A stretch of DNA of 64,000 nucleotides from Botrytis cinerea B05.10 (taxonomy: Eukaryota; Ascomycota; Leotiomycetes; Helotiales; Sclerotiniaceae). The notes under the pieces were generated by a model. The model ran no database searches and had not been told where the DNA came from. It saw nothing but the letters and a program-made list of their open reading frames with translations. Below are positions 1 to 64,000 of this stretch, in pieces (the first letter of the stretch is position 1; the number at the start of each line of letters is the position of its first letter). The translations under genes and the position numbers were made by a program. The stretch lies in assembly GCF_000143535.2 (NCBI RefSeq), contig NC_037312.1, positions 620,001 to 684,000 of the forward strand. Direction: 5' to 3'.

Positions 1-2316
1 AATGGTGAAAGAGCAAGCTTCACCTGTACTATTTATGGCCACCTGGAAGCTACGAGATCGGTTGGTTGGTTTGGTGTGGAATTACGATGGATATTTGGAC
101 GGATCGAGTATGGCTTGTCATTAGCTTGTAGCTTGTAGCTTGTCATCGTGTACTGATTTATCTCCATGGGTTCACCTGCAAGGAACTGAATCTCCAAAAA
201 AAGAATCTTCCACAGTACCTGGGTTCTATTCTCTTTCTATCTTGGAATGTGGAAGCTAGACGGCTATTGATAGAGATTTGCGATAGACATCTACATGGTA
301 GGTAACACAAGGTAGAGAGCTCGCAGAAATGATTGATGGGTTCATTATCAACTGTAGATACTTTCTTGGAATCGTTTTATCAATTGTGAGGATATACAGC
401 ATCTCAGCAGCTTTTCTAGTGGTGATTCGAGAACTGTTGTTATACACAACTACCAACTCATCCTTTCATAACCGAGTTTACCCCACTACATATACACACA
501 TATACGCACATATACGCACATATACACACACTTAGAGCATAATCATAACCATAATTATCTTACATGGCCAAACGAATTAATCCATTCATACATTAATCCA
601 TCATACACATCATACACATAATCAACGCCCCAATACCAAAATGGCATCCCAAAATTATTCTACCCGTCTGTCGTGTACATCGCATCAAACGGGAACTCTT
701 GAGCTTCTTTCTTACCCAGACAGCAGTCTTCTCCGTTCCATTTCCCTCTAATCTTCCACGCTCCTTCCTCCCTTCTGCCTTCCCACTTCCCACTCTCTCT
801 GTGCTGCCACGTATCTTTGCAGGTCGCTCCATCCAACGCCAAAATATGCAAGCACAGGCGTTCCGCAGCTAAAAGATCGTAGCTTGTGCATTAAACCCTC
901 CAACTACATTGCTGCACGACGGGGGAGCGATAATTCCAAGTGTCTAAGTGTGTCGGGGTAGTGCATGGTACTTCCTTTGTACGTTTCCGTTCGAAAAGAG
1001 AAGAAGAGGTGGTTTCCATCATCGTCAAAAACTCTTTCTTGATCTTTCCACGCTTGCGTTTTCTGCATCTCTTCCAACTTTCTAGATCTCGCAAGAATTC
1101 CAATTTCTTAGAATGTTGTTTTAGGAACTTGGATCTGATTTTCTTGTATACGCTCGTTTCAATTGGGAACCGCACTTCCCTCTCTTTTGATCCATCGGTT
1201 CCGTTCGAGTACACAGAAACGTCTTTTTCTCCTTCTTCCTTTTTGCCGTTGTTCTCCCACATAAACACACGAAGCTCCCTTGCAACATTTCTCCTCAACC
1301 CCCCTCCTCTTCCCAATACCATCTGTGCAAAACACATCTGAGAGACGTCCATCGGTCACCGCCTCTCTCTCTCTCGTGTACAAAGATATTTTGTTTCAGG
1401 TGCAATTGCGCCCGTCGAAAAGGGAGTCGAAATGTTTTGTACTTATTCGAATCTCTCTCTTGACGGATTAAAGGGTTCTCGGTGATTCCTTCGTGTGTTG
1501 AGCCTACTACTAGGAAGGTCAAGCACACTTGCAATTGGCTACCGGGCCATCATTGCTTCACATCAGTGAGAGCTTAATTGTATTATATCTGGTCAGTGAA
1601 TGGGTCAATCGTCTGAATTGATCTTACTCCCACGGATCTGGGGGGGTTTTGTTTGGCTGAGCATGTTTTGTTCTGACGAGTTGTAGTATACTTTTGTGTG
1701 TAATGTGGACATCGTCGTTGATTGATTCATTCGACGTTGGGAAATATACTAATTATATTTAAAATTGTGCTCTCGAGAAGTAGAGACGAGAGAAATAATT
1801 CAATTGGATTCTTCCGTCCTTTCGATCCTCAGTCTTTGATTGATTCACTCGGCTGGGCGACTTCATCTTCTTCACACGCTTCTTCAATTCTCCACGATAT
1901 TCCAATTTTATTTTGCGCTTTGTCCACACACGATCAAAGCATTTGGGCGCACTCGAATATTGGAGTCGACTACAACATTGTGAAGGTAGGACTGGGAGGA
2001 CGGCGATTGAGAAGAGAGGATTTGAAGGATCTCGTCGTCGAATTCTTTGCTGGACTGATTCTCTACATACGAGTCCCCCAGAAGATCCCGTCATTGGTGC
2101 TGTTTAATTGCTACTTTATACATACTGCCTTTATTTTTTTCACCACGACGCGCTCTCTGTCATCCCACAACCAATACTATATCGAGCCGACTCACAATCC
2201 AGCAATTGATTCTACCGCGAGCCTTCTTCCTCAAGAGCCTCTGCTTTTGCCTCTTAATCTTTTGTACAAATTTTCACACCAACGTCCAAGCAATCCCACA
2301 ACCACCAATCATCACA
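1..2316. other. Upstream region without a supported gene
   Basis: I see no gene that can be defended here. Open frames on both strands lack coherent protein composition or splice partners. Pyrimidine-rich tracts and short tandem repeats (for example the acatatacgc/acatatacac run near 489-532) are present. The last several hundred bases probably contain the promoter and 5' UTR of the 14-3-3-like gene that starts at 2317. A minus-strand frame around 660-851 is cysteine- and tryptophan-containing but has no start or upstream exon I could support. Confidence 0.5.
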
Positions 2317-3288
2317 ATGGCATCCTCAGAGGTCGACACAAAGTTCCTCGGCCAATTTGCCAAAAATATTCAATTGGATCATCCACTGCTCGCTCAAAAC
2401 TTATTTCAGATTCTGGGAAACCTCACCATGCTCTCAAAAATGGTCGTGAAAGCGCGAAAACTCAGACGCCTCGACACAACCCGTGATACAAAGTCCGTCG
2501 AGCTATACACTCGAATTATTTGGTACGCGAAAGAAGGTTTGAAGATTGTAGAACAATACGTCCTACCTCTCGTGGCAGGTTTTGGAGAGTTAAAAGTCCT
2601 TGTTTATAAGTTGAGGGCTAGTTATTATCATCTCTACGTTCTCTTCCACAATACTCCTGCGATCACTCTGAGAACTCCCAAGATCTCTACACCACCTGGT
2701 CTGACTTCTCCACGTTATAAAGAAAAAGGTAAAGGGATCGGCAATACCCCACCACTTGACCCACATCGTCCATCCAGCATTCAACTAACACATGCTCTCG
2801 AAGGCGGACCCGTCGGCGGACCACCCGGTCTTTCTCTTCCACCAGATATCACGGGAAGTTTTCTCATCCCCGCCCTTGATTATCGCCCCTTCGCAACCCA
2901 ATGCTTCGAAGACGCATCCATCCTTGCTGATCGCCAACTATGGGGTTCTCACCCCCTGCGTCTCTCTGTAAAAGTCGAATACACAGCATTTATATACGAT
3001 TGTTTGGATGAAGCCAATCGGTCGAGAGAACTGGCCCGGAAGACAATCAATGAAGTCTACAATGCGGATGAGGGAATGGACGATGATATGTTTGAGGATG
3101 CGGCAGAATTAGTGAGTATTCTGGGGAAGATGATGAAGAGGGGACTGGGGACAGGCACGAGCGCGGGAACTAGTACGGTGGGTGCGAGTGGAAGTGACGA
3201 GGGTACTTTGAGGGGGAGGGGAGGGGATTTGGAAAGAACGCCGAGATTACATGGGGATACATTACCGCCGATGCATAACCCAATTTGA
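2317..3288 (+). CDS. Divergent 14-3-3-domain protein
   Basis: Single-exon gene of 323 aa. The start at 2317 has a strong fungal context (atcacaATGGc); the open frame continues upstream but without a better ATG. Two stretches resemble 14-3-3 helices. Around residues 85-110 is VLPLVAGFGELKVLVYKL followed by RASYYHLYV, where canonical proteins have the K-x-Y-L-K-M-K-G-D-YYRY helix. Around residues 207-255 there is CFEDASILADRQLWG, then HPLRLSVKVEYTAFIYDCLD, matching the [20 protein letters not shown] helix. Between them lies a proline/glycine-rich insertion (about residues 130-195), and a Gly/Ser/Thr tail follows the fold. Canonical 14-3-3 proteins are about 250 aa and bind phosphoserine motifs as dimers; the basic phosphopeptide pocket (K, R, R, Y) is only partly recognisable here, so ligand binding cannot be assumed. 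It is convergent with the acyl-CoA dehydrogenase gene. Confidence 0.72.
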   Translation: MASSEVDTKFLGQFAKNIQLDHPLLAQNLFQILGNLTMLSKMVVKARKLRRLDTTRDTKSVELYTRIIWYAKEGLKIVEQYVLPLVAGFGELKVLVYKLRASYYHLYVLFHNTPAITLRTPKISTPPGLTSPRYKEKGKGIGNTPPLDPHRPSSIQLTHALEGGPVGGPPGLSLPPDITGSFLIPALDYRPFATQCFEDASILADRQLWGSHPLRLSVKVEYTAFIYDCLDEANRSRELARKTINEVYNADEGMDDDMFEDAAELVSILGKMMKRGLGTGTSAGTSTVGASGSDEGTLRGRGGDLERTPRLHGDTLPPMHNPI

Positions 3289-4227
3289 GACATTTCGGAC
3301 CGATGACGAGAGAGTGGCTCTTTGGACCGTGCTGCCACTACCCATGAGATTTTGCTTTTTCGCTCTTTACACAAAGATCAATCACGTCACGAAAGATACC
3401 CCCGATTCGAAATTTTACCAAGTATGAGATCCAGCTCTCACAGATTCGAAATGAGCCAAACATCCCAACCCAATCCAATCCAATTCAAAGAACAAGAAGA
3501 AACACAAAACACATAACCAGGAGAAAAAAGAATCGACGTCTAGCTTCGTTGTTTGATTAAGCTACTGCAAAGACTCTGCGCGCATATATGTATGATAATG
3601 ACGGTGATGAGTATGATATTTTTGACAACGGGGAAGAAGAATCACATGTACGATTGGTTGTTTATTGGATTGTTTGAATAATTATATACCCACGAATGAC
3701 GCGACGGGCATTGGCATTGGCATGGTCATTTGAGTGAGAGCGTGGGTTTGCTAATGAGATAGATAGATCGTGAAGTTGAGTTGAGGTATGGGGTTGGGAA
3801 TGAAGTTGTTAATATAATGACGATGATGATTTTGAAATAAGCGATGAGCTAGCTGGTGAATATATGTTTGATCTGCGTGAATTGCTATGTGAGAATGGGA
3901 GAGAGAGGAAGGATAGAAGTATGAGTTGAATACCTACCTATCTATCTAGCTTTTTCAGATTTCTGTGTGTGGATATGTAGTATATCATATCATATCATAT
4001 ATCATCCTTGAATCCTTGAATTCTTGATGGAATAATACAGCGTTCGAACTCATACATATAGAATATTTTCTACTTAGGTATCTAAATTACAATGTGAATC
4101 GATTCATTCATTCATTCATTCATTCATTCATTCCCACCAGTCAAATCAAACCAAACCAATCTCCTCCTCCTCCTCCCTGCTCTCTCTCCCCACTCCTCAT
4201 CTATCATTTACCCCTCCCTCAACTAAC
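3289..4227. other. Convergent intergenic region
   Basis: Lies between the 3' ends of the 14-3-3-like gene and the acyl-CoA dehydrogenase. It is AT-rich with simple repeats, including an (ATTC)n run at about 4100-4131. It presumably contains both 3' UTRs; no further gene is seen. Confidence 0.6.
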
Positions 4228-5782
4228 TCATAATTTCGAACCCCCCCTCGGTCTTTCCAAGCCAGTTTCTTCCAGCTCGTTCTTCATCTTCATCTTCGCT
4301 TGGTAATTCTTGACTAGTTGTCGGATGGAAAGATCGAGCATGACATCTTCACTGCCACCAGGGATGCGGGCGCCGGGGATTTCGCGGAAGATTCCTGGGA
4401 GGATGGTGGTGTTAGTTTTGGGAGGAGGGGGGGGAGGGGGATGAAAAGCAAAATGGATAGGAAGTAATCAAGAAAAACAGAACAAGAAAAAAAAAAACAG
4501 GAATAACAAACGTTCAACCACCTCCCCCATCCCACTCTTCGTATATCCATTCCCGCCAAAAAGCAACACCGCCGTCGACGCACAACTCTCCAACACCATG
4601 CCCGCCTTTGCCTTCGCCAACGCCGTCAAGCCCCCCAACTCACGATTCGCATCCTCCTCTCCCAACCGCGTCATCATCCACGTAAACCCTTCGATCCACG
4701 CCCAGTGGCTCTCGAGCTCGGCTCCGCAGCGCGCCAATCGATTTCGCACGACCGGCTGATCCATGACCGGTTTTCCAAACGCCTTGCGCTTCATCACGTA
4801 TTCGAATGCTTGACTGAGCGCCGTGCGCGCGATCCGGTTTACGGAGATGGAGATGCTCAGGCGCTCGTGGTTGAAATTCTGCATGATGTATTTCATACCC
4901 GACCCTTCGGTTCCGATGAGATTCTCGCGCGGCACCCTCACATTATCTAACTCGATAAATGTCGTTCCCGCAGCCGTCTGTCCGCCTACTTTTATCCTGC
5001 GCATCGTCACCCCCGGATGCTGTAGTAACGGCACAATCAAAAGCGACAGACCTGCTGGGCCCGCCCCGCCCGTGCGAACAGCCATGGTAGCATAATCAGA
5101 CCAGAGACCGTTCGTGATCCATTTCTTGGAGCCGTCAACAATCCATTCCGATCCATCATCGCTCTTGCGCGCTGTCGTTTCGATGGCGCTGACGTCGCTT
5201 CCGGCGCCGGGCTCGGTAATCGCAATGCAGATTCTTTTTTTGCCGGTGAGCAGATCGGGTAGGAAACGGGCTTGTAGGGCTTGGGATCCGAATTTTAGGA
5301 TTGGGGGGACTCCGAAGGCGAAACCGGTGGTTATGGCGCCGGAGGGGCCGAGGGATCCAGATCGATGCATTTCATCTGTGAAGATCAGGGTGTGCATGTA
5401 GTCGAATTCTTCGACGGGGAGATCGCCGGGGAGGTGAGTGATCCCGAGTTCCTTGAGCCATTTTACAGGGAGGGGAGAGGGAAGATTGGGGATTAGAAAG
5501 TTGGCGCTGACGAACTTTTGGTAGAGATCAACTGGACGTGTTAGTACTAGTTTTGTTGGGTGGAGATTTATGTTGGAGATGTATGATTGGGGATTAGATT
5601 GAGAAGAAGTATGTACCTGGTACATCACCCTCTTTTTCCCAATCTCCCGCATCACCCAGCAATTCATCCACGAGCGCTCGACACGTTTTTTGCCATTTCC
5701 GATGCGACGCATTGTAATATGGAGAGGGGAGACCCATGAGCCAAGGAGGCTCAGAGAAGGGAATTGGGACTGAGGAAGACAT
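4228..5782 (-). CDS. Peroxisomal acyl-CoA dehydrogenase family protein (PTS1: SKL)
   Basis: FAD-dependent acyl-CoA dehydrogenase of 450 aa, predicted to introduce the alpha-beta double bond in an acyl-CoA. Three exons: 5782-5617, 5531-4512 and 4394-4228; introns have GTACAT..CAG and GTTTGT..CAG ends and the frame closes exactly. Family signatures visible are ITEPGAGSDVS (FAD/substrate loop), KKWITNG, a helix ending KRKAFGKPV, and LFGGNGYTKSG. The protein ends in GGSKL, a textbook type-1 peroxisomal targeting signal, so it should act in peroxisomes rather than mitochondria, which fungi use for part of their beta-oxidation. The usual catalytic glutamate of the YEGT motif is replaced (RIPGGSED), and the alternative position used by long-chain and isovaleryl enzymes (NHERLSISIS) also lacks Glu. 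An upstream in-frame ATG at 5827 would add 15 residues; I prefer 5782. Substrate unknown. Confidence 0.9.
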
Positions 5783-6345
5783 TTTCTGGGGAACAGATCT
5801 CAATACTGCGTGATGTGGAAATCCCAAATGCTGCCGCTGCGAAATTACATGAATATGGGGAGGCTATATCGAATAATTGGAAAGGGCATGAAAGTGTTAA
5901 GGAGTATGGGGAATTAGCGTAATGCGGGGTGGAGGCGGGTGTATTACCGCATGAGCCGAGGCTTTCAAGGGTAAGTCAAGGAAGGATTGATTGATGTAAT
6001 CGTTGGTCTACGAGTAGACTCACGTGAAATGGTTCAGGAACAAAGATTCTCTGTTGTGATATTAAATGTTGAAATTCTTGTCAAGAGCAAAACGTCTACA
6101 AAGATAATAGAAGCCACTTTTGGCAGAAGCGGATGCTCTTGAATAAAAGTAAAAGGCTAAGGATGATTCAGTCATCTAGCTTCCTGTCAAGGTAGCGGTC
6201 GCGAAAGGACGGCCAAACGATGTTTCAGTGACGGGAGGCTCATAGCACAAACACAAATGAAACAATGCATGAGAATTTGATTGCAGAAGTTTTCACAATC
6301 AATTCATTTGTATTTATTTACATACATGAAGACCTTGGGGCCACT
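5783..6345. other. Intergenic region
   Basis: Holds the promoter and 5' UTR of the acyl-CoA dehydrogenase (minus strand) and the 3' UTR of the F-box gene. Nothing else is recognised. Confidence 0.55.
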
Positions 6346-7925
6346 CTAGTAGTGAAGAGTCTTTCGTATTTGTTCAAAAGTGATGGAGACTCTATAAGCT
6401 AAACTTCCATCTATCTCTACTGATGCCATGATCAAATTGGCTTTATATTTCGAGAAAGACGGATACCCCTTTTGTAGCTCTCTGGCGCTCTATCAGTTAC
6501 TTAATTCTATGTGCAAGGACTAAAATGTAATGCTAATTCAATCCCTCCTACCTTACATTCCTCGATCAAATCATCCATCCTCGAACATTTCTGTTCAGGA
6601 TAACAATCTCTCCAACTCAAGCTGATGTACTTGAGATCTGGAGCATATATTTCCTTCTCTCTGACCAATGCCATGACTGCTGCAGATGCTTTGTGATTAT
6701 AAAGGTAGCAGTCTTTCAATGTGAGCTTTTGGAGACTCCGAGGGATGCGTTGTAAAAAGGCTCCTATGTGATCAGTTTTAGTATTTTTTGAAGGTATTCC
6801 TCCAATCCGATCATAAAGAATAAGCCCAGCGCTCACGACTATCTCCTTTAACTTTGTAAAGTTTGCAAATGAACAGGGTCGACTGACGAACACAATGTCA
6901 AGCAAATAGTAGTTTATGTATTCTTTTGACACTCTAGCTTCAATGAATTCGAGTGTCTCCTTACTGGCCATCAAGCCTTCAATCATCTCAATGGGATGAA
7001 ACAGAACCTTGATGCTGTGGTGCCCAAACGAAAACCTGCGAAGTGATGAACAGGCGCTCAGGAGTTTTCTAAAATTTTCAGCGTGCAACACACTACGTTC
7101 AAATCGCAGGTCCTCGACTCGGGAAGTAAATGTTTCGGGAATGCTGAAAGAGGTTGCCGGGAAAAAGTCATTGGCATCTTGAACGACAAACTTTCTAATT
7201 GATGACAATTCAAGACGATGTACGATCTTTGAAAGCGGTACATCTTCGTGCGAAATGTTCTTTATTGACATGGAGGTTACATTGGACATAGAGTATGGCG
7301 AGATTTCATGTTCAGATGCTCTCTGCTTTATCTGAAGTGCTACTGCGCGTGCAAACAGAGGGGCGAAGAACTTTGCAGTAGGGTCAATGCTACCTGCATT
7401 TCCACCACGATTAAATGTTCCCTCGGACATATGAATCTCCTTCAGATTGGGGAGAAGACAGGCAATGAATGCGAAGACACCGTCACTGCCCGGTGCCCTG
7501 CTATACCTCAACCCCATGATAGCTGTGTGCCAGAGTTTAGCTTGCTTTTTGCTAGCGCTGGCCTCATTGACCTTGGTTAAAACGAGATCCCATAAGTCGG
7601 GAGCGGGATTGGTATCACCTAGATTGCGATGGAATGTTCTCCGGATCTTTTCGAGATCTGCACGTAGTAACCATACACATTTGAAGGTCTTTGTAAATCT
7701 CGCAAGATCAGGGCGATTGACTATAGTGCGAAGGAAGAAGTAGGGGCAAGGACCTTCTGGAGAATTGACTTCACTCTTTTCATCGAAGGTAACTGCAGAA
7801 TACAAATGAGGCGTAGCAAGTTTATTCAGCAGATGGCAAGTCTTGCAGAGCTCGCGTGCATCGCTAAAGTCAGATAATTCGATGATCGCATTGAGAAGTT
7901 CGTTGGCAAGAGCGAGAAGTGGCAT
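6346..7925 (-). CDS. F-box domain protein
   Basis: The first exon (7925-6552) begins with MPLLALANELLNAIIELSDF and continues LCKTCHLLNKLATPHLYS, the leucine-rich two-helix F-box that docks onto SKP1 in SCF ubiquitin ligases. The remainder looks like degenerate leucine-rich repeats (recurring SLRRFSFG, LKEIVVSAG, LQKLTLKDCYL, LKYISLSW), the usual substrate-recognition part in fungal F-box proteins. Reading straight on ends at 6507 after 472 codons, but a 62-nt intron (6551-6490, AAG|GTAGGA..GATAG) leads in frame to a second exon (6489-6346) of natural composition (ARELQKGYPSFSKYKANL), giving 505 aa. I prefer the spliced form. The target is unknown. The SKP1 gene itself lies about 5 kb away, but this is probably coincidence. 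Confidence 0.75.
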
Positions 7926-8481
7926 CCTGAAACGTTGCTTGATTATTCGAAGTTATCTTGAAGATTTCAAGGTAGAATTTGCCAAAATGATCTCAAAATT
8001 TGTTGCAAAAGGATTGGAATATTAATATCGTGGGATGTAGAAAGTATTAATAAATGGATAAAAAAAAAGGAAGCATGGTACGGGCCCAGTTTCCAATTCA
8101 CTCGGCGAGCATCCAAAGAAATAATCACTACCATAACCGTACAATGGTCGTTTTGGAAGTAAATGAACAGAAATGAAGACGAATTCACCAAATTTGCGAG
8201 ATTTGCAAGGTTCGATACGGCTCTTTCCATAGATGGCTCACCGATCATTGTTTCATGCTATCCAAATTGTGTATTTCGACACTTGATCTACATTGAATGA
8301 TTCAGTTCAGTCAAGTTTTGTAGCTGCTGAGGAGGATTCGTAATGGATAGAGTACTTACCGAGACTGTGAATCCTGAAATATTGATAAGCCCTGATAAAA
8401 GTGAGCTGCCTCGCAAAATATCAAAAGAGTCTCATTTTGAGATCAAAAACAAAAGAACATTCATTTATAGGCTCTCCACAA
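7926..8481. other. Intergenic region
   Basis: AT-rich spacer between the F-box gene start and the SMP3 stop, both on the minus strand. It must hold the F-box promoter and the SMP3 3' UTR. No gene seen. Confidence 0.55.
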
Positions 8482-10304
8482 CTAACTACTTTCTCTATTC
8501 TCCGAGATAACTCCCGGTTCATTCATATCCTTCGTTCCTCCTGGGCAATTCATCGTAACTCTCCATGCCGCAATTCCTCTCCTCTCAACCACCCTCGTGA
8601 TCGTACTCCAGAACCCATCATCCCCAAAATCCATATCATCCAGATTGAGATGCTGTTTATATGTGAAAATCTCCTCGAAGTACAGATCTGTTTGATTTGC
8701 CGTATATTTATCTAGGAAAGTAGCGGATGTGGGTGCGATAAGATAGGTAGCTTCTGTAAGCTCTTCTCCGGATTTTGGAAGACAAGTTGCTAGTTTGCTA
8801 ATCTCTTCTATCATGAGCTCTCCTCTGATGCCCATGAGATCATGAGTATCGAGCACTTCGTTTTTGCCGTTCAGTAGCCAAATTGGCGGGCTATAAGTTT
8901 TCCACCAAAAAGCATGAGTGGCGTCTAGTTGTTTGCTCAAGAACACTTGAGTTGGGACAACTCCTCCCTGATGGTATACACCCATCAAAAGACCCAATAA
9001 AACATTAAAGGAAATCCATAAACCAACCCAGATACGCAAAGAAATTCCTGATTTAGGTAATCTTACAGACGATAATATTAAAGGAATGGCTGGAAGCAAA
9101 AATCGTGCCTCTTGGTGTTTGAAAAATGAAAGAACAACAACACCCGAGATAGCAGAGCAAAGTCGAAGAGGAGCCACAGGTCGCAAGAAGAGAAGTATTG
9201 TGGCAGGTCCCAATAGTTGTGGGAGATTTATTAGACTATGTTGATACCATGGATGTAGGCCGTGAAGCGCAAGATTTTCCGGTGCAAGATTATAGTTTAA
9301 ATTATTAAATGGAGTAATTGTTGGATGGGAGAAAAGATAGGACCAAGTGACTGGAACTTTGGCGTAGAAGTTCGTATCCAAAGAGATTGCGATAAATGTA
9401 GCAAGGAGACCAAAGAGGATCATCGCAACGAGCGAAAATGGCCTATTCAAAAATCAGCTAGAGTAACATAGGCGGGTTGAAATATCTTACTTTCTCTTGA
9501 AGTGTGGCAATAAACGGAGACCTGGAATGAACAAGAAGGCGGGAAAGGTGATGCGATTAAATATCCCGAAAACCACAACGAAGGCAAGAATTCCGCATAA
9601 TGATACGGAAGTATGCTTCTACGACAATTAGCATCATATTCCAGATTGTGACATATGCTCCGCGTCTTCCTACCTTAACTGCCGTGATTTTTTGTATCAA
9701 AATCAGGCTCCATGCGACTGCCAACGTTTCTATCGAGTTCGAGAATGTGTGTGTTTGGTATGTCCAGGTAACGTATGAAGATGCCACAAGCAAGACTGCA
9801 ATTTTGTAGTGTCTTTTGGATTCAGCCAATTCCCAAATAGCCCAATCTCCAAGCACAAAACTCAAAGTCAACATCAACAGTCGCAAGGCGAAGAACACCG
9901 CGATCGGAGGGATTTCCCCATCATTTCCATTTCCTATCCAGAGCCATCGCAGAAGGAGCATTGGCAGACCATAGATCGGCCATAGCGGGAAGACACTTCG
10001 AATCGGATTTTCGGATGTAAATTCCCAGGTTAGCTTGACGGGATAGCTGAAGATTTGACCTGCCGATTGTTAGCAGAGATGCTGTGCAGATTGGATTTCA
10101 TGCAAGGAGCCCCCCTTTACAGATGTGCCGATCGAACACATCTGCCGGAGCTAAGGGGAAGCTACACCACGGAATATTGTAAAACTCACCAGCTATAACC
10201 TCTGGACCTTGAAAGTTCTCATCGGGGTGTAGATAACTTGGAGAAAGGGCAAACCAAACTCGCAACAGAAGGAGAAATAAGTACGCACGCCCGAAGAAAG
10301 GCAT
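8482..10304 (-). CDS. SMP3: GPI mannosyltransferase 4 (SMP3, PIG-Z family, GT22)
   Basis: ER membrane enzyme that adds the fourth mannose to the glycosylphosphatidylinositol precursor from dolichol-phosphate-mannose; the step is essential in yeast. Four exons: 10304-10190, 10059-9674, 9618-9491 and 9442-8482 (529 aa), joined at introns of 130, 55 and 48 nt; the first has a clear GCTAAC branch site. The N-terminus after the first membrane helix reads [18 protein letters not shown], containing the HPDE motif that is diagnostic for this GT22 member (residues 26-29), and NRITFPAFL in exon 3 is the second family signature. Multiple hydrophobic segments fit a polytopic protein. Neighbours are unrelated, and single-copy housekeeping status is expected. 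Assignment rests on motifs, not on a database search. Confidence 0.93.
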
Positions 10305-12083
10305 TTTTGCTCTTTACCTATGGCATACGTTTGAAGAATGGGAATGTGAAGAAAAATAGGATTAAATTAAAGAAGTATGCGCAAACGCGATAGAAGGATA
10401 ATAACAGAGAAAGAGGTCATTGGAAATGGGAAGAGAAAAGCAAAGGACCCCCCAAACTCTGTTAAGTATGAGAAATATGGGTGGTTTGATACTTTTTTTT
10501 TTCAAACGGAAACGGTTGGAAAGTCAGGCTCGCGTTACCTTTGCCTTTCTATTTTTTTCCACTTTCAAGGATGGCATTGGGGTATGACGGAGATCAGCAA
10601 TCTCGGAATGGCAGGAAATTTGGAATGGGCTGACCAATCGTATTCATTACCGAAGATGTTGCTCCTTTCATTCCGAATGCAATCTGGAGTGATGGTGCAA
10701 GATACTTTGTCAGACTGCTTTTTTTTCCAGCTTGGATATTATTTATATCCTCAACAATTAGGAAAAGGGGCAACGACGAGATGCGGAGATGGCGAGGCGA
10801 GGCGAGGTGAGGTGAGGTGAGGTGAGGTGAGGTGGTGAAATGGCGAAATGGTCAAACGATGAGACGAGGTTTAAAATGACGATGTTACACGAAGACCGGT
10901 CTCACACTAGGTAGGTTCTATATGTGTAACAGGTACCTGGGCACGTGCTAGGCAGACACTTAGTCAGGGAGCCGCTCCTATGAATCTACGATGATATATT
11001 ACTAAGTACAATATATTGACTAGCATCAAGCTTTTCCGCTTCGGCTTTTGATTGACCTTCACTCGGCTCGTACTGTGCATCAAAATGTGTGCAGCCAATT
11101 TGGAATCTTGACCGGCAGGGAGGGCAGGGAGGGCAGGGCAAGGGGCAGGGGCAGTGGCAGTGGCATAAACCCGCCTCCACCTGCACCGGTTTATGATTTG
11201 GATACGATTTGCACTGTACGGAGTATACCTACTTACAAGAACCCATAGCAAGGCCACTCTATTCTCTATTCTCGACGCAGGACTCCAGCTTTGACTCTGC
11301 CTCTGCCTCGTCCGTCGCCCAATCATATCGCGAGAGTTCAGTGCACATTTAGATCCAAGCTCCACCGACTCCGACTCGAACAGCACAGAGCACAACATAA
11401 CACCCCAAGGCTCTCACCAGGTAGCGCTTACTTTGGCCGATGATGGCAAAGGCGCTAATCCCTCGTAGACGCTGCTTGCTCCGGACGGCCATGGCGAAAT
11501 GCAAACTGTACAATTCAAAAGAGGCAAGGGCTGGCTGCCAGTGCGTGCTTGTTAGGTAGCTGTCCGTAGTGCGTCGTAGACAACTCTGTCATTCCTCCAA
11601 ACTATTCCTTTTTCAATGGTCCTGCAACACGACCATCAGTGACTCAAATATTGCGATCTAGGCAGCCGATCGTCTATTCACCGTATAGAAGGCTGCTGCA
11701 GTTCCTTCCGTGCCTTTCCCTACCATTCGATCTATACCAGTCAAACGTGTCAATTCTTCACATGCAGCAATTGCTATTCACTTTCAAGACGCTAATACTG
11801 TCTGGCGGCGAGTAGTGACTTTGTTTGACTTTGGGAGACCAACTATAAAAAGGACACTAGGACGTGCTAAAATACCTAAAATCATACTGCACTTGTGAAC
11901 TGGGATTTTTCAGGCTAAGCGACTACAAGGCCTGACATAAAGGTTCCTTCAATCCCCATTCAAATCCTCCTTCTCATTAACAACATACATCCAACATACA
12001 ACTCGACACAACACAACACAACACAACTCTGCAACCTCACCACCGCCAGTTTCTTTAATCGGACAACATTAAAATCTTGCAAA
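10305..12083. promoter_or_regulatory. Divergent spacer with SKP1 promoter/5' leader
   Basis: Between SMP3 (minus) and SKP1 (plus). It contains GAGGC/GAGGT tandem repeats (10791-10833), a GGGCAG-rich stretch (11115-11165) and, just upstream of SKP1, CACAA/ACAAC repeats (12005-12027) typical of a fungal 5' leader. No extra gene is supported. Confidence 0.5.
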
Positions 12084-12813
12084 ATGTCTGAAGGTACCGC
12101 CACGACCATCAAGCTCGTCAGCAATGACAATGTCGAAGTCGTCGTCGGTAAGTTACCCCGCCTACCATCCTACTACCTGAACCCAAACCCGACCTGCAGC
12201 CCACCAAATTTAACAATGAATGCTGACTTTCATCAATAGAGAGATCTGTTGCCGAACGCTCCATGTTGATCAAGAACATGCTGGATGATCTTGGAGATGG
12301 CGTCCTCGAGACTCCTGTCCCAATCCCTAACGTGAGTTTAGACCTCTGACATCATTTCAACTCTATTCCTATCATACATTAAACTAACAATTCTTTCTCT
12401 TCACAGGTCAATGAGGCTGTTCTCCGCAAAGTCATCGAGTGGGCTGACCACCACAAGCACGATCCTGCGCCCACTGCCGACGATGATTCCGATAGTCGCA
12501 AGAAGACGACTGATATTGAGGAATGGGACCAAAAATTCATGCAGGTCGATCAAGAGATGCTATTTGAGATCATCCTTGTAAGTCACATTTCTTTGAACAA
12601 AAGATGCTCTATCATTTCTAACAATTTTACCATTAGGCTGCCAATTACCTTGACATCAAGGCCCTTCTCGATGTCGGATGCAAGACCGTCGCCAACATGA
12701 TTAAGGGCAAGTCTCCTGAGGAGATTCGCAAAACCTTTAATATCACAAACGACTTCACTCCTGAGGAGGAAGAGCAAATCCGCCGTGAGAATGAGTGGGC
12801 TGAGGATCGTTAA
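12084..12813 (+). CDS. skp1: SCF ubiquitin ligase subunit SKP1
   Basis: Adaptor linking cullin-1 to F-box proteins in SCF E3 ligases. Four exons: 12084-12147, 12240-12331, 12407-12577 and 12637-12813; all introns are GT-AG, with CTAAC-type branch sites in introns 2 and 3. The product is 167 aa, matching the 160-170 aa family. The N-terminal half ([20 protein letters not shown], then [11 protein letters not shown] and [18 protein letters not shown]) is the Skp1 POZ fold. An acidic linker follows. The C-terminal half ([20 protein letters not shown], then [19 protein letters not shown] and [13 protein letters not shown] ending) is the F-box-binding dimerisation domain. Highly conserved and almost certainly functional. 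Confidence 0.98.
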
Positions 12814-15800
12814 GATTATATCTTGACAAAATTATCGATTACCGCATGATGCCGTCATGATTTGGGGGTTGTTTATAAATGTGGCATGACGGGTTAGCTT
12901 CAGTAGCATGGGGGGAGTTCTCTGATTGTTTCTGATTACCAACCGAAAGTCCAGGTTTATACACTTTCATGGCGTGGGGGCTCTCTTTCCTAGTTTTTCT
13001 TTCTTCGGGTTCACATTGTGTATGTACATACATGGGGGGGGAGGCGTTTTATGAGGATACTGAAGTGTAGACAGAGGATGCCAATGGAGGATATTACATA
13101 GATAGTCTACACTCAACCAAACAGGTATCGCACAATTGCACTGGTTTTCAATATTATATCATGTCTTTTGTTATGTGAATATGTGATTTTGTAAATCTAG
13201 TTTTGGAATCATGTTTCTGTCTGAGCTGCGTCTGAATGCAAGTTGCTTTCTAGACAGGAAGTAGTAAATGTTCTTTCTATTATTGTAGGTATTACAATTG
13301 CACTTTCCACTATTACCATTCACATCATTCTCATTAACATCTCACTACTACCCCGACCACCCTAGCTACTACGTAGGTAGTTGTATAAAAAAGACCAGTT
13401 TCCCGTTTCTAGTATTTTTTTTTTCTTTCGCCAAATCATGATCACTATCTCTATGTAGGATACTCTCCCCCTTTCTTTTCTCTCTCCCTCTCTTCTTCAT
13501 CATTTTTCATTCTCCAATTGTGATGATTATAATTTGTAATTTACGGTTTAGAATCTACGAGCTTGATATCTGATATGTGATATTCTTTAGTTGGTTGGTT
13601 GGCTAGTTGGTTGGTTAGTTGGGCTGGCTTGGGTGGGAATGAAGTTAGATGTGTTTATGCATATGTATGTGTATATGTTTATGTTTATGTATATGTATAT
13701 GTAGATATATATATACGAGTATGTATATGTATGTGGGTTAGATTGTTATATTCATATATACATATATATCACTTGTGTACAACACGGAAGGTTTTGGAGT
13801 ATGTGTCTGTAAGAGGTGTGTATGTATGTATGTATGTATGTATTGTATTGTATATATGTGTATTTACAATAACGCTCTAGCGCTTGTAATCCATCTAGGT
13901 AAGACTTATGAGTTATGAGTTGGTTGTTTTTGATCTTGGAATCACTTTTTTTCGCTTTACTTTTAAATATGCGCGATGGAGGATGTAGGAAGGAGAGTTT
14001 GTAATTTGTGGTATATTCTATATTCTATGTTCTCTTGCGAACGCAAGAGTGTGTATGTGAAGAAAGGGAATACGAATACTTTATTATAGTAGAATTGATA
14101 TTCTCTCTACTCTTCAATGATACGAATACATAGTCTCCTATTTTCTATTTTTCTTTTCCCCCCAAGCCCTCAGTTCATACAGGTTTCGTAATCTTATTCT
14201 CGATCGATTATCCCTCTCTCTCTCTCTCTCTCTCTCTTCTTATTCTCTACTGATTTCCCTCTTCTCCTCTTTACGATATTTTGGAGATTACTTTGCTTCC
14301 ACTTCTTTGTATTCCCTCTCCTCCCCTTCCTCCCCTCACAATCCTCTCACACTGCATATCAATCATATCACCCACACCAACCCCGACATTCATTCAAAAT
14401 ACCAAATTCCAAATCCCAAATTCCAATTCACATATTCCAATTCACATATTCTATCTATCTATATCCTATCCGAGCAATCCCATCATCTCATACACCTCCA
14501 ACTCAACACATTCTCACCCACACTCCCCACCTCAATCTTTCTCTCTCTATTATACACTATTCACTATTCGCCGTGTGATATGTATAACATATAACATACA
14601 GCATACAATATCCCATATCCAATATCCACCAAACTATCCTCTACCAACCGAGTAACAATTTTCTTCCACTTTCTCATTCTCATTCTCATTTTCACTCAAT
14701 AGATAAATAAGTAGATATATTAATTACCACACATATAACTACCTACATGTAGATACTCACTCCACTCCAAACAGACATGATAACTCATGAGCCTACTAGA
14801 AGCTTATATAAATGTACTAGTCAGATGTACTAGTTCAGCATGTAAACGTATCTATATGTGACTTCACATAATCAATCCAATCATATAACAAGGCACCATA
14901 CCACATGACACAATCAACAGGATAAAACCAACATAGAGACCAAAAGAGTAGATAGAATTGAACATGACATAAGAAAAGAGATGGATACTAGAATAGATGT
15001 ACAAGGGCGGGGTACATGTCTGTATGGAAGTGGAGTCGAAATTTTGGAGCTGAAGATAGAGGGGATATATGAATGGATATCAATGGATATCATGATGCTA
15101 GAAGAGAATTGGCAAAGAACGAGTGGGAAGAGAAAGAGAAGGGTAGGGATAGTGCTGTGAAAGGGTAGTTGTAAATGAACCAGATATAAATCTTAGATGT
15201 GGGGATCAAGGGATCAAGGAGGAGGTCCCCTTATAGTTCGTAAATGCGGGCTGATCGGACTGATTTGATTATACTCTGCAAACTGATCAAAGATACTGGA
15301 AAATATTGCCGAAATTGGGTATCCGATTCAAGAACCAAGTCCTGTTAGAGGCCGTTCTAGACGTTTCAATCCATATACCACGAAGACTCGAAATGAGAGT
15401 AATCAAACCCACTCACAATCACAAAGCGAAATCCACTCAGACCTCCAATAATGTAATATGGAGAAATCAACAAAACATCCCATTTCCTCACTGAGTCACT
15501 TTGCTATAAACACAATGATCCTCTCTCAATCGCGATATATGCCATTCATTGAACCGGCCTAGCAATCAGAAATGTTACGCCTCCCTTTTCCCAAAGCAAC
15601 ATCCATCAGTTGTACCCTCCTGCCAAACCGAGCAAAAATTATCATTTCATTTCTCCAAGCTCCTCCCTCATAAAAGTTGCAATTCGTGTCTTAAGATCGT
15701 GCGAATTCGGGATAAGTAGAGTAAGGTTTGGTGGACGGGCGAGAAGCGGAAAAAAGAGTAAATCGTATGAGCGTGGGTAGAGGTTGAGGAGAAGATGGAA

Positions 15801-15826
15801 TGTTTTGCTGTTGAAAGGTGATGCAT
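12814..15826. other. Long gene-poor intergenic region
   Basis: About 3 kb with no supportable gene. It contains TA/TG-rich microsatellite-like DNA (13640-13860), a (TC)n tract (14214-14236) and pyrimidine-rich stretches. Presumably the SKP1 3' UTR at one end and the eL39 3' UTR at the other. A small multi-exon or noncoding gene cannot be excluded by eye. Confidence 0.5.
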
Positions 15827-16342
15827 CTATAGACCGATACGAGTCTTTCTCCAGTGACGTCGCTTTGCGTTGTATCTATTGGATTTAATTAGTCAAAAGC
15901 TCGATTGGAGTTACTGATGTTCGATAATGATTCATTTCGACTTTGTGAGGTCGAAAGTGGAATCGAGGATGTGGAAATGTTGTTTTTGTGCTGATGCCCT
16001 AGAGCATTCCAAATATTAAACATACCGGATGGTGTTACCAGTCCTCAAACGGATCCATTGTGGGATGGGTCTGTTTTGCTTTTGGGCTCTCGCAAGCTTC
16101 TGCTTGGTGCGGAATGACTTTTGGGACTGTAGAAAGCATCGAATTAGCATCTATATGTTATGTCGAATTGTTCTTTCCCCCTTGGCCAGGTCGTCTTGTT
16201 GGTCTTGTTGGTATTCGAGATCGTGAATTCCATCTTTAATTTCGCGCCCATAGATTCTTCTACCATTTCGAACTCATTCCAATTTCCCAGGCCAAGCGAT
16301 TGAATGTATGCGTCATTTGAAAAGGGTAGTACGTACCGGCAT
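15827..16342 (-). CDS. rpl39: 60S ribosomal protein eL39
   Basis: Component of the large ribosomal subunit lining the peptide exit tunnel. Three exons: 16342-16337 (only ATG CCG), 16126-16026 and 15875-15827, with a 210-nt first intron (GTACGT..CTACAG) and a 150-nt second intron (GTATGT..AATAG). The spliced product is 51 aa, the exact family length. It reads [18 protein letters not shown], then [18 protein letters not shown] and [15 protein letters not shown], which is unmistakable eL39. The 6-nt first coding exon means no long open frame marks this gene, so it is easily missed. It is transcribed divergently from ARL1 across a 0.54-kb spacer. Confidence 0.97.
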
Positions 16343-16885
16343 CTTGAAAAGTCGGCGTCGATATTGTCGTTGTCGTGCTGGATCAAAAGTCCGATGATAG
16401 AGGTTCAATGGATTCACACACCAAAAAATTCTGACGAGGGCTTTATTTCTCGGTTGCCCTTTCACTCAGACTTAAGGCTCTCAGGCTCAAGTCTTGGGCA
16501 GATGCACGTGAGCGGCTTGGAAAAATAAAGTTATGACTAATCATGATCGGAAACCTGTGGCTCCGCGATTGGGATTGGAAATACGGTAAGACGCTGCATC
16601 AAAGCAACATTTGAACAGTTGACCTCGCTGGTAAAACATAGATCACTTGAGTAGAAAGTCCTACCTTTTGATACTACAAGACATCTCAATTTTTGCGAAC
16701 GATTATACCATCACGACGACTTACAAATTCTACGAATTCGGTGATTATTGAGCACAATATTAGGACAAAGAAAGGAAGAGTCCAGGAAGACAAGGACAGG
16801 GGACAGCTAAGCATAGTTGTTTAGGAGGTCGACTCTAAGAGGAACAGACAGAGAACAGGAAATACCGATTGCAAGACTTGCAAAA
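16343..16885. promoter_or_regulatory. Bidirectional promoter, eL39 / ARL1
   Basis: The 543-bp spacer between divergent eL39 (minus) and ARL1 (plus) must contain both promoters. No individual binding site is assigned with confidence. Confidence 0.5.
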
Positions 16886-17716
<831 letters not shown>

Positions 17717-20480
17717 TAGAGGAAGGATATCCAGAACACAACCGTGTGTACTATGATCACGATACATACCTAAACATCAGTTGAATAATTGACGGGTAGG
17801 ATCAAACTGGAGTCCGGGGTACAAATTTCAAGCTCCATCTTTTTGCTACGCTCATGGATATGAACAAGACTATCATTCTCGGAGGTATAATAGATGCACA
17901 GGCGTCTTTCAGCATCTACATCTGGGCCGGGAGCACTGTATTTGAATCTTTATTTGTAATTGAGCACCTTAGATTGATGGATTAGTGATGAATTCATCTT
18001 GACACTTATGACATCGATCTGGCCAAAGGTCTAATCTAGCTACCTGAGTCTGAAAGCTACGCGAAAACCGAGTTCCCGGTCATCTTTTCGCCAGTTGTTT
18101 ACGTAGGACGGTACCTCTGCTTTGTGATACAATCGAGTCTGGATCTTTAGATTTGTTAGATTTGTCAAGACTTATTAGAAAGCCATAGATAGACTAACAA
18201 GGAGGCCGCGAAAGTCGCATGGATGGCACATGGATCGATCCAAATGGAACTAACTTGCTGTCACATATGTTTGTGGATACTTGCCCGTAGACAAGCTCGA
18301 CAAGGTCTCCTGGCAGATTACTCTGTACAATTCGAGGAAAGGACGAAATGCCATGCCCATATCGCGAAATCCCATAGGGGAAAGCGACCGAGTAGGTTAG
18401 AGCAATTATTTGTGAAAAGCTTGAAAAAATGTGAGAGCGCGCATGAACGAACGTGGCGAGTCAGCCACAAGCGTGATAGATAGATAGATACCGAGATTCG
18501 GGATTTGACGACGATCAGAGTTGTTAGTTCGGAATTTGGGAACTTGGGTAGGTATCCACTGGTGGCTAGGAAAACCTTGGAACTTATTATCTTCGTTGGA
18601 ATTTGGCACCTTTTTAATATTGCGAGTAGATGTTGTAATATGATATGGTACAGCGGCGGTAGGGAAAAGATTGTGTCTCATCGATTACGACATAGGTAGG
18701 TAGGTAGGTATCTTTGAGATGCTCGCGTACAACTATACAGTTGTGCAATCATCCCGCCACGATGCGAAGCGGCGGATTCCACCTTTCGTTTGGTGAAGCA
18801 AAGTTTCAAAGTCATTTTCCTGCCTATCCATCTATCCATCTATCCTGTGATTCTATGGCTCTTGCCGGACGTGTATGTCTTTTCCGAAGCTCCTTCTGGA
18901 AAGATGCTCCCGATGTGGTAAAAGCGTTACACGCAGCAGCAATAGTGAGCATAATAATAGATATTGTCATACCCATTACAGCCATATATACACATATCAA
19001 AGGTCATTTTCCAAGAGGACATCCAGATATAGGAACATTCTCGACGGATTACACTGGGTTGTATGTAATGCAATGCTAACCATTCGCTCGCTCGGCACAC
19101 GAGCCCATTTGAGCATCCATCGAGATGTGGTTGAACATTGCATGGCCCCACGCTGGCTTTTGTGAATCGTGACATCGATGTGCGCATTGCAACCAGGATG
19201 GATGAGTATCGACCCGAGCAGGGGCTTGTTGAGAGATTTGAAGGTGGGGAGGTGACGGCATTGATTTGGCCGTGTCAGATTTCGGGTACCCAGAAAGGCA
19301 GAGGGGATGGCAAAGTTGGAACCCGGCATTCAACAAAAAAGAAGACGCAAAAAGATCGGCGGAAGGTTGGAAAGTGAGGATATACTTTATGGTTGTCGTC
19401 GCATTTACGTTTACGTAGTCTTTGACATGATGCTACAGACAAAGAAATAGGGGTCAAGAACTAGCAAAGCTGACTACGTCCGGCCCAAACATTGTCTACA
19501 TACTTTTCTAGACGGAAAATCGTGCCTTGCCAAGCTTCCATCACGCTATCCCCGATAGGGAGCATGACGCTATGTGTGGATGGGATGGGATTTGATTACG
19601 TCGGATTGCAAAATGCGGAGAAGAAAGCACTAGATTAAACTGGGACGGGCACAAAAGAAAAGGACGAGTACAAATGCGGACGGACGTATGTATCTGTACG
19701 ATTCTGTACGATGAAGGCGCCTGCGTATGTATGTATCGCATGTATGTATCGCATGTATGTATCCAAACTACCTAGGGCCCAGGTATTGTGACCAGGAAGA
19801 GTTACGTGCTACCCCGAGTTGTATGCAAGCGTGCAGTGTGCTTCTGCTGTTATATTTATTTATACTGTCGATGTCACCAACTGTTGATGCGAGTCCTTCC
19901 GAAAGAAGACTTCGCGGTAGGCAGAGGGGCAGGCAGGTCTTTTTGATTGGTAATTACACATATTATATATAATATATATAATATATACGTACTCATATGT
20001 GTGCGTATTTACTAGTATTATATCAATACCTGTATATCGGTAGCTTGGAGAAGACGGGCAGAAACCACATATCGCAGACATGGGAGAAACCTTCCGACCT
20101 AGGAAAACAACTACCCAATCTAGATAAGCTCCTGGATGCGGAATAATCCCCGATTCCCTCTTGCTAATCAATTCCGTTCCAGACCTTGGGACCTTTACTA
20201 ATGCAAGTGCACAGTTATCAACCCCCCCCTTTTTATTGGTTGCCACGAAAGGAGGGGTAGGTTTCCGAATTTCTACTTATTTGTTGCCATTCCTCCATTT
20301 CTTGTACCATCTTACTTTGGATTCTTCCACTTGATCAAATACCTCAAAGCCTTTTGCCCATTTCGCCATCCATCTTATAATCATCTCCATCCTCCACCCA
20401 TCTGAACACCATACCATACCACTACCACCACACATACACATACTACCGACCGGTGTAACAACATCGATACAATAGCAATC
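17717..20480. other. Intergenic region upstream of catalase
   Basis: About 2.8 kb with no supported gene. Simple repeats include a TAGG run (18693-18710) and ATGTATGTATCGC repeats (19725-19765), and there is a TATATAATATATA stretch (19962-19987). The last few hundred bases must contain the catalase promoter and leader. Open frames in both strands look like chance. Confidence 0.5.
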
Positions 20481-22071
20481 ATGGTTGCCGACGATAAGCC
20501 CGCCTCTACCTTCAAGTACAATGAAGCTCCAGTCTATACTACGTCCAATGGATGCCCCGTGAGACACCCAGAGGAGTTTCAAAGAGTTGGTACCAATGGT
20601 CCACTCCTTCTTCAAGATTTTCATTTGATCGATTTGTTGGCACATTTCGATCGCGAACGTATCCCAGAGCGTGTTGTCCATGCCAAGGGTGCCGGAGCTT
20701 ATGGAGGTAAGTTCTCGTCTTGTGCTTGCCTTTTCCCGTCGCCATCATGTTAACGTATTGTCTGTAGAGTTTGAAGTCACACACGATATCAGTGACATTA
20801 CTACCATTGATATGTTAAGCCAAGTTGGCAAGAAGACTCCTCTTGTCTCACGTTTTTCAACTGTCGGTGGTGAAAAGGGATCTCCAGATTCGGCTCGTGA
20901 CCCAAGAGGTTTCTCCGTCAAATTCTATACTGAAGAGGGTAACTGGGATTGGGTTTACAACAACACCCCTGTTTTCTTCCTCCGAGACCCAACCAAGTTC
21001 CCTCTGTTCATCCACACACAAAAGAGAAACCCTCAAACAAACTTGAAGGATGCTACGATGTTCTGGGACTACCTCTCAACTCATCACGAGGCTGTTCACC
21101 AGGTTATGCACTTGTTCAGCGACCGTGGTACACCATATTCTTACAGACATATGAACGGATATTCTGGTCATACCCACAAGTGGACCAAGCCCGATGGTAC
21201 CTTTAACTATGTTCAAGTCCACTTGAAGACAGATCAAGGAAGCAAGACTTTCAACAACGAGGAGGCCGGAAAGATGGCTTCTGAGAACCCAGATTGGCAC
21301 ACTCAAGACTTATTCGATGCAATTGAGAAGGGAGACTACCCAAGTTGGAGTGTCTTCGTTCAAGTCCTTTCCCCAGAACAAGCTGAGAAGTTCCGCTGGA
21401 ACATCTTTGACTTGACTAAGGTTTGGCCACAGGCTGAGGTTCCATTGAGACCATTCGGCAAAATGACCCTCAACAAGAACGTCGAGAACTACTTCGCCGA
21501 GATCGAGCAGGTTGCTTTCTCACCATCTCACTTGGTCCCAGGTGTTGAGCCATCTGCCGACCCTGTCCTCCAATCTCGTCTCTTCTCATACCCAGATACT
21601 CACCGTCACCGTCTCGGCGTCAACTATCAACAAATTCCAGTCAATGCTCCTCTCCGAGCTTTCAATCCATTCCATCGTGATGGTGCTATGGCCGTCAATG
21701 GAAATTACGGCGCCAACCCCAACTACCCATCTTCTTACCGAAAACTCACTCAAAAGCCTGTCAAGGCTACCAACGATCATGAGCAATGGTCCGGTGCTGC
21801 TTTGAGCTTTTTGTCCGAAGTGGGTCCAGAAGACTACGTACAAGCTAAGGGTCTGTGGGATGTCCTCGGCAAGCAAGAAGGCCAACAAGATAACTTCATC
21901 GGTAATGTCTCTGGACACTTGGCAGCTGCTAAGGAGGACACTCGCAAGCGCACATATGATATGTTCAGCAGAGTCGACCCAACTCTTGGTGCCAAGATTG
22001 AAGAGGCAACCGAGAAGTTGGCTCCTGCTCCTGGTAGCAAGGCTGCTGGATCTGCTCAATCTCGCTTGTAG
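20481..22071 (+). CDS. Peroxisomal catalase (small-subunit, PTS1: SRL)
   Basis: Haem catalase that disproportionates hydrogen peroxide. Exon 1 20481-20706, a 61-nt intron (GTAAGT..GTAG), exon 2 20768-22071; 509 aa. The start ATG follows aatcATGG. Signatures: distal-haem segment [20 protein letters not shown] with the catalytic His, [15 protein letters not shown] near the conserved Asn/Phe, and the proximal haem ligand motif [15 protein letters not shown] with Tyr. About 500 aa without a flavodoxin-like C-terminal domain makes it the small-subunit type. The last residues are AQSRL; SRL is an accepted PTS1 variant, so peroxisomal location is predicted, in contrast to secreted large-subunit fungal catalases. 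Together with the SKL acyl-CoA dehydrogenase at 4.2 kb it fits peroxide removal in peroxisomes, but the two genes are not a cluster. Confidence 0.97.
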
Positions 22072-23126
22072 ACTATAGTTGTGTTATAGGATAAGGCAAG
22101 GTAGAAAAGATTTCCTGGTTGCGTTTTGCTTTTCGCGATGATATCTATAATTATTTTATGAGAGACGAAGGAATAGGGAACGGTGATGGGATAGGTTATT
22201 TCGGGGGCTTTACAAAATTGGTTTTAATCTGCAATGACATACCCCTTTTATGATTTCAGAATATTGAAAGTTATTTATGCAATTTGGTGATATCTCAAAG
22301 GATGTTTTTGAACGTTCTCGTTGTCTGCTCTATTTCATTCCGCCTTTCGAAATAATAAGTGAATCTGTAAAAAGCGATGTTACTCAATGTATTATTATTG
22401 TTCCGAAATTCCTTTCCAAAATAAAACTTTACATCAATCTGTGCTTGAAACCGTAATTGTTAATAACTGCTTTCATATACCAGATGGACATACTGGGGTG
22501 TTAGGTGGTAGACGAATTCGGGAAGTTCTAAATAATGCGAACAACTGCATGTGACGCCTTCATAAACGCAAAACCTCCCATCTCTATTCTTTCTCGGAGA
22601 TGTGCGGGTCTGAGGTGATGTCATGTATTCCGTTCGACATGGACGGCAGGTAGGGATCAAACACCGATATGGTATGGCATGGTACTCTTACTATGCTGTC
22701 TATTTCTTGAGCTTGGGAGAGCGGATTGTAATTATGATGAAGAGGAGAAACGAGATAAGTCGAGGTGAGGTGAGATGGTATGTAGAGAAGGGAGCGGAGA
22801 GATGGGTAAGAAGAAGAATGGCTGTGGCAGGATTATTACAACATCAATCGACTCTGGATCAGAAGTTAAAGAGATATCTGATCTAGTGTCTGTAGTTATA
22901 TCAATACCCTGTAGGTAATAGCAGAACTATCAGAAGGAAGCCCTTGTGACTTCCCTAACTACTCTTTCAAGCTTAAATGAAAGAAGTGTCTATCTATTCG
23001 TACGTACTATACGACAGGTAGAGCCCTTATTCCTATCAAAATTCTTATAGGGTCTGAACTATACAACTGTAGTTCAAATATATGCTGCTGTACAACTACT
23101 CTAGGCCCTAATTATTTCATGTTGAG
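22072..23126. other. Intergenic region
   Basis: Catalase 3' UTR, then DNA without a supported gene. GC content falls toward the chitinase-tail pseudogene. Confidence 0.5.
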
Positions 23127-23513
23127 TTAATCTGGAACAGTAGATATCATGATTGGATTCTCGTTGGCACCCCCAATAGCCGGATTGGGGGTGTTATCCG
23201 AACCGTCGAGCGTCATCTGCGCATTTCCATAGGCCCCGTATATGGACGCACCTACAACGGCCGCCACTCTTGGAAACCTCATATTGGGCGCTGTGGCGAG
23301 TCCGTTGGTTCCAAATGCTGCTGTGATTCAGGCCCTGTCCTTTTGCTCCTCGGCCGTAGGGGGATACTTGAGCGGATAGTCCCGTGCGGCCAGATTAGCC
23401 CACGTCGCTGCATTTACCTCGATCCCAGCCAGATGTCTGTCGATCCAGTAGGCATATAGAGCACGTAACGAGGGTGTTTGGCCTTGAGGCGCTGTGGGTT
23501 CGCCCGCTGCAAT

Positions 23514-23534
23514 GGGGGGGGGGGGGGGGGGGGG
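23514..23534 (+). repeat. Poly-G tract (21 G)
   Basis: Uninterrupted run of 21 G on the plus strand inside the chitinase-tail pseudogene. A slippage site or assembly weak point. Confidence 0.95.
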
Positions 23535-26493
23535 AGAGGGGGTTTGGCACTATTGGTACTCCGTGTCGAATACATAACACGTTAGGTCAATCCAATTAGA
23601 GACGCGCATCCACTTGTTCCAAATGGCATCGCCACCAGGTGGTGCAAATGCAAGGTAATTAAAGACACCGGCAGCATTACGAATATTTTCCTGTGACATT
23701 CTCTTGTTGTTTACGACGATTGCCGGATTTGCCAGCCGGAACCATGTTCCCTTGTCTCCATTGACTTCGGCGACCAATAGGGCTAAGTTGGCTTGCGTGC
23801 GCGCCTTTGTTAGCCGCGTCCCAGCGTACACGCCGTCCGAACGCCCGAAGCCGTATGTCATCACGTTGATGGGAAACTCGGACCCATCTGCCTGGGTGCG
23901 TGTTTTGAGCTGCGCGCTGTGCATCTTGAATGGAGTGCCGAAGTCTGCATCTCCCATGATGGCCTTTGCGACCCAATTGGCCGACGGCATCACCCATCCG
24001 CCGGGTAATGTAGCGCTACTCCCTAGCCATGTGATGAATTTTCCTAGAGTCTATGCTTCATATACATGATCCGCTAATGATTGGCAATATTTTAATGATT
24101 AGTTTACTTGATACTTCGAACAGTACGAAAATGAGTAGCCCCATAGAGAGCTACAAGGAAGGGAAAACTATACGACTTGGGTAGACTCACTTTCAAAGTT
24201 CAAGCCGGGCACAACCTGCTTCGCCGCGGAATTGGTAAGCTGAACTATATTGGGTATACACGCGGCCCCGCTATTGTCGAAGAGGAAATTCTTATCGATG
24301 CCAGAATCCCTCTGAGCCTCTGCACACTCCTTGTATTGGCCTATCTCAATGGTATAAAGGTCTGAATTTAGAGTAGCCATCGCCGTCTTTGGCGTGAGAC
24401 GCTTCTCCAAGGCACTGTATGATTTAGTAGGGGGGTGTCATACTTTTCTGTCGGAGTGCCTTGGAGCCAGTCAGTAATCGGCCAGGACCAACCGTTGCCG
24501 GACTCCTCGAGATATCTCTTTGCCGAATAGGAAGCGTAAGTACACGCGACTTGGTCATCATTAGGAGATGGGTACGAGGCTACGCAACTTTCGCCGGTGT
24601 CGTCGTCGTCGTCGCTTTGTCGCATTTTGAGTGCTGCATACTTCCATCTCTTTGATGCCAGCGTCGAGTCGGTACCTGTGGCATCATAGTTCTCGCCACA
24701 CAGGGGACAACCGGAAATATTGCCTTGCGGCCCCCTCATCCTCGGCGCTGGATGGGCAGCTCAGAGTAGGCATACGCAATAACGGCCCGACAGTCACACT
24801 CCTTTCATTCAATCGCGATTCCCTGTTATAAGGGAAGTCTGCGGCGGATCCATAGCTTTCTTCGTCGAGTAAGTCTCGTTTTGTGTGACTAGTGGTGTTC
24901 GGTTCGGTCGCCGAGCACGTTGGTTCAATAATGGCATACTGGGGTGATGACCATAAGGGGTATTGTGAAACCCCACCCGGCAATGCCCATTGCAGAGGCG
25001 GTGGCACGTCGAGGGAAACGTAAAGTGAGGCACCTACATTGGCTCCGTAACAAAAGTCTGCGTCAGTGGGACTGTAAACGGCGGAAGCATAGGCTGTTAC
25101 CCAACCATCGGCTACAAGGTTAATAGTCGTCGACGGAAGACTAATAAAATTGGAGTTAAAGTCAATTCCAAAGCTGGCTACCGGTTTGACGTGTGCTGTA
25201 ATCTGACCATTAGTATTAACGCTCCAGTCAATTGTTGGCTTGCTAACTTCCTGTGTTCCATTAGTGCCGGGACTATCGGTGCTTTTAGGATCAGCGTCGC
25301 TCTCTTGATCCGGGAATGCGAGTTGCGTGTCCCAATCTGCCAGCGCGACGTGTGCTTCGAATTGACCACTCAGAGAGAAAGGTCAAAATTCACGCTACCG
25401 TACAGCTTGAAATTGGGTCCTACAGTGACGATTCCCGGTATAGCAAACGTAGCACCAAAGTTCTCAAGGCCAAACAGCTCAACATCTCCAGTGTCGTACT
25501 GGGCACTGACGAGTGCATCAATCATGAAGAGAGCCTCTACAGTGCCCGAGTTCTTAAACCATAGATAAGATCCACTGAGATCCACTTTGATACCTAGTGT
25601 AGCAATCATTGTGAGTCCGAATGAAGTATCGATGTCAACACTAGTCTGGGCTTCGACAAGGAGCTTTGCAGAGACGTCTACGTCACTAATAGTGCATTGG
25701 TATGTTTCATCCAGAAGGATAACGTTCAATGTCTCGGAAACAGAGTGCGTAATAGGGGACGTACTAGCTAGATATTAGCTTATAATCATGTAGTCACCGA
25801 AAAAGGGGACAGACCTGACTTCGACTGTAAACAGTTGCTTCAGCCAGGCAATAGCATCACTGCCGAACCACCGGGCATGAAGCTCATCGCGAGTAAGAAG
25901 ACCGGAGCGGTGGTCACTCAAATCTGCATGCCAAGACTCTTCAAGGAATTCCCGGTGATTGCCTCTTTGCTCTTCGAATGATCGCTTGCGACGTCTCATT
26001 CCCGGTGAGTCGACAACGGTATCCCAATAACCTTCTTCATTGCTATAATCAAGTCGCCATTGAGTGTCGCCAAGATCGCGCGGAACCCTACGGAAGTCAT
26101 AGTCGAATGTGAGATCATATACGCCTGGGTCCGGGTCTGAGTGCGCTTCTTGATGTGGCCAGGTACTGACTGGTTCTTGGAAGGCACCATGTTCACAGCA
26201 ACCGCATATGGTCCAGGGCTACATCCATTGGGCATATCTAAAATGGTACCAGGGACACCGTGGCCAAGGTAAATCTTATTACAGTTTGAATTAGGAGAAT
26301 CGTCGTTACAAAACATCCAGACGATCTGGCTCTCTTCTGATTTGGTGTTCTCACAGTCGAGCATCTCCCAGTGTGTACCATCACGTTTTCGAAGGGAAAC
26401 CTGGAGTGCTTCAGGAGATACCATGACGAAGAACCCGAATGCCGCATCATTAGGTGTGGAATCAGAACCTGGAGTATTATCTCCACCCTGGCC

Positions 26494-26930
26494 CAGTGGT
26501 CGCAATGGGTGGCTTAAGTAGTACAACTGGCTACAAATAGCCGTGAATATAAATAACTTAAAGAATAAAAAAGTTATACCCACCAATCAACAGATAACTA
26601 TAAATATTAATACCTCATTTTCGTAAATTGATTAAATAAAATATATATAATACAAATATCACTTAATAAACCCCATTCGCTTAGAATTTTATTCTAATAT
26701 AATGAAAATCACTATTAATTTCAATTTTATAAACAATTTCTTTGATTTTTGTATATAAAATATATACAAATTGTAAACCTACAAATATTTATAAATATTT
26801 ATAAATACAAAAAAGTATTTTGAATTATTTATAATAACTAAATATTACAATATCTAATTGATTATCCATTAATAATGACTTGGGTTAGGTTTTCGAAAAT
26901 TAATACGAAACCCACCCATTGCGACCACTG
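26494..26930. mobile_element. hAT-like MITE, 437 bp
   Basis: Terminal inverted repeats of 19 bp (CAGTGGTCGCAATGGGTGG) flank a very AT-rich, non-coding interior. The element is bordered by a perfect 8-bp direct duplication, CCCTGGCC, at 26486-26493 and 26931-26938. CAG..CTG ends and an 8-bp duplication are the hallmarks of hAT transposons; with no transposase it is a non-autonomous MITE. The chitinase-tail frame on either side is continuous once the element plus one duplication copy are ignored, so insertion post-dates the coding state. Confidence 0.88.
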
Positions 26931-27257
26931 CCCTGGCCCCGTGTATCGTCAACACTAAGCTCTGTGTGAGGGGTTATTATTAGCGCTCTTAGATTAACAG
27001 TGAAAGTATATTACAGAGAGGACCTACTATATTTGGCGTCAACATCATCGCCAGTCAGTGGGTTGGCAAAAAGATACTCGAGATGAACGGGTAAGAAGGG
27101 CTGAACGCCTCCAGGAGCCGTGCAGCAGAATACTCTGTCTCTCGAAAGTTGGATGTCACAGTTGTCGCCACCTCCATCGTACGATTGGGTGAGCTGAACT
27201 TCAGTGTCGAAGGCGCAAACATATATGCGTGCATTGTGAACTTAGCGAAAAGTACGG

Positions 27258-28225
27258 TTAATCAGACCCAGTATCAGGGTGATCAGAATTAGTGTCATGC
27301 CAACCGCGAGCATTCATCGGCTTTACATGTTCCCAATCTCCACCACTAGCCCTTAAACTCAATTCCTCTTCAATTAATCCTTGGCCCGCATACTCAATAT
27401 AGTACTGCTCAATGCCTCTCCTCAGCCCCCTAAGATCTTTATCCAGATGAACGAGCGCATGTGGCGAGACATCCTCTTCCGGAATTGAGGCCCCATCCTC
27501 CTCCAGAATACGTTGGAGTTCTGCAATAGTTTCCAGGTCCCATTCAGCCAGCAAATAAGTACCGTAGGGGTTTGTCTCCCAATCCGGTGAATTCATATTA
27601 GGAAGCATATTGCTCTCCCATCTCCAGTCCAGATATCTTTTTGATGGCTATGATACAAATAAAGTTAGACTCATAGAGTTGTGGAGTATTTGAATGTAAT
27701 GCTGTGTATAAAAGTAAGAAAGAGTGTAGTTACCAGAACTCCAAACATCTCAAAAGGACGATCGAAAGCTTCACGCCACTCTTCACGTAGCTGGTCAATT
27801 ATGACAATAGCCCTTTGATACCCATTATGCACAAACGTCCTTGATAGATGCCACTCTTTCTCTCTGCTTGCTACCTCAGCCAAATGATGCGCTTTACACT
27901 TCTTCACTCTTTGCTCCGCTGTTGCATCCTTAGGCATGGGCAGGGCTACAACCTCAATACGGTCGGGTTCATCACGACCGTAACCGCCGCGATAATCTAA
28001 GGTTTTCTCATGGAGGATCTTTGCCAACTCAGCCGCGCGTCCTGGAATAGCTGCATCGGGCGTGGTATCGTAGACTCGGTGTGCATACAGAGGGCGCGGG
28101 TTGGGTTCAAGTTGCCGCCGGTATGATGTTATCGTAGGGTTACTGTCATAGCTAGGCGCTTCTTCGGTGATGGTCTCGATGCGGAGTTTGCGAGGGGCCG
28201 GCATACCCATTGGTTTGTTTGACAT
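27258..28225 (-). CDS. Conserved-looking protein of unknown function
   Basis: Two exons: 28225-27734 and 27647-27258, joined across an 86-nt intron (GTAACT..CATAG, phase 0), giving 293 aa. I do not recognise the family. The N-terminal part is charged and proline-rich (RKLRIETITEEAP, then PNPRPLYAHRVYD). The middle is helical and rich in Glu/Arg/Lys (KCKAHHLAEVASREKEWHLS, REEWREAFDRPFEMFGVL). The C-terminal half has WDLETIAELQRILEEDG and HLDKDLRGLRRGIEQYYIEY. There is no signal peptide or membrane segment, so it is probably intracellular. It is intact although it lies immediately upstream (7 bp) of the chitinase-tail remnant on the same strand, suggesting a deletion joined the two. Codon use looks normal. 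Confidence 0.65.
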
Positions 28226-28417
28226 GGCGAAGAATAGTCGTAAATATCAGATTTCACGACTCGAAAGGGAGTAGGAAGATCAAAGCATCATGGTATAACG
28301 GCGAAATCAGCCATGTTATGAAGCCCATCAGCAAATAGAGGTAGTATTACAGGAGCTGCCTCTAGGGTTATAGAGAAATATTTAGAAACCTCTCGAAATA
28401 GTTTAGATTAAATTTCA

Positions 28418-28495
<78 letters not shown>
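28418..28495 (+). repeat. (AAT)n microsatellite
   Basis: About 26 uninterrupted copies of AAT at the edge of the AT-rich block. Confidence 0.95.
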
Positions 28496-28496
<1 letters not shown>

Positions 28497-28719
28497 GTTT
28501 ATAAACTTTACTAATCTCTTACTTCTAGCTTATATAAAGTTATTACAGATGTAATTAAACTTTAAAACCTTAAAATCTTATAATTCTCTTTCTAATTCTC
28601 TCTCTTATTCTCTTCCTTATATTCAGATTCTAATTCAGATTCTAATATTGAAAAACGTTTAGGGCAATTGTGCCTAAGGCATTTACACCCCCTGCTTACT
28701 AATGCACCTCTGAATACAC

Positions 28720-28932
28720 CACCAGTGGGTGCACAGACTCACGGGACACTTCCAAATTTTCAATATTTTTCATAAATTCATTCTTCAATTGTTTGATATC
28801 AAAATTTGTATTTTGATCATTTTATCTTTATTTAAGAACTACAACAATTTTTAAAATAAATGATTCAATATATCAAAAGATATTTACACGTTGATTTTTG
28901 TACTGTCCCGTGAGTCTGTGCACCCACTGGTG
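28720..28932. mobile_element. Short TIR element (MITE-like), about 213 bp
   Basis: A 29-bp perfect inverted repeat (28720-28748 and 28904-28932, core GTGGGTGCACAGACTCACGG) bounds an AT-rich, non-coding middle. I could not find a convincing target duplication, although TGCACCTC occurs at 28703 and 28931. The CAGTGG start recalls the hAT-like MITE at 26494, but the inner sequence differs. Confidence 0.65.
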
Positions 28933-29280
28933 CACCTCCTTTTAATTCAATCCATTCAATCTATTGATTCTACTACTATTATAAAACTTACCCTAAAACT
29001 AATTAAACTATTAGAAAGCTTTCAATTGCTTTAATCTAATCACTTCTTTTTCAATCGAATTTTCTTTCCTTTTAAGATTGTATATTAGATTGAAATGATT
29101 TTGTATAGTTTTTTCTTTTGTTTAACTGAAACAATCTTATTTTAGTGTCGGTATATTATTTATTATTAATTAGAAAGGGTCTTATAAATCTGTAAATATG
29201 AAAATGGCTTGTTATATAGATATATGATTATATAATACATTAGTACTTTTCCACTTCGTTTGCTTCTACGAATTCATAAA

Positions 29281-29880
29281 AATCTCAGAATAAAACTATT
29301 AGGAGTAATCCACTTTCCCATTGACCCACAAAAGCATGGAGTATTTCAGATGCTTCTGGAATAGTGAATCTATTATATATACTCAATCAAATAATCGCTT
29401 TCTAACACTTACTCCTGTTTTATACGAACCCATTTGATATATACCAATCAAAAAGGAACTAGCAATCCTATAAATATAGGAATTCTATAAATATAGAACA
29501 TTAGAAATACAATAGTTGCAATTGAATCAATTATCGAAATTGAATTCAAAATACAATTATCCTTATTCAAATTTATACAAATAAGAATCTCAGAATAAGA
29601 CACCCTTATATCTGGAATACAATATCAAAAGCAATCCACTTTCCTATTAATTTACAAAAGCATAAAGTATTCCAAATACTTCTGAAATAGTGAATCTACT
29701 ATATATACCTAATCAGGTGATCGCTCCCTGACAAAAACACCCTTGTATCTAAAATACAATATTAGAAATAATCCACTTTCCCATTGACCCACAAAAATAT
29801 AAAGTATTTCAAATACTTCTGAAATAGTAAATCTACTATATATACCCAATCAGATGATTGCTCCCTAACAGATATTAATC
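29281..29880. repeat. Degenerate dispersed/tandem repeats
   Basis: Three copies of a unit beginning near AATCCACTTTCC at 29306, 29633 and 29770, followed by the same ..ACAAAAG/AATA..AAGTATT..TACTTCTGAAATAGT..CTATATATAC order, and an AATCTCAGAATAA lead-in seen at 29281 and 29586. Differences are mostly C/T or G/A, as expected of RIP-mutated duplicates. Confidence 0.65.
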
Positions 29881-30694
29881 TTTAAATTAGCTTATTGATT
29901 TAATTAATTAAATCTTCTTTTTATTTTTTATTAAAACATTAATAAATATCTTTTTAAACAAAAATATAAAGAATTACTTATTCTTTATATTATTAATATA
30001 ATATAAAACAATCAATATTATAGATTTTTGTAATAACAATTATATTAGATTTCTTTTCAACTTCGATGTAAACTATTACTTATTTAATAAAATTTTTTAT
30101 AATTAATATAAGATTTGATATAAGTTTTGTAATTGATAGTTTTTGAGATTAGAATGATTGTACAAGATATGGGGTTGTACAAGATATAGGGATATCGATT
30201 ATACAATAGATGATTAATAAATCGCATACTGAAATTGAAAAGTATACATTAAGATAAAAGTAGTATATTTGATAATATAATGTATTCAGTGTTAAACTAT
30301 GTTATTAAACCTATAATATTAAGAAATACATTCTCAAATATTTATATTTAATAACATTAATAAAGTAATATCACTAATATTATAGTTGATCCTTTAATAG
30401 TCAATAGCGTTCATTCTATGATTATTATTAATACTAGTATCATCAAGAATATTAGGGTTGCGAGGTCTATGTTTAGAAGGAAATGTCATGAAAACACTAT
30501 ATGAAACTAGATGTTGATAAGTAACTTTGTATAGGGTTCGTCATTAGACAGTTATCATCCCCTTTTATATTGTGATACTTTTGAACCCAAGGCATGTGAC
30601 CCACCTGTAGAATATATATATAGAAGGCAATAGGCCACTTTTAGAGAATCAAGATTGCTTTACTCTCCTTTTACTACCTTATCAAGTTGATACT

Positions 30695-31210
30695 ATGAGT
30701 TAACTACGAAATGTGCTGTTCGTACGCCTCCTTACCCTTCTACTAGTGTTATTCGGTTGCACTTATTCTCAATCCGACACTCCCACAATATAAAAAAATT
30801 TCGTTAGCAAAGCTCGAGAATCAATTGACGATAAATATGCATAGAATAAACAAAAGTGATCTTTAAATTTCGCCGTGAGTTCTGTCATCGCGAATATCAA
30901 AGAAGACATAGAAACGAGATGTCTTTGAGATGAGTTACTCTGATTGATACTGAGCCTGTAAGATGAAGTGGTGCAGAGATCACATCGGAAATTATTAAAC
31001 GCTGACCTAATGGGGCTAGAGGTATGTCGCTACGTGTGGCCGCTTAGGGAGATCAATTCCTTCGGATGTATCTTCAGCTCTGCCGTCAATATAACCTCAA
31101 ATTTCAAACCTCAATTCATGTCCTCCAACATCCTTGAAGCTCACCTACTCTTCGGAACCAGAGGGGACCGCTGTAAACAAAGGAATGGCATACTGGTATT
31201 TGAATGTTGA
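30695..31210 (+). pseudogene. RIP-degraded small secreted-protein gene
   Basis: From ATG 30695 one frame keeps protein-like composition for about 170 codons but is cut by several TAA, TAG and TGA codons. The first part encodes a strongly hydrophobic signal-peptide-like segment (VLFVRLLTLLLVLFGCTYS) and later parts are helical and charged (FVSKARESIDDKYA; FAVSSVIANIKEDIETRCL). Most stops are one C-to-T change away from CAA, CAG or CGA, the RIP signature. A TATATATATAG box about 85 bp upstream fits a former promoter. The last 81 codons (from 30968) are open; the segment after about 31020 may include an old intron. Family unknown; could be a former effector-type gene, but that is speculation. 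Confidence 0.45.
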
Positions 31211-31346
31211 GCTAATGCTAGCCTTCACCTGAAGATAACACGTCAAGGGATCGAGCACAAGTTGAGTAAATGATAAATTCATACGAAAGTAACTAATGCC
31301 GACCTATACATCCCTAATAGCAAAGTGCCTCCGCCTTGATCCGAGC

Positions 31347-32678
31347 CTAGTTGATAGACTGCGGAAAATGGGATTGCACCAGCGCATTTGCAACAGGCGT
31401 CAACGTAGTGAAAGGCTCTTTATCATGTAGTTGGAGGGAGTACAGCTTAATGAGAGACAGGCAGTGGATAACATGAAACAAATAAAAGTCATGAAGATTC
31501 GCTTTTCCGATTTCGATCGCGTTCGCAAGGAATTCAACACAATGGCTCTGATGTTGCCCGGCGTAGGCATACCCAAATCCGACCTCGTTTCCGTTTTCGG
31601 CCAACCCAGGTAACGCCATCGTCGGCTTGAAGCCCAGCTCGGCTGCGGACCGAATTTCCCGACCGGTTTCCATGAGGTAGTAGTTTAGGATACTAACGCG
31701 GTCAGCATCGCCATCCGCATCATCATAACGTCGTTTGATGGCCGCGGGAATGTTCCAGCGGTCTACCGTATCGTTCTTGGGGTGTATTGTGAACTGGAAG
31801 AAGGCCTTACCCTTCTCTGCGGAAACTTTCAAGTGCTCTTTTCGCATGTTTCCGAAAACCTCACGTTTCAATTGCTCTTGACGTGCCGCAACAGCGTCAG
31901 CAGCGTCTCTCTTGTCTAGGCCTGCAGAATCAGCGGCAGAGCTCTCTTTGTACCTGCTCAAGTTAGTCTTGATTCTTCGTCAGTCTCGTAATATTTCTTA
32001 CCACGGAGCGGCCTCAGCTCTCTCGCTCAAACCAGCATCATCAGCGGCAGAGCTCTCTTTGTACCTACTCAAGTTAGTCTTAATCCTTTATAAATCTAAT
32101 AGTATTTCTTACCATGGAGCGGCCTCAGCTCTCTCGCTCAAACCAGCATCATCAGCGGCAGAGCTCTCTTTGTACCTACTCAAGTTAGTCTTAATCCTTT
32201 ATAAATCTAATAGTATTTCTTACCATGGAGCGGCCTCAGCTCTCTTAGCTAGGCCAGCATCATCCGCAGCAGCACTTTCCTTGTACCACGGAGCGGCCTC
32301 AGCTCTTTTAGCTAGGCCAGCATCATCTGCAGCAGCACTCTCCTTGTACCATGGAGCGGCCTCAGCTCTCTTAGCTAGGCCGGCATCATCCGCAGCAGCA
32401 CTCTCCTTGTACCTGCTCAAGTTAGTCTTGATTCTTCGTCAGTCTCGTAATATTTCTTACCACGGAGCGGCCTCAGCTCTTTTAGCTAGGCCGGCATCAT
32501 CCGCAGCAGCACTCTCCTTGTACCATGGAGCGGCCTCAGCTCTCTTATCTAGTCCCGTAATATTGGTTATTAAAGGGAGAATTGAAGGTAGAGTAAGTAA
32601 CTTACCACCGTGTGGAAGTGGGGCAGCATAAGCCGATGCTGCTACGAGAGCCACAAGGGCAAGAGTAGAACGAACCAT
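31347..32678 (-). CDS. RiPP precursor: seven Kex2-type repeats plus C-terminal HxxHC domain
   Basis: Six exons: 32678-32606, 32548-32461, 32412-32224, 32175-32113, 32064-32002 and 31953-31347, giving 360 aa. Residues 1-19 form a secretory signal (VRSTLALVALVAASAYA). After PLPHGDKR come seven 21-residue units (28-174), consensus AEAAPWYKES(A/S)AADDAGLAKR; the Lys-Arg ends are Kex2 sites, as in UstA-type dikaritin precursors. Units 5 and 6 end in SER instead of KR. The four introns within the repeats are each 48 nt, in phase 2 inside the Trp codon of units 2, 5, 6 and 7. The same frame continues into 186 further residues with two HxxHC motifs, HQSHC (293-297) and HVIHC (319-323), as in UstYa (DUF3328) oxidases. 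No membrane helix is seen in that domain. An alpha-pheromone precursor is unlikely: the repeats have no Cys. The mature product is unknown. Function is inferred from architecture and neighbours. Confidence 0.82.
32002..32556 (-). repeat. Tandem coding repeats, seven 63-bp units with or without 48-bp introns
   Basis: The repeat array of the precursor gene. Units 1, 3 and 4 are intronless 63-bp units; units 2, 5, 6 and 7 contain a 48-bp intron at the same site. Two intron variants exist: type a (in units 2 and 7) and type b (identical in units 5 and 6), differing at about a dozen bases. Confidence 0.9.
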
Positions 32679-34071
32679 GATGGTTATGCTAGGGATGAGA
32701 GAGGATGAGAGAGAATAGTAGATTGAAGATGGGCAATTTAAGCTGAACAACGGATTTTTGCTTTGATAGTGAAGCAATCAATGGGATGAGCTCCTACTTT
32801 TATCCTCAGATCACCCGTTCGTTCATTTGACCCGATTGCCTTACATCACTAGGCTATTCCCTTTTGGCTTGATATCCTCGTTCCGAGTCTGGATAGTCGA
32901 AGTTCCATACTTCGAACCGGACTTTCTTTGCTCGGATAAACATCATATTCATGTATTTCCAATACGCTTTTAGCCAAAGAGATTTAACCGTACAAAGCAA
33001 ACCATCAAGTCAGGTCTCTCCGTAGAGTGAGTGGGCCACAGCAGAGCTGCTCTGCTTTCACTGGAGGTTGATGACGAGCTCGGCTGGGGAAGACCGACGT
33101 CTCGGCAAATCTGTCAATTCTTAGATTGCACCTTGCAATCTATTTCAAGAAATGCCGTCAAATAACAGAGCTTTTTGGAAATATATTAACATCATTGGCT
33201 GTCGGCACCATCTCCACAGTGGCCACTAGTGAATGACCTGTTCTTGCTCCAAATTCCAACCCTTACTCGCCTTTACGAAGCCAATGGTCTGAAAGAAACA
33301 AAGTGGAGTCTTTCGGAGTCTTTAGGAAGGTGTTCAAGAATTGTGCAAAGGCATCGTACTTCGTACATTACCTGATCATTGGCAGGATACGAGCCGGTTT
33401 GTGCTGCTGTGCCACACGAGATCCGTAAGCACCCAATCGGCCGCCGCAAGGGTTTAATAAGGAACTCCTAATCGGATCATTAGAAAACGTCTACCTTCCC
33501 GCCCAAGCTTTGTCAAGCATATTCAAGCTTTTTCCGTTGTCGAAGGGGCACCTGCAGTTAAGTGGGATACTAATATGACGTGGATCTGCACCAACGTCCA
33601 TCTCACCAACACTAATAATCTGACGACTTTCCCCCCCTGGCGTGCAGCAACTCTTAATTTTCAGGGCAAATTACCGGTTGCCGGCTATGCACGCACTCTA
33701 CTCTCTATGTGTGGAGGTGACATTCTGAGTAATGGAAAAAGGTTTAAGCGAAAGGTTTAAGCGAAAGGTTTAAGCGAAAGGTTTAAGCGCTATCTTATCA
33801 ACCTCAAAGGCTAAACCCACCAAATGGAGACCTTGCGAACATGTTGTGCTATTCGGAAGTTTACCCGAATAATTCGCAATACCATCCAAAGTACCGAGAG
33901 ACGGGATATTTCCTTCCTCATTCCGACTCCGCCACAAAATCTCCGATATATATCTGACGTATTATTTCAGAAGCAAGCATGCAGATCAAGATGGGAGTTC
34001 CTTTTAACCATCGTTTTCGCCGGACTACTATCAATTATTATCTATCAACCATCATCGTCCCGCTATGATCA
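32679..34071. promoter_or_regulatory. Divergent promoter region of the RiPP precursor and UstYa-like gene
   Basis: 1.4 kb between the precursor (minus) and the first UstYa-like gene (plus). No gene is supported. It contains four direct repeats of a 13-bp motif at 33741-33790 (separate entry). Confidence 0.55.
33741..33790 (+). repeat. Four direct repeats of GGTTTAAGCGAAA
   Basis: Four consecutive near-perfect 13-bp units, 282 bp upstream of the UstYa-like start codon. Could be a multimerised regulator-binding site or just a minisatellite. Confidence 0.9.
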
Positions 34072-34794
34072 ATGGATCTCTTGCGAAGAAACACGAGCAG
34101 GAAGCAGCATGGAGCTACTAGGGAAGTCCGAATTCGTCGTTTTTTGGTCCCGTCAATCTTAGTTATCCTCTTGCTCATCATATTCGTCCTTCTCCTCAAC
34201 CCTCGTCCTCAGCCCTTCTCGCTAAGGTCATCCTCTGCCCATGGCCCTCTCCCGTCCCTCCCTCGCTTCTTCCAGAACTATCCTACTCTCGAATCCTATG
34301 GTCCTATTGCCGATTCCCACTGGGAGACTCTTCTTCTTTCTCCCAATGGTGGCTTCATAAAGGTCCAGCGCAACGAAACCTTTGTTGAGAGCTGGGGCAT
34401 AAGCATGTTTCACGCCCTTCACTGCCTTCGCATGCTTAGAGACGCACTTGCACCCACTCCGTCTGAGCACTCTGAGCACTCTCACCATTTTCGCCCAACT
34501 CACCTGACTCACTGCTTCACCTACTTGGCGCAATCTCTACTCTGCGCTGCTGACGACACTATCGAGGCTCCTGTTCCCGAATATAACCTTCATGATGAAA
34601 TTACAGGCTTCCGTGTGGACGGAATCGGGGTGCAGCACAAGCAGTGTAGGGACCCAGCACTGCTCTACGCTGTGGCTAGCAAGACAGAGCAGAGCCCTTT
34701 GACTCGTGATTGGCCCGGACTGCAGGGAGCAAAGGAGTTGATATGGGATTCAAGCGTATGGGAAAATGGCAAGTGTGTTGGAGACATATTTTGA
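34072..34794 (+). CDS. UstYa-like (DUF3328) oxidase, membrane-anchored
   Basis: Single-exon gene of 240 aa. A basic N-terminus precedes one hydrophobic helix (about residues 24-42, FLVPSILVILLLIIFVLLL), so the protein is a type II membrane protein with its domain in the secretory lumen. The two defining motifs of the UstYa/DUF3328 family are intact: HALHC (114-118, followed by LRMLRDAL) and HLTHC (144-148, followed by FTYLAQSLLCAADDT). Proteins of this family carry out oxidative cyclisation or hydroxylation of RiPP precursor peptides such as ustiloxin, asperipin and phomopsin. It is divergently oriented from the repeat-containing precursor 1.4 kb away, the expected pairing for a dikaritin cluster. 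An alternative upstream frame (33824-34162) overlaps but lacks family features. Most likely functional. Confidence 0.85.
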   Translation: MDLLRRNTSRKQHGATREVRIRRFLVPSILVILLLIIFVLLLNPRPQPFSLRSSSAHGPLPSLPRFFQNYPTLESYGPIADSHWETLLLSPNGGFIKVQRNETFVESWGISMFHALHCLRMLRDALAPTPSEHSEHSHHFRPTHLTHCFTYLAQSLLCAADDTIEAPVPEYNLHDEITGFRVDGIGVQHKQCRDPALLYAVASKTEQSPLTRDWPGLQGAKELIWDSSVWENGKCVGDIF

Positions 34795-36734
34795 CAGCTG
34801 AGTTGCTCAATGTACATTCTTACTATAGGAATTGCAATTTGAATGGAAAGAATATAATCCCTTTATGATTCAAAATGAACGCCCTTATCTTGAATATGTG
34901 AGACATCGTGCCATTGGTCACCTGATATTGGGATATTTTATCCGGCTTTAACTTTCAGTCTGGAGTTCAAAAGGGCTTAATAGATCGCGGATCAGTCGAT
35001 GATCAATTTGAGACAGATGTTCAGGACTAGGTAGGCAGTTCAGTCATGGGCGTGTAAGTAATGCTGCATTCCCTCACGTGCATGTGTACATGCCCCTGAG
35101 GTAGCAACAGTGGCCCTGTGATAGCAAAGTTAATACTTTCGACAAAAAGAAATTCAATATAAATCCCTATACAAATTTTATTACACATATTATAATAATG
35201 ATATATTCATTTTATTATTAACAGAATAGTCAATTTGTTAGTAACAAATGGAATCGGCATAGTTTGAGATTCATTTAGTATAGACTTGTAATAGAAAAAG
35301 AAATGAGGGTTTTGAAGGGCTTTAGAGATTTCAGAATTTGATAAATATTAGAATTGTAGGAAAGGTGGACAGAAGGGGAGCAAGAATAAGAGCTAAAAGG
35401 AGGTGGGGCTAGAAAGAGAAGGGAACAAGCATTAGAGTTAGGAGGAGAAAGAGGACAAGTGTAAGAGCTATAAAATGGGTGAGAAGTATTATCCGAAAAT
35501 TTAAAGGGAAAGGGGAATAAGGGATAAATTATTTACATCACGCTAAATTTATTCTTCAATAAGAAGCTTTACTACTGTACCATATTATATAGAATATATT
35601 ATAAAGATATGAATACCTTATAATTCTAATTTATATATTTTTATTGAATTCAATTAGTAAATTGAATTCAATAAAAATAAACTATTGATTATATTAAGCT
35701 AAAATTTAAGAATTTCATTAAGTTCTTTTGAAATAAATTCTTTTAATTATTTACGAAGAAATTATTTGTCTAATCAATACTTTAAAAATACTTTTTTTAA
35801 TATATTATGAAAAGATTAAGGGTTTTCTTGAGCTGAAGAAGCGATCACTTCGTTAATCACGGATTCTGCTATTACAGGGTGGGTGTCCGTAGTATAATAA
35901 ATCAATGGATATTGGACGCCTATAATAAGGGCTTTTCAGACGTATATATCATACACCATAATGTATAAAAGCCTATACAAGAATTGTACATTACATATAG
36001 GTTTTGTAGGTTAGTCTGGTGTAAGGTGGAAGGTGGAGTATTGAAGAAGTCAAAGAAAGGTGGAGGAAAGTAAAGCTATTCCCACTTTTACTTACATCAA
36101 TTTAAACTCTAATATTCTATAAGGCATTTAGTTATTTAATCATAATCATAGTTATTTATATTACTATTATACTAGTAAAAGTATTATATTACACAATATT
36201 AACCCTACATTTTAAACATATATAATATTATTAATTGATTTTCCAATTATAACCTATGTTCTAACTTGAAGAAAATTCTATTTTAAACTCCACCTTTTCT
36301 ATTCCACCACCAATTCCATCACCAATTCTACCTGAGAGAAAAAGAAGAAAGTAGAATTGAGATCATATGCGTCCGGAAAAGGTAGTGGTGTAGATTATTG
36401 ATTTTAAAACCTTTGAGTTTTAGGATTCTACAAATTTATCTTATATCGTTAGATAGCCCTCGTTTTCAAAATTACAGAAATACTAGCTATTATGATTTCA
36501 TATATTGCTAGTGTGGTGTGGTAGCTGTTTCATTAATTCATTATACCACGGACGCCTTCCGTTGCTACCTTAGAGATGAGAAGTCCTACGAGGAGGCAGA
36601 AGGCGAGAAAGAGGAATGCACTTGTGTTGAAAAACCAGAGGCTCTCTTCATTGACTATCTTAGGATTTGTGCTATCAAGTCTTCGGTCCTCAGTGCACAC
36701 CTCTCTCAAAATCAAACTTTCTCTTTCTTATGCT
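34795..36734. other. AT-rich, RIP-like block
   Basis: No coding potential. Contains a perfect 20-bp-arm palindrome (35636-35679) and many stop-rich AT tracts. The last 200 bp are less AT-rich. Confidence 0.65.
35636..35679. repeat. Perfect hairpin palindrome, 20-bp arms, 4-nt loop
   Basis: Arms TATTTTTATTGAATTCAATT and its exact reverse complement are separated by AGTA. It could extrude as a cruciform or be the tip of a decayed foldback element. Confidence 0.9.
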
Positions 36735-37580
36735 CTAATCCTCCTTCACGACAACAATGTCTGTGTTCAAACTCACCCTGCTCCCAGTCGCAATACTATC
36801 CAGCGCATCTCTTTTCAAAAAAATCATCTCACAGTGTGCGATATATCCATCTGTATCAAATCGATGTTCGATCTGCTTTGCCGCACCCTCCATGGCGTGG
36901 ACCATCCGATACATCTTTCGCCAATAATAGCTGCAATGCAAGACATGCCAGCGGTGAGTGGTGAAAAAGTAGTCTTGAGAGTCGTTCGCCGGTAGCAGAG
37001 CTATCTCCTCCGTCGAGATACTGGTACGGCCGAATTCGTCGGCGTAATAAGTCCAGGCGCCGTCCGCACCAGGCCCAGTAGCATCAAATTGCGCTGCCAG
37101 CACCTCGTCGCGGCAATGCGGTGGTAGCCAAGCAGCTGCAATTGTATCGTAGCGGCAGGATCGAGCCATGGCTTCGAGCAGAGAAGATCCACAAGAGCAA
37201 GAGGATAGGTCCTCAACTGGCATTCCCAAAGCCACTCGCATCCGGCCACCCAAGGGTTTCAAAAGGTGATAGAGACCATTGAAGGCGAGACCGATGGTCA
37301 GGATATACAGTGATAACACCCCAATGCGTCTCAGTGACTTTAAGCATGCTGCTTTGCGATAATTTCGCCCTTGAGGGGGGCTAGGCTTGGAGCGCGAAGA
37401 TAGCTTTGGCTCCGTGATAGGGGGAGCATGATCGAAGCTCTCTCTGCCGGCAAGGAGCGATCTGCTAATGTCCTCCTCTTCATCACGAGTCTTGCGTTCT
37501 TTGAATGGAGAGGAAGAAAATGAGAAAGGCAGAGCTCCAGAAGGCATTATGATAAAATTCTGGTCGTCGACTTCTGTCAT
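36735..37580 (-). CDS. UstYa-related membrane protein with HVLHC motif
   Basis: Single-exon gene of 281 aa. A long acidic/basic cytosolic N-terminus (about 85 residues, several Arg/Lys) precedes a hydrophobic helix (about 88-107, VLSLYILTIGLAFNGLYHLL). The lumenal part has CSCGSSLLEAMARSCRYDTI, then AAAWLPPHCRDEVLAAQFD, TYYADEFGR, a HVLHC motif at 212-216 (HRWHVLHCSYYWRKMYR) and a second, partial motif GYIAHC (245-250). This resembles a fungal family distantly related to UstYa, in which the first HxxHC is kept and the second is YIAHC. The CRYDT..LPPHC segment is shared by that family as I remember it. Position between two UstYa-like genes suggests a role in maturing the same peptide; reaction unknown. 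Confidence 0.65.
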   Translation of the reverse strand: MTEVDDQNFIIMPSGALPFSFSSSPFKERKTRDEEEDISRSLLAGRESFDHAPPITEPKLSSRSKPSPPQGRNYRKAACLKSLRRIGVLSLYILTIGLAFNGLYHLLKPLGGRMRVALGMPVEDLSSCSCGSSLLEAMARSCRYDTIAAAWLPPHCRDEVLAAQFDATGPGADGAWTYYADEFGRTSISTEEIALLPANDSQDYFFTTHRWHVLHCSYYWRKMYRMVHAMEGAAKQIEHRFDTDGYIAHCEMIFLKRDALDSIATGSRVSLNTDIVVVKED

Positions 37581-38623
37581 GAAACTGCTCGTAGAGATGT
37601 TTTGCAGGCAAGGACGAACAGAATGATTGCGTGAAAAGTATAGAACGTGTGAAGAAAGACAGAGTCTAGAGAGGGAAAGAGGTCATGTTGCTATCTGGTC
37701 AGATTTGCTTTGAGAATCTCTCGAGATGAGAGAGAGAGACTCCTTGTCCCTCGGTTCTTCTGAAAAGCCTCTCGGAACACTCGAATAGGACATTGTGGGT
37801 TCCTGGCACTTCATGCGGCACCATGTTTTTCCGAGAGCCATGGCCAAGCATTTCGGTACGTTACGTTGTTGTCTTGTTTCCGGATCGCCGATTTGTATCT
37901 ATAGAGGCGTGTGGATCGCGAGAGGGTTATCGTTATTCTCACTTGTACATTGGTACTCGACGAAAAAAAGGTTAAATTTCTTTGAGTATATTCTACGAGC
38001 AGCGGTGTTTTTGTCAAATCAGATTCCAGAGATTGAACAATACTGTTTTTCTATTGGTAGTTTGCGAATAGGTGGGGGGTGCTTGTAATAAACTTTATTA
38101 CGCCGGCGACGAAGTAATATCAATATCCCGGATCAGAATAATGGCAACCTGGGATTCGTATGTCACGTCATGAGCGCTAACACGTAGTTCTATCGGATAA
38201 ACCGTTCAGAGTTGAGTTAAGCTTTTGACGGGCAAGTCGAGCAAGAAGAAGAAGGGTGGGGGCGCCTTGGCGATGCTGATCATTGCGACACTCCATTGCA
38301 CCTGCATGTGGCCAATCAGTGTTTATTTGATTCGGAAAATAGTAGAATCTCATACGAGAATAAACCCACTTTCGAAACTCGGGAGAAAGCTCTTACGAAG
38401 AGAGGGTGATGGCCGACATCGACAAGATGACTGTATATTGTCAGATTGATACAGTGTGCAGCCTTCCCCAGTTCTCCTGTACGAAATTGATATCCTCAAA
38501 TCTTCACTTTTTCTCACTGCCGCCTGCCATTGTTATTTCTACTTTGTCTCTCAGGCTAGCAAGCACAGAAACAAACACAACTACATACAGAGAAGCACCC
38601 GCTCAAACACACAGAAATTGTCC
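37581..38623. promoter_or_regulatory. Divergent spacer between two UstYa-related genes
   Basis: 1.04 kb between the minus-strand gene at 37580 and the plus-strand gene at 38624; it must hold both promoters. No gene is supported. Confidence 0.55.
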
Positions 38624-39752
38624 ATGGATAAAGAAAGAGATCAGATATATGAGCCTCTTTCTCATGATGATAGCCATTCCTCTGGCTCCGCAGATGTGGA
38701 TGAAAATCAGTCTCATAACTCTCTTCTTTTTCTTCGTCGACGTAGCCAGCGGTCACTCCAATGGCTGCCAAGGTTCATTCGACTAATTGAGATCTTTATT
38801 GTGATGGGTTCCCTTGCCTTTGGATTTTACGGCTTCATCTGGTTTGACAAGTCATCTTCGGACCAAACTTGCCCCATAGAACCATTTTTCAGACCTGGTA
38901 CGTGCCTGTTTATGATTTTGAACAAAGACTTGAGATTAATGTGTCATTCTAGAGTGGGATCATATCAAAGACAGTGGTTTGACCTGGACTGCGCATCTCA
39001 CTGGGCCCGAATCAGGCGTTTTTATGGGGGAACCATCAATGGAACGTGAAGCTGCATGGGAAAATCTATTGAAAGGTTGGTCAATTCTATTGAAAGGAGA
39101 TCTTTCTTTTTACCACTTCCATGGCAACTGATGGACGCTATATAGACCGTGGCGTTACATTGAGTGCAGCGGAACTGGACGTTTTGAATACGAAGGGAGA
39201 AATACCTAGCCTGGCAGGTGAAACGACTGGTTCTGGCACATACATTGGGTATCAATTGATGTCAGGCATGGACTATCAGTTGCATTGCCTGGTAAGTGGA
39301 TTTAATATAGCCGCTTTTAATCTAGCAGTCATTCTACTGCGACAGAAAAATATTTTCCTTGTGGCCGAAAGTCCATAATACTCACAAGAGAGTAAATTCG
39401 TAAACCACAATGCTAATATCATTTACAGAGTCTTATCCGACAATGGAGTTACTGGGATCACTATCAGACGGCAATGACTGAGCTTCCAGAGGTTTTCATG
39501 AGCGCTCCCGAGGACGCTCATGCGCTAGTCGGTATGTCTTCACATTCCTACACATCGTTCGATTTTTCCGAGGTACAAGAATTCTAACTCGGAGTGGTAG
39601 ATTTTTGCCTAGAATCCCTCAGGTTGCAGGTTCTTTGCTCATCTAACCAGATGCGATTTCTCGTGCCTAATGCCACCTCGATCACCGGATATAGGGGTCC
39701 AATTGTGCTGCAGAAGGAGGAAGCACGGTGGCAATGTGCACGAAATATGTGA
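38624..39752 (+). CDS. UstYa-like protein with degenerate HxxHC motifs
   Basis: Five exons: 38624-38897, 38953-39075, 39146-39291, 39429-39531 and 39601-39752 (265 aa, TGA stop; all introns GT-AG). N-terminal cytosolic tail rich in Ser/Asp/His, then one helix (IEIFIVMGSLAFGFYGFIW), so membrane-anchored. The domain follows the UstYa pattern: an EWDHIKDSGL / WENLL segment, GVTLSAAELDVLN, GYQLMSGMDYQLHCLSLIRQ, then LVDFCLESLRLQVLCSS. In UstYa the motifs are HxxHC; here they are YQLHC (first His replaced by Tyr) and LVDFC (both His lost; Cys218 kept). The flanking LIRQWSYWDHY and LESLRLQVLC match the family closely. It may be a catalytically altered partner of the other homologues, like UstYb-type pairs, or a decaying copy; the frame is intact. 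Confidence 0.72.
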
Positions 39753-41723
39753 TTCTCAGATACCTCATACTTATCACGAAGTTGCCTATGTGTGGTTTAG
39801 GGTCGAGATCAGGGAAGCAGGGAGGCTAGCTAACTGATGGAATAACTGCATCTTTGAATTGATCCTTGGCCAACTTTGCTGTGTGAAAAGGTGCATTGTC
39901 TCAATCTGATCCTTGAATATTCCCATTCATAAACCAAAACAGACTACCTCTTACCCTGCTCCACACTGATCACGCTACACTTATTACTTTCTCAATTCCC
40001 TCCTTAACAACACCACCTCACTCTCGAACTCTGCGCCTCTTCTTCACCTCCGGCGCAAAGACCTCGAATTGGCTATGCCAGACGGTGTTAAAGTGAATAA
40101 TAGCAATGAATCAACAAGTCAACTGTAGCACAAAGACTTTTCATTATCTTTACTAGAACTATGAAAATTATACCATTTATACTTGTGTGCGGGTCGCCGT
40201 CGGCACGAGGTACCGTATTCATTTGGAAAATTCGTCTAAAGCTAGCAAGGATTAAGAATTTAAGCTCACTCGTAGGTTAGGGTTAAATCAAGCACAGGAA
40301 GCGATTGATTCGTTCATTCAATAGATTAGTCATCAAATGCCTTGAATTTCTATTGAATCCTTCTATTTTGAGGCGTTTCACAGCCTTTAGAGGAAAGCTA
40401 ATTGGCCCTAAAAGTAATGATCCTTGCTAGCTTTGGACGAATTTTCCAAATGGATACGGTAGACCCGGTGGACCCAAACCTCAGTGCCTGAGGTGCTACC
40501 CCACAAACAGCCGTAACAGACGGATCGAGCCGAGTTGATCACGATAATTTCCCCGCTTCTAAATGCAGTCAGAACGTTATGATTGAGGCATATCGACCCC
40601 GGTACAGGAAGATTGAGGTGATGTCATGATAAATAGATGTAGATCACAGTAATCGATTTCCCTCTTATATTTATATCCCTATTACATGCATACTCTTATT
40701 TTATAATTTCAATGTATACAATATGAAGCTAGCAATTTAAATAACATATAATAAGACCTAATATTATTCAATAATATAGAAATAATTAATATAATGAAAA
40801 TACCGATTTCAAAAAGATATCGAATATCTTTTTATAAAATTATTAATTCAATCCTTTCCTGTTATCTTATCTACAATCTTTTCTATAAGATTTTTAATTT
40901 TATAACTTATAGAAAGAATAAATGTTTGAATTCATTTATTTATTTAATTAATTAAGATCTCCTTTTAATTATTAGAAAGTATTTATTATATATTAAAGAA
41001 GAATTACTTTCTCGAAATAGACTTGCTTTTATATTATTAAGAAAATGTAAATCAATCGATTTTAATATAATTAAAAGCTCAAACCTCTATAAATATATTA
41101 TCAATATCTAAAATTATGATATTGATATTATTGAAATCGTATATATAACAGGGATGTGCATATATTAGGGAGATCGGTTACAGCATAGGTAGAATTCATC
41201 ACGCCAAGTCACGTTATTGCAAAAAATCAAGGAACTCCCACAGCCAATCATATATGTGTAGATACGGATCTCAGCACTGCTTGTTGGTGGGACAGTGCGT
41301 TCGGGGCTCGGGTTTCTGTAAACCCGAAAGTGGCGGCATTTGGTCTAATATAATGCTTCGATGTTCTCACAATTTCTAACCACTCAGACAACACGAATTG
41401 CAGATAAGCCTTGCGTGTTGATTCGCTGCCTTTAGGCTGATTGATTTATTGCAGGAAACCACCCTTGCTACTAATTAGCACTGAATCCTACACCTTCCTG
41501 ACATAGGTCTAATGACAACGCAAAATTTATCAGTCCATACAAGCTAAAGCGGAGGAAGGGATCTTCAACCAACTTGCACCAGCATCTTAATCCTGATAAC
41601 ACACGTAGAAGAGGATCTAATTTTCACAAAATAGCAAGAGATGGATAGATAAATTCAGAATCCCATATATATGTAGCCAAAATAGATAGCCGCTGCTGTA
41701 CAGATTATTAGATCTTTACATTT
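39753..41723. other. Intergenic, mostly AT-rich block
   Basis: No gene supported. Contains a 251-bp TIR element (40211-40461) and a RIP-like AT-rich stretch (about 40.66-41.15 kb). The last few hundred bases presumably hold the promoter of the Zn2Cys6 regulator. Confidence 0.6.
40211..40461. mobile_element. Tc1/mariner-like MITE, 251 bp
   Basis: Imperfect inverted repeats of about 42 bp (inner part ATTTGGAAAATTCGTC and AAGCTAGCAAGGAT) flank a short non-coding interior. The repeats begin CCGTAT and are bordered by TA on both sides, as expected of Tc1/mariner insertion. No transposase. Mismatches are C/T-type. Confidence 0.75.
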
Positions 41724-43923
41724 ATGTTACCATTAAGTGATTCAGAAGAGATTGATATGACCTCGAGACCAGGCCAGGGAAGGCAAGAGCGAGCTTCAAA
41801 AGCCTGTGAAGAATGCAGGAGACGGAAACTGCGCTGCGATGGTCGAGAACCACAGTGTGGCGTTTGTCGTGATGCTGGTGCAACGTGTGAATTCAATGCT
41901 GGTCGTGCCCTTCGGGGACCCAAAAAGGGTTACTTCAAGGAGTTGAAGGATAGAATTGGTTGGTACATGATCTTTTAATCCTTTGTCATGCTCAAATCCT
42001 GAAGGCTCCGTTTTGGGGCGTGACTAACAATGTGATCTGTTGTAGTAACATTGGAGCGTCAGCTTTCTTTACAGCAACAAACCATCGAAGGATACGGCCT
42101 ACCTAATTCTATTTTAGATCACCAAGAAGGACCAGCGTTTTCTGGAGTTGTCAGCCCAAAGTCAACGTCAGAAAGTGAACAGCAGCGAGCTGGATCGACT
42201 CTCGAAGACTTTAGCGTATCCACTTCCGTCCCAGATCACCTAGAAGGACCTGCGTTTTCTGGGGTTGTCAGCCCAAAGTCAACGTCAGAAAGTGAACAGC
42301 AGCGAGCTGGATCGACTCTCGAAGACTTTAGCGTATCCACTTCCGTCCCAGATCGCCTAGAAGGACCAGCGTTTTCTGGAGTTGTCAGCCCATGTTCGTT
42401 GACCGTAGGAAGTGAGCATTGTATAGGGCAAAGAAAATCCATGTCAAATTCATTGAATGGCATAAGCTCAGTACTCAAACTATCAGTAAATACCAACAAC
42501 ACCATCCCTGTATGGATGCACGACGAATTGTAGGTCGCTGGTTTTAAGAAGCCATAGAGGAAGAAAGATGAATACTAAAGAATGTCCAGAGACCAACTAT
42601 ACTTTGATCGAGTGCACAAATTCATACCTCTACTTCATCAGCGCCAGTACTTGTCCTGGTCTAGAAAAAAGACTGAGAAGACATCACGTCTTTGCTTGCA
42701 GAGTGCGATGTGGACACTGGCTACTTCTGTCTCAGTCCAGTTTCAGCATCTACAAAAACAACTCTTTCGAGACACGAAGTTAATGCTAGAGTCTTTGAGT
42801 ACCGCCAATGAAGATCACTCAACCACCGATACCGAACATGTACAGACATTGGTCTTAGTCGCAATCTATGAGTCAATGAGAGCTCCCAAGCAGCAGGCAT
42901 GGATCACCGCTGGGCAAGCATTTCGTCTGGTGCAGTTGATGAAATTCCATGAGATCGATTGCCCGAGCGTATATGCCACTACTAGACCTACAAAGTCTTT
43001 CCTGGAGACCGAGGAACAACGCCGAGTCTTCTGGATGTCTTACTTCCTTGACACTCTCCTCACGATGCTGAATTGTTTGCCTTTGACAATGAATGAACAT
43101 GTGGTATGGAATCCCATCTTTTTCGATTGAGATAACATGAAGAGTATGAGTTGCTGATTAATTTTACATTCTATATAGGTCTTTATACGTCTTCCAGCGC
43201 CTGAGGAGGAATTTCAGTGCAGCCAGAACGTGCTAGGGAAATTTCTTTCCGAAGCGATAGTTGAGCAAAGCCCACAGACACAATCAAGCTTTATTCAATG
43301 CGTGATCTTTGCAAGTATATGTGGGCGGAGCTTGTTCTATGGCCAGCAGTTCAACCTTTCCATGTTTTACGGAGGCGCGCCCTTAGACTACTCAATCCAG
43401 TTTCAGTGGCTGGACGACATGGTGACAACTAGGCTCCAGATTCTGTCACAGTACAATCCGAGCCCAACCGAAACGCATGACCCCATGCTCTTGTTCACAA
43501 GAATAATTGGCCAGACAGCCGTTATGGCTCTGTGCAAGGGGATGGAATTAAAGTTGGCTGCTGACTCCGATGGAGGGGCATCTGTGGTGGCATACCAGTT
43601 GCGAGCACTGACTGCAGCAGCCCAGATCGTCAAACTCGCAAAAGCGCTGACCGAGTTTCCTATTTTCAAGGCGAGCCTCGGTCATTTCTTTTACAGTACA
43701 AGGTTACTAATATCTGTCTAAGATCCATCCACTGATGCCGGTCATACTCGGCTTTTGCACTGGGCATATCTACGAGCATCGATTATACCACGAGTCCTTC
43801 AATTCCCACCTCCAAGAACTTTTAGACGTTCTTCGCAAATTGAAGAACGTCAGCAACCCAAGTCAGAGCTATGTAGACTTGTTGGAGCTGTCGGAGATCG
43901 TTGGGACACAGGCTCTATCTTAG
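41724..43923 (+). CDS. Zn2Cys6 transcription factor (cluster regulator)
   Basis: Five exons: 41724-41958, 42046-42529, 42581-43103, 43179-43670 and 43723-43923 (644 aa). The first domain is a binuclear zinc cluster ([12 protein letters not shown], then [11 protein letters not shown]). A short coiled-coil-like helix ([10 protein letters not shown]) follows, then a hinge with a 39-residue tandem repeat (117 bp, 2.3 copies). From about residue 240 there is a Fungal_trans middle-homology domain ([19 protein letters not shown] and the region ending in [12 protein letters not shown]). The last intron appears to use a GC donor (AAG|GCGAGC, 43671-43722), the only choice that keeps frame into [23 protein letters not shown] 41757 is an alternative start. 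Beside the PKS genes this is the likely pathway activator, comparable to CtnR/CitR; family membership alone does not prove that. Confidence 0.85.
42117..42391 (+). repeat. 117-bp coding tandem repeat, 2.3 copies
   Basis: Units start at GATCACC 42117, GATCACC 42234 and GATCGCC 42351; near-identical, length a multiple of three, inside the regulator's hinge. Near identity points to recent duplication. Confidence 0.93.
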
Positions 43924-44164
43924 TGTGTAGATTAGCTTTCGTCCTTTTTTGCAGATTAGACCCAATTAAATTTCAGTACGGAAAGAGACCAGAGAATAAC
44001 ACAATTCTGATTCACTACAACATCAATGGGTCACCAGAATTTCGTCACAGAACTGTTATTCTTGGTTCAATGTGAGACGGTCCCGTGTTTGAAGAATACC
44101 TACAGTTCAGGGTAACAAATGTCAGTAAAATGCCCAGCTGACTTCTTGTGATGTTTCTTACCTC

Positions 44165-45166
44165 TCACTTCTTGCGAAGCCCATAAGTAGTTCTCCTCCG
44201 CTCCTCCATATGTTCCTCAACGGTGAGCGCCTCTTCATCCTCTCCAGGCTGTCCAATCTTATCTAGTCGGCGCAATTTGTAATCTAAATTTCCATCAACG
44301 AAAAACACTACGCTATACCGATCCGTTGGTGCCTTATTCAAAACACGGTGCAGACTGCTTTTGTACAGATTTCCAGTCACTCTGCTGATCATATCTCCCA
44401 TGTTGACAACGTAAGCTTCTTCATTGGGAGGCACTCCAATCCATTCTCCAGTCTCACGGTCTTGTACTTCCAGACCTGGATTCTCATCTTGTAACAGAAG
44501 GGTAATAAAACCAAAGTCAGTGTGTGCACTACTTCCAAATTGTCGTCGCTCGTTACCAACCTGCTTCGGGGTTGGGGGATAGTGCAAGAGACGGAGTGGG
44601 CATGCAGGATCGTTCTCCTTGAGCTCGTCAAACACATGCGGTCCGTAGGGCAATGTGGCAGCGATTAGATCTACAACCACCCATGAAAGCCGCAGCATAG
44701 CGTCATTGTATTCTTCGACCACTTTCTGGAAGTCTTCGTATGGCAGGAATTCGGTTGGGGGCCAGATATTCCGACCCATGAAAAAGCGTCGCTTCATGAC
44801 ACGGGGATCGTCGAGAGGAATGTCGGTGCCCACGATGTAGCCTTCCTTGAGGTCCGGCAAGACATCTTTCTCGTAGGACTGCGAAGACATGACGTCGTAG
44901 CCCCTGAAACCAATATTTTTCCTGACATCAAGAGGAAGTTTGACGTCCATCGGAAGGGCAAAGAACTTGGCAGCAGCGTTATAGAGATTCTTTTGAAGTG
45001 TAGCAGGGACTCCATGTCCAACTAACTGGAAGAATCCCGTTGAAGTGCAGGCTCGTCGTACATCATCAAGAACCTGTTGGCCCGCAATGCTGCTAGGATC
45101 TTGTAGATAAGGTGTGATATTCACCAAGGGAAGATAAAAAGACGAGTTTTTCGTGGAAGAAGGCAT
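44165..45166 (-). CDS. 2-oxoglutarate/Fe(II)-dependent dioxygenase (CitB-like)
   Basis: Single-exon gene of 333 aa, the usual size for isopenicillin-N-synthase-like oxygenases. The N-terminal part (FFQLVGHGVPATLQKNLYNA) is the DIOX_N domain. The jelly-roll core holds the iron triad His215, Asp217 and His273 (SSAHTDFG and SSLHRV) and the 2-oxoglutarate-binding RYS (283-285). In citrinin biosynthesis, CitB hydroxylates an aryl methyl group of the polyketide aldehyde. Placement between the regulator and the FSH1-type hydrolase, in a locus with a reductase-terminated NR-PKS, makes this the most likely role here. It is convergent with the regulator (241 bp between stop codons). Other substrates are possible, as the family is broad. 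Confidence 0.85.
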   Translation of the reverse strand: MPSSTKNSSFYLPLVNITPYLQDPSSIAGQQVLDDVRRACTSTGFFQLVGHGVPATLQKNLYNAAAKFFALPMDVKLPLDVRKNIGFRGYDVMSSQSYEKDVLPDLKEGYIVGTDIPLDDPRVMKRRFFMGRNIWPPTEFLPYEDFQKVVEEYNDAMLRLSWVVVDLIAATLPYGPHVFDELKENDPACPLRLLHYPPTPKQVGNERRQFGSSAHTDFGFITLLLQDENPGLEVQDRETGEWIGVPPNEEAYVVNMGDMISRVTGNLYKSSLHRVLNKAPTDRYSVVFFVDGNLDYKLRRLDKIGQPGEDEEALTVEEHMEERRRTTYGLRKK

Positions 45167-46901
45167 GTTGCTTCAAACAGCAATGTCAATAGATGAGAAA
45201 CTTCTGAAAACGAGAGATTCTGGATTGTAAAAAATTGTGAAGCCGTTATGAGGGGCTTATCTGGCGTCAGACACCTGCAGACATACCTTCTGCTATAGTT
45301 TAAGAACCAGTGCGCCTGATTAGATATTCCTTTGCGTTTGGATCTCAGAATGCAAATCCTCCCAAAATAGTCTGCGTGGTATGCTGCGGTAAAAAGAAAG
45401 GCTCTTGGCATATTGGACGGAATATCCCTCGGGAAAACTATGCTACAAATCGCTATTTTAATAGATATTGATATGATATTAAGCGGGAATGTTCTTCGGA
45501 ATACCCATCCAGGTTAAAACTGGGTTGCCAAAGCCAAATAACTCCCGTAAAACCTCTGTATGGTGGGTGATAAACCATTTTATGTAGAGTTGTAATGCTT
45601 TAAGCCATAAAAACAATAAGGGTTGAGGATTATTTATTTAAGTAATACATAATAAACTAATTAAATAGCAATAAGTTAATGAAGCAGTAAGAAAAAAGTA
45701 AATGGTAAACAAGTTTTCTAATTCTAATTCTAATTCTAATTCTAATTCTAATTCTAATTCTAATTCTAATTCTAATTCTAATTCTAATTCTAATTCTAAT
45801 TCTAATTCTAATTCTAATTCTAATTCTAATTCTAATTCTAATTCTAATTCTAATTCTAATTCTAATTCTAATTCTAATTCTAATTCTAATTCTAATTCTA
45901 ATTCTAATTCTAATTCTAATTCTAATTCTAATTCTAATCCTAATAATGATAATAATAATAATAATGAGAGAGAAAAACAAATTATAGTCGAACGAAGTGA
46001 AGAACTGGGGTTTGAGGGTCGGCCCCCATGAATAATAACTTATTAAATTAATATATAATTGAATATGAGAAGTTTCATTAATGATATAAAGACTTAAAAA
46101 ATTATATACTTAAAAGGTAAACTGCTTCTAGGCAGTAGAAGAATTTGAAGGAAAAAAGAAAAAACTTAAAAAGAATTTCATTCGATTCCACTGCCACTTA
46201 TAATCATTTAAATGCACGGACCTGGCGTCGAACGATAGGGTACTAGGGGATAGATAGGTATAATAATAATGGGAAAAGGCACGTAATTATAAATTTACAA
46301 TGAAATTTGTCAAAAAAATAAATAAAAACGGCATTTCCTTCTATTAACAAAGATTTTCTTATCGGAAAGTCAAATTCACCTAAATTGTATATGCTTTTTG
46401 CTTCCGGTATATTATTTTTCTCTCTTTTGCAATACTATGATAGGTCCGAATCGAAGAGTTCGTAGGAATGCCATTGAAAAAAGGTATCATTACGTTGCAT
46501 CAATATTTCAAAAGTCAGGTATTTCTTATCTGCAGGGTTCTTACGTGAAGGTGTTACTGTAAACGGAATTTCATTCGGAACGCCTGGGTGGCAATTGGCC
46601 AAGTCAATGGCTACCGTAAAGATAGATAGGTTGCTGACTTCAGTGCCATCTTCCAATGACCTTCAGCATATGTGCTACCTTATCGTCGTTGAATATGCAC
46701 GGCATTTCGCAGATTTTTTCTTAATGGTCATGTAGGTAGTAGCAACCAACTTTGTACATCTGTTGCACTATACTATGATTAGACTTTCGGACCGATATCT
46801 CGGGGATTGTTAAATACTAAGCTAGTCGAGACAAAGTTCAAAAGGAACTATGTGAATCTAATCTTCTGATTACTACAACATCCCCATCATTGCACTCCAT
46901 T
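45167..46901. promoter_or_regulatory. Divergent spacer between oxygenase and hydrolase, AT-rich with hexamer repeat
   Basis: 1.7 kb between the minus-strand oxygenase and the plus-strand hydrolase, so it contains both promoters. It includes a 222-bp (TTCTAA)37 tract and an AT-rich block (about 46.03-46.42 kb). The minus-strand frame 46435-46656 (73 codons, natural-looking ending) has no support beyond being open. Confidence 0.55.
45716..45937 (+). repeat. (TTCTAA)37 hexanucleotide array
   Basis: 37 uninterrupted copies. On the plus strand one frame reads (Asn-Ser)n, and on the minus strand one reads (Ile-Arg)n, which makes long but meaningless open frames. Not a telomere repeat. Confidence 0.95.
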
Positions 46902-47717
46902 ATGTATCCCAAAATCCAGGAAATAGAGGACCGAACCCTCCATCTGCCGCGAATCCTGTGTCTCCATGGTGGAGGCACCAACGCCAGAATTTTTCGAGCC
47001 CAATGTCGAGGGCTCATTGCTCAGCTCAAGTCTGAATTTCGGTTTGTCTTCGCAGAAAGCCCCTTTATCTCCGAGGCTGGACCCGAAGTTACAACGGTGT
47101 TCGGTCAATGGGGGCCTTTCAAACGGTGGTTTCGCTGGCGACCAGAGCATCCAGAGATCGCTCATGCGGATGCGGTGAAAGCAATTGATCGAAGTTTAGA
47201 AGAGGCTAGGCGTCAAGATACTCAACGGGGGGCGACGGGGGAATGGGTGGCGATCCTTGGCTTCAGTCAGGGAGCCAAACTGTGTGCAAGCCTGCTCTAT
47301 CGCCAACAAGTTTGCAAGGAGAAGGAAAGAATAGGCAGAGGATCTTCAGGATCGGATTATCGTTTTGGAGTCTTGATCGCTGGGCGAGCGCCCCTGATCT
47401 CGCTGCACGCCAAACCGGATATACATCTTAATCTTGGCTTCAGTACATTGCCGGATGCCTCACAGATCACAGACGTCAACTGGCGCAGCTGGTCAACACC
47501 TCAAAGCGACGGCCGAGCCGTCTTGCGTATCCCGACCCTTCATGTGCATGGTATGCAGGACCCGGGATTACCCTTACACTGTCAGCTTTTTGAAGAGTTC
47601 TGCGAGCCAGGCAGTAGGAGATTGGTCCAATGGGATGGTGATCATCGGATGCCTCTGAGATTCAATGACCTTTCGCCCGTTGTGCGTCATATCCGTGAGC
47701 TGGCAAAAAATAGATAG
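46902..47717 (+). CDS. FSH1-type serine hydrolase (CitA-like)
   Basis: Alpha/beta-hydrolase of 271 aa, start at the first ATG 46902. RILCLHGGGTNARIF is the oxyanion-hole strand. The nucleophile elbow is LGFSQGAKLC (GxSxG). Downstream are an acid residue (HVHGMQDPGL) and a catalytic His (QWDGDHRMP), completing the triad. Members of the FSH1 family are partners of non-reducing PKSs: CitA and relatives in citrinin-type clusters act during release of the polyketide aldehyde. Here the gene is transcribed in the same direction as the PKS and lies 550 bp upstream of it. Calling it CitA-like is inference from context plus family; substrate specificity is unknown. Confidence 0.85.
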   Translation: MYPKIQEIEDRTLHLPRILCLHGGGTNARIFRAQCRGLIAQLKSEFRFVFAESPFISEAGPEVTTVFGQWGPFKRWFRWRPEHPEIAHADAVKAIDRSLEEARRQDTQRGATGEWVAILGFSQGAKLCASLLYRQQVCKEKERIGRGSSGSDYRFGVLIAGRAPLISLHAKPDIHLNLGFSTLPDASQITDVNWRSWSTPQSDGRAVLRIPTLHVHGMQDPGLPLHCQLFEEFCEPGSRRLVQWDGDHRMPLRFNDLSPVVRHIRELAKNR

Positions 47718-48267
47718 ATAGAGCTGGGTGTACTTTGCAGGAATTGATTATGCTAGATAAGGAATCAGCAAGCTTTCATGGCTCAATCTGTAGTGCGTTG
47801 CGCATTAGTTCCCTGATGTGAAATAGCTGCTGAGAGATACGATTTACAATCCTTCCCAAATTACGGATAACCAAAATGGGAGGTTGGGAGAGCGCCCACT
47901 GAGATCACGGATAAACTAAAACTGGCTGCGGAAAATCGTTCATTCCTCCGCTCGTGAAATCCCCTGCTACCAGTTACCCAGGTAGCACCAGCACAATGAT
48001 TTTCAGTCCATCAGAAAGCCACCAACAGTCAGTCTCCTATTCTATGACAAAGGAAATTCCGAAGTCAAGGTGGCGGCACAAAAGCTTGCACTACGGGCGA
48101 AATGAATGGCCCGTCATCGCATTACCTCATAAGAACTTCCCATACATCACGGCCGTTGAAGTAAGTTAAGTGAGTCTACGAATTGTATCTCTAACTGCAC
48201 GTTGTCGACGAATTTCAACAATCATTCCCTCTGTGTTAGTCACGTGATCCATCCGAATCGGCCAACA
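47718..48267. promoter_or_regulatory. Spacer/promoter between hydrolase and PKS
   Basis: The 550-bp spacer presumably contains the PKS promoter. A CACGTGA site lies at about 48241-48247, just upstream of the start codon. No gene. Confidence 0.45.
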
Positions 48268-51200
48268 ATGACCACCATGATCGATCCTCGGTCAGGGCTT
48301 GGAGCTGACCCTGTGCTTTTGTTATTCGGGCCTCAAGCATTGAAATTCGATGCCGAGTCTTTCAAAAAACTTTGTATTCGGGAGAGGCCCCATTATCAAT
48401 GGGTTTTGGAGACAGTAACTGCGCTCTCCTCTGAATGGAACGATATCTCCAAGGCCAACCCCAGTTTGCAACATTACAATGGCATGGAAAAGCTAGAGCA
48501 ATTGAAGGCATGGGTATCCAGAGGCGAAATCTCGAAACATCACTCTTCCTTTCCCTTGCCGAACATCCTTCTCTCCCCCTTGGTTGTCATCACGCAATTG
48601 ATTCAATATTGGGACTTCCTAATCGTTGCTTTGCCAGACTTGAAGGATGCCGATGAGCTACTTACGTCAATCACGACAAATGCGGAAACGCTGGGCCTAT
48701 GTACTGGCATGCTGAGCGCCTTTGCCGTGGCTTGCTCTTCGAGCATCAAGGAGCTCCAACAGTATGGCGCGGTGGCTGTGAGGCTGGCAATGCTTACAGG
48801 CGCCTTTGTAGATGCAAAAGAGGAATTAGTTGGACTTGGAGAGGCTGCAGTATCATTCTCGCTGTCTTTGAACCCCACGGATTCAGGCATTGCCTTGAAA
48901 GAAGCGTTGCGCCAATTTCCCGAAGTAATTGATCTCCAAGCTGCAGAATTTCTGCTATTTGAGCGATAAGCTGACAGATATGATAGGCCTATATTTCTCT
49001 TCTGACTGATGAGAAACGGATGACAATAACTACCTCGGAACAAACAGCTTCAAGTCTTATCCCGCAGTTAAAACTGGCTGGTATTCAAGCTACAAAACTG
49101 GTACTTCGCGGAAGATTTCATTGGGCAAAACACCAAGAAGATATTGAATCTCTCATTCAGAGCTGTACCCCGAAATTTCAGTTGCCTGATGCTTCAAAGA
49201 TGGCACTTCCTAGCCGGTCCAATACCGGTGGGAAGTACCTTATGGCCGGCAAGCTCCATGAGATAGCGTTACGATCAATCCTTGTGGAACAGTCTCAATG
49301 GTATAAGACATTCAGCGTTGCTTATTCGTCTCACTTGCTCTCAAGTAATGCTTCCTGCATCTGTTTTGGAACAGAGAGCTGCGTACCTCCCACGATTGCG
49401 CGACAACTTGGCTCCCGGTTAATCCAAGTCGGAGGCATTGACTTATCGACCTCGCAGCTACCTGGAGAGCTTCTGGGTACGCACCGGACGAATGCTTTTG
49501 CAAATATACCAGACGAGCGGGTTGCGGTGGTTGGCATGGCATGTCAACTACCAGGTGCAGAAGATCTTGAAGAGTACTGGAAGATTTTGAGCAGTGGAAA
49601 ATCTCAACATACAGAGATTCCACAAGAACGATTTAGCATGGAAACAGCCTGGAGGGAAGCCGATTCAGAACGTAAGTGGTTCGGCAACTTTGTCGAGAAT
49701 TACAATACATTCGACCACAAATTTTTCAAGAAGAGCCCCCGCGAGATGGCATCCACAGATCCTCAACATCGCTTAATGTTGCAGATTGCCTACCAGACAG
49801 TCGAGCAATCTGGATACTTTGGAAGCCTTAATGCTGATAAGCATATTGGATGCTTTCTAGGAGTCGGCAATGTTGATTATGAAGCAAATGTCGCTTGCTA
49901 TCCTGCCACTGCGTATTCCGCCACAGGCAATTTGAAGAGTTTTGTGGCAGGCAAAATCAGCCATTATTTCGGCTGGACTGGCCCAAGTTTGACAATTGAT
50001 ACAGCTTGCTCTTCATCTAGCGTATCAATTCACTATGCATGCCGCTCTATTCTTAGTGGCGAATGTAACTCTGCACTTGCGGGGGGTATCAACATTATCA
50101 CAAGCCCCAATTGGTATCACAACCTATCTGGAGCATCTTTCTTAAGCCCCACCGGACAATGCAAGCCATTTGATGCCAAAGGCGATGGATATTGCAGAGG
50201 CGAAGGTGTCGGCGCTGTCTTGCTCAAGAAGCTTTCCTCTGCCGTTGCTGATGGCGACCAGGTGCTTGGGGTAATTTCCAGCACTGGAGTTTATCAGAAT
50301 GGGAACGATACTGCAATCACAGTTCCCATTTCGGATTCGTTATCTGATCTTTTCTTACATGTTCTACATAAAGCCAAGCTTGAGCCTAAGGATATCTCAG
50401 TCGTCGAGGCTCATGGTACTGGGACGCCAGTTGGTGACCCGGCAGAATATAAGGGTATCCAAAGAGTCTTTGGTGGGCCTGACAGTTCTCACAAGGTCTC
50501 CTTGACTTCTGTAAAAGGCCTCATCGGTCATACTGAGTGTGCCTCCGGTGTCGCATCATTGCTCAAAGTAATCCTCATGGTTCAAGAAGGGTTTATCCCT
50601 CCACAAGCAAGTTTCACTTCAGTAAATCCCAATCTCGGCCTTACTCCAGATGACAAAATTGAGATCTCGGCACAACTCAAGCCATGGGAAGTTGAATTCC
50701 GAGCCGCTCTGATCAACAACTACGTAAGCCACACCGTCTCTTCTTGTTTTGTCAACCACTCACACGCATATACTTTTCCTGCTTTCTCTCGACGCAAGTG
50801 CGTTTCCATAGAGACAAAGTCCACTCGCTTCCTTCTCAAACATTATAAACCAGGGAATTCTAACTTAGCGTTGTCGTAGGGCGCTTCTGGCTCGAATGCC
50901 TCCATGGTCGTCACTCAAGCGCCCAAGCTTATATCTCAGATTCCTTCCAAGCTACCATCAAACAGAACTTACCCATTCTGGTTTTGTGGAAACGATGAGC
51001 ATAGCCTTCGAGCATATATCACAAAGCTACTCGGTTTCTTGAGAAGTCAAGGCACGCCAGGGAAGGATTTGAGCACAAGCAACTTGTCTTTTCAGGTCTC
51101 TCGCCAATCCAATCGTTCACTTGACTGGGCTTTGATATTCAATTGCAACTCTTCCTCTGAATTACAGGATAAGCTTGCGGCTCACCTGAAAGGCGAGAAG

Positions 51201-54200
51201 AGCATCACGGCCATCCGGACGCCGTCCACCAGGCCGGTCATTCTCTGCTTCGGCGGTCAGGTTTCGACCTATGTTGGTTTAAATCAAGAGATCTATGACA
51301 CTATTCCACTGCTGAGAAGATATTTGGACCAGTGCGACGCCATATTTATCTCTATGGACCTGGGCAGTATTTACCCTGATATCTTCCAAAAGTCACCTGT
51401 CCAAGACATCGTGAAGCTTCACAGTATCCTTTTCGCCCTCCAATATTCCACTGCAAAATGCTGGATAGACTGTGGAGTAAGTGAAATTAGCTTTCTTATT
51501 TTGGACCACTAATGTCAAACCCTCTCGCGGCGGGCAGAATAAGTGGCACAATGCACCACAATCTTCATTACATCCTGAATATTTAAGTCGCTTTGAATGT
51601 TGAATTTTTGGGAGTGTGCCACTTTCTCTATCCAAAAAAGCCCTCCAAATACATCTACTCTTACTGCACACTCTAGATGGTAGTGCTTTGTGGTGCCTTC
51701 CTAAAGAGCTAGATATTCACTAATTTTCTCATGAACAATTCCATACTCCCAAAATAGGCATTTACTAACTTCCCGGTGTTGTAGATCAAAGTAGCCGCGG
51801 CCATTGGCCACAGTTTTGGGGAGTTGACTGCTTTGTGTGTCTCGAACGCGCTACCCCTAAAGCATGCGATCGAAATGATTACCGGTAGAGCACACCTCAT
51901 TCAACAAAAATGGACTGCCGAAAGAGGATGTATGATGGCTGTTGAGGCAGATGCTGCCAATGTAAATGCCTTGTTGGCTAAGTCTAAGAATGTCGCAATC
52001 GCTTGTTACAATGGCCCCAGGAGCTTTACCTTGGCCGGTACAGGGAAAGCCATTGATTCGCTCGAAGAAATGGCCAAATCCGACCCTACATTTTCTGGCG
52101 TTAAGCTGAAGAAGCTCAATGTTACCAACGCTTTCCATTGTCACCTTGTCGATCCTCTGATGGAAGATCTGGAAAAATTTGGCATGAAACTAGTGTTTAG
52201 AGAACCTGATTTTCCACTTGAAACAGCGACCGAATACGAGTTTACTGATAAACGTGATGAGAAATTTGTAGCTCGTCACCTGCGGAGTCCTGTCTTCTTT
52301 CATCATGCCGTTCAGAGAATAGCCAAAAAACATCCGGATGCCACTTGGCTGGAAGCTGGTTCCAACTCGACTGTAACAACCATGGCAAGTCGCGCTCTTG
52401 GATCATCAGGGGCAAGCTCGTCTCATTTTCAACCAATCAACATTACAAGCGACAACTCCTTCAATTTCCTCGCTGAAGCGACTTCGAGGCTATGGAAGGA
52501 AGGCCTACGTGTCCTTTTCTGGGCACATCATCCTGTCCAGGCATCCTCATACACACCGGTCATACTGCCTCCTTATCAATTTGAGAAATCAAAACACTGG
52601 ATGGATCTGAAGAAAGCACCAAAACTGGAACCTCTGGTCGTAAAAACTCAGACGAAAGAGCTGCCAAAGGGTCTCACGACCTTTGTAGGATACCAAGATG
52701 AGGCGAACCACTCGGCTCTCTTTCAAGTCAACACCAAGACTGAAAGATTTGCTCGACTTGTTTCGGGCCACGTTATGGCTAGTGTAGCCGCTGTGTGCCC
52801 TGGCATATTCCAAATGGAACTAGCTTTGGATGCTTTGATGAGTCTTCGACCTGAGTTTGCAAATTTGAGCTTCCGGCCAGAGCTACAACGCATGCAGCAC
52901 TACCATCCACTCGTGCCTGATGATTCAAAGCTTGTATGGATTGAAGCTATATCCCAGGACCCCCAACATCTCGTCTGGGACTGGAAAATTGTCGCCACCA
53001 AGAAGATAGGTTCTGCTTCGACGCAGCATACTTCGGGGGCATTTGCGTTTCGGCCGGCCAACGATACTCAACTCCAAGCCGAACTGGAAGGATATGAACG
53101 CTGGGTCAGCAGGAAGCGGTGTATACGTCTTCTGGAACGCCGTGATGCTGATGACGTCCTCCAAGGCCGTAATATCTACCGAGGATTCTCGCAAATCATC
53201 GACTACAAGGAACTTTACCGCCATGTGAACATCATTGTTGGCAAAGACGACGAATCAGCAGGCCGTGTTACCAAGACTCACATTGCAGAACCCTGGCTTG
53301 ACTCCATCCTGACCGACTGTTTTTGCCAAGTTGCAGGTATTTTTGTGAATCTCATGACAGACAGATCTGATATGACCGAGGGAGGCATTTTTGTTTGCGA
53401 TGGGATTGGCCGCTGGTTTCGCTCTCCCAAGATGGGCCCAGATACGCAACTGGACCATTGGGAAGTCTTTGCTCTGCATCATCCTGAATCAGAGAAAAAG
53501 TATATCAGCGATGTGTTCGTGTTCGACCCCCGCGATGGTTCCTTGGTCGAAGTGATATTGCGAATAAGCTACCAATGGGTCGCCGTGGACGGAATTCGCA
53601 AAGCGTTGTCGGCGCCTGCCCCATCTGGACATCACCTCCCCACAGTCACTCCCGCCCCATCCCAGACCTCTACACCCGCACCAACTTTGGCGCCGGCGTT
53701 GGTTAATGGATGGAAACCACAAGAGAAGAAGAAGAAGAAGGAGAAGAAAGTGGCCGTCAAGCAGCAAAGGCCAGACGTCATTGGCAAGACCCGTGAGATT
53801 ATATGTAATCTTTCGGGATTGGAGCCTGACGAAGTCAAGGACAACTCTGATCTGATTGAGCTTGGAATCGATTCTCTTATGAGCATGGAACTCACGCGAG
53901 AGGTTAATGCTGCATTCCAATGTTTACTAGACACTGCGCAGCTTATGGATTTGACTGACTTTCAAAGTCTCGTCATATGCATCCAGACGATGCTGGGCCT
54001 TGATTCTCAAGAATTGGGCAACATATCAGAGGCGCACGATACGGCAAGTGGAGAGTCGGGAGAAGAGACTGCAACGAATGGGACAATGAATAGAAAGATT
54101 AATGGAGTGAACAGCGTTGTGAAAGGCTCCGCGCTCTCTGCATCGATAGTCTTGGATGCCTTCCAGAAAGCATCAAAAGCCACAGATGAATTCATCGTCA

Positions 54201-56551
54201 ATGGACATTTGGGAACCTACTATAACGAGATCATGCCCAAATCGACCGAGCTCTGTGTTATCTATATCCTGGATGCCTTCGAAGTCCTTGGAGTGAATAT
54301 ACGGGCTACCGCACCAGGTCATAAGATCGAGCGTGTTCCATATCTCCCTAAACACCAGCAGCTTATGAACTTAATATATGATCTACTCTGTAAGGATGCT
54401 CGTTTGATTGATATCAATGGCTCTGAGATCATACGGACAGCTGTTGCGCCCCCAACCAAGTCGGCAGATGCGTTATTAGGAGAGTTGCTTCGCAACGCAC
54501 CGGTTCATGCCGCCGAACACAAACTCACAAAATTGACGGGAGAAAGATTTGCTGATTGCATCACCGGCAAAGCCGATGGGCTTCAATTGATCTTCGGGAC
54601 TCCCGAAGGACGAGAGATTGCAACTGATCTGTACGCCAAATCTCCAATTAACGGAATCTGGATCCAACAAGCCGAGTACTTCCTCGAAACTCTTGTGGCT
54701 GGGCTGCCGAAGGATGGAGAACCTCTTTGTATTCTAGAGATGGGGGCTGGAACTGGAGGAACAACAATTAAAATGGTCCAACTGTTAGCACGCTTGGGTA
54801 TCCCTGTCAAATATACCATAACCGATCTTTCTTCATCCCTGGTTGTGGCAGCTCGCAAGAGATTCAAACAATACAAGTTCCTAGAATTTAAGGTCCTCGA
54901 TATCGAAGCTGCACCCGATTCGAGTCTATTGCACAGCCAGCACATCGTACTTGCCACCAACTGTGTTCACGCGACTCGCAATTTGACAATATCGACGACG
55001 AACATACACAAGATTTTGCGACCAGACGGGTTTCTTCTGTTAATAGAGATGACGGAGCAAGTGCCTTGGGTCGATTTCATATTTGGTTTATTGGAGGGCT
55101 GGTGGTTATTTAATGATGGTCGGCAGCATGCTTTGCAACCCCCCACGTACTGGGAGAAGATATTGTCATCAGTTGGCTTTGGTCATATTGATTGGACTCG
55201 AGGGAACCGGCCTGAAGCGAATATTCAGCGCCTGATCATTGCTTTAGCCGATGGATCCAGGTATGATCCTGTGCCAAAGCCACATCCTCCAACTGCGCAG
55301 ATGGTGTTAACAAAGAATACAGTTCGTCAAACGGCCATTGATGTATATGCCTACGAATATTCGAAAGAATTCTTCTTTGAGCCTCGAAACTTGATCTCGT
55401 ATCCTGTTCATCCGTCCAACGAGAAGTATTGCGTCCTTGTCACTGGTACCACTGGAAGCTTAGGCTCTCATATCGTAGCGTACTTCGCACAGCTACCTGA
55501 AGTGGAGACAGTGGTTTGTCTCAATCGATTGAGCATGGTAGATGCCACTCTCCGCCAGCAGCAATCTTTTGCTCTGAGAGGCATCTCACTCGATAAAATT
55601 TCAATGTCCAAGTTGAGAGTTATTGAGACAGATACTGCTAAATCGATGCTGGGGTTGCCGAAGAGTACATTCCAATATCTTACAGATAATGTTACGCATA
55701 TCGTCCACAATGCTTGGCCCATGAGCCTTACACGTACAGTCAGTGCTTATGAGTCCCAATTCAAGGTGATGCGGAATCTTATTGCACTATCGAGTGAAGC
55801 CACAAGTCAGCGTCCCGCACCTTTCAAACTCGGCTTCCAGTTCATCTCATCAATCGGTGTTATCGGATACTACCCTCTCTGGACCGGCAAAGTACTTGCT
55901 CCTGAAGAGTCTATGCCAGTTGACTCAGTTTTACCGGTAGGGTATGCTGACGCAAAATTGGTCTGCGAACGAATGCTAGACGAGACATTGCATCGCTACC
56001 CAGAACACTTCCGACCCATGGCTGTGCGGATTGCGCAGATTGCAGGCTCGACGATCAACGGATATTGGAATCCAGTGGAACACTTTGCATCTTTCTTGAA
56101 GTCTTCCCAAACGCTCAATATTCTTCCAGATTTGAAGGGTACTCTATCATGGTGTACTGTTCAAGATGTCGCTGCCACACTAGGCGAACTTCTCATTTCT
56201 AATACTCCGCCATACCCGATCTACCACATCGAAAATCCTTCGAGACAACCTTGGCCAGATATGATTATGGTGCTAGCCAATGAGCTTGGTATTCCCAGCA
56301 ATAACATCGTCCCGTTCGATGAATGGTTGAGCCGAGTACGTCGTTTCCCTGGCTCTACCAACGACAACCCCGCAGGACAACTGGTTGAGTTCTTCGATAA
56401 ACATTTCGTTCGAATGTCATGCGGTGGCCTAATATTAGATACGGTTAAGAGTCAGGAACATTCGAAGACCATCCGGAGCACAGGGCCTGTGAGCATAGAT
56501 CTTGTTAGGAAGTACATTTTATCGTGGAAGAGTTCAGGGTTTTTGAGTTGA
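48268..56551 (+). CDS. Non-reducing polyketide synthase SAT-KS-AT-PT-ACP-CMeT-R (CitS-like)
   Basis: Four exons: 48268-48924, 48987-50723, 50880-51476 and 51785-56551 (2585 aa). Start ATG 48268 has good context (caacaATGa); the frame extends upstream without an ATG. Domains: SAT (about 1-370; nucleophile motif GLCTG, His in GRFHW), KS from about 398 (Cys560 in DTACSSSS, His695, His734), AT (Ser1007 in GHSFGE), PT (His1326 in SGHVMA), a Lys-rich linker, ACP (Ser1694 in LGIDSLM), C-methyltransferase with SAM motif EMGAGTGGTT (1982-1991), and C-terminal reductase (TGTTGSLGSH, 2217-2226; YADAK later). Such an enzyme builds a C-methylated aromatic polyketide and releases it reductively as an aldehyde. 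Domain order and length (about 2.6 kaa) match the citrinin synthase CitS/PksCT. Together with the CitA- and CitB-like neighbours this predicts a citrinin-precursor-type product, but other methylated aldehydes are equally possible. Confidence 0.93.
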
Positions 56552-56829
56552 TACGAATATTAGAATCTAGTAGCTACAGGTTGGTTATGTTGCATATATT
56601 ATAAACACCAAGATTTGGAAGAACAATTGTGAGAGGGGGAAGTGAGAGCAATGATTTTTGAACAGCACTCTCTTTCCCTTCCTTTCAATGGCCCAATTGT
56701 GCAGGCATAGAACATAATTTTATCGAGTTAAAGATGTTGACTGGGATCTGGATGCAACTTTCACTTGATCAACTGTATAGACGGCATGAATCATTCCATT
56801 GCATAGCCACAGTCCGCTGCAAGTCTTTA

Positions 56830-57286
56830 GGGTGCGTTCGGTTCGTTTTTCTATTTATTTGGAGAAATTTGTAATGTTGTTAAATGGCAAGGGTATTCAG
56901 GCTAATATATTTGAGTAATATTTTGATAATTGAAATATATTGAAATATATTTGAATGATGTTAGAAAATAACAAGGGTAAATAATAATAAAGATTTGTTA
57001 AACACATTATTCATAAAGCTTCAAAAAGCTGCTTTACAATCAATATATAAGAATCTTGGAAGCATTTGTTATTTTAAAAATATTTGTTAAATAAATTATT
57101 AGGAATTATTTGATAACTTCAAATATTCAGTAAACGCATTTATTTGGATTTTATTTGTCAAATAATTCATTTCACAATTTCAAATATTCAAGTAAATTGA
57201 TTATTTGAGTTTAGTAAGCAATATTTACTAAATAAATGAGATCTAATAATTGAAATAAGTCAAAATAAGTTGATCCGAACGCACCC
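56830..57286. mobile_element. PIF/Harbinger-like MITE, 457 bp
   Basis: Begins GGGTGCGTTCGG and ends CCGAACGCACCC, with a TTA duplication at 56827-56829 and 57287-57289. G-rich termini and a TWA three-base duplication are typical of PIF/Harbinger. The interior is AT-rich and non-coding. Confidence 0.85.
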
Positions 57287-57461
57287 TTAAAAGGTCCAGA
57301 TATCGTAACACCTGCTTTGGGAAACATGGCGATAGGAGCTGGCTCGCTAGAGACTTGGATTTTCACTGCGACTTGAATAATCGAAGAGGGTTGCATGTTC
57401 AAGATGAGTTATTTAGATAATCTGGATAAATTGAATATTCACATCTGAAATTCAAGTGTGC

Positions 57462-58269
57462 TATAGTGTCATTTTGGGATAGAAAGTAACAAAAACCAGT
57501 TTTTTAATAAAGATTACTAGTTCTGTAATATAAATTGTTCATTTTAGATATAGATTGTTAATTTCAATTATAAGAGTTGAGGCGGCCCCGGCTTATCGTA
57601 CACCACCTTATATCGTGACACAATTCCTGCAAAAGAGTCGTTTTCTTATATAAACTAATCTATTTATTAAATAAAAGAGTGATTCAAAAACTGGATATAT
57701 AAAAGGAAATTATATATAGTATCTTAAAAATACAAAATGTTTTTTTTAAATTATATTTTCAATAAAGTTGTGGGTTTTCAAAGTTGAAATTTTTCAAAAA
57801 TTATCACATGTAACGCTTTTCCCATGCAAAAAAATCGAAAATTTTAGAAATCTTTACTTTGAAACCCTACAACTCTTTTTAAAAAAAGTATTAAAAATAA
57901 TCTATTCTTTTTTTCAAATAATTTCAACCATTATTCACCATCTCTATCAATTTGAATAATTCAATTCATATATTTATTAAAATTTCATATAGTTAAAAAG
58001 TTGAATAAATGAAGGGTTTTGCTGTATTTCGCTTAGTGTGCGATAAGCCGGGGCCTCAACTCTTACAATCGTATAATCGCATAATCGCACTAATGATTTT
58101 TTTAGAAATTTAAAGAGAATTATTAATGTGATTATTATATAATTGGAATCATTAATTTATATTAAAATATTAGTAATTTGTATTGAAAAATTAGCAATTT
58201 ATACTAGAAAATAGCAATCTTTATTTAAAAGCTGGTTTTTATTACTTTTTGTCCCAAAAGGACGCTATA
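57462..58269. mobile_element. Large foldback/TIR element, about 808 bp
   Basis: Long imperfect inverted repeats (more than 90 bp at each end, e.g. TTTTGGGA..AAAGTAA and AAAAACCAG) start TATAG(T/C)GTC and are bordered by TA. A second inverted pair, AGTTGAGGC..CCCCGGCTTATCG, lies inside at about 57569-57595 and 58045-58068, so the structure may be two nested elements. No transposase reading frame. Confidence 0.7.
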
Positions 58270-58827
58270 TGTGTACCTTTTTCTGTGCACAGCGACGCGG
58301 TTTTAACTCAGGGGGTTAAGCAAGGCTCGTGATGAAAATGAGGGGCGCTGGTGCGGGGTAAACAGAACTTGTCTGGGACAGCGGAAACCTTTGTGAGATT
58401 CCTGCAGAATATGCAACCTCGAAATGAATAAAAATTAAGGAGCAATGGACGATCAGAGAGTTATAACAGCAAATAAAGGAGTCTGCTCGGACGAGAAGTG
58501 GGTTGAAAGTTGCGAATTTTTTGTCACCTGAAGAGCACCAGTATCGAATGGGAGGTAGGAGGATCAAAATAATATATTAACATAATTCAGTATAGAATAG
58601 AATTTAAACAATTCGGTTGAACGGTATCCATTGCCCCACATGGAGGAAATTATTGCCTCTAAGCTAAGAAGGAAGTCACAACTTACGATGAGTATAAGTG
58701 GTATGAGCAGAAAGATAAGAAGGCTTGGGATTTTGATACATTCATAGTGGGTTGAATCAAATTTCAGACAATTGAAGTTGAATTCTGTATTTTGTCTGGC
58801 CAAAGAGAGCTCTTGCCGGTGAGCCAT

Positions 58828-60154
58828 TTAGCGATTCTTGCCCTCGGCTTGATCAAAGTCTCTCCACATAGTCTCAATCAATTCATGTCTCTTGATAGCA
58901 TAATCGAAGTCCGGATACCAGTCCTTCTTCCGATAAGCCTCGTACAGACGGGCGATATTCTGCGCAGGTAATGGCAGCTTGCTCCATTGGTCCTCATCCG
59001 GTGCAATCTCTCTCGCCTTACCGCTGGCATCATACAGCTCCAACTTTGTATCAGGGCTTCCTACATTCAACGCCATTGATGAGGAGGTTAATCTCAGCCA
59101 GCCATACTCGCCTTGAATCCTCCAATCCAAGATAGGTAGGCCTGGAATTCCATCGCCGCCGGTGAAAATAATCGCTACTACAGCTTGCGACGGTAGCACC
59201 GTACCGTGAATGAGGAGATGGTCTGGGACTGTATTTCGTACAGCCTTTTCCAGTACTTGATTCCCATTTCTAGGATCTACGATATCCTTGAAGGGCCTTC
59301 GTATCGCGCAGGCACCTTTGAACGTCGTGAAGTCACCAAGAGCTGGGGAAATAAAATATTCAAAAATCAGCCTTCTCCTGTCTTTTCTTTTCTCTTCATT
59401 TCTGTGCAGACTGCGCAGGGCTCGGATGGCGCGAGTATGGCTTACCGGCTATTATATACTCTAACGCATGGGCACCATGTATGCTCATCAAATTTCCACC
59501 AGTCTCTCGATCCAAAAAGAAGGAGGTAGGCTTTGGCTCAGTTGCGCCTCCGTGTCCCAGCGACCCAACAACACTGCTCGAGAGAAGTCTCCCGATTGTT
59601 CCGCTGTCAATGATTTGTTTAATTTTCCGAATGACAGGTGAAAAGGAGGCTTGGAGACCGACAATTGCCTTTGCATTGTGAAGCGCGACTAGTGCGCACA
59701 TTTCTTTTGCCACATGTATACTCCTCTCCAGTGGCCATTCTACATAGACCGCCTTGCCCGCTACAATGCTTGGCTTTACCGTCTGAAAGTGTTTATCCAC
59801 TCTCACACAGCAGACAATGAGGTCAATTTCGTCATCATTTGCGAAAGCTGTTCAGGTTCCTCAAGAACAAATCAGCAAGCATGTTGCTTTTTTTCGCAGA
59901 GAAATAGGCCAGTTAAGGGGGAGAGAGGCTACTGTACCATTCGGATCACCGTATGCCTTTGTATTGACAGCTAATTCATGTCTCTGAATTGCTGCCCTGG
60001 CCGACTCTACGGAGCTGTTCAATAATGCGCGGATTTGATACTCAGCAGTCGATCTGAAGTATTGGAGATGGGCAATCTCAGCCCACGAGATACCGTCCCT
60101 TTTTTCCCTAGGCTGACCGGAGAGCCCGATCAATCCTACTCGAATCGGTGCCAT
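58828..60154 (-). CDS. Gfo/Idh/MocA-family oxidoreductase (Gal80-like)
   Basis: Three exons: 60154-59938, 59847-59446 and 59342-58828 (377 aa). The N-terminus MAPIRVGLIGLSG carries the nucleotide-binding fold, followed by DDEIDLIVCCVRVDKHFQT and GKAVYVEWPLERS. This last is the Gfo/Idh/MocA signature; where many dehydrogenases have EKP it has EWP, a form seen in the Gal80-like subgroup. The C-terminal half (GHGGATEPKPTSFFLDRETG, HALEYIIAA) resembles the Gal80p-like C-terminal domain. The family includes NAD(P)-dependent sugar dehydrogenases and the regulator Gal80; activity here is unknown. It is divergently transcribed from the carboxypeptidase. Confidence 0.82.
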
Positions 60155-60850
60155 GGTGTTCTGTTTCTTTTTTGCGACGCAGTCTGAAGGCGAACTTCTA
60201 GCAGGTGAGGAACTGAGATACGTCGGTTAGTGCTTACAGAGCCTGATGGGCAAGTCGCCGCCTCGGGGTTATGCTGGCGATTTGGTTGGCGGGAGCCTCT
60301 GACTACTCCCACGACATGTTCTTTGCATTACTACCAGTAATGAGAGTTTACCCTTCTAGCCTCTGTATTCCGCGGGAAACGGATAAAGTTCAAACACTCA
60401 AGAGATTCAGATAACGGAAAAATGGTTTCCTAACGATCGTAAACGTTTACCCGTTCCAGGGTATTCTTCAGTGGGGTGGTGGGGTCACAGCCCAATGCAC
60501 AGTCCAGTGATCTTCTCCAATAGGAAAAGGTTCCTGGGCCACATACCCAAGGAGTCTGCCAAGGACTCGCGACTGTACACTACCGTTGGAGAGGCACCTA
60601 CAGTTTTCGGAAAGTCACGGGCCGACTATATGAATATGATGTAGAACCAGCTATAACGAATGTAGAATCTATGTTAGTGCATGAACAGCATTATTTCCGA
60701 AGAACTGTCAGTGTCCCGTGTATTACGCATCACTAACAACTGTCGCGCAGGGGTGGCACGAATGAAGTCTTAAAAACTTGGAAGGCAGGTTCAGCAAAAA
60801 TCATCTTGTGAATCTTCTGCAGCTTCATATTCCTTTGGATTTCTGGCATC
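60155..60850. promoter_or_regulatory. Divergent promoter region
   Basis: 0.7 kb between the Gal80-like gene (minus) and the carboxypeptidase (plus). Promoters presumed; no gene. Confidence 0.5.
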
Positions 60851-62860
60851 ATGCGGAATCTTATTACTTTCTGCTTGCTTCTTCTGTCATGCTGGTCGTC
60901 AGCCAATTTGACCCCATATGATATTCAAAGAGCAAAAAGATTGAGCTCTGGTCGATTGAAGGGGCGCGCTGCTCCCGAGGCATCTTTACACGATCAACAA
61001 GAATTGATATCCCGAGGAACAAGATCACCGTATTACACAAATAAAACTTCCTGTCAGTGAAGCACCATTAACCTTCTGATTCTTTGGGGGACGTACAAAA
61101 AGATGGTTGAGTTACTGACGTGAGGGCAAACTTGCCCACGCCAAATAGCTTTTTGGGTAGATGGAACTGCAATTCCAGATGTTGATTTTGACATTGGGGA
61201 GTCGTACGCCGGTCTACTTCCAATATCTTCGGAACCAGATGAAAGCCGTAAATTCTACTTTTGGTTCTTTCCTTCTGAAAATCCGGCAGCGACAGACGAG
61301 ATTTTGATCTGGCTGAACGGTGGACCTGGTTGCAGTTCCCTCGAAGGTCTCCTTCAGGAGAACGGGCCATTCCAATGGCAGTATGGCACTTACAAACCAG
61401 TGCCAAACCCTTGGACTTGGGTCAACCTGACCAATGTTGTGTGGATAGACCAGCCCATCGGAACCGGATTCTCACAAGGAGAGAACAACATCACAACTGA
61501 AGCAGAGATGGCAAGCCAATTTCTCGGCTTCTATAGAAACTTCGCCCAGACATTCGATTTGACCGGAAAAAATATATTCATAGCAGGTGAATCGTATTCT
61601 GGACAGTATGTCCCACACATTGCGAGCGCCATGCTCGACCAGAACGATACTGAAACCTTCAATCTCAATTCGACCATGATACTCGACCCATTGATCAACA
61701 GCCCTGTCGTCTTGACTGAAGTCTTTGCCGCCAACTTCCTAAATGACTGGCAGTCAACATTTTCCTTGAACAAGACCACGGTGGCCCAGGTGCAGAATAT
61801 GAGCATCGAGTGTGGATACCAGTCTTACATAGAGGATAATCTTCTCTTCCCGCCAAAAGGGCCACTTCCACCTATTCCAGATGCCAGCGGTACGGACCCA
61901 AACTGTGCTGTTTGGGAAACTATTGCAGATGCAGTAGCCATTGTCAATCCAGTAAGCAATGATTTAAGATTTTCTGTTGGAAAAGTGAAGTGGAAATAGG
62001 GGGCAAGGAAGAAGAGAAAAGCTGCTAACATTGTGTAGTGCTGGGACATCTATCACATCACAAATACCTGTCCCCAGCTCTGGGACGTTCTAGGCTGGCC
62101 AGGGACTTCAAGTTACCTTCCTCCAGGCGGCGGTTCGCTGTATTTCGATCGGGCTGATGTCAAAACGGCTATCCGTATGTCTCCTTCCTATTCATCTTCA
62201 CCAGCCGAGTATCTTCTGCACAATTGGCTCAGTAGCTGATGTTTTGGCCAGATGCTCCAATGAATACAACCTGGACCGAATGCACAGACGCAGTAATCTA
62301 CAACACAGAGACTGGATGGTCAACAGACTCTCAAAATAATCTCTATGCTCCTTTTACCGTCTTGCCTGGTGTAATTGAGCGAAGCCAACGCACTATCATC
62401 GGTCATGGTAATATGGATTTTCTCCTACTCAGTCAAGCATCGTTATTGACGATTCAAAACATGACTTGGGCTGGCCAGCAAGGTTTTCAATCGCCTGTTG
62501 ACCAAGACTTCATGGTTCCAGCCCAGATGGCTTACCAAGACACAACGCTTGCCGGCAGCGGGGTGATGGGCTCGACTAAAACAGAGAGGGGGCTCACGTT
62601 TGTTGAAGTGAGCCTTAGTGGACACATGGTGAGTTATGTCGCATATCCTAAAGATCTACCGAGTCATCACTAATTCTCAACTCCCTTTAACTCGTGAGCT
62701 AATTTCCTTTTCCTAGGTCCCTCAATATCAACCAGCCGCCGCCTTTCGATTGGTAGAATTCCTTCTTGGAAGGGTTTCGAGCATCTCAGAATCAGAGCCT
62801 TTTACTAACAGCTCTGATGGCTTGGTGGCACAGCAGGACGCCCCCGACCCTTCAGACTAA
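60851..62860 (+). CDS. Secreted serine carboxypeptidase (peptidase family S10)
   Basis: Five exons: 60851-61052, 61149-61951, 62039-62174, 62252-62628 and 62717-62860 (553 aa). Signal peptide MRNLITFCLLLLSCWSSA, then a propeptide-like region. Catalytic residues: Ser216 in the GESYSGQY motif, an Asp in the HGNMDFLL segment, and His in LSGHMVPQYQP; oxyanion-hole/substrate motif WLNGGPGCSS is complete. Several N-x-S/T sites suggest glycosylation. It removes C-terminal residues from peptides, likely extracellularly or in the vacuole. It lies in a convergent pair with the S53 protease, so an extracellular protein-breakdown role is plausible. Confidence 0.93.
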
Positions 62861-63307
62861 GAGCGGGGTTATTTTTACCGCTCTACGAATTGCGGAGTTA
62901 CACGAAATCAATTTACTTTGAGAGATTTTGGGGGGATTTTAAATAGAATCGGTTCTAAAACAATGAGTAAATAACATCGTTGCTTGTTCCAAACATCTAA
63001 GAATGAGTGTTCAGTGAAGCTTTTACGGCCAACAGTGTAGAGTTCTTAGTCGACTACTCTTGACAGGCTCAGCCAAAGTCAGCGGTGTGAGTTTCCGTGA
63101 GCCAATTGGGCCATTCACAAGCTGTTACGACGTGGGAAATACAGATTAGAAGGATACGAGTTGAGAAACTTTAGAGGCAGTGGTAGAAAATTGATAATTG
63201 GAGAGAGTTTGATGGAATTGTCAATCCGTGTTTTTCTATTAAAATAAAATTTTGTTGATTGATAACTACTTGCTTTTCCCATCGTGCTCCTCCTTCTCAG
63301 TAGATCC
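62861..63307. other. Convergent intergenic region
   Basis: 447 bp between the stops of the carboxypeptidase and the sedolisin gene; presumably both 3' UTRs. No gene. Confidence 0.55.
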
Positions 63308-64000
63308 TTAATCTAGAGCCAGGAAGTATGCGAGCATCTTAGGAAAGTTCGGTGTTCCAAGACCAGAGACTGGGTCCCACCTATAGGGACAGAAAGGTAA
63401 TTAGTAATGTAATGAGTGAGTAGAAGTCTCATACACATAGAGGGAAACATTTAAATTCGCTTACCCTCGAGCAGTATAAAACCCTTCCGTACCACAGCCA
63501 GGATTGGTGCCGTTAGTAACGTCATTTAGAACACCGGGATTTGCATACAAAGCTGGAGCGATAAATCCAAGCCGACCTTTACCGATTGCCATACGAGCTT
63601 CCACAAGGCGATTGACGATGGATGCAAAGATTGGTGTACCTGGGTTGAATGTAAAGTTAACACGACGAACTTTGATCCCAAGAATTGCAAGAAACAATCA
63701 GTCCGTATGTGCTTGTATAGCTAGCCAAGCTGAAAAATAAGGGGGTGAGACAAATAGTGAGAAATCGAAGACGTACTACCACTTGTACCACCCTCCAAAG
63801 CGAATCTACCATTAGCCCAGACAGCGATGTTGTCTCCATTAGCGGCAACGTCAGGATATCCTCGACCACTGCTGTTGTATGTACCGCTGGTGGTATTTAG
63901 ATCTGCTTCACCAGAATAAGAAGCATATGGCAGGTTGGTAGTTTCGAAATATCTCGCAACGGCTGCCGCTTGATACTGGGGAACAGGGTAAATATTGCTG
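63308..64000 (-). CDS. Sedolisin-family (S53) tripeptidyl peptidase, 3' part only
   Basis: The gene enters from beyond base 64000, so only the C-terminal portion is seen. Exons in the window: 64000-63777, 63639-63465 and 63380-63308, with introns 63776-63640 and 63464-63381. The catalytic Ser region GGTSGSTPIFASIV (GTSxS motif) spans the first intron, preceded by SGRGYPDVAANGD, the S53 signature. GCGTEGFYTARGWDPVSGLG with TPNFPKML and stop matches the calcium-binding C-terminus. Secreted acidic endo/tripeptidyl peptidases of this family act at low pH. The catalytic Glu and Asp lie outside the window. Strong assignment despite being partial. Confidence 0.92.

What the first reader, a model, noticed from the sequence alone, without database searches (positions are those of the whole stretch)
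31347..32678. Self-contained RiPP precursor: Kex2 repeats fused to a UstYa-type HxxHC domain
The spliced gene encodes a signal peptide, seven 21-residue KR-type units around APWYKES, and then, without a stop, a 186-residue domain with HQSHC and HVIHC motifs 26 residues apart (30 in the neighbouring UstYa-like protein). Known dikaritin precursors (UstA-type) and their UstYa oxidases are separate genes. A precursor that carries its own candidate oxidase domain would be a new architecture. The Trp-Tyr pair in the repeats is a plausible site for oxidative crosslinking; this last step is inference.
Basis: partly seen in the sequence, partly recalled or inferred. Interest (0 to 1): 0.92.

Follow-up and report, generated by a model that had tools for sequence, protein, structure and literature searches.

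The report
Peptide precursor fused to oxidase-like domain
A gene in what is likely the grey-mould fungus Botrytis cinerea is predicted to encode one protein made of seven repeated Trp-Tyr peptide units followed by a conserved domain with the two HxxHC motifs known from fungal copper oxidases, and because relatives in other fungi share this layout, the precursor likely carries its own modifying enzyme, which would be a new arrangement for fungal peptides.

Summary
On the minus strand (32678-31347) a gene with predicted introns encodes a hydrophobic, signal-peptide-like start, seven 21-residue APWYKES units (five ending KR, two ER) and, in the same exon as the end of the last unit, a 186-residue C-terminal part with HQSHC and HVIHC 26 residues apart. 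The fusion is not a local accident: of 30 database proteins with this C-terminal domain (CTD), 17 extend upstream of its linker and all 17 show WY repeats or remnants of them, in three classes of fungi. All 28 that reach both motifs keep the spacing of 26.

The reading "UstYa domain" is only partly supported. None of the 30 passes the Pfam UstYa cut-off (best 22.0 bits, window 10.9-12.2, cut-off 25), and the profile match to UstYa vanishes when the six motif H/C positions are masked. The CTD has no membrane anchor. It is best called a new CTD family that likely works like DUF3328 copper oxidases but is not shown to be a member.

Best mechanism: a self-modifying fungal precursor, the counterpart of plant fused burpitides. 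The CTD binds copper, oxidises the Trp-Tyr cores, and Kex2 frees them. All chemistry is inferred. Main rival: a docking pro-domain served by the three neighbouring UstYa-like proteins.

The parts
31347..32678 (-). whole gene, fused precursor (379 aa, or 360 aa if the optional first intron is spliced)
   Evidence: NCBI Botrytis cinerea protein P0001 has the same layout with 10 units and an identical 171-residue C-terminal domain
32622..32678 (-). signal-peptide-like N-terminus (residues 1-19), predicted by inspection
   Evidence: hydrophobic segment, Kyte-Doolittle 1.6 over 19 residues, ending AYAA; no signal-peptide program was available
32549..32605 (-). possible 57-nt intron, optional
   Evidence: not spliced in P0001
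31908..32540 (-). seven 21-residue units AEAAPWYKES(A/S)AAD(D/S)AGL(AK/SE/DK)R
32413..32460 (-). predicted intron in unit 2 (variant A)
32176..32223 (-). predicted intron in unit 5 (variant B)
32065..32112 (-). predicted intron in unit 6 (variant B)
31954..32001 (-). predicted intron in unit 7 (variant A)
31863..31907 (-). 15-residue linker DAADAVAARQEQLKR, itself ending in KR
31350..31862 (-). conserved C-terminal domain (CTD), 171 aa
   Evidence: 30 database proteins carry it, some as fragments; one match in this genome
31539..31553 (-). first motif HQSHC
31461..31475 (-). second motif HVIHC
34072..34794 (+). U1: UstYa-family protein, 240 aa, hydrophobic helix near the N-terminus, HALHC and HLTHC intact
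   Evidence: Pfam UstYa 61 bits, E 2e-16
36735..37580 (-). U2: UstYa-like open frame with HVLHC and a degenerate second motif YIAHC; called UstYa-like by eye only, no Pfam match
38624..39752 (+). U3: UstYa-family protein (splice model made by eye), motifs degenerate (YQLHC and VDFC)
   Evidence: Pfam UstYa 60.7 bits, E 2.4e-16

Best explanation
The gene is predicted to encode a self-contained peptide precursor: a signal-peptide-like start, seven WY-containing repeat units, and a conserved C-terminal domain whose two HxxHC motifs likely form a copper site that would oxidise (probably crosslink) the Trp-Tyr cores of its own polypeptide. Shown: the layout in the sequence, its recurrence in other fungi, the fixed spacing and conservation of the H, H, C residues of both motifs, and the neighbouring UstYa genes. 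Inferred: splicing, entry into the secretory pathway, two copper ions bound by the paired motifs (as measured in the DUF3328 enzyme CctR), probably in a dimer, oxidation of WYKES in cis or between two precursor copies, Kex2 cleavage afterwards at KR (also freeing the CTD), and further oxidation by U1 and its neighbours.
For: Same fusion in independent fungi: 14 of 30 CTD-bearing proteins show at least one WYx(D/E/V)S unit, 3 more show repeat remnants by eye, and the other 13 start in or after the linker; all 6 that carry an NCBI organism name show it. Both HxxHC motifs exactly 26 residues apart in 28 of 28 relatives that reach both. The repeat type follows the CTD tree: rows whose commonest unit is WYK or WYR lie in one 9-row clade (support 99/99), rows with WYT/S/A outside it (14 of 14 rows with a readable unit, of 24 in the tree), so repeats and CTD descend together. 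HxxHC(x)nHxxHC is the experimentally supported binuclear copper site of the DUF3328 protein CctR, and alanine mutants there are inactive (PMC12435403, whole main text as held). Two structure models place each motif on its own helix (104-108 in H101-118, 130-134 in H128-144 in the window CTD; same pattern in P0010), as described for CctR. U1 lies 1.4 kb away, divergently transcribed.
Against: No CTD protein passes the UstYa Pfam cut-off: 0 of 30 relatives and not the window. With the H/C positions masked, the hhalign score falls from 36.4 to 13.9, no better than shuffles (median 11.4, maximum 22.5 of 194). The structure models are weak (pLDDT 61, pTM 0.48 and 0.45), the motif helices themselves about 45-63. 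The CTD lacks a membrane helix and has no cysteines beyond the two motif ones, unlike CctR's dimer cysteines. Genuine UstYa proteins nearby could do the chemistry instead. Two of seven units lack KR. No transcript, protein or product data.
Confidence: 0.45

Rival explanations
1. The CTD is a non-catalytic pro-domain (a metal-binding docking or folding module) that presents the repeats to the neighbouring UstYa-like proteins U1-U3, which do the oxidation in trans.
For: U1 is an intact UstYa protein next door, with two more UstYa-like genes within about 7 kb. UstYa, UstYb and UstQ are together needed for the first ustiloxin intermediate (PMC6514808, passages). The CTD has no membrane anchor. Motif residues in U2 and U3 are degenerate, so partner subunits are plausible.
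Against: Conservation of all six H/C residues in 28 of 28 relatives is more than docking needs, although a structural metal site would also keep them. Whether relatives have UstYa neighbours could not be checked.
Confidence: 0.33
2. The HxxHC pair is convergent: the CTD is an unrelated metal-binding domain and the WY peptides are secreted linear, unmodified peptides (signal or defence peptides).
For: Similarity to UstYa rests on the motif residues alone in the profile comparison, and no member reaches the Pfam cut-off.
Against: The motif pair is very rare by chance (1 of 500,000 shuffles). UstYa matches 20 of 25 members while no other Pfam model matches more than 2, and its match spans about 60-70 residues in the better ones (P0018 model positions 99-170, 22.0 bits). 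A UstYa gene adjoins.
Confidence: 0.17
3. The C-terminal part is a separate gene or the join is a gene-model artefact.
For: Four predicted introns are needed for the full array, and no transcript data were available.
Against: The end of the last unit and the CTD share one open frame. The same join appears in P0002, P0003, P0012, P0017-P0019 and others. None of the 17 relatives that extend upstream shows the CTD behind another kind of N-terminus.
Confidence: 0.03

Closest known systems
Fused (autocatalytic) burpitide pathway of plants, BURP-domain copper cyclases (PMC12186524, passages; PMC11253845, passages)
   Same: precursor cores and a copper-site domain on one polypeptide; multicore precursors; four conserved histidines at the copper site (PMC12435403)
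   Different: the CTD is not a BURP domain (no Pfam match); fungal; the motif is HxxHC(x)21HxxHC; catalysis not shown here
Dikaritin pathways (UstA/UstYa, PhomA, AprA/AprY) and Kex2-processed repeat proteins (PMC7329392, passages and part 1 of section 6; PMC6514808, passages)
   Same: signal-peptide-like start, repeated Tyr-containing cores, KR sites, adjoining UstYa gene
   Different: in the cases described there precursor and oxidase are separate genes; here an oxidase-like domain sits in the precursor
DUF3328/UstYa copper enzymes (CctR, PMC12435403, whole main text as held)
   Same: HxxHC(x)nHxxHC, each motif on a helix in the predicted models
   Different: below the family cut-off, no membrane helix, no extra cysteines for a disulfide dimer, fixed short spacing, fused to repeats
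Borosins (omphalotin, precursor fused to its methyltransferase; PMC6514808, passages)
   Same: fungal precursor carrying its own modifying enzyme
   Different: different chemistry and enzyme; core at the C-terminus there, repeats at the N-terminus here

Membership tests
UstYa / DUF3328 (PF11807) | two HxxHC motifs | tested here: met
   HQSHC and HVIHC; 28 of 28 relatives that reach both
UstYa / DUF3328 (PF11807) | match above the curated Pfam cut-off (25 bits) | tested here: not met
   window 10.9-12.2 bits; 0 of 30 relatives, best 22.0
UstYa / DUF3328 (PF11807) | sequence similarity beyond the motif residues | tested here: not met
   hhalign 36.4 (32.9 in the other direction), falling to 13.9 with six H/C positions masked
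UstYa / DUF3328 (PF11807) | N-terminal transmembrane helix with lumenal catalytic domain | tested here: not met
   highest hydropathy after residue 45 is 1.2, against 3.3 and 3.5 in two U1 relatives; a signal-peptide-like start could give the same lumenal location
UstYa / DUF3328 (PF11807) | same fold (helical domain, four-helix coiled coil in the dimer) | tested here: inconclusive
   motif helices predicted, but low-confidence models and no solved UstYa-like chain to compare with
UstYa / DUF3328 (PF11807) | copper- and oxygen-dependent activity | not testable with these tools
   needs protein
Kex2-processed repeat protein / dikaritin precursor | repeated cores separated by dibasic sites | tested here: met
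   7 units, 5 ending KR, 2 ending ER
Kex2-processed repeat protein / dikaritin precursor | signal peptide | tested here: inconclusive
   hydrophobic start by hydropathy only
Kex2-processed repeat protein / dikaritin precursor | UstYa gene nearby | tested here: met
   U1 at 34072-34794, 61 bits
Kex2-processed repeat protein / dikaritin precursor | Tyr-ether crosslinked product | not testable with these tools
   needs mass spectrometry
Burpitide fused cyclase | BURP domain | tested here: not met
   no BURP match listed in the Pfam scans of the CTD and its 30 relatives
Borosin | fused SAM-dependent alpha-N-methyltransferase | tested here: not met
   no methyltransferase match listed

The most novel reading that the evidence does not exclude
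This is the first fungal 'fused' copper peptide cyclase family: a RiPP class in which a secreted precursor carries a diverged HxxHC binuclear-copper domain that crosslinks its own multiple Trp-Tyr cores, a fungal counterpart reached independently of plant fused burpitides.
Probability: 0.4. Interest if true: 0.9.

Novelty: new variant of a known kind. Interest (0 to 1): 0.76.

Why it matters
If the CTD is catalytic, fungi have a one-gene system for making crosslinked peptides that would be easy to mine and engineer. A search for UstYa Pfam hits would not flag the domain itself (0 of 30 relatives reach the cut-off), and one earlier survey of repeat precursors set aside the C-terminal fragment after the last dibasic site from its initial analysis (PMC6339444, passages), so such domains could have been passed over. 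It would also be a membrane-free relative or mimic of DUF3328 enzymes, which are hard to purify (CctR was made in insect cells with detergent, PMC12435403), and would allow direct comparison with plant BURP cyclases. Even if the CTD is only a docking domain, it is a conserved module of fungal RiPP precursors that I did not find described in the papers I saw (searches under Tried and rejected).

Tried and rejected

Other Pfam matches: one passes its own cut-off, DUF3737 in P0001 (24.7 bits, cut-off 23.9), but at residues 220-246, inside the repeat array; Pico_P1A in P0013 (19.7, cut-off 21) and DUF7462 in P0003 (21, cut-off 27) also lie in repeats. A few weak ones fall in the CTD, each in one or two members and below cut-off (RE_Eco47II in P0011 and P0014, CV_2116-like in P0005, HTH_HVO_0163_N in P0021; DUF7652 in P0002). 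I set these aside.

Literature: ten searches of the open PMC library, nine on this question and one on gene identifiers. I saw titles, starts of abstracts and the passages cited; none described a UstYa/DUF3328-type domain in a precursor. The words 'fused' and 'fusion' do not occur in the held main texts of PMC7329392, PMC12048977, PMC7099791 or PMC9233826. Passages of PMC6941272 concern Sclerotinia DUF3328 clusters and do not mention such a fusion. Subscription papers and supplements were not searched, so this is not proof of absence. Chiang et al. 2025 (ApnU, AprY) was not held and is known to me only through PMC12435403.

Full report
WHAT IS THERE. The window lies in an unnamed 42.6-Mb, 18-contig genome. 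The closest database protein is P0001, a Botrytis cinerea hypothetical protein (ACHAPC_011025, 442 aa) whose last 171 residues are identical to the window's domain, so the window is likely B. cinerea. The gene runs on the minus strand from ATG 32678 to stop 31347. Removing four predicted 48-nt introns gives 379 residues (360 if an optional 57-nt intron near the start is also removed): a hydrophobic start, seven 21-residue units, a 15-residue linker and a 171-residue C-terminal domain, here called CTD. The unit is AEAAPWYKES(A/S)AAD(D/S)AGL followed by AKR (4 units), SER (2) or DKR (1). The end of the last unit and the CTD share one open frame.

IS IT MORE THAN CHANCE. Three overlapping Tandem Repeats Finder rows on the array score 351, 562 and 688. 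Two HxxHC motifs arose in 1 of 500,000 composition-preserving shuffles of the CTD. More telling is conservation. Two protein searches gave 31 proteins (P0001-P0031), of which 30 carry the CTD or a piece of it. P0004 has only repeats, ending at APW where the intron's stop would fall, which suggests the same intron position in a relative. Of the 30, 14 show at least one WYx(D/E/V)S unit (P0001, 2, 3, 7, 12, 13, 15, 17-23) and 3 show repeat remnants by eye (P0014, P0016, P0028); the remaining 13 begin in or after the linker and cannot speak to it. So 17 of 17 informative proteins have repeats. The six with NCBI organism names (Botrytis cinerea, Nemania bipapillata, Cladosporium sp., Xylaria scruposa, Biscogniauxia marginata, Xylaria bambusicola) all show WY units; Botrytis is Leotiomycetes, Nemania Sordariomycetes and Cladosporium Dothideomycetes (the class of Xylaria and Biscogniauxia is recalled). 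Counted WYx(D/E/V)S units run from 1 to 10, some of these proteins being incomplete. On a CTD tree of 24 rows, those whose commonest unit is WYK or WYR all fall in one nine-row clade (99/99) and those with WYT, WYS or WYA all fall outside it, 14 of 14 rows with a readable unit: cores and CTD have been inherited together.

WHAT THE CTD IS. In 28 of 28 relatives that reach both motifs, two HxxHC motifs stand exactly 26 residues apart (P0023 ends inside the second motif and P0028 before the first). The window CTD has just two cysteines, those of the motifs. Pfam's UstYa model matches 20 of 25 proteins scanned together at E up to 10 and 5 of the other 6, but never above its 25-bit cut-off: window 10.9-12.2 bits, best 22.0 in P0018 and 21.4 in P0031. 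No other model matches more than 2 of the 25; one, DUF3737, passes its cut-off in P0001, inside the repeats. A profile comparison of 24 CTDs with 13 UstYa-type sequences (nine from this genome, U1 among them, plus four U1 relatives) gave hhalign score 36.4 (probability 64%, P 6e-5) and 32.9 (42%) in the other direction; without U1 and its relatives 32.9; the reversed profile gave 13.4; 194 column shuffles had median 11.4 and maximum 22.5 (6 of 200 failed). U1 and its relatives against the other UstYa sequences, a positive control, gave 148.6. With the six H/C positions masked the CTD score dropped to 13.9. So the likeness to UstYa consists, as far as this test sees, of the motif pair; common descent is possible, not shown. 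The CTD has no membrane helix (hydropathy maximum 1.2 after residue 45, against 3.3 and 3.5 in two U1 relatives). Two AlphaFold2 models, of the window CTD and of P0010, are weak (pLDDT 61; pTM 0.48 and 0.45; motif helices about 45-63) but agree in placing each motif on its own helix. The CTD has no second copy found here, while the genome gives 44 UstYa matches counted by exon, and no relative was confirmed in prokaryotic genomes.

SURROUNDINGS. Divergent from the gene, 1.4 kb away, is U1 (34072-34794, plus strand), a clear UstYa protein with both motifs intact (61 bits). U3 (38624-39752, plus strand; splice model by eye) is also UstYa (60.7 bits), but its motifs read YQLHC and VDFC. U2 (37580-36735, minus strand) has HVLHC and YIAHC and no Pfam match, so its kinship is by eye. 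Further right are a fungal transcription-factor domain, a 2OG-Fe(II) oxygenase and an FSH1 hydrolase, and a polyketide synthase judged by eye from its open frames. The setting resembles a fungal RiPP cluster.

HOW IT LIKELY WORKS. CctR, a DUF3328 hydroxylase, binds two copper ions per monomer, needs oxygen and electrons, works as a dimer, and loses all activity when the conserved H or C residues of HxxHC(x)nHxxHC are changed to alanine; its authors note the likeness to BURP domains (PMC12435403, main text). In plants, BURP copper cyclases exist in a fused form, one polypeptide with its cores, and a split form (PMC12186524, passages). By analogy I propose: the precursor enters the secretory pathway (inferred); the CTD binds copper through its paired motifs (inferred); it oxidises the WYKES cores on its own chain or on a partner copy (inferred); Kex2 then cuts at KR, releasing cores and, through the linker's LKR, the CTD (inferred); U1 and possibly U2 and U3 act in addition (inferred). 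The main rival is that the CTD is a docking or folding module and U1 does the chemistry. I give these 0.45 and 0.33.

MEMBERSHIP. It is not filed as a UstYa/DUF3328 member: the cut-off, similarity beyond the motif, and the membrane helix were tested and not met. It likely works like that family, and may be a diverged branch of it. It meets the repeat and gene-neighbour features of a Kex2-processed dikaritin-type precursor but not the separation of precursor and oxidase. It is neither a BURP nor a borosin protein by Pfam.

NOVELTY. Fused precursor-enzyme RiPPs are known (borosins, fused burpitides), so the kind is known; the combination (fungal Kex2 repeats, Trp-Tyr cores, HxxHC domain on the same chain) was not described in what I saw of the open literature (nine searches on the question, listed under Tried and rejected), with subscription papers and supplements unseen. 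Hence new variant of a known kind, interest 0.76.

Noticed in passing
31954-32460: Four of seven repeat units carry a predicted 48-nt intron at the same codon position, in two sequence variants (A in units 2 and 7, B in units 5 and 6), while three units lack it: repeat duplication seems to have copied introns. Unspliced, each gives ...APW then a stop, so intron retention would yield repeats without the C-terminal domain.
   Followed up: partly
31908-32540: Unit number differs within the species: 7 here, 10 in the Botrytis cinerea protein P0001, which also has ASWYKES variants.
   Followed up: partly
36735-39752: Two UstYa-like neighbours have degenerate HxxHC motifs (U2 second motif YIAHC; U3 YQLHC and VDFC), suggesting non-catalytic or partner subunits.
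   Followed up: partly
48160-56551: Large open frames that look like a polyketide synthase with methyltransferase and reductase-type C-terminal parts (by eye), with a 2OG-Fe(II) oxygenase and an FSH1 hydrolase upstream: probably a separate, adjoining cluster.
   Followed up: no
42116-42392: 117-bp tandem repeat (2.4 copies, 96% matches) in the open frame just upstream of the fungal transcription-factor domain.
   Followed up: no
45716-45944: (TTCTAA)n microsatellite of 38 copies at 99% matches.
   Followed up: no
31882-32631: 249-codon open frame on the opposite strand across the repeats; taken as a mechanical mirror of the repeat coding, not as a gene.
   Followed up: no
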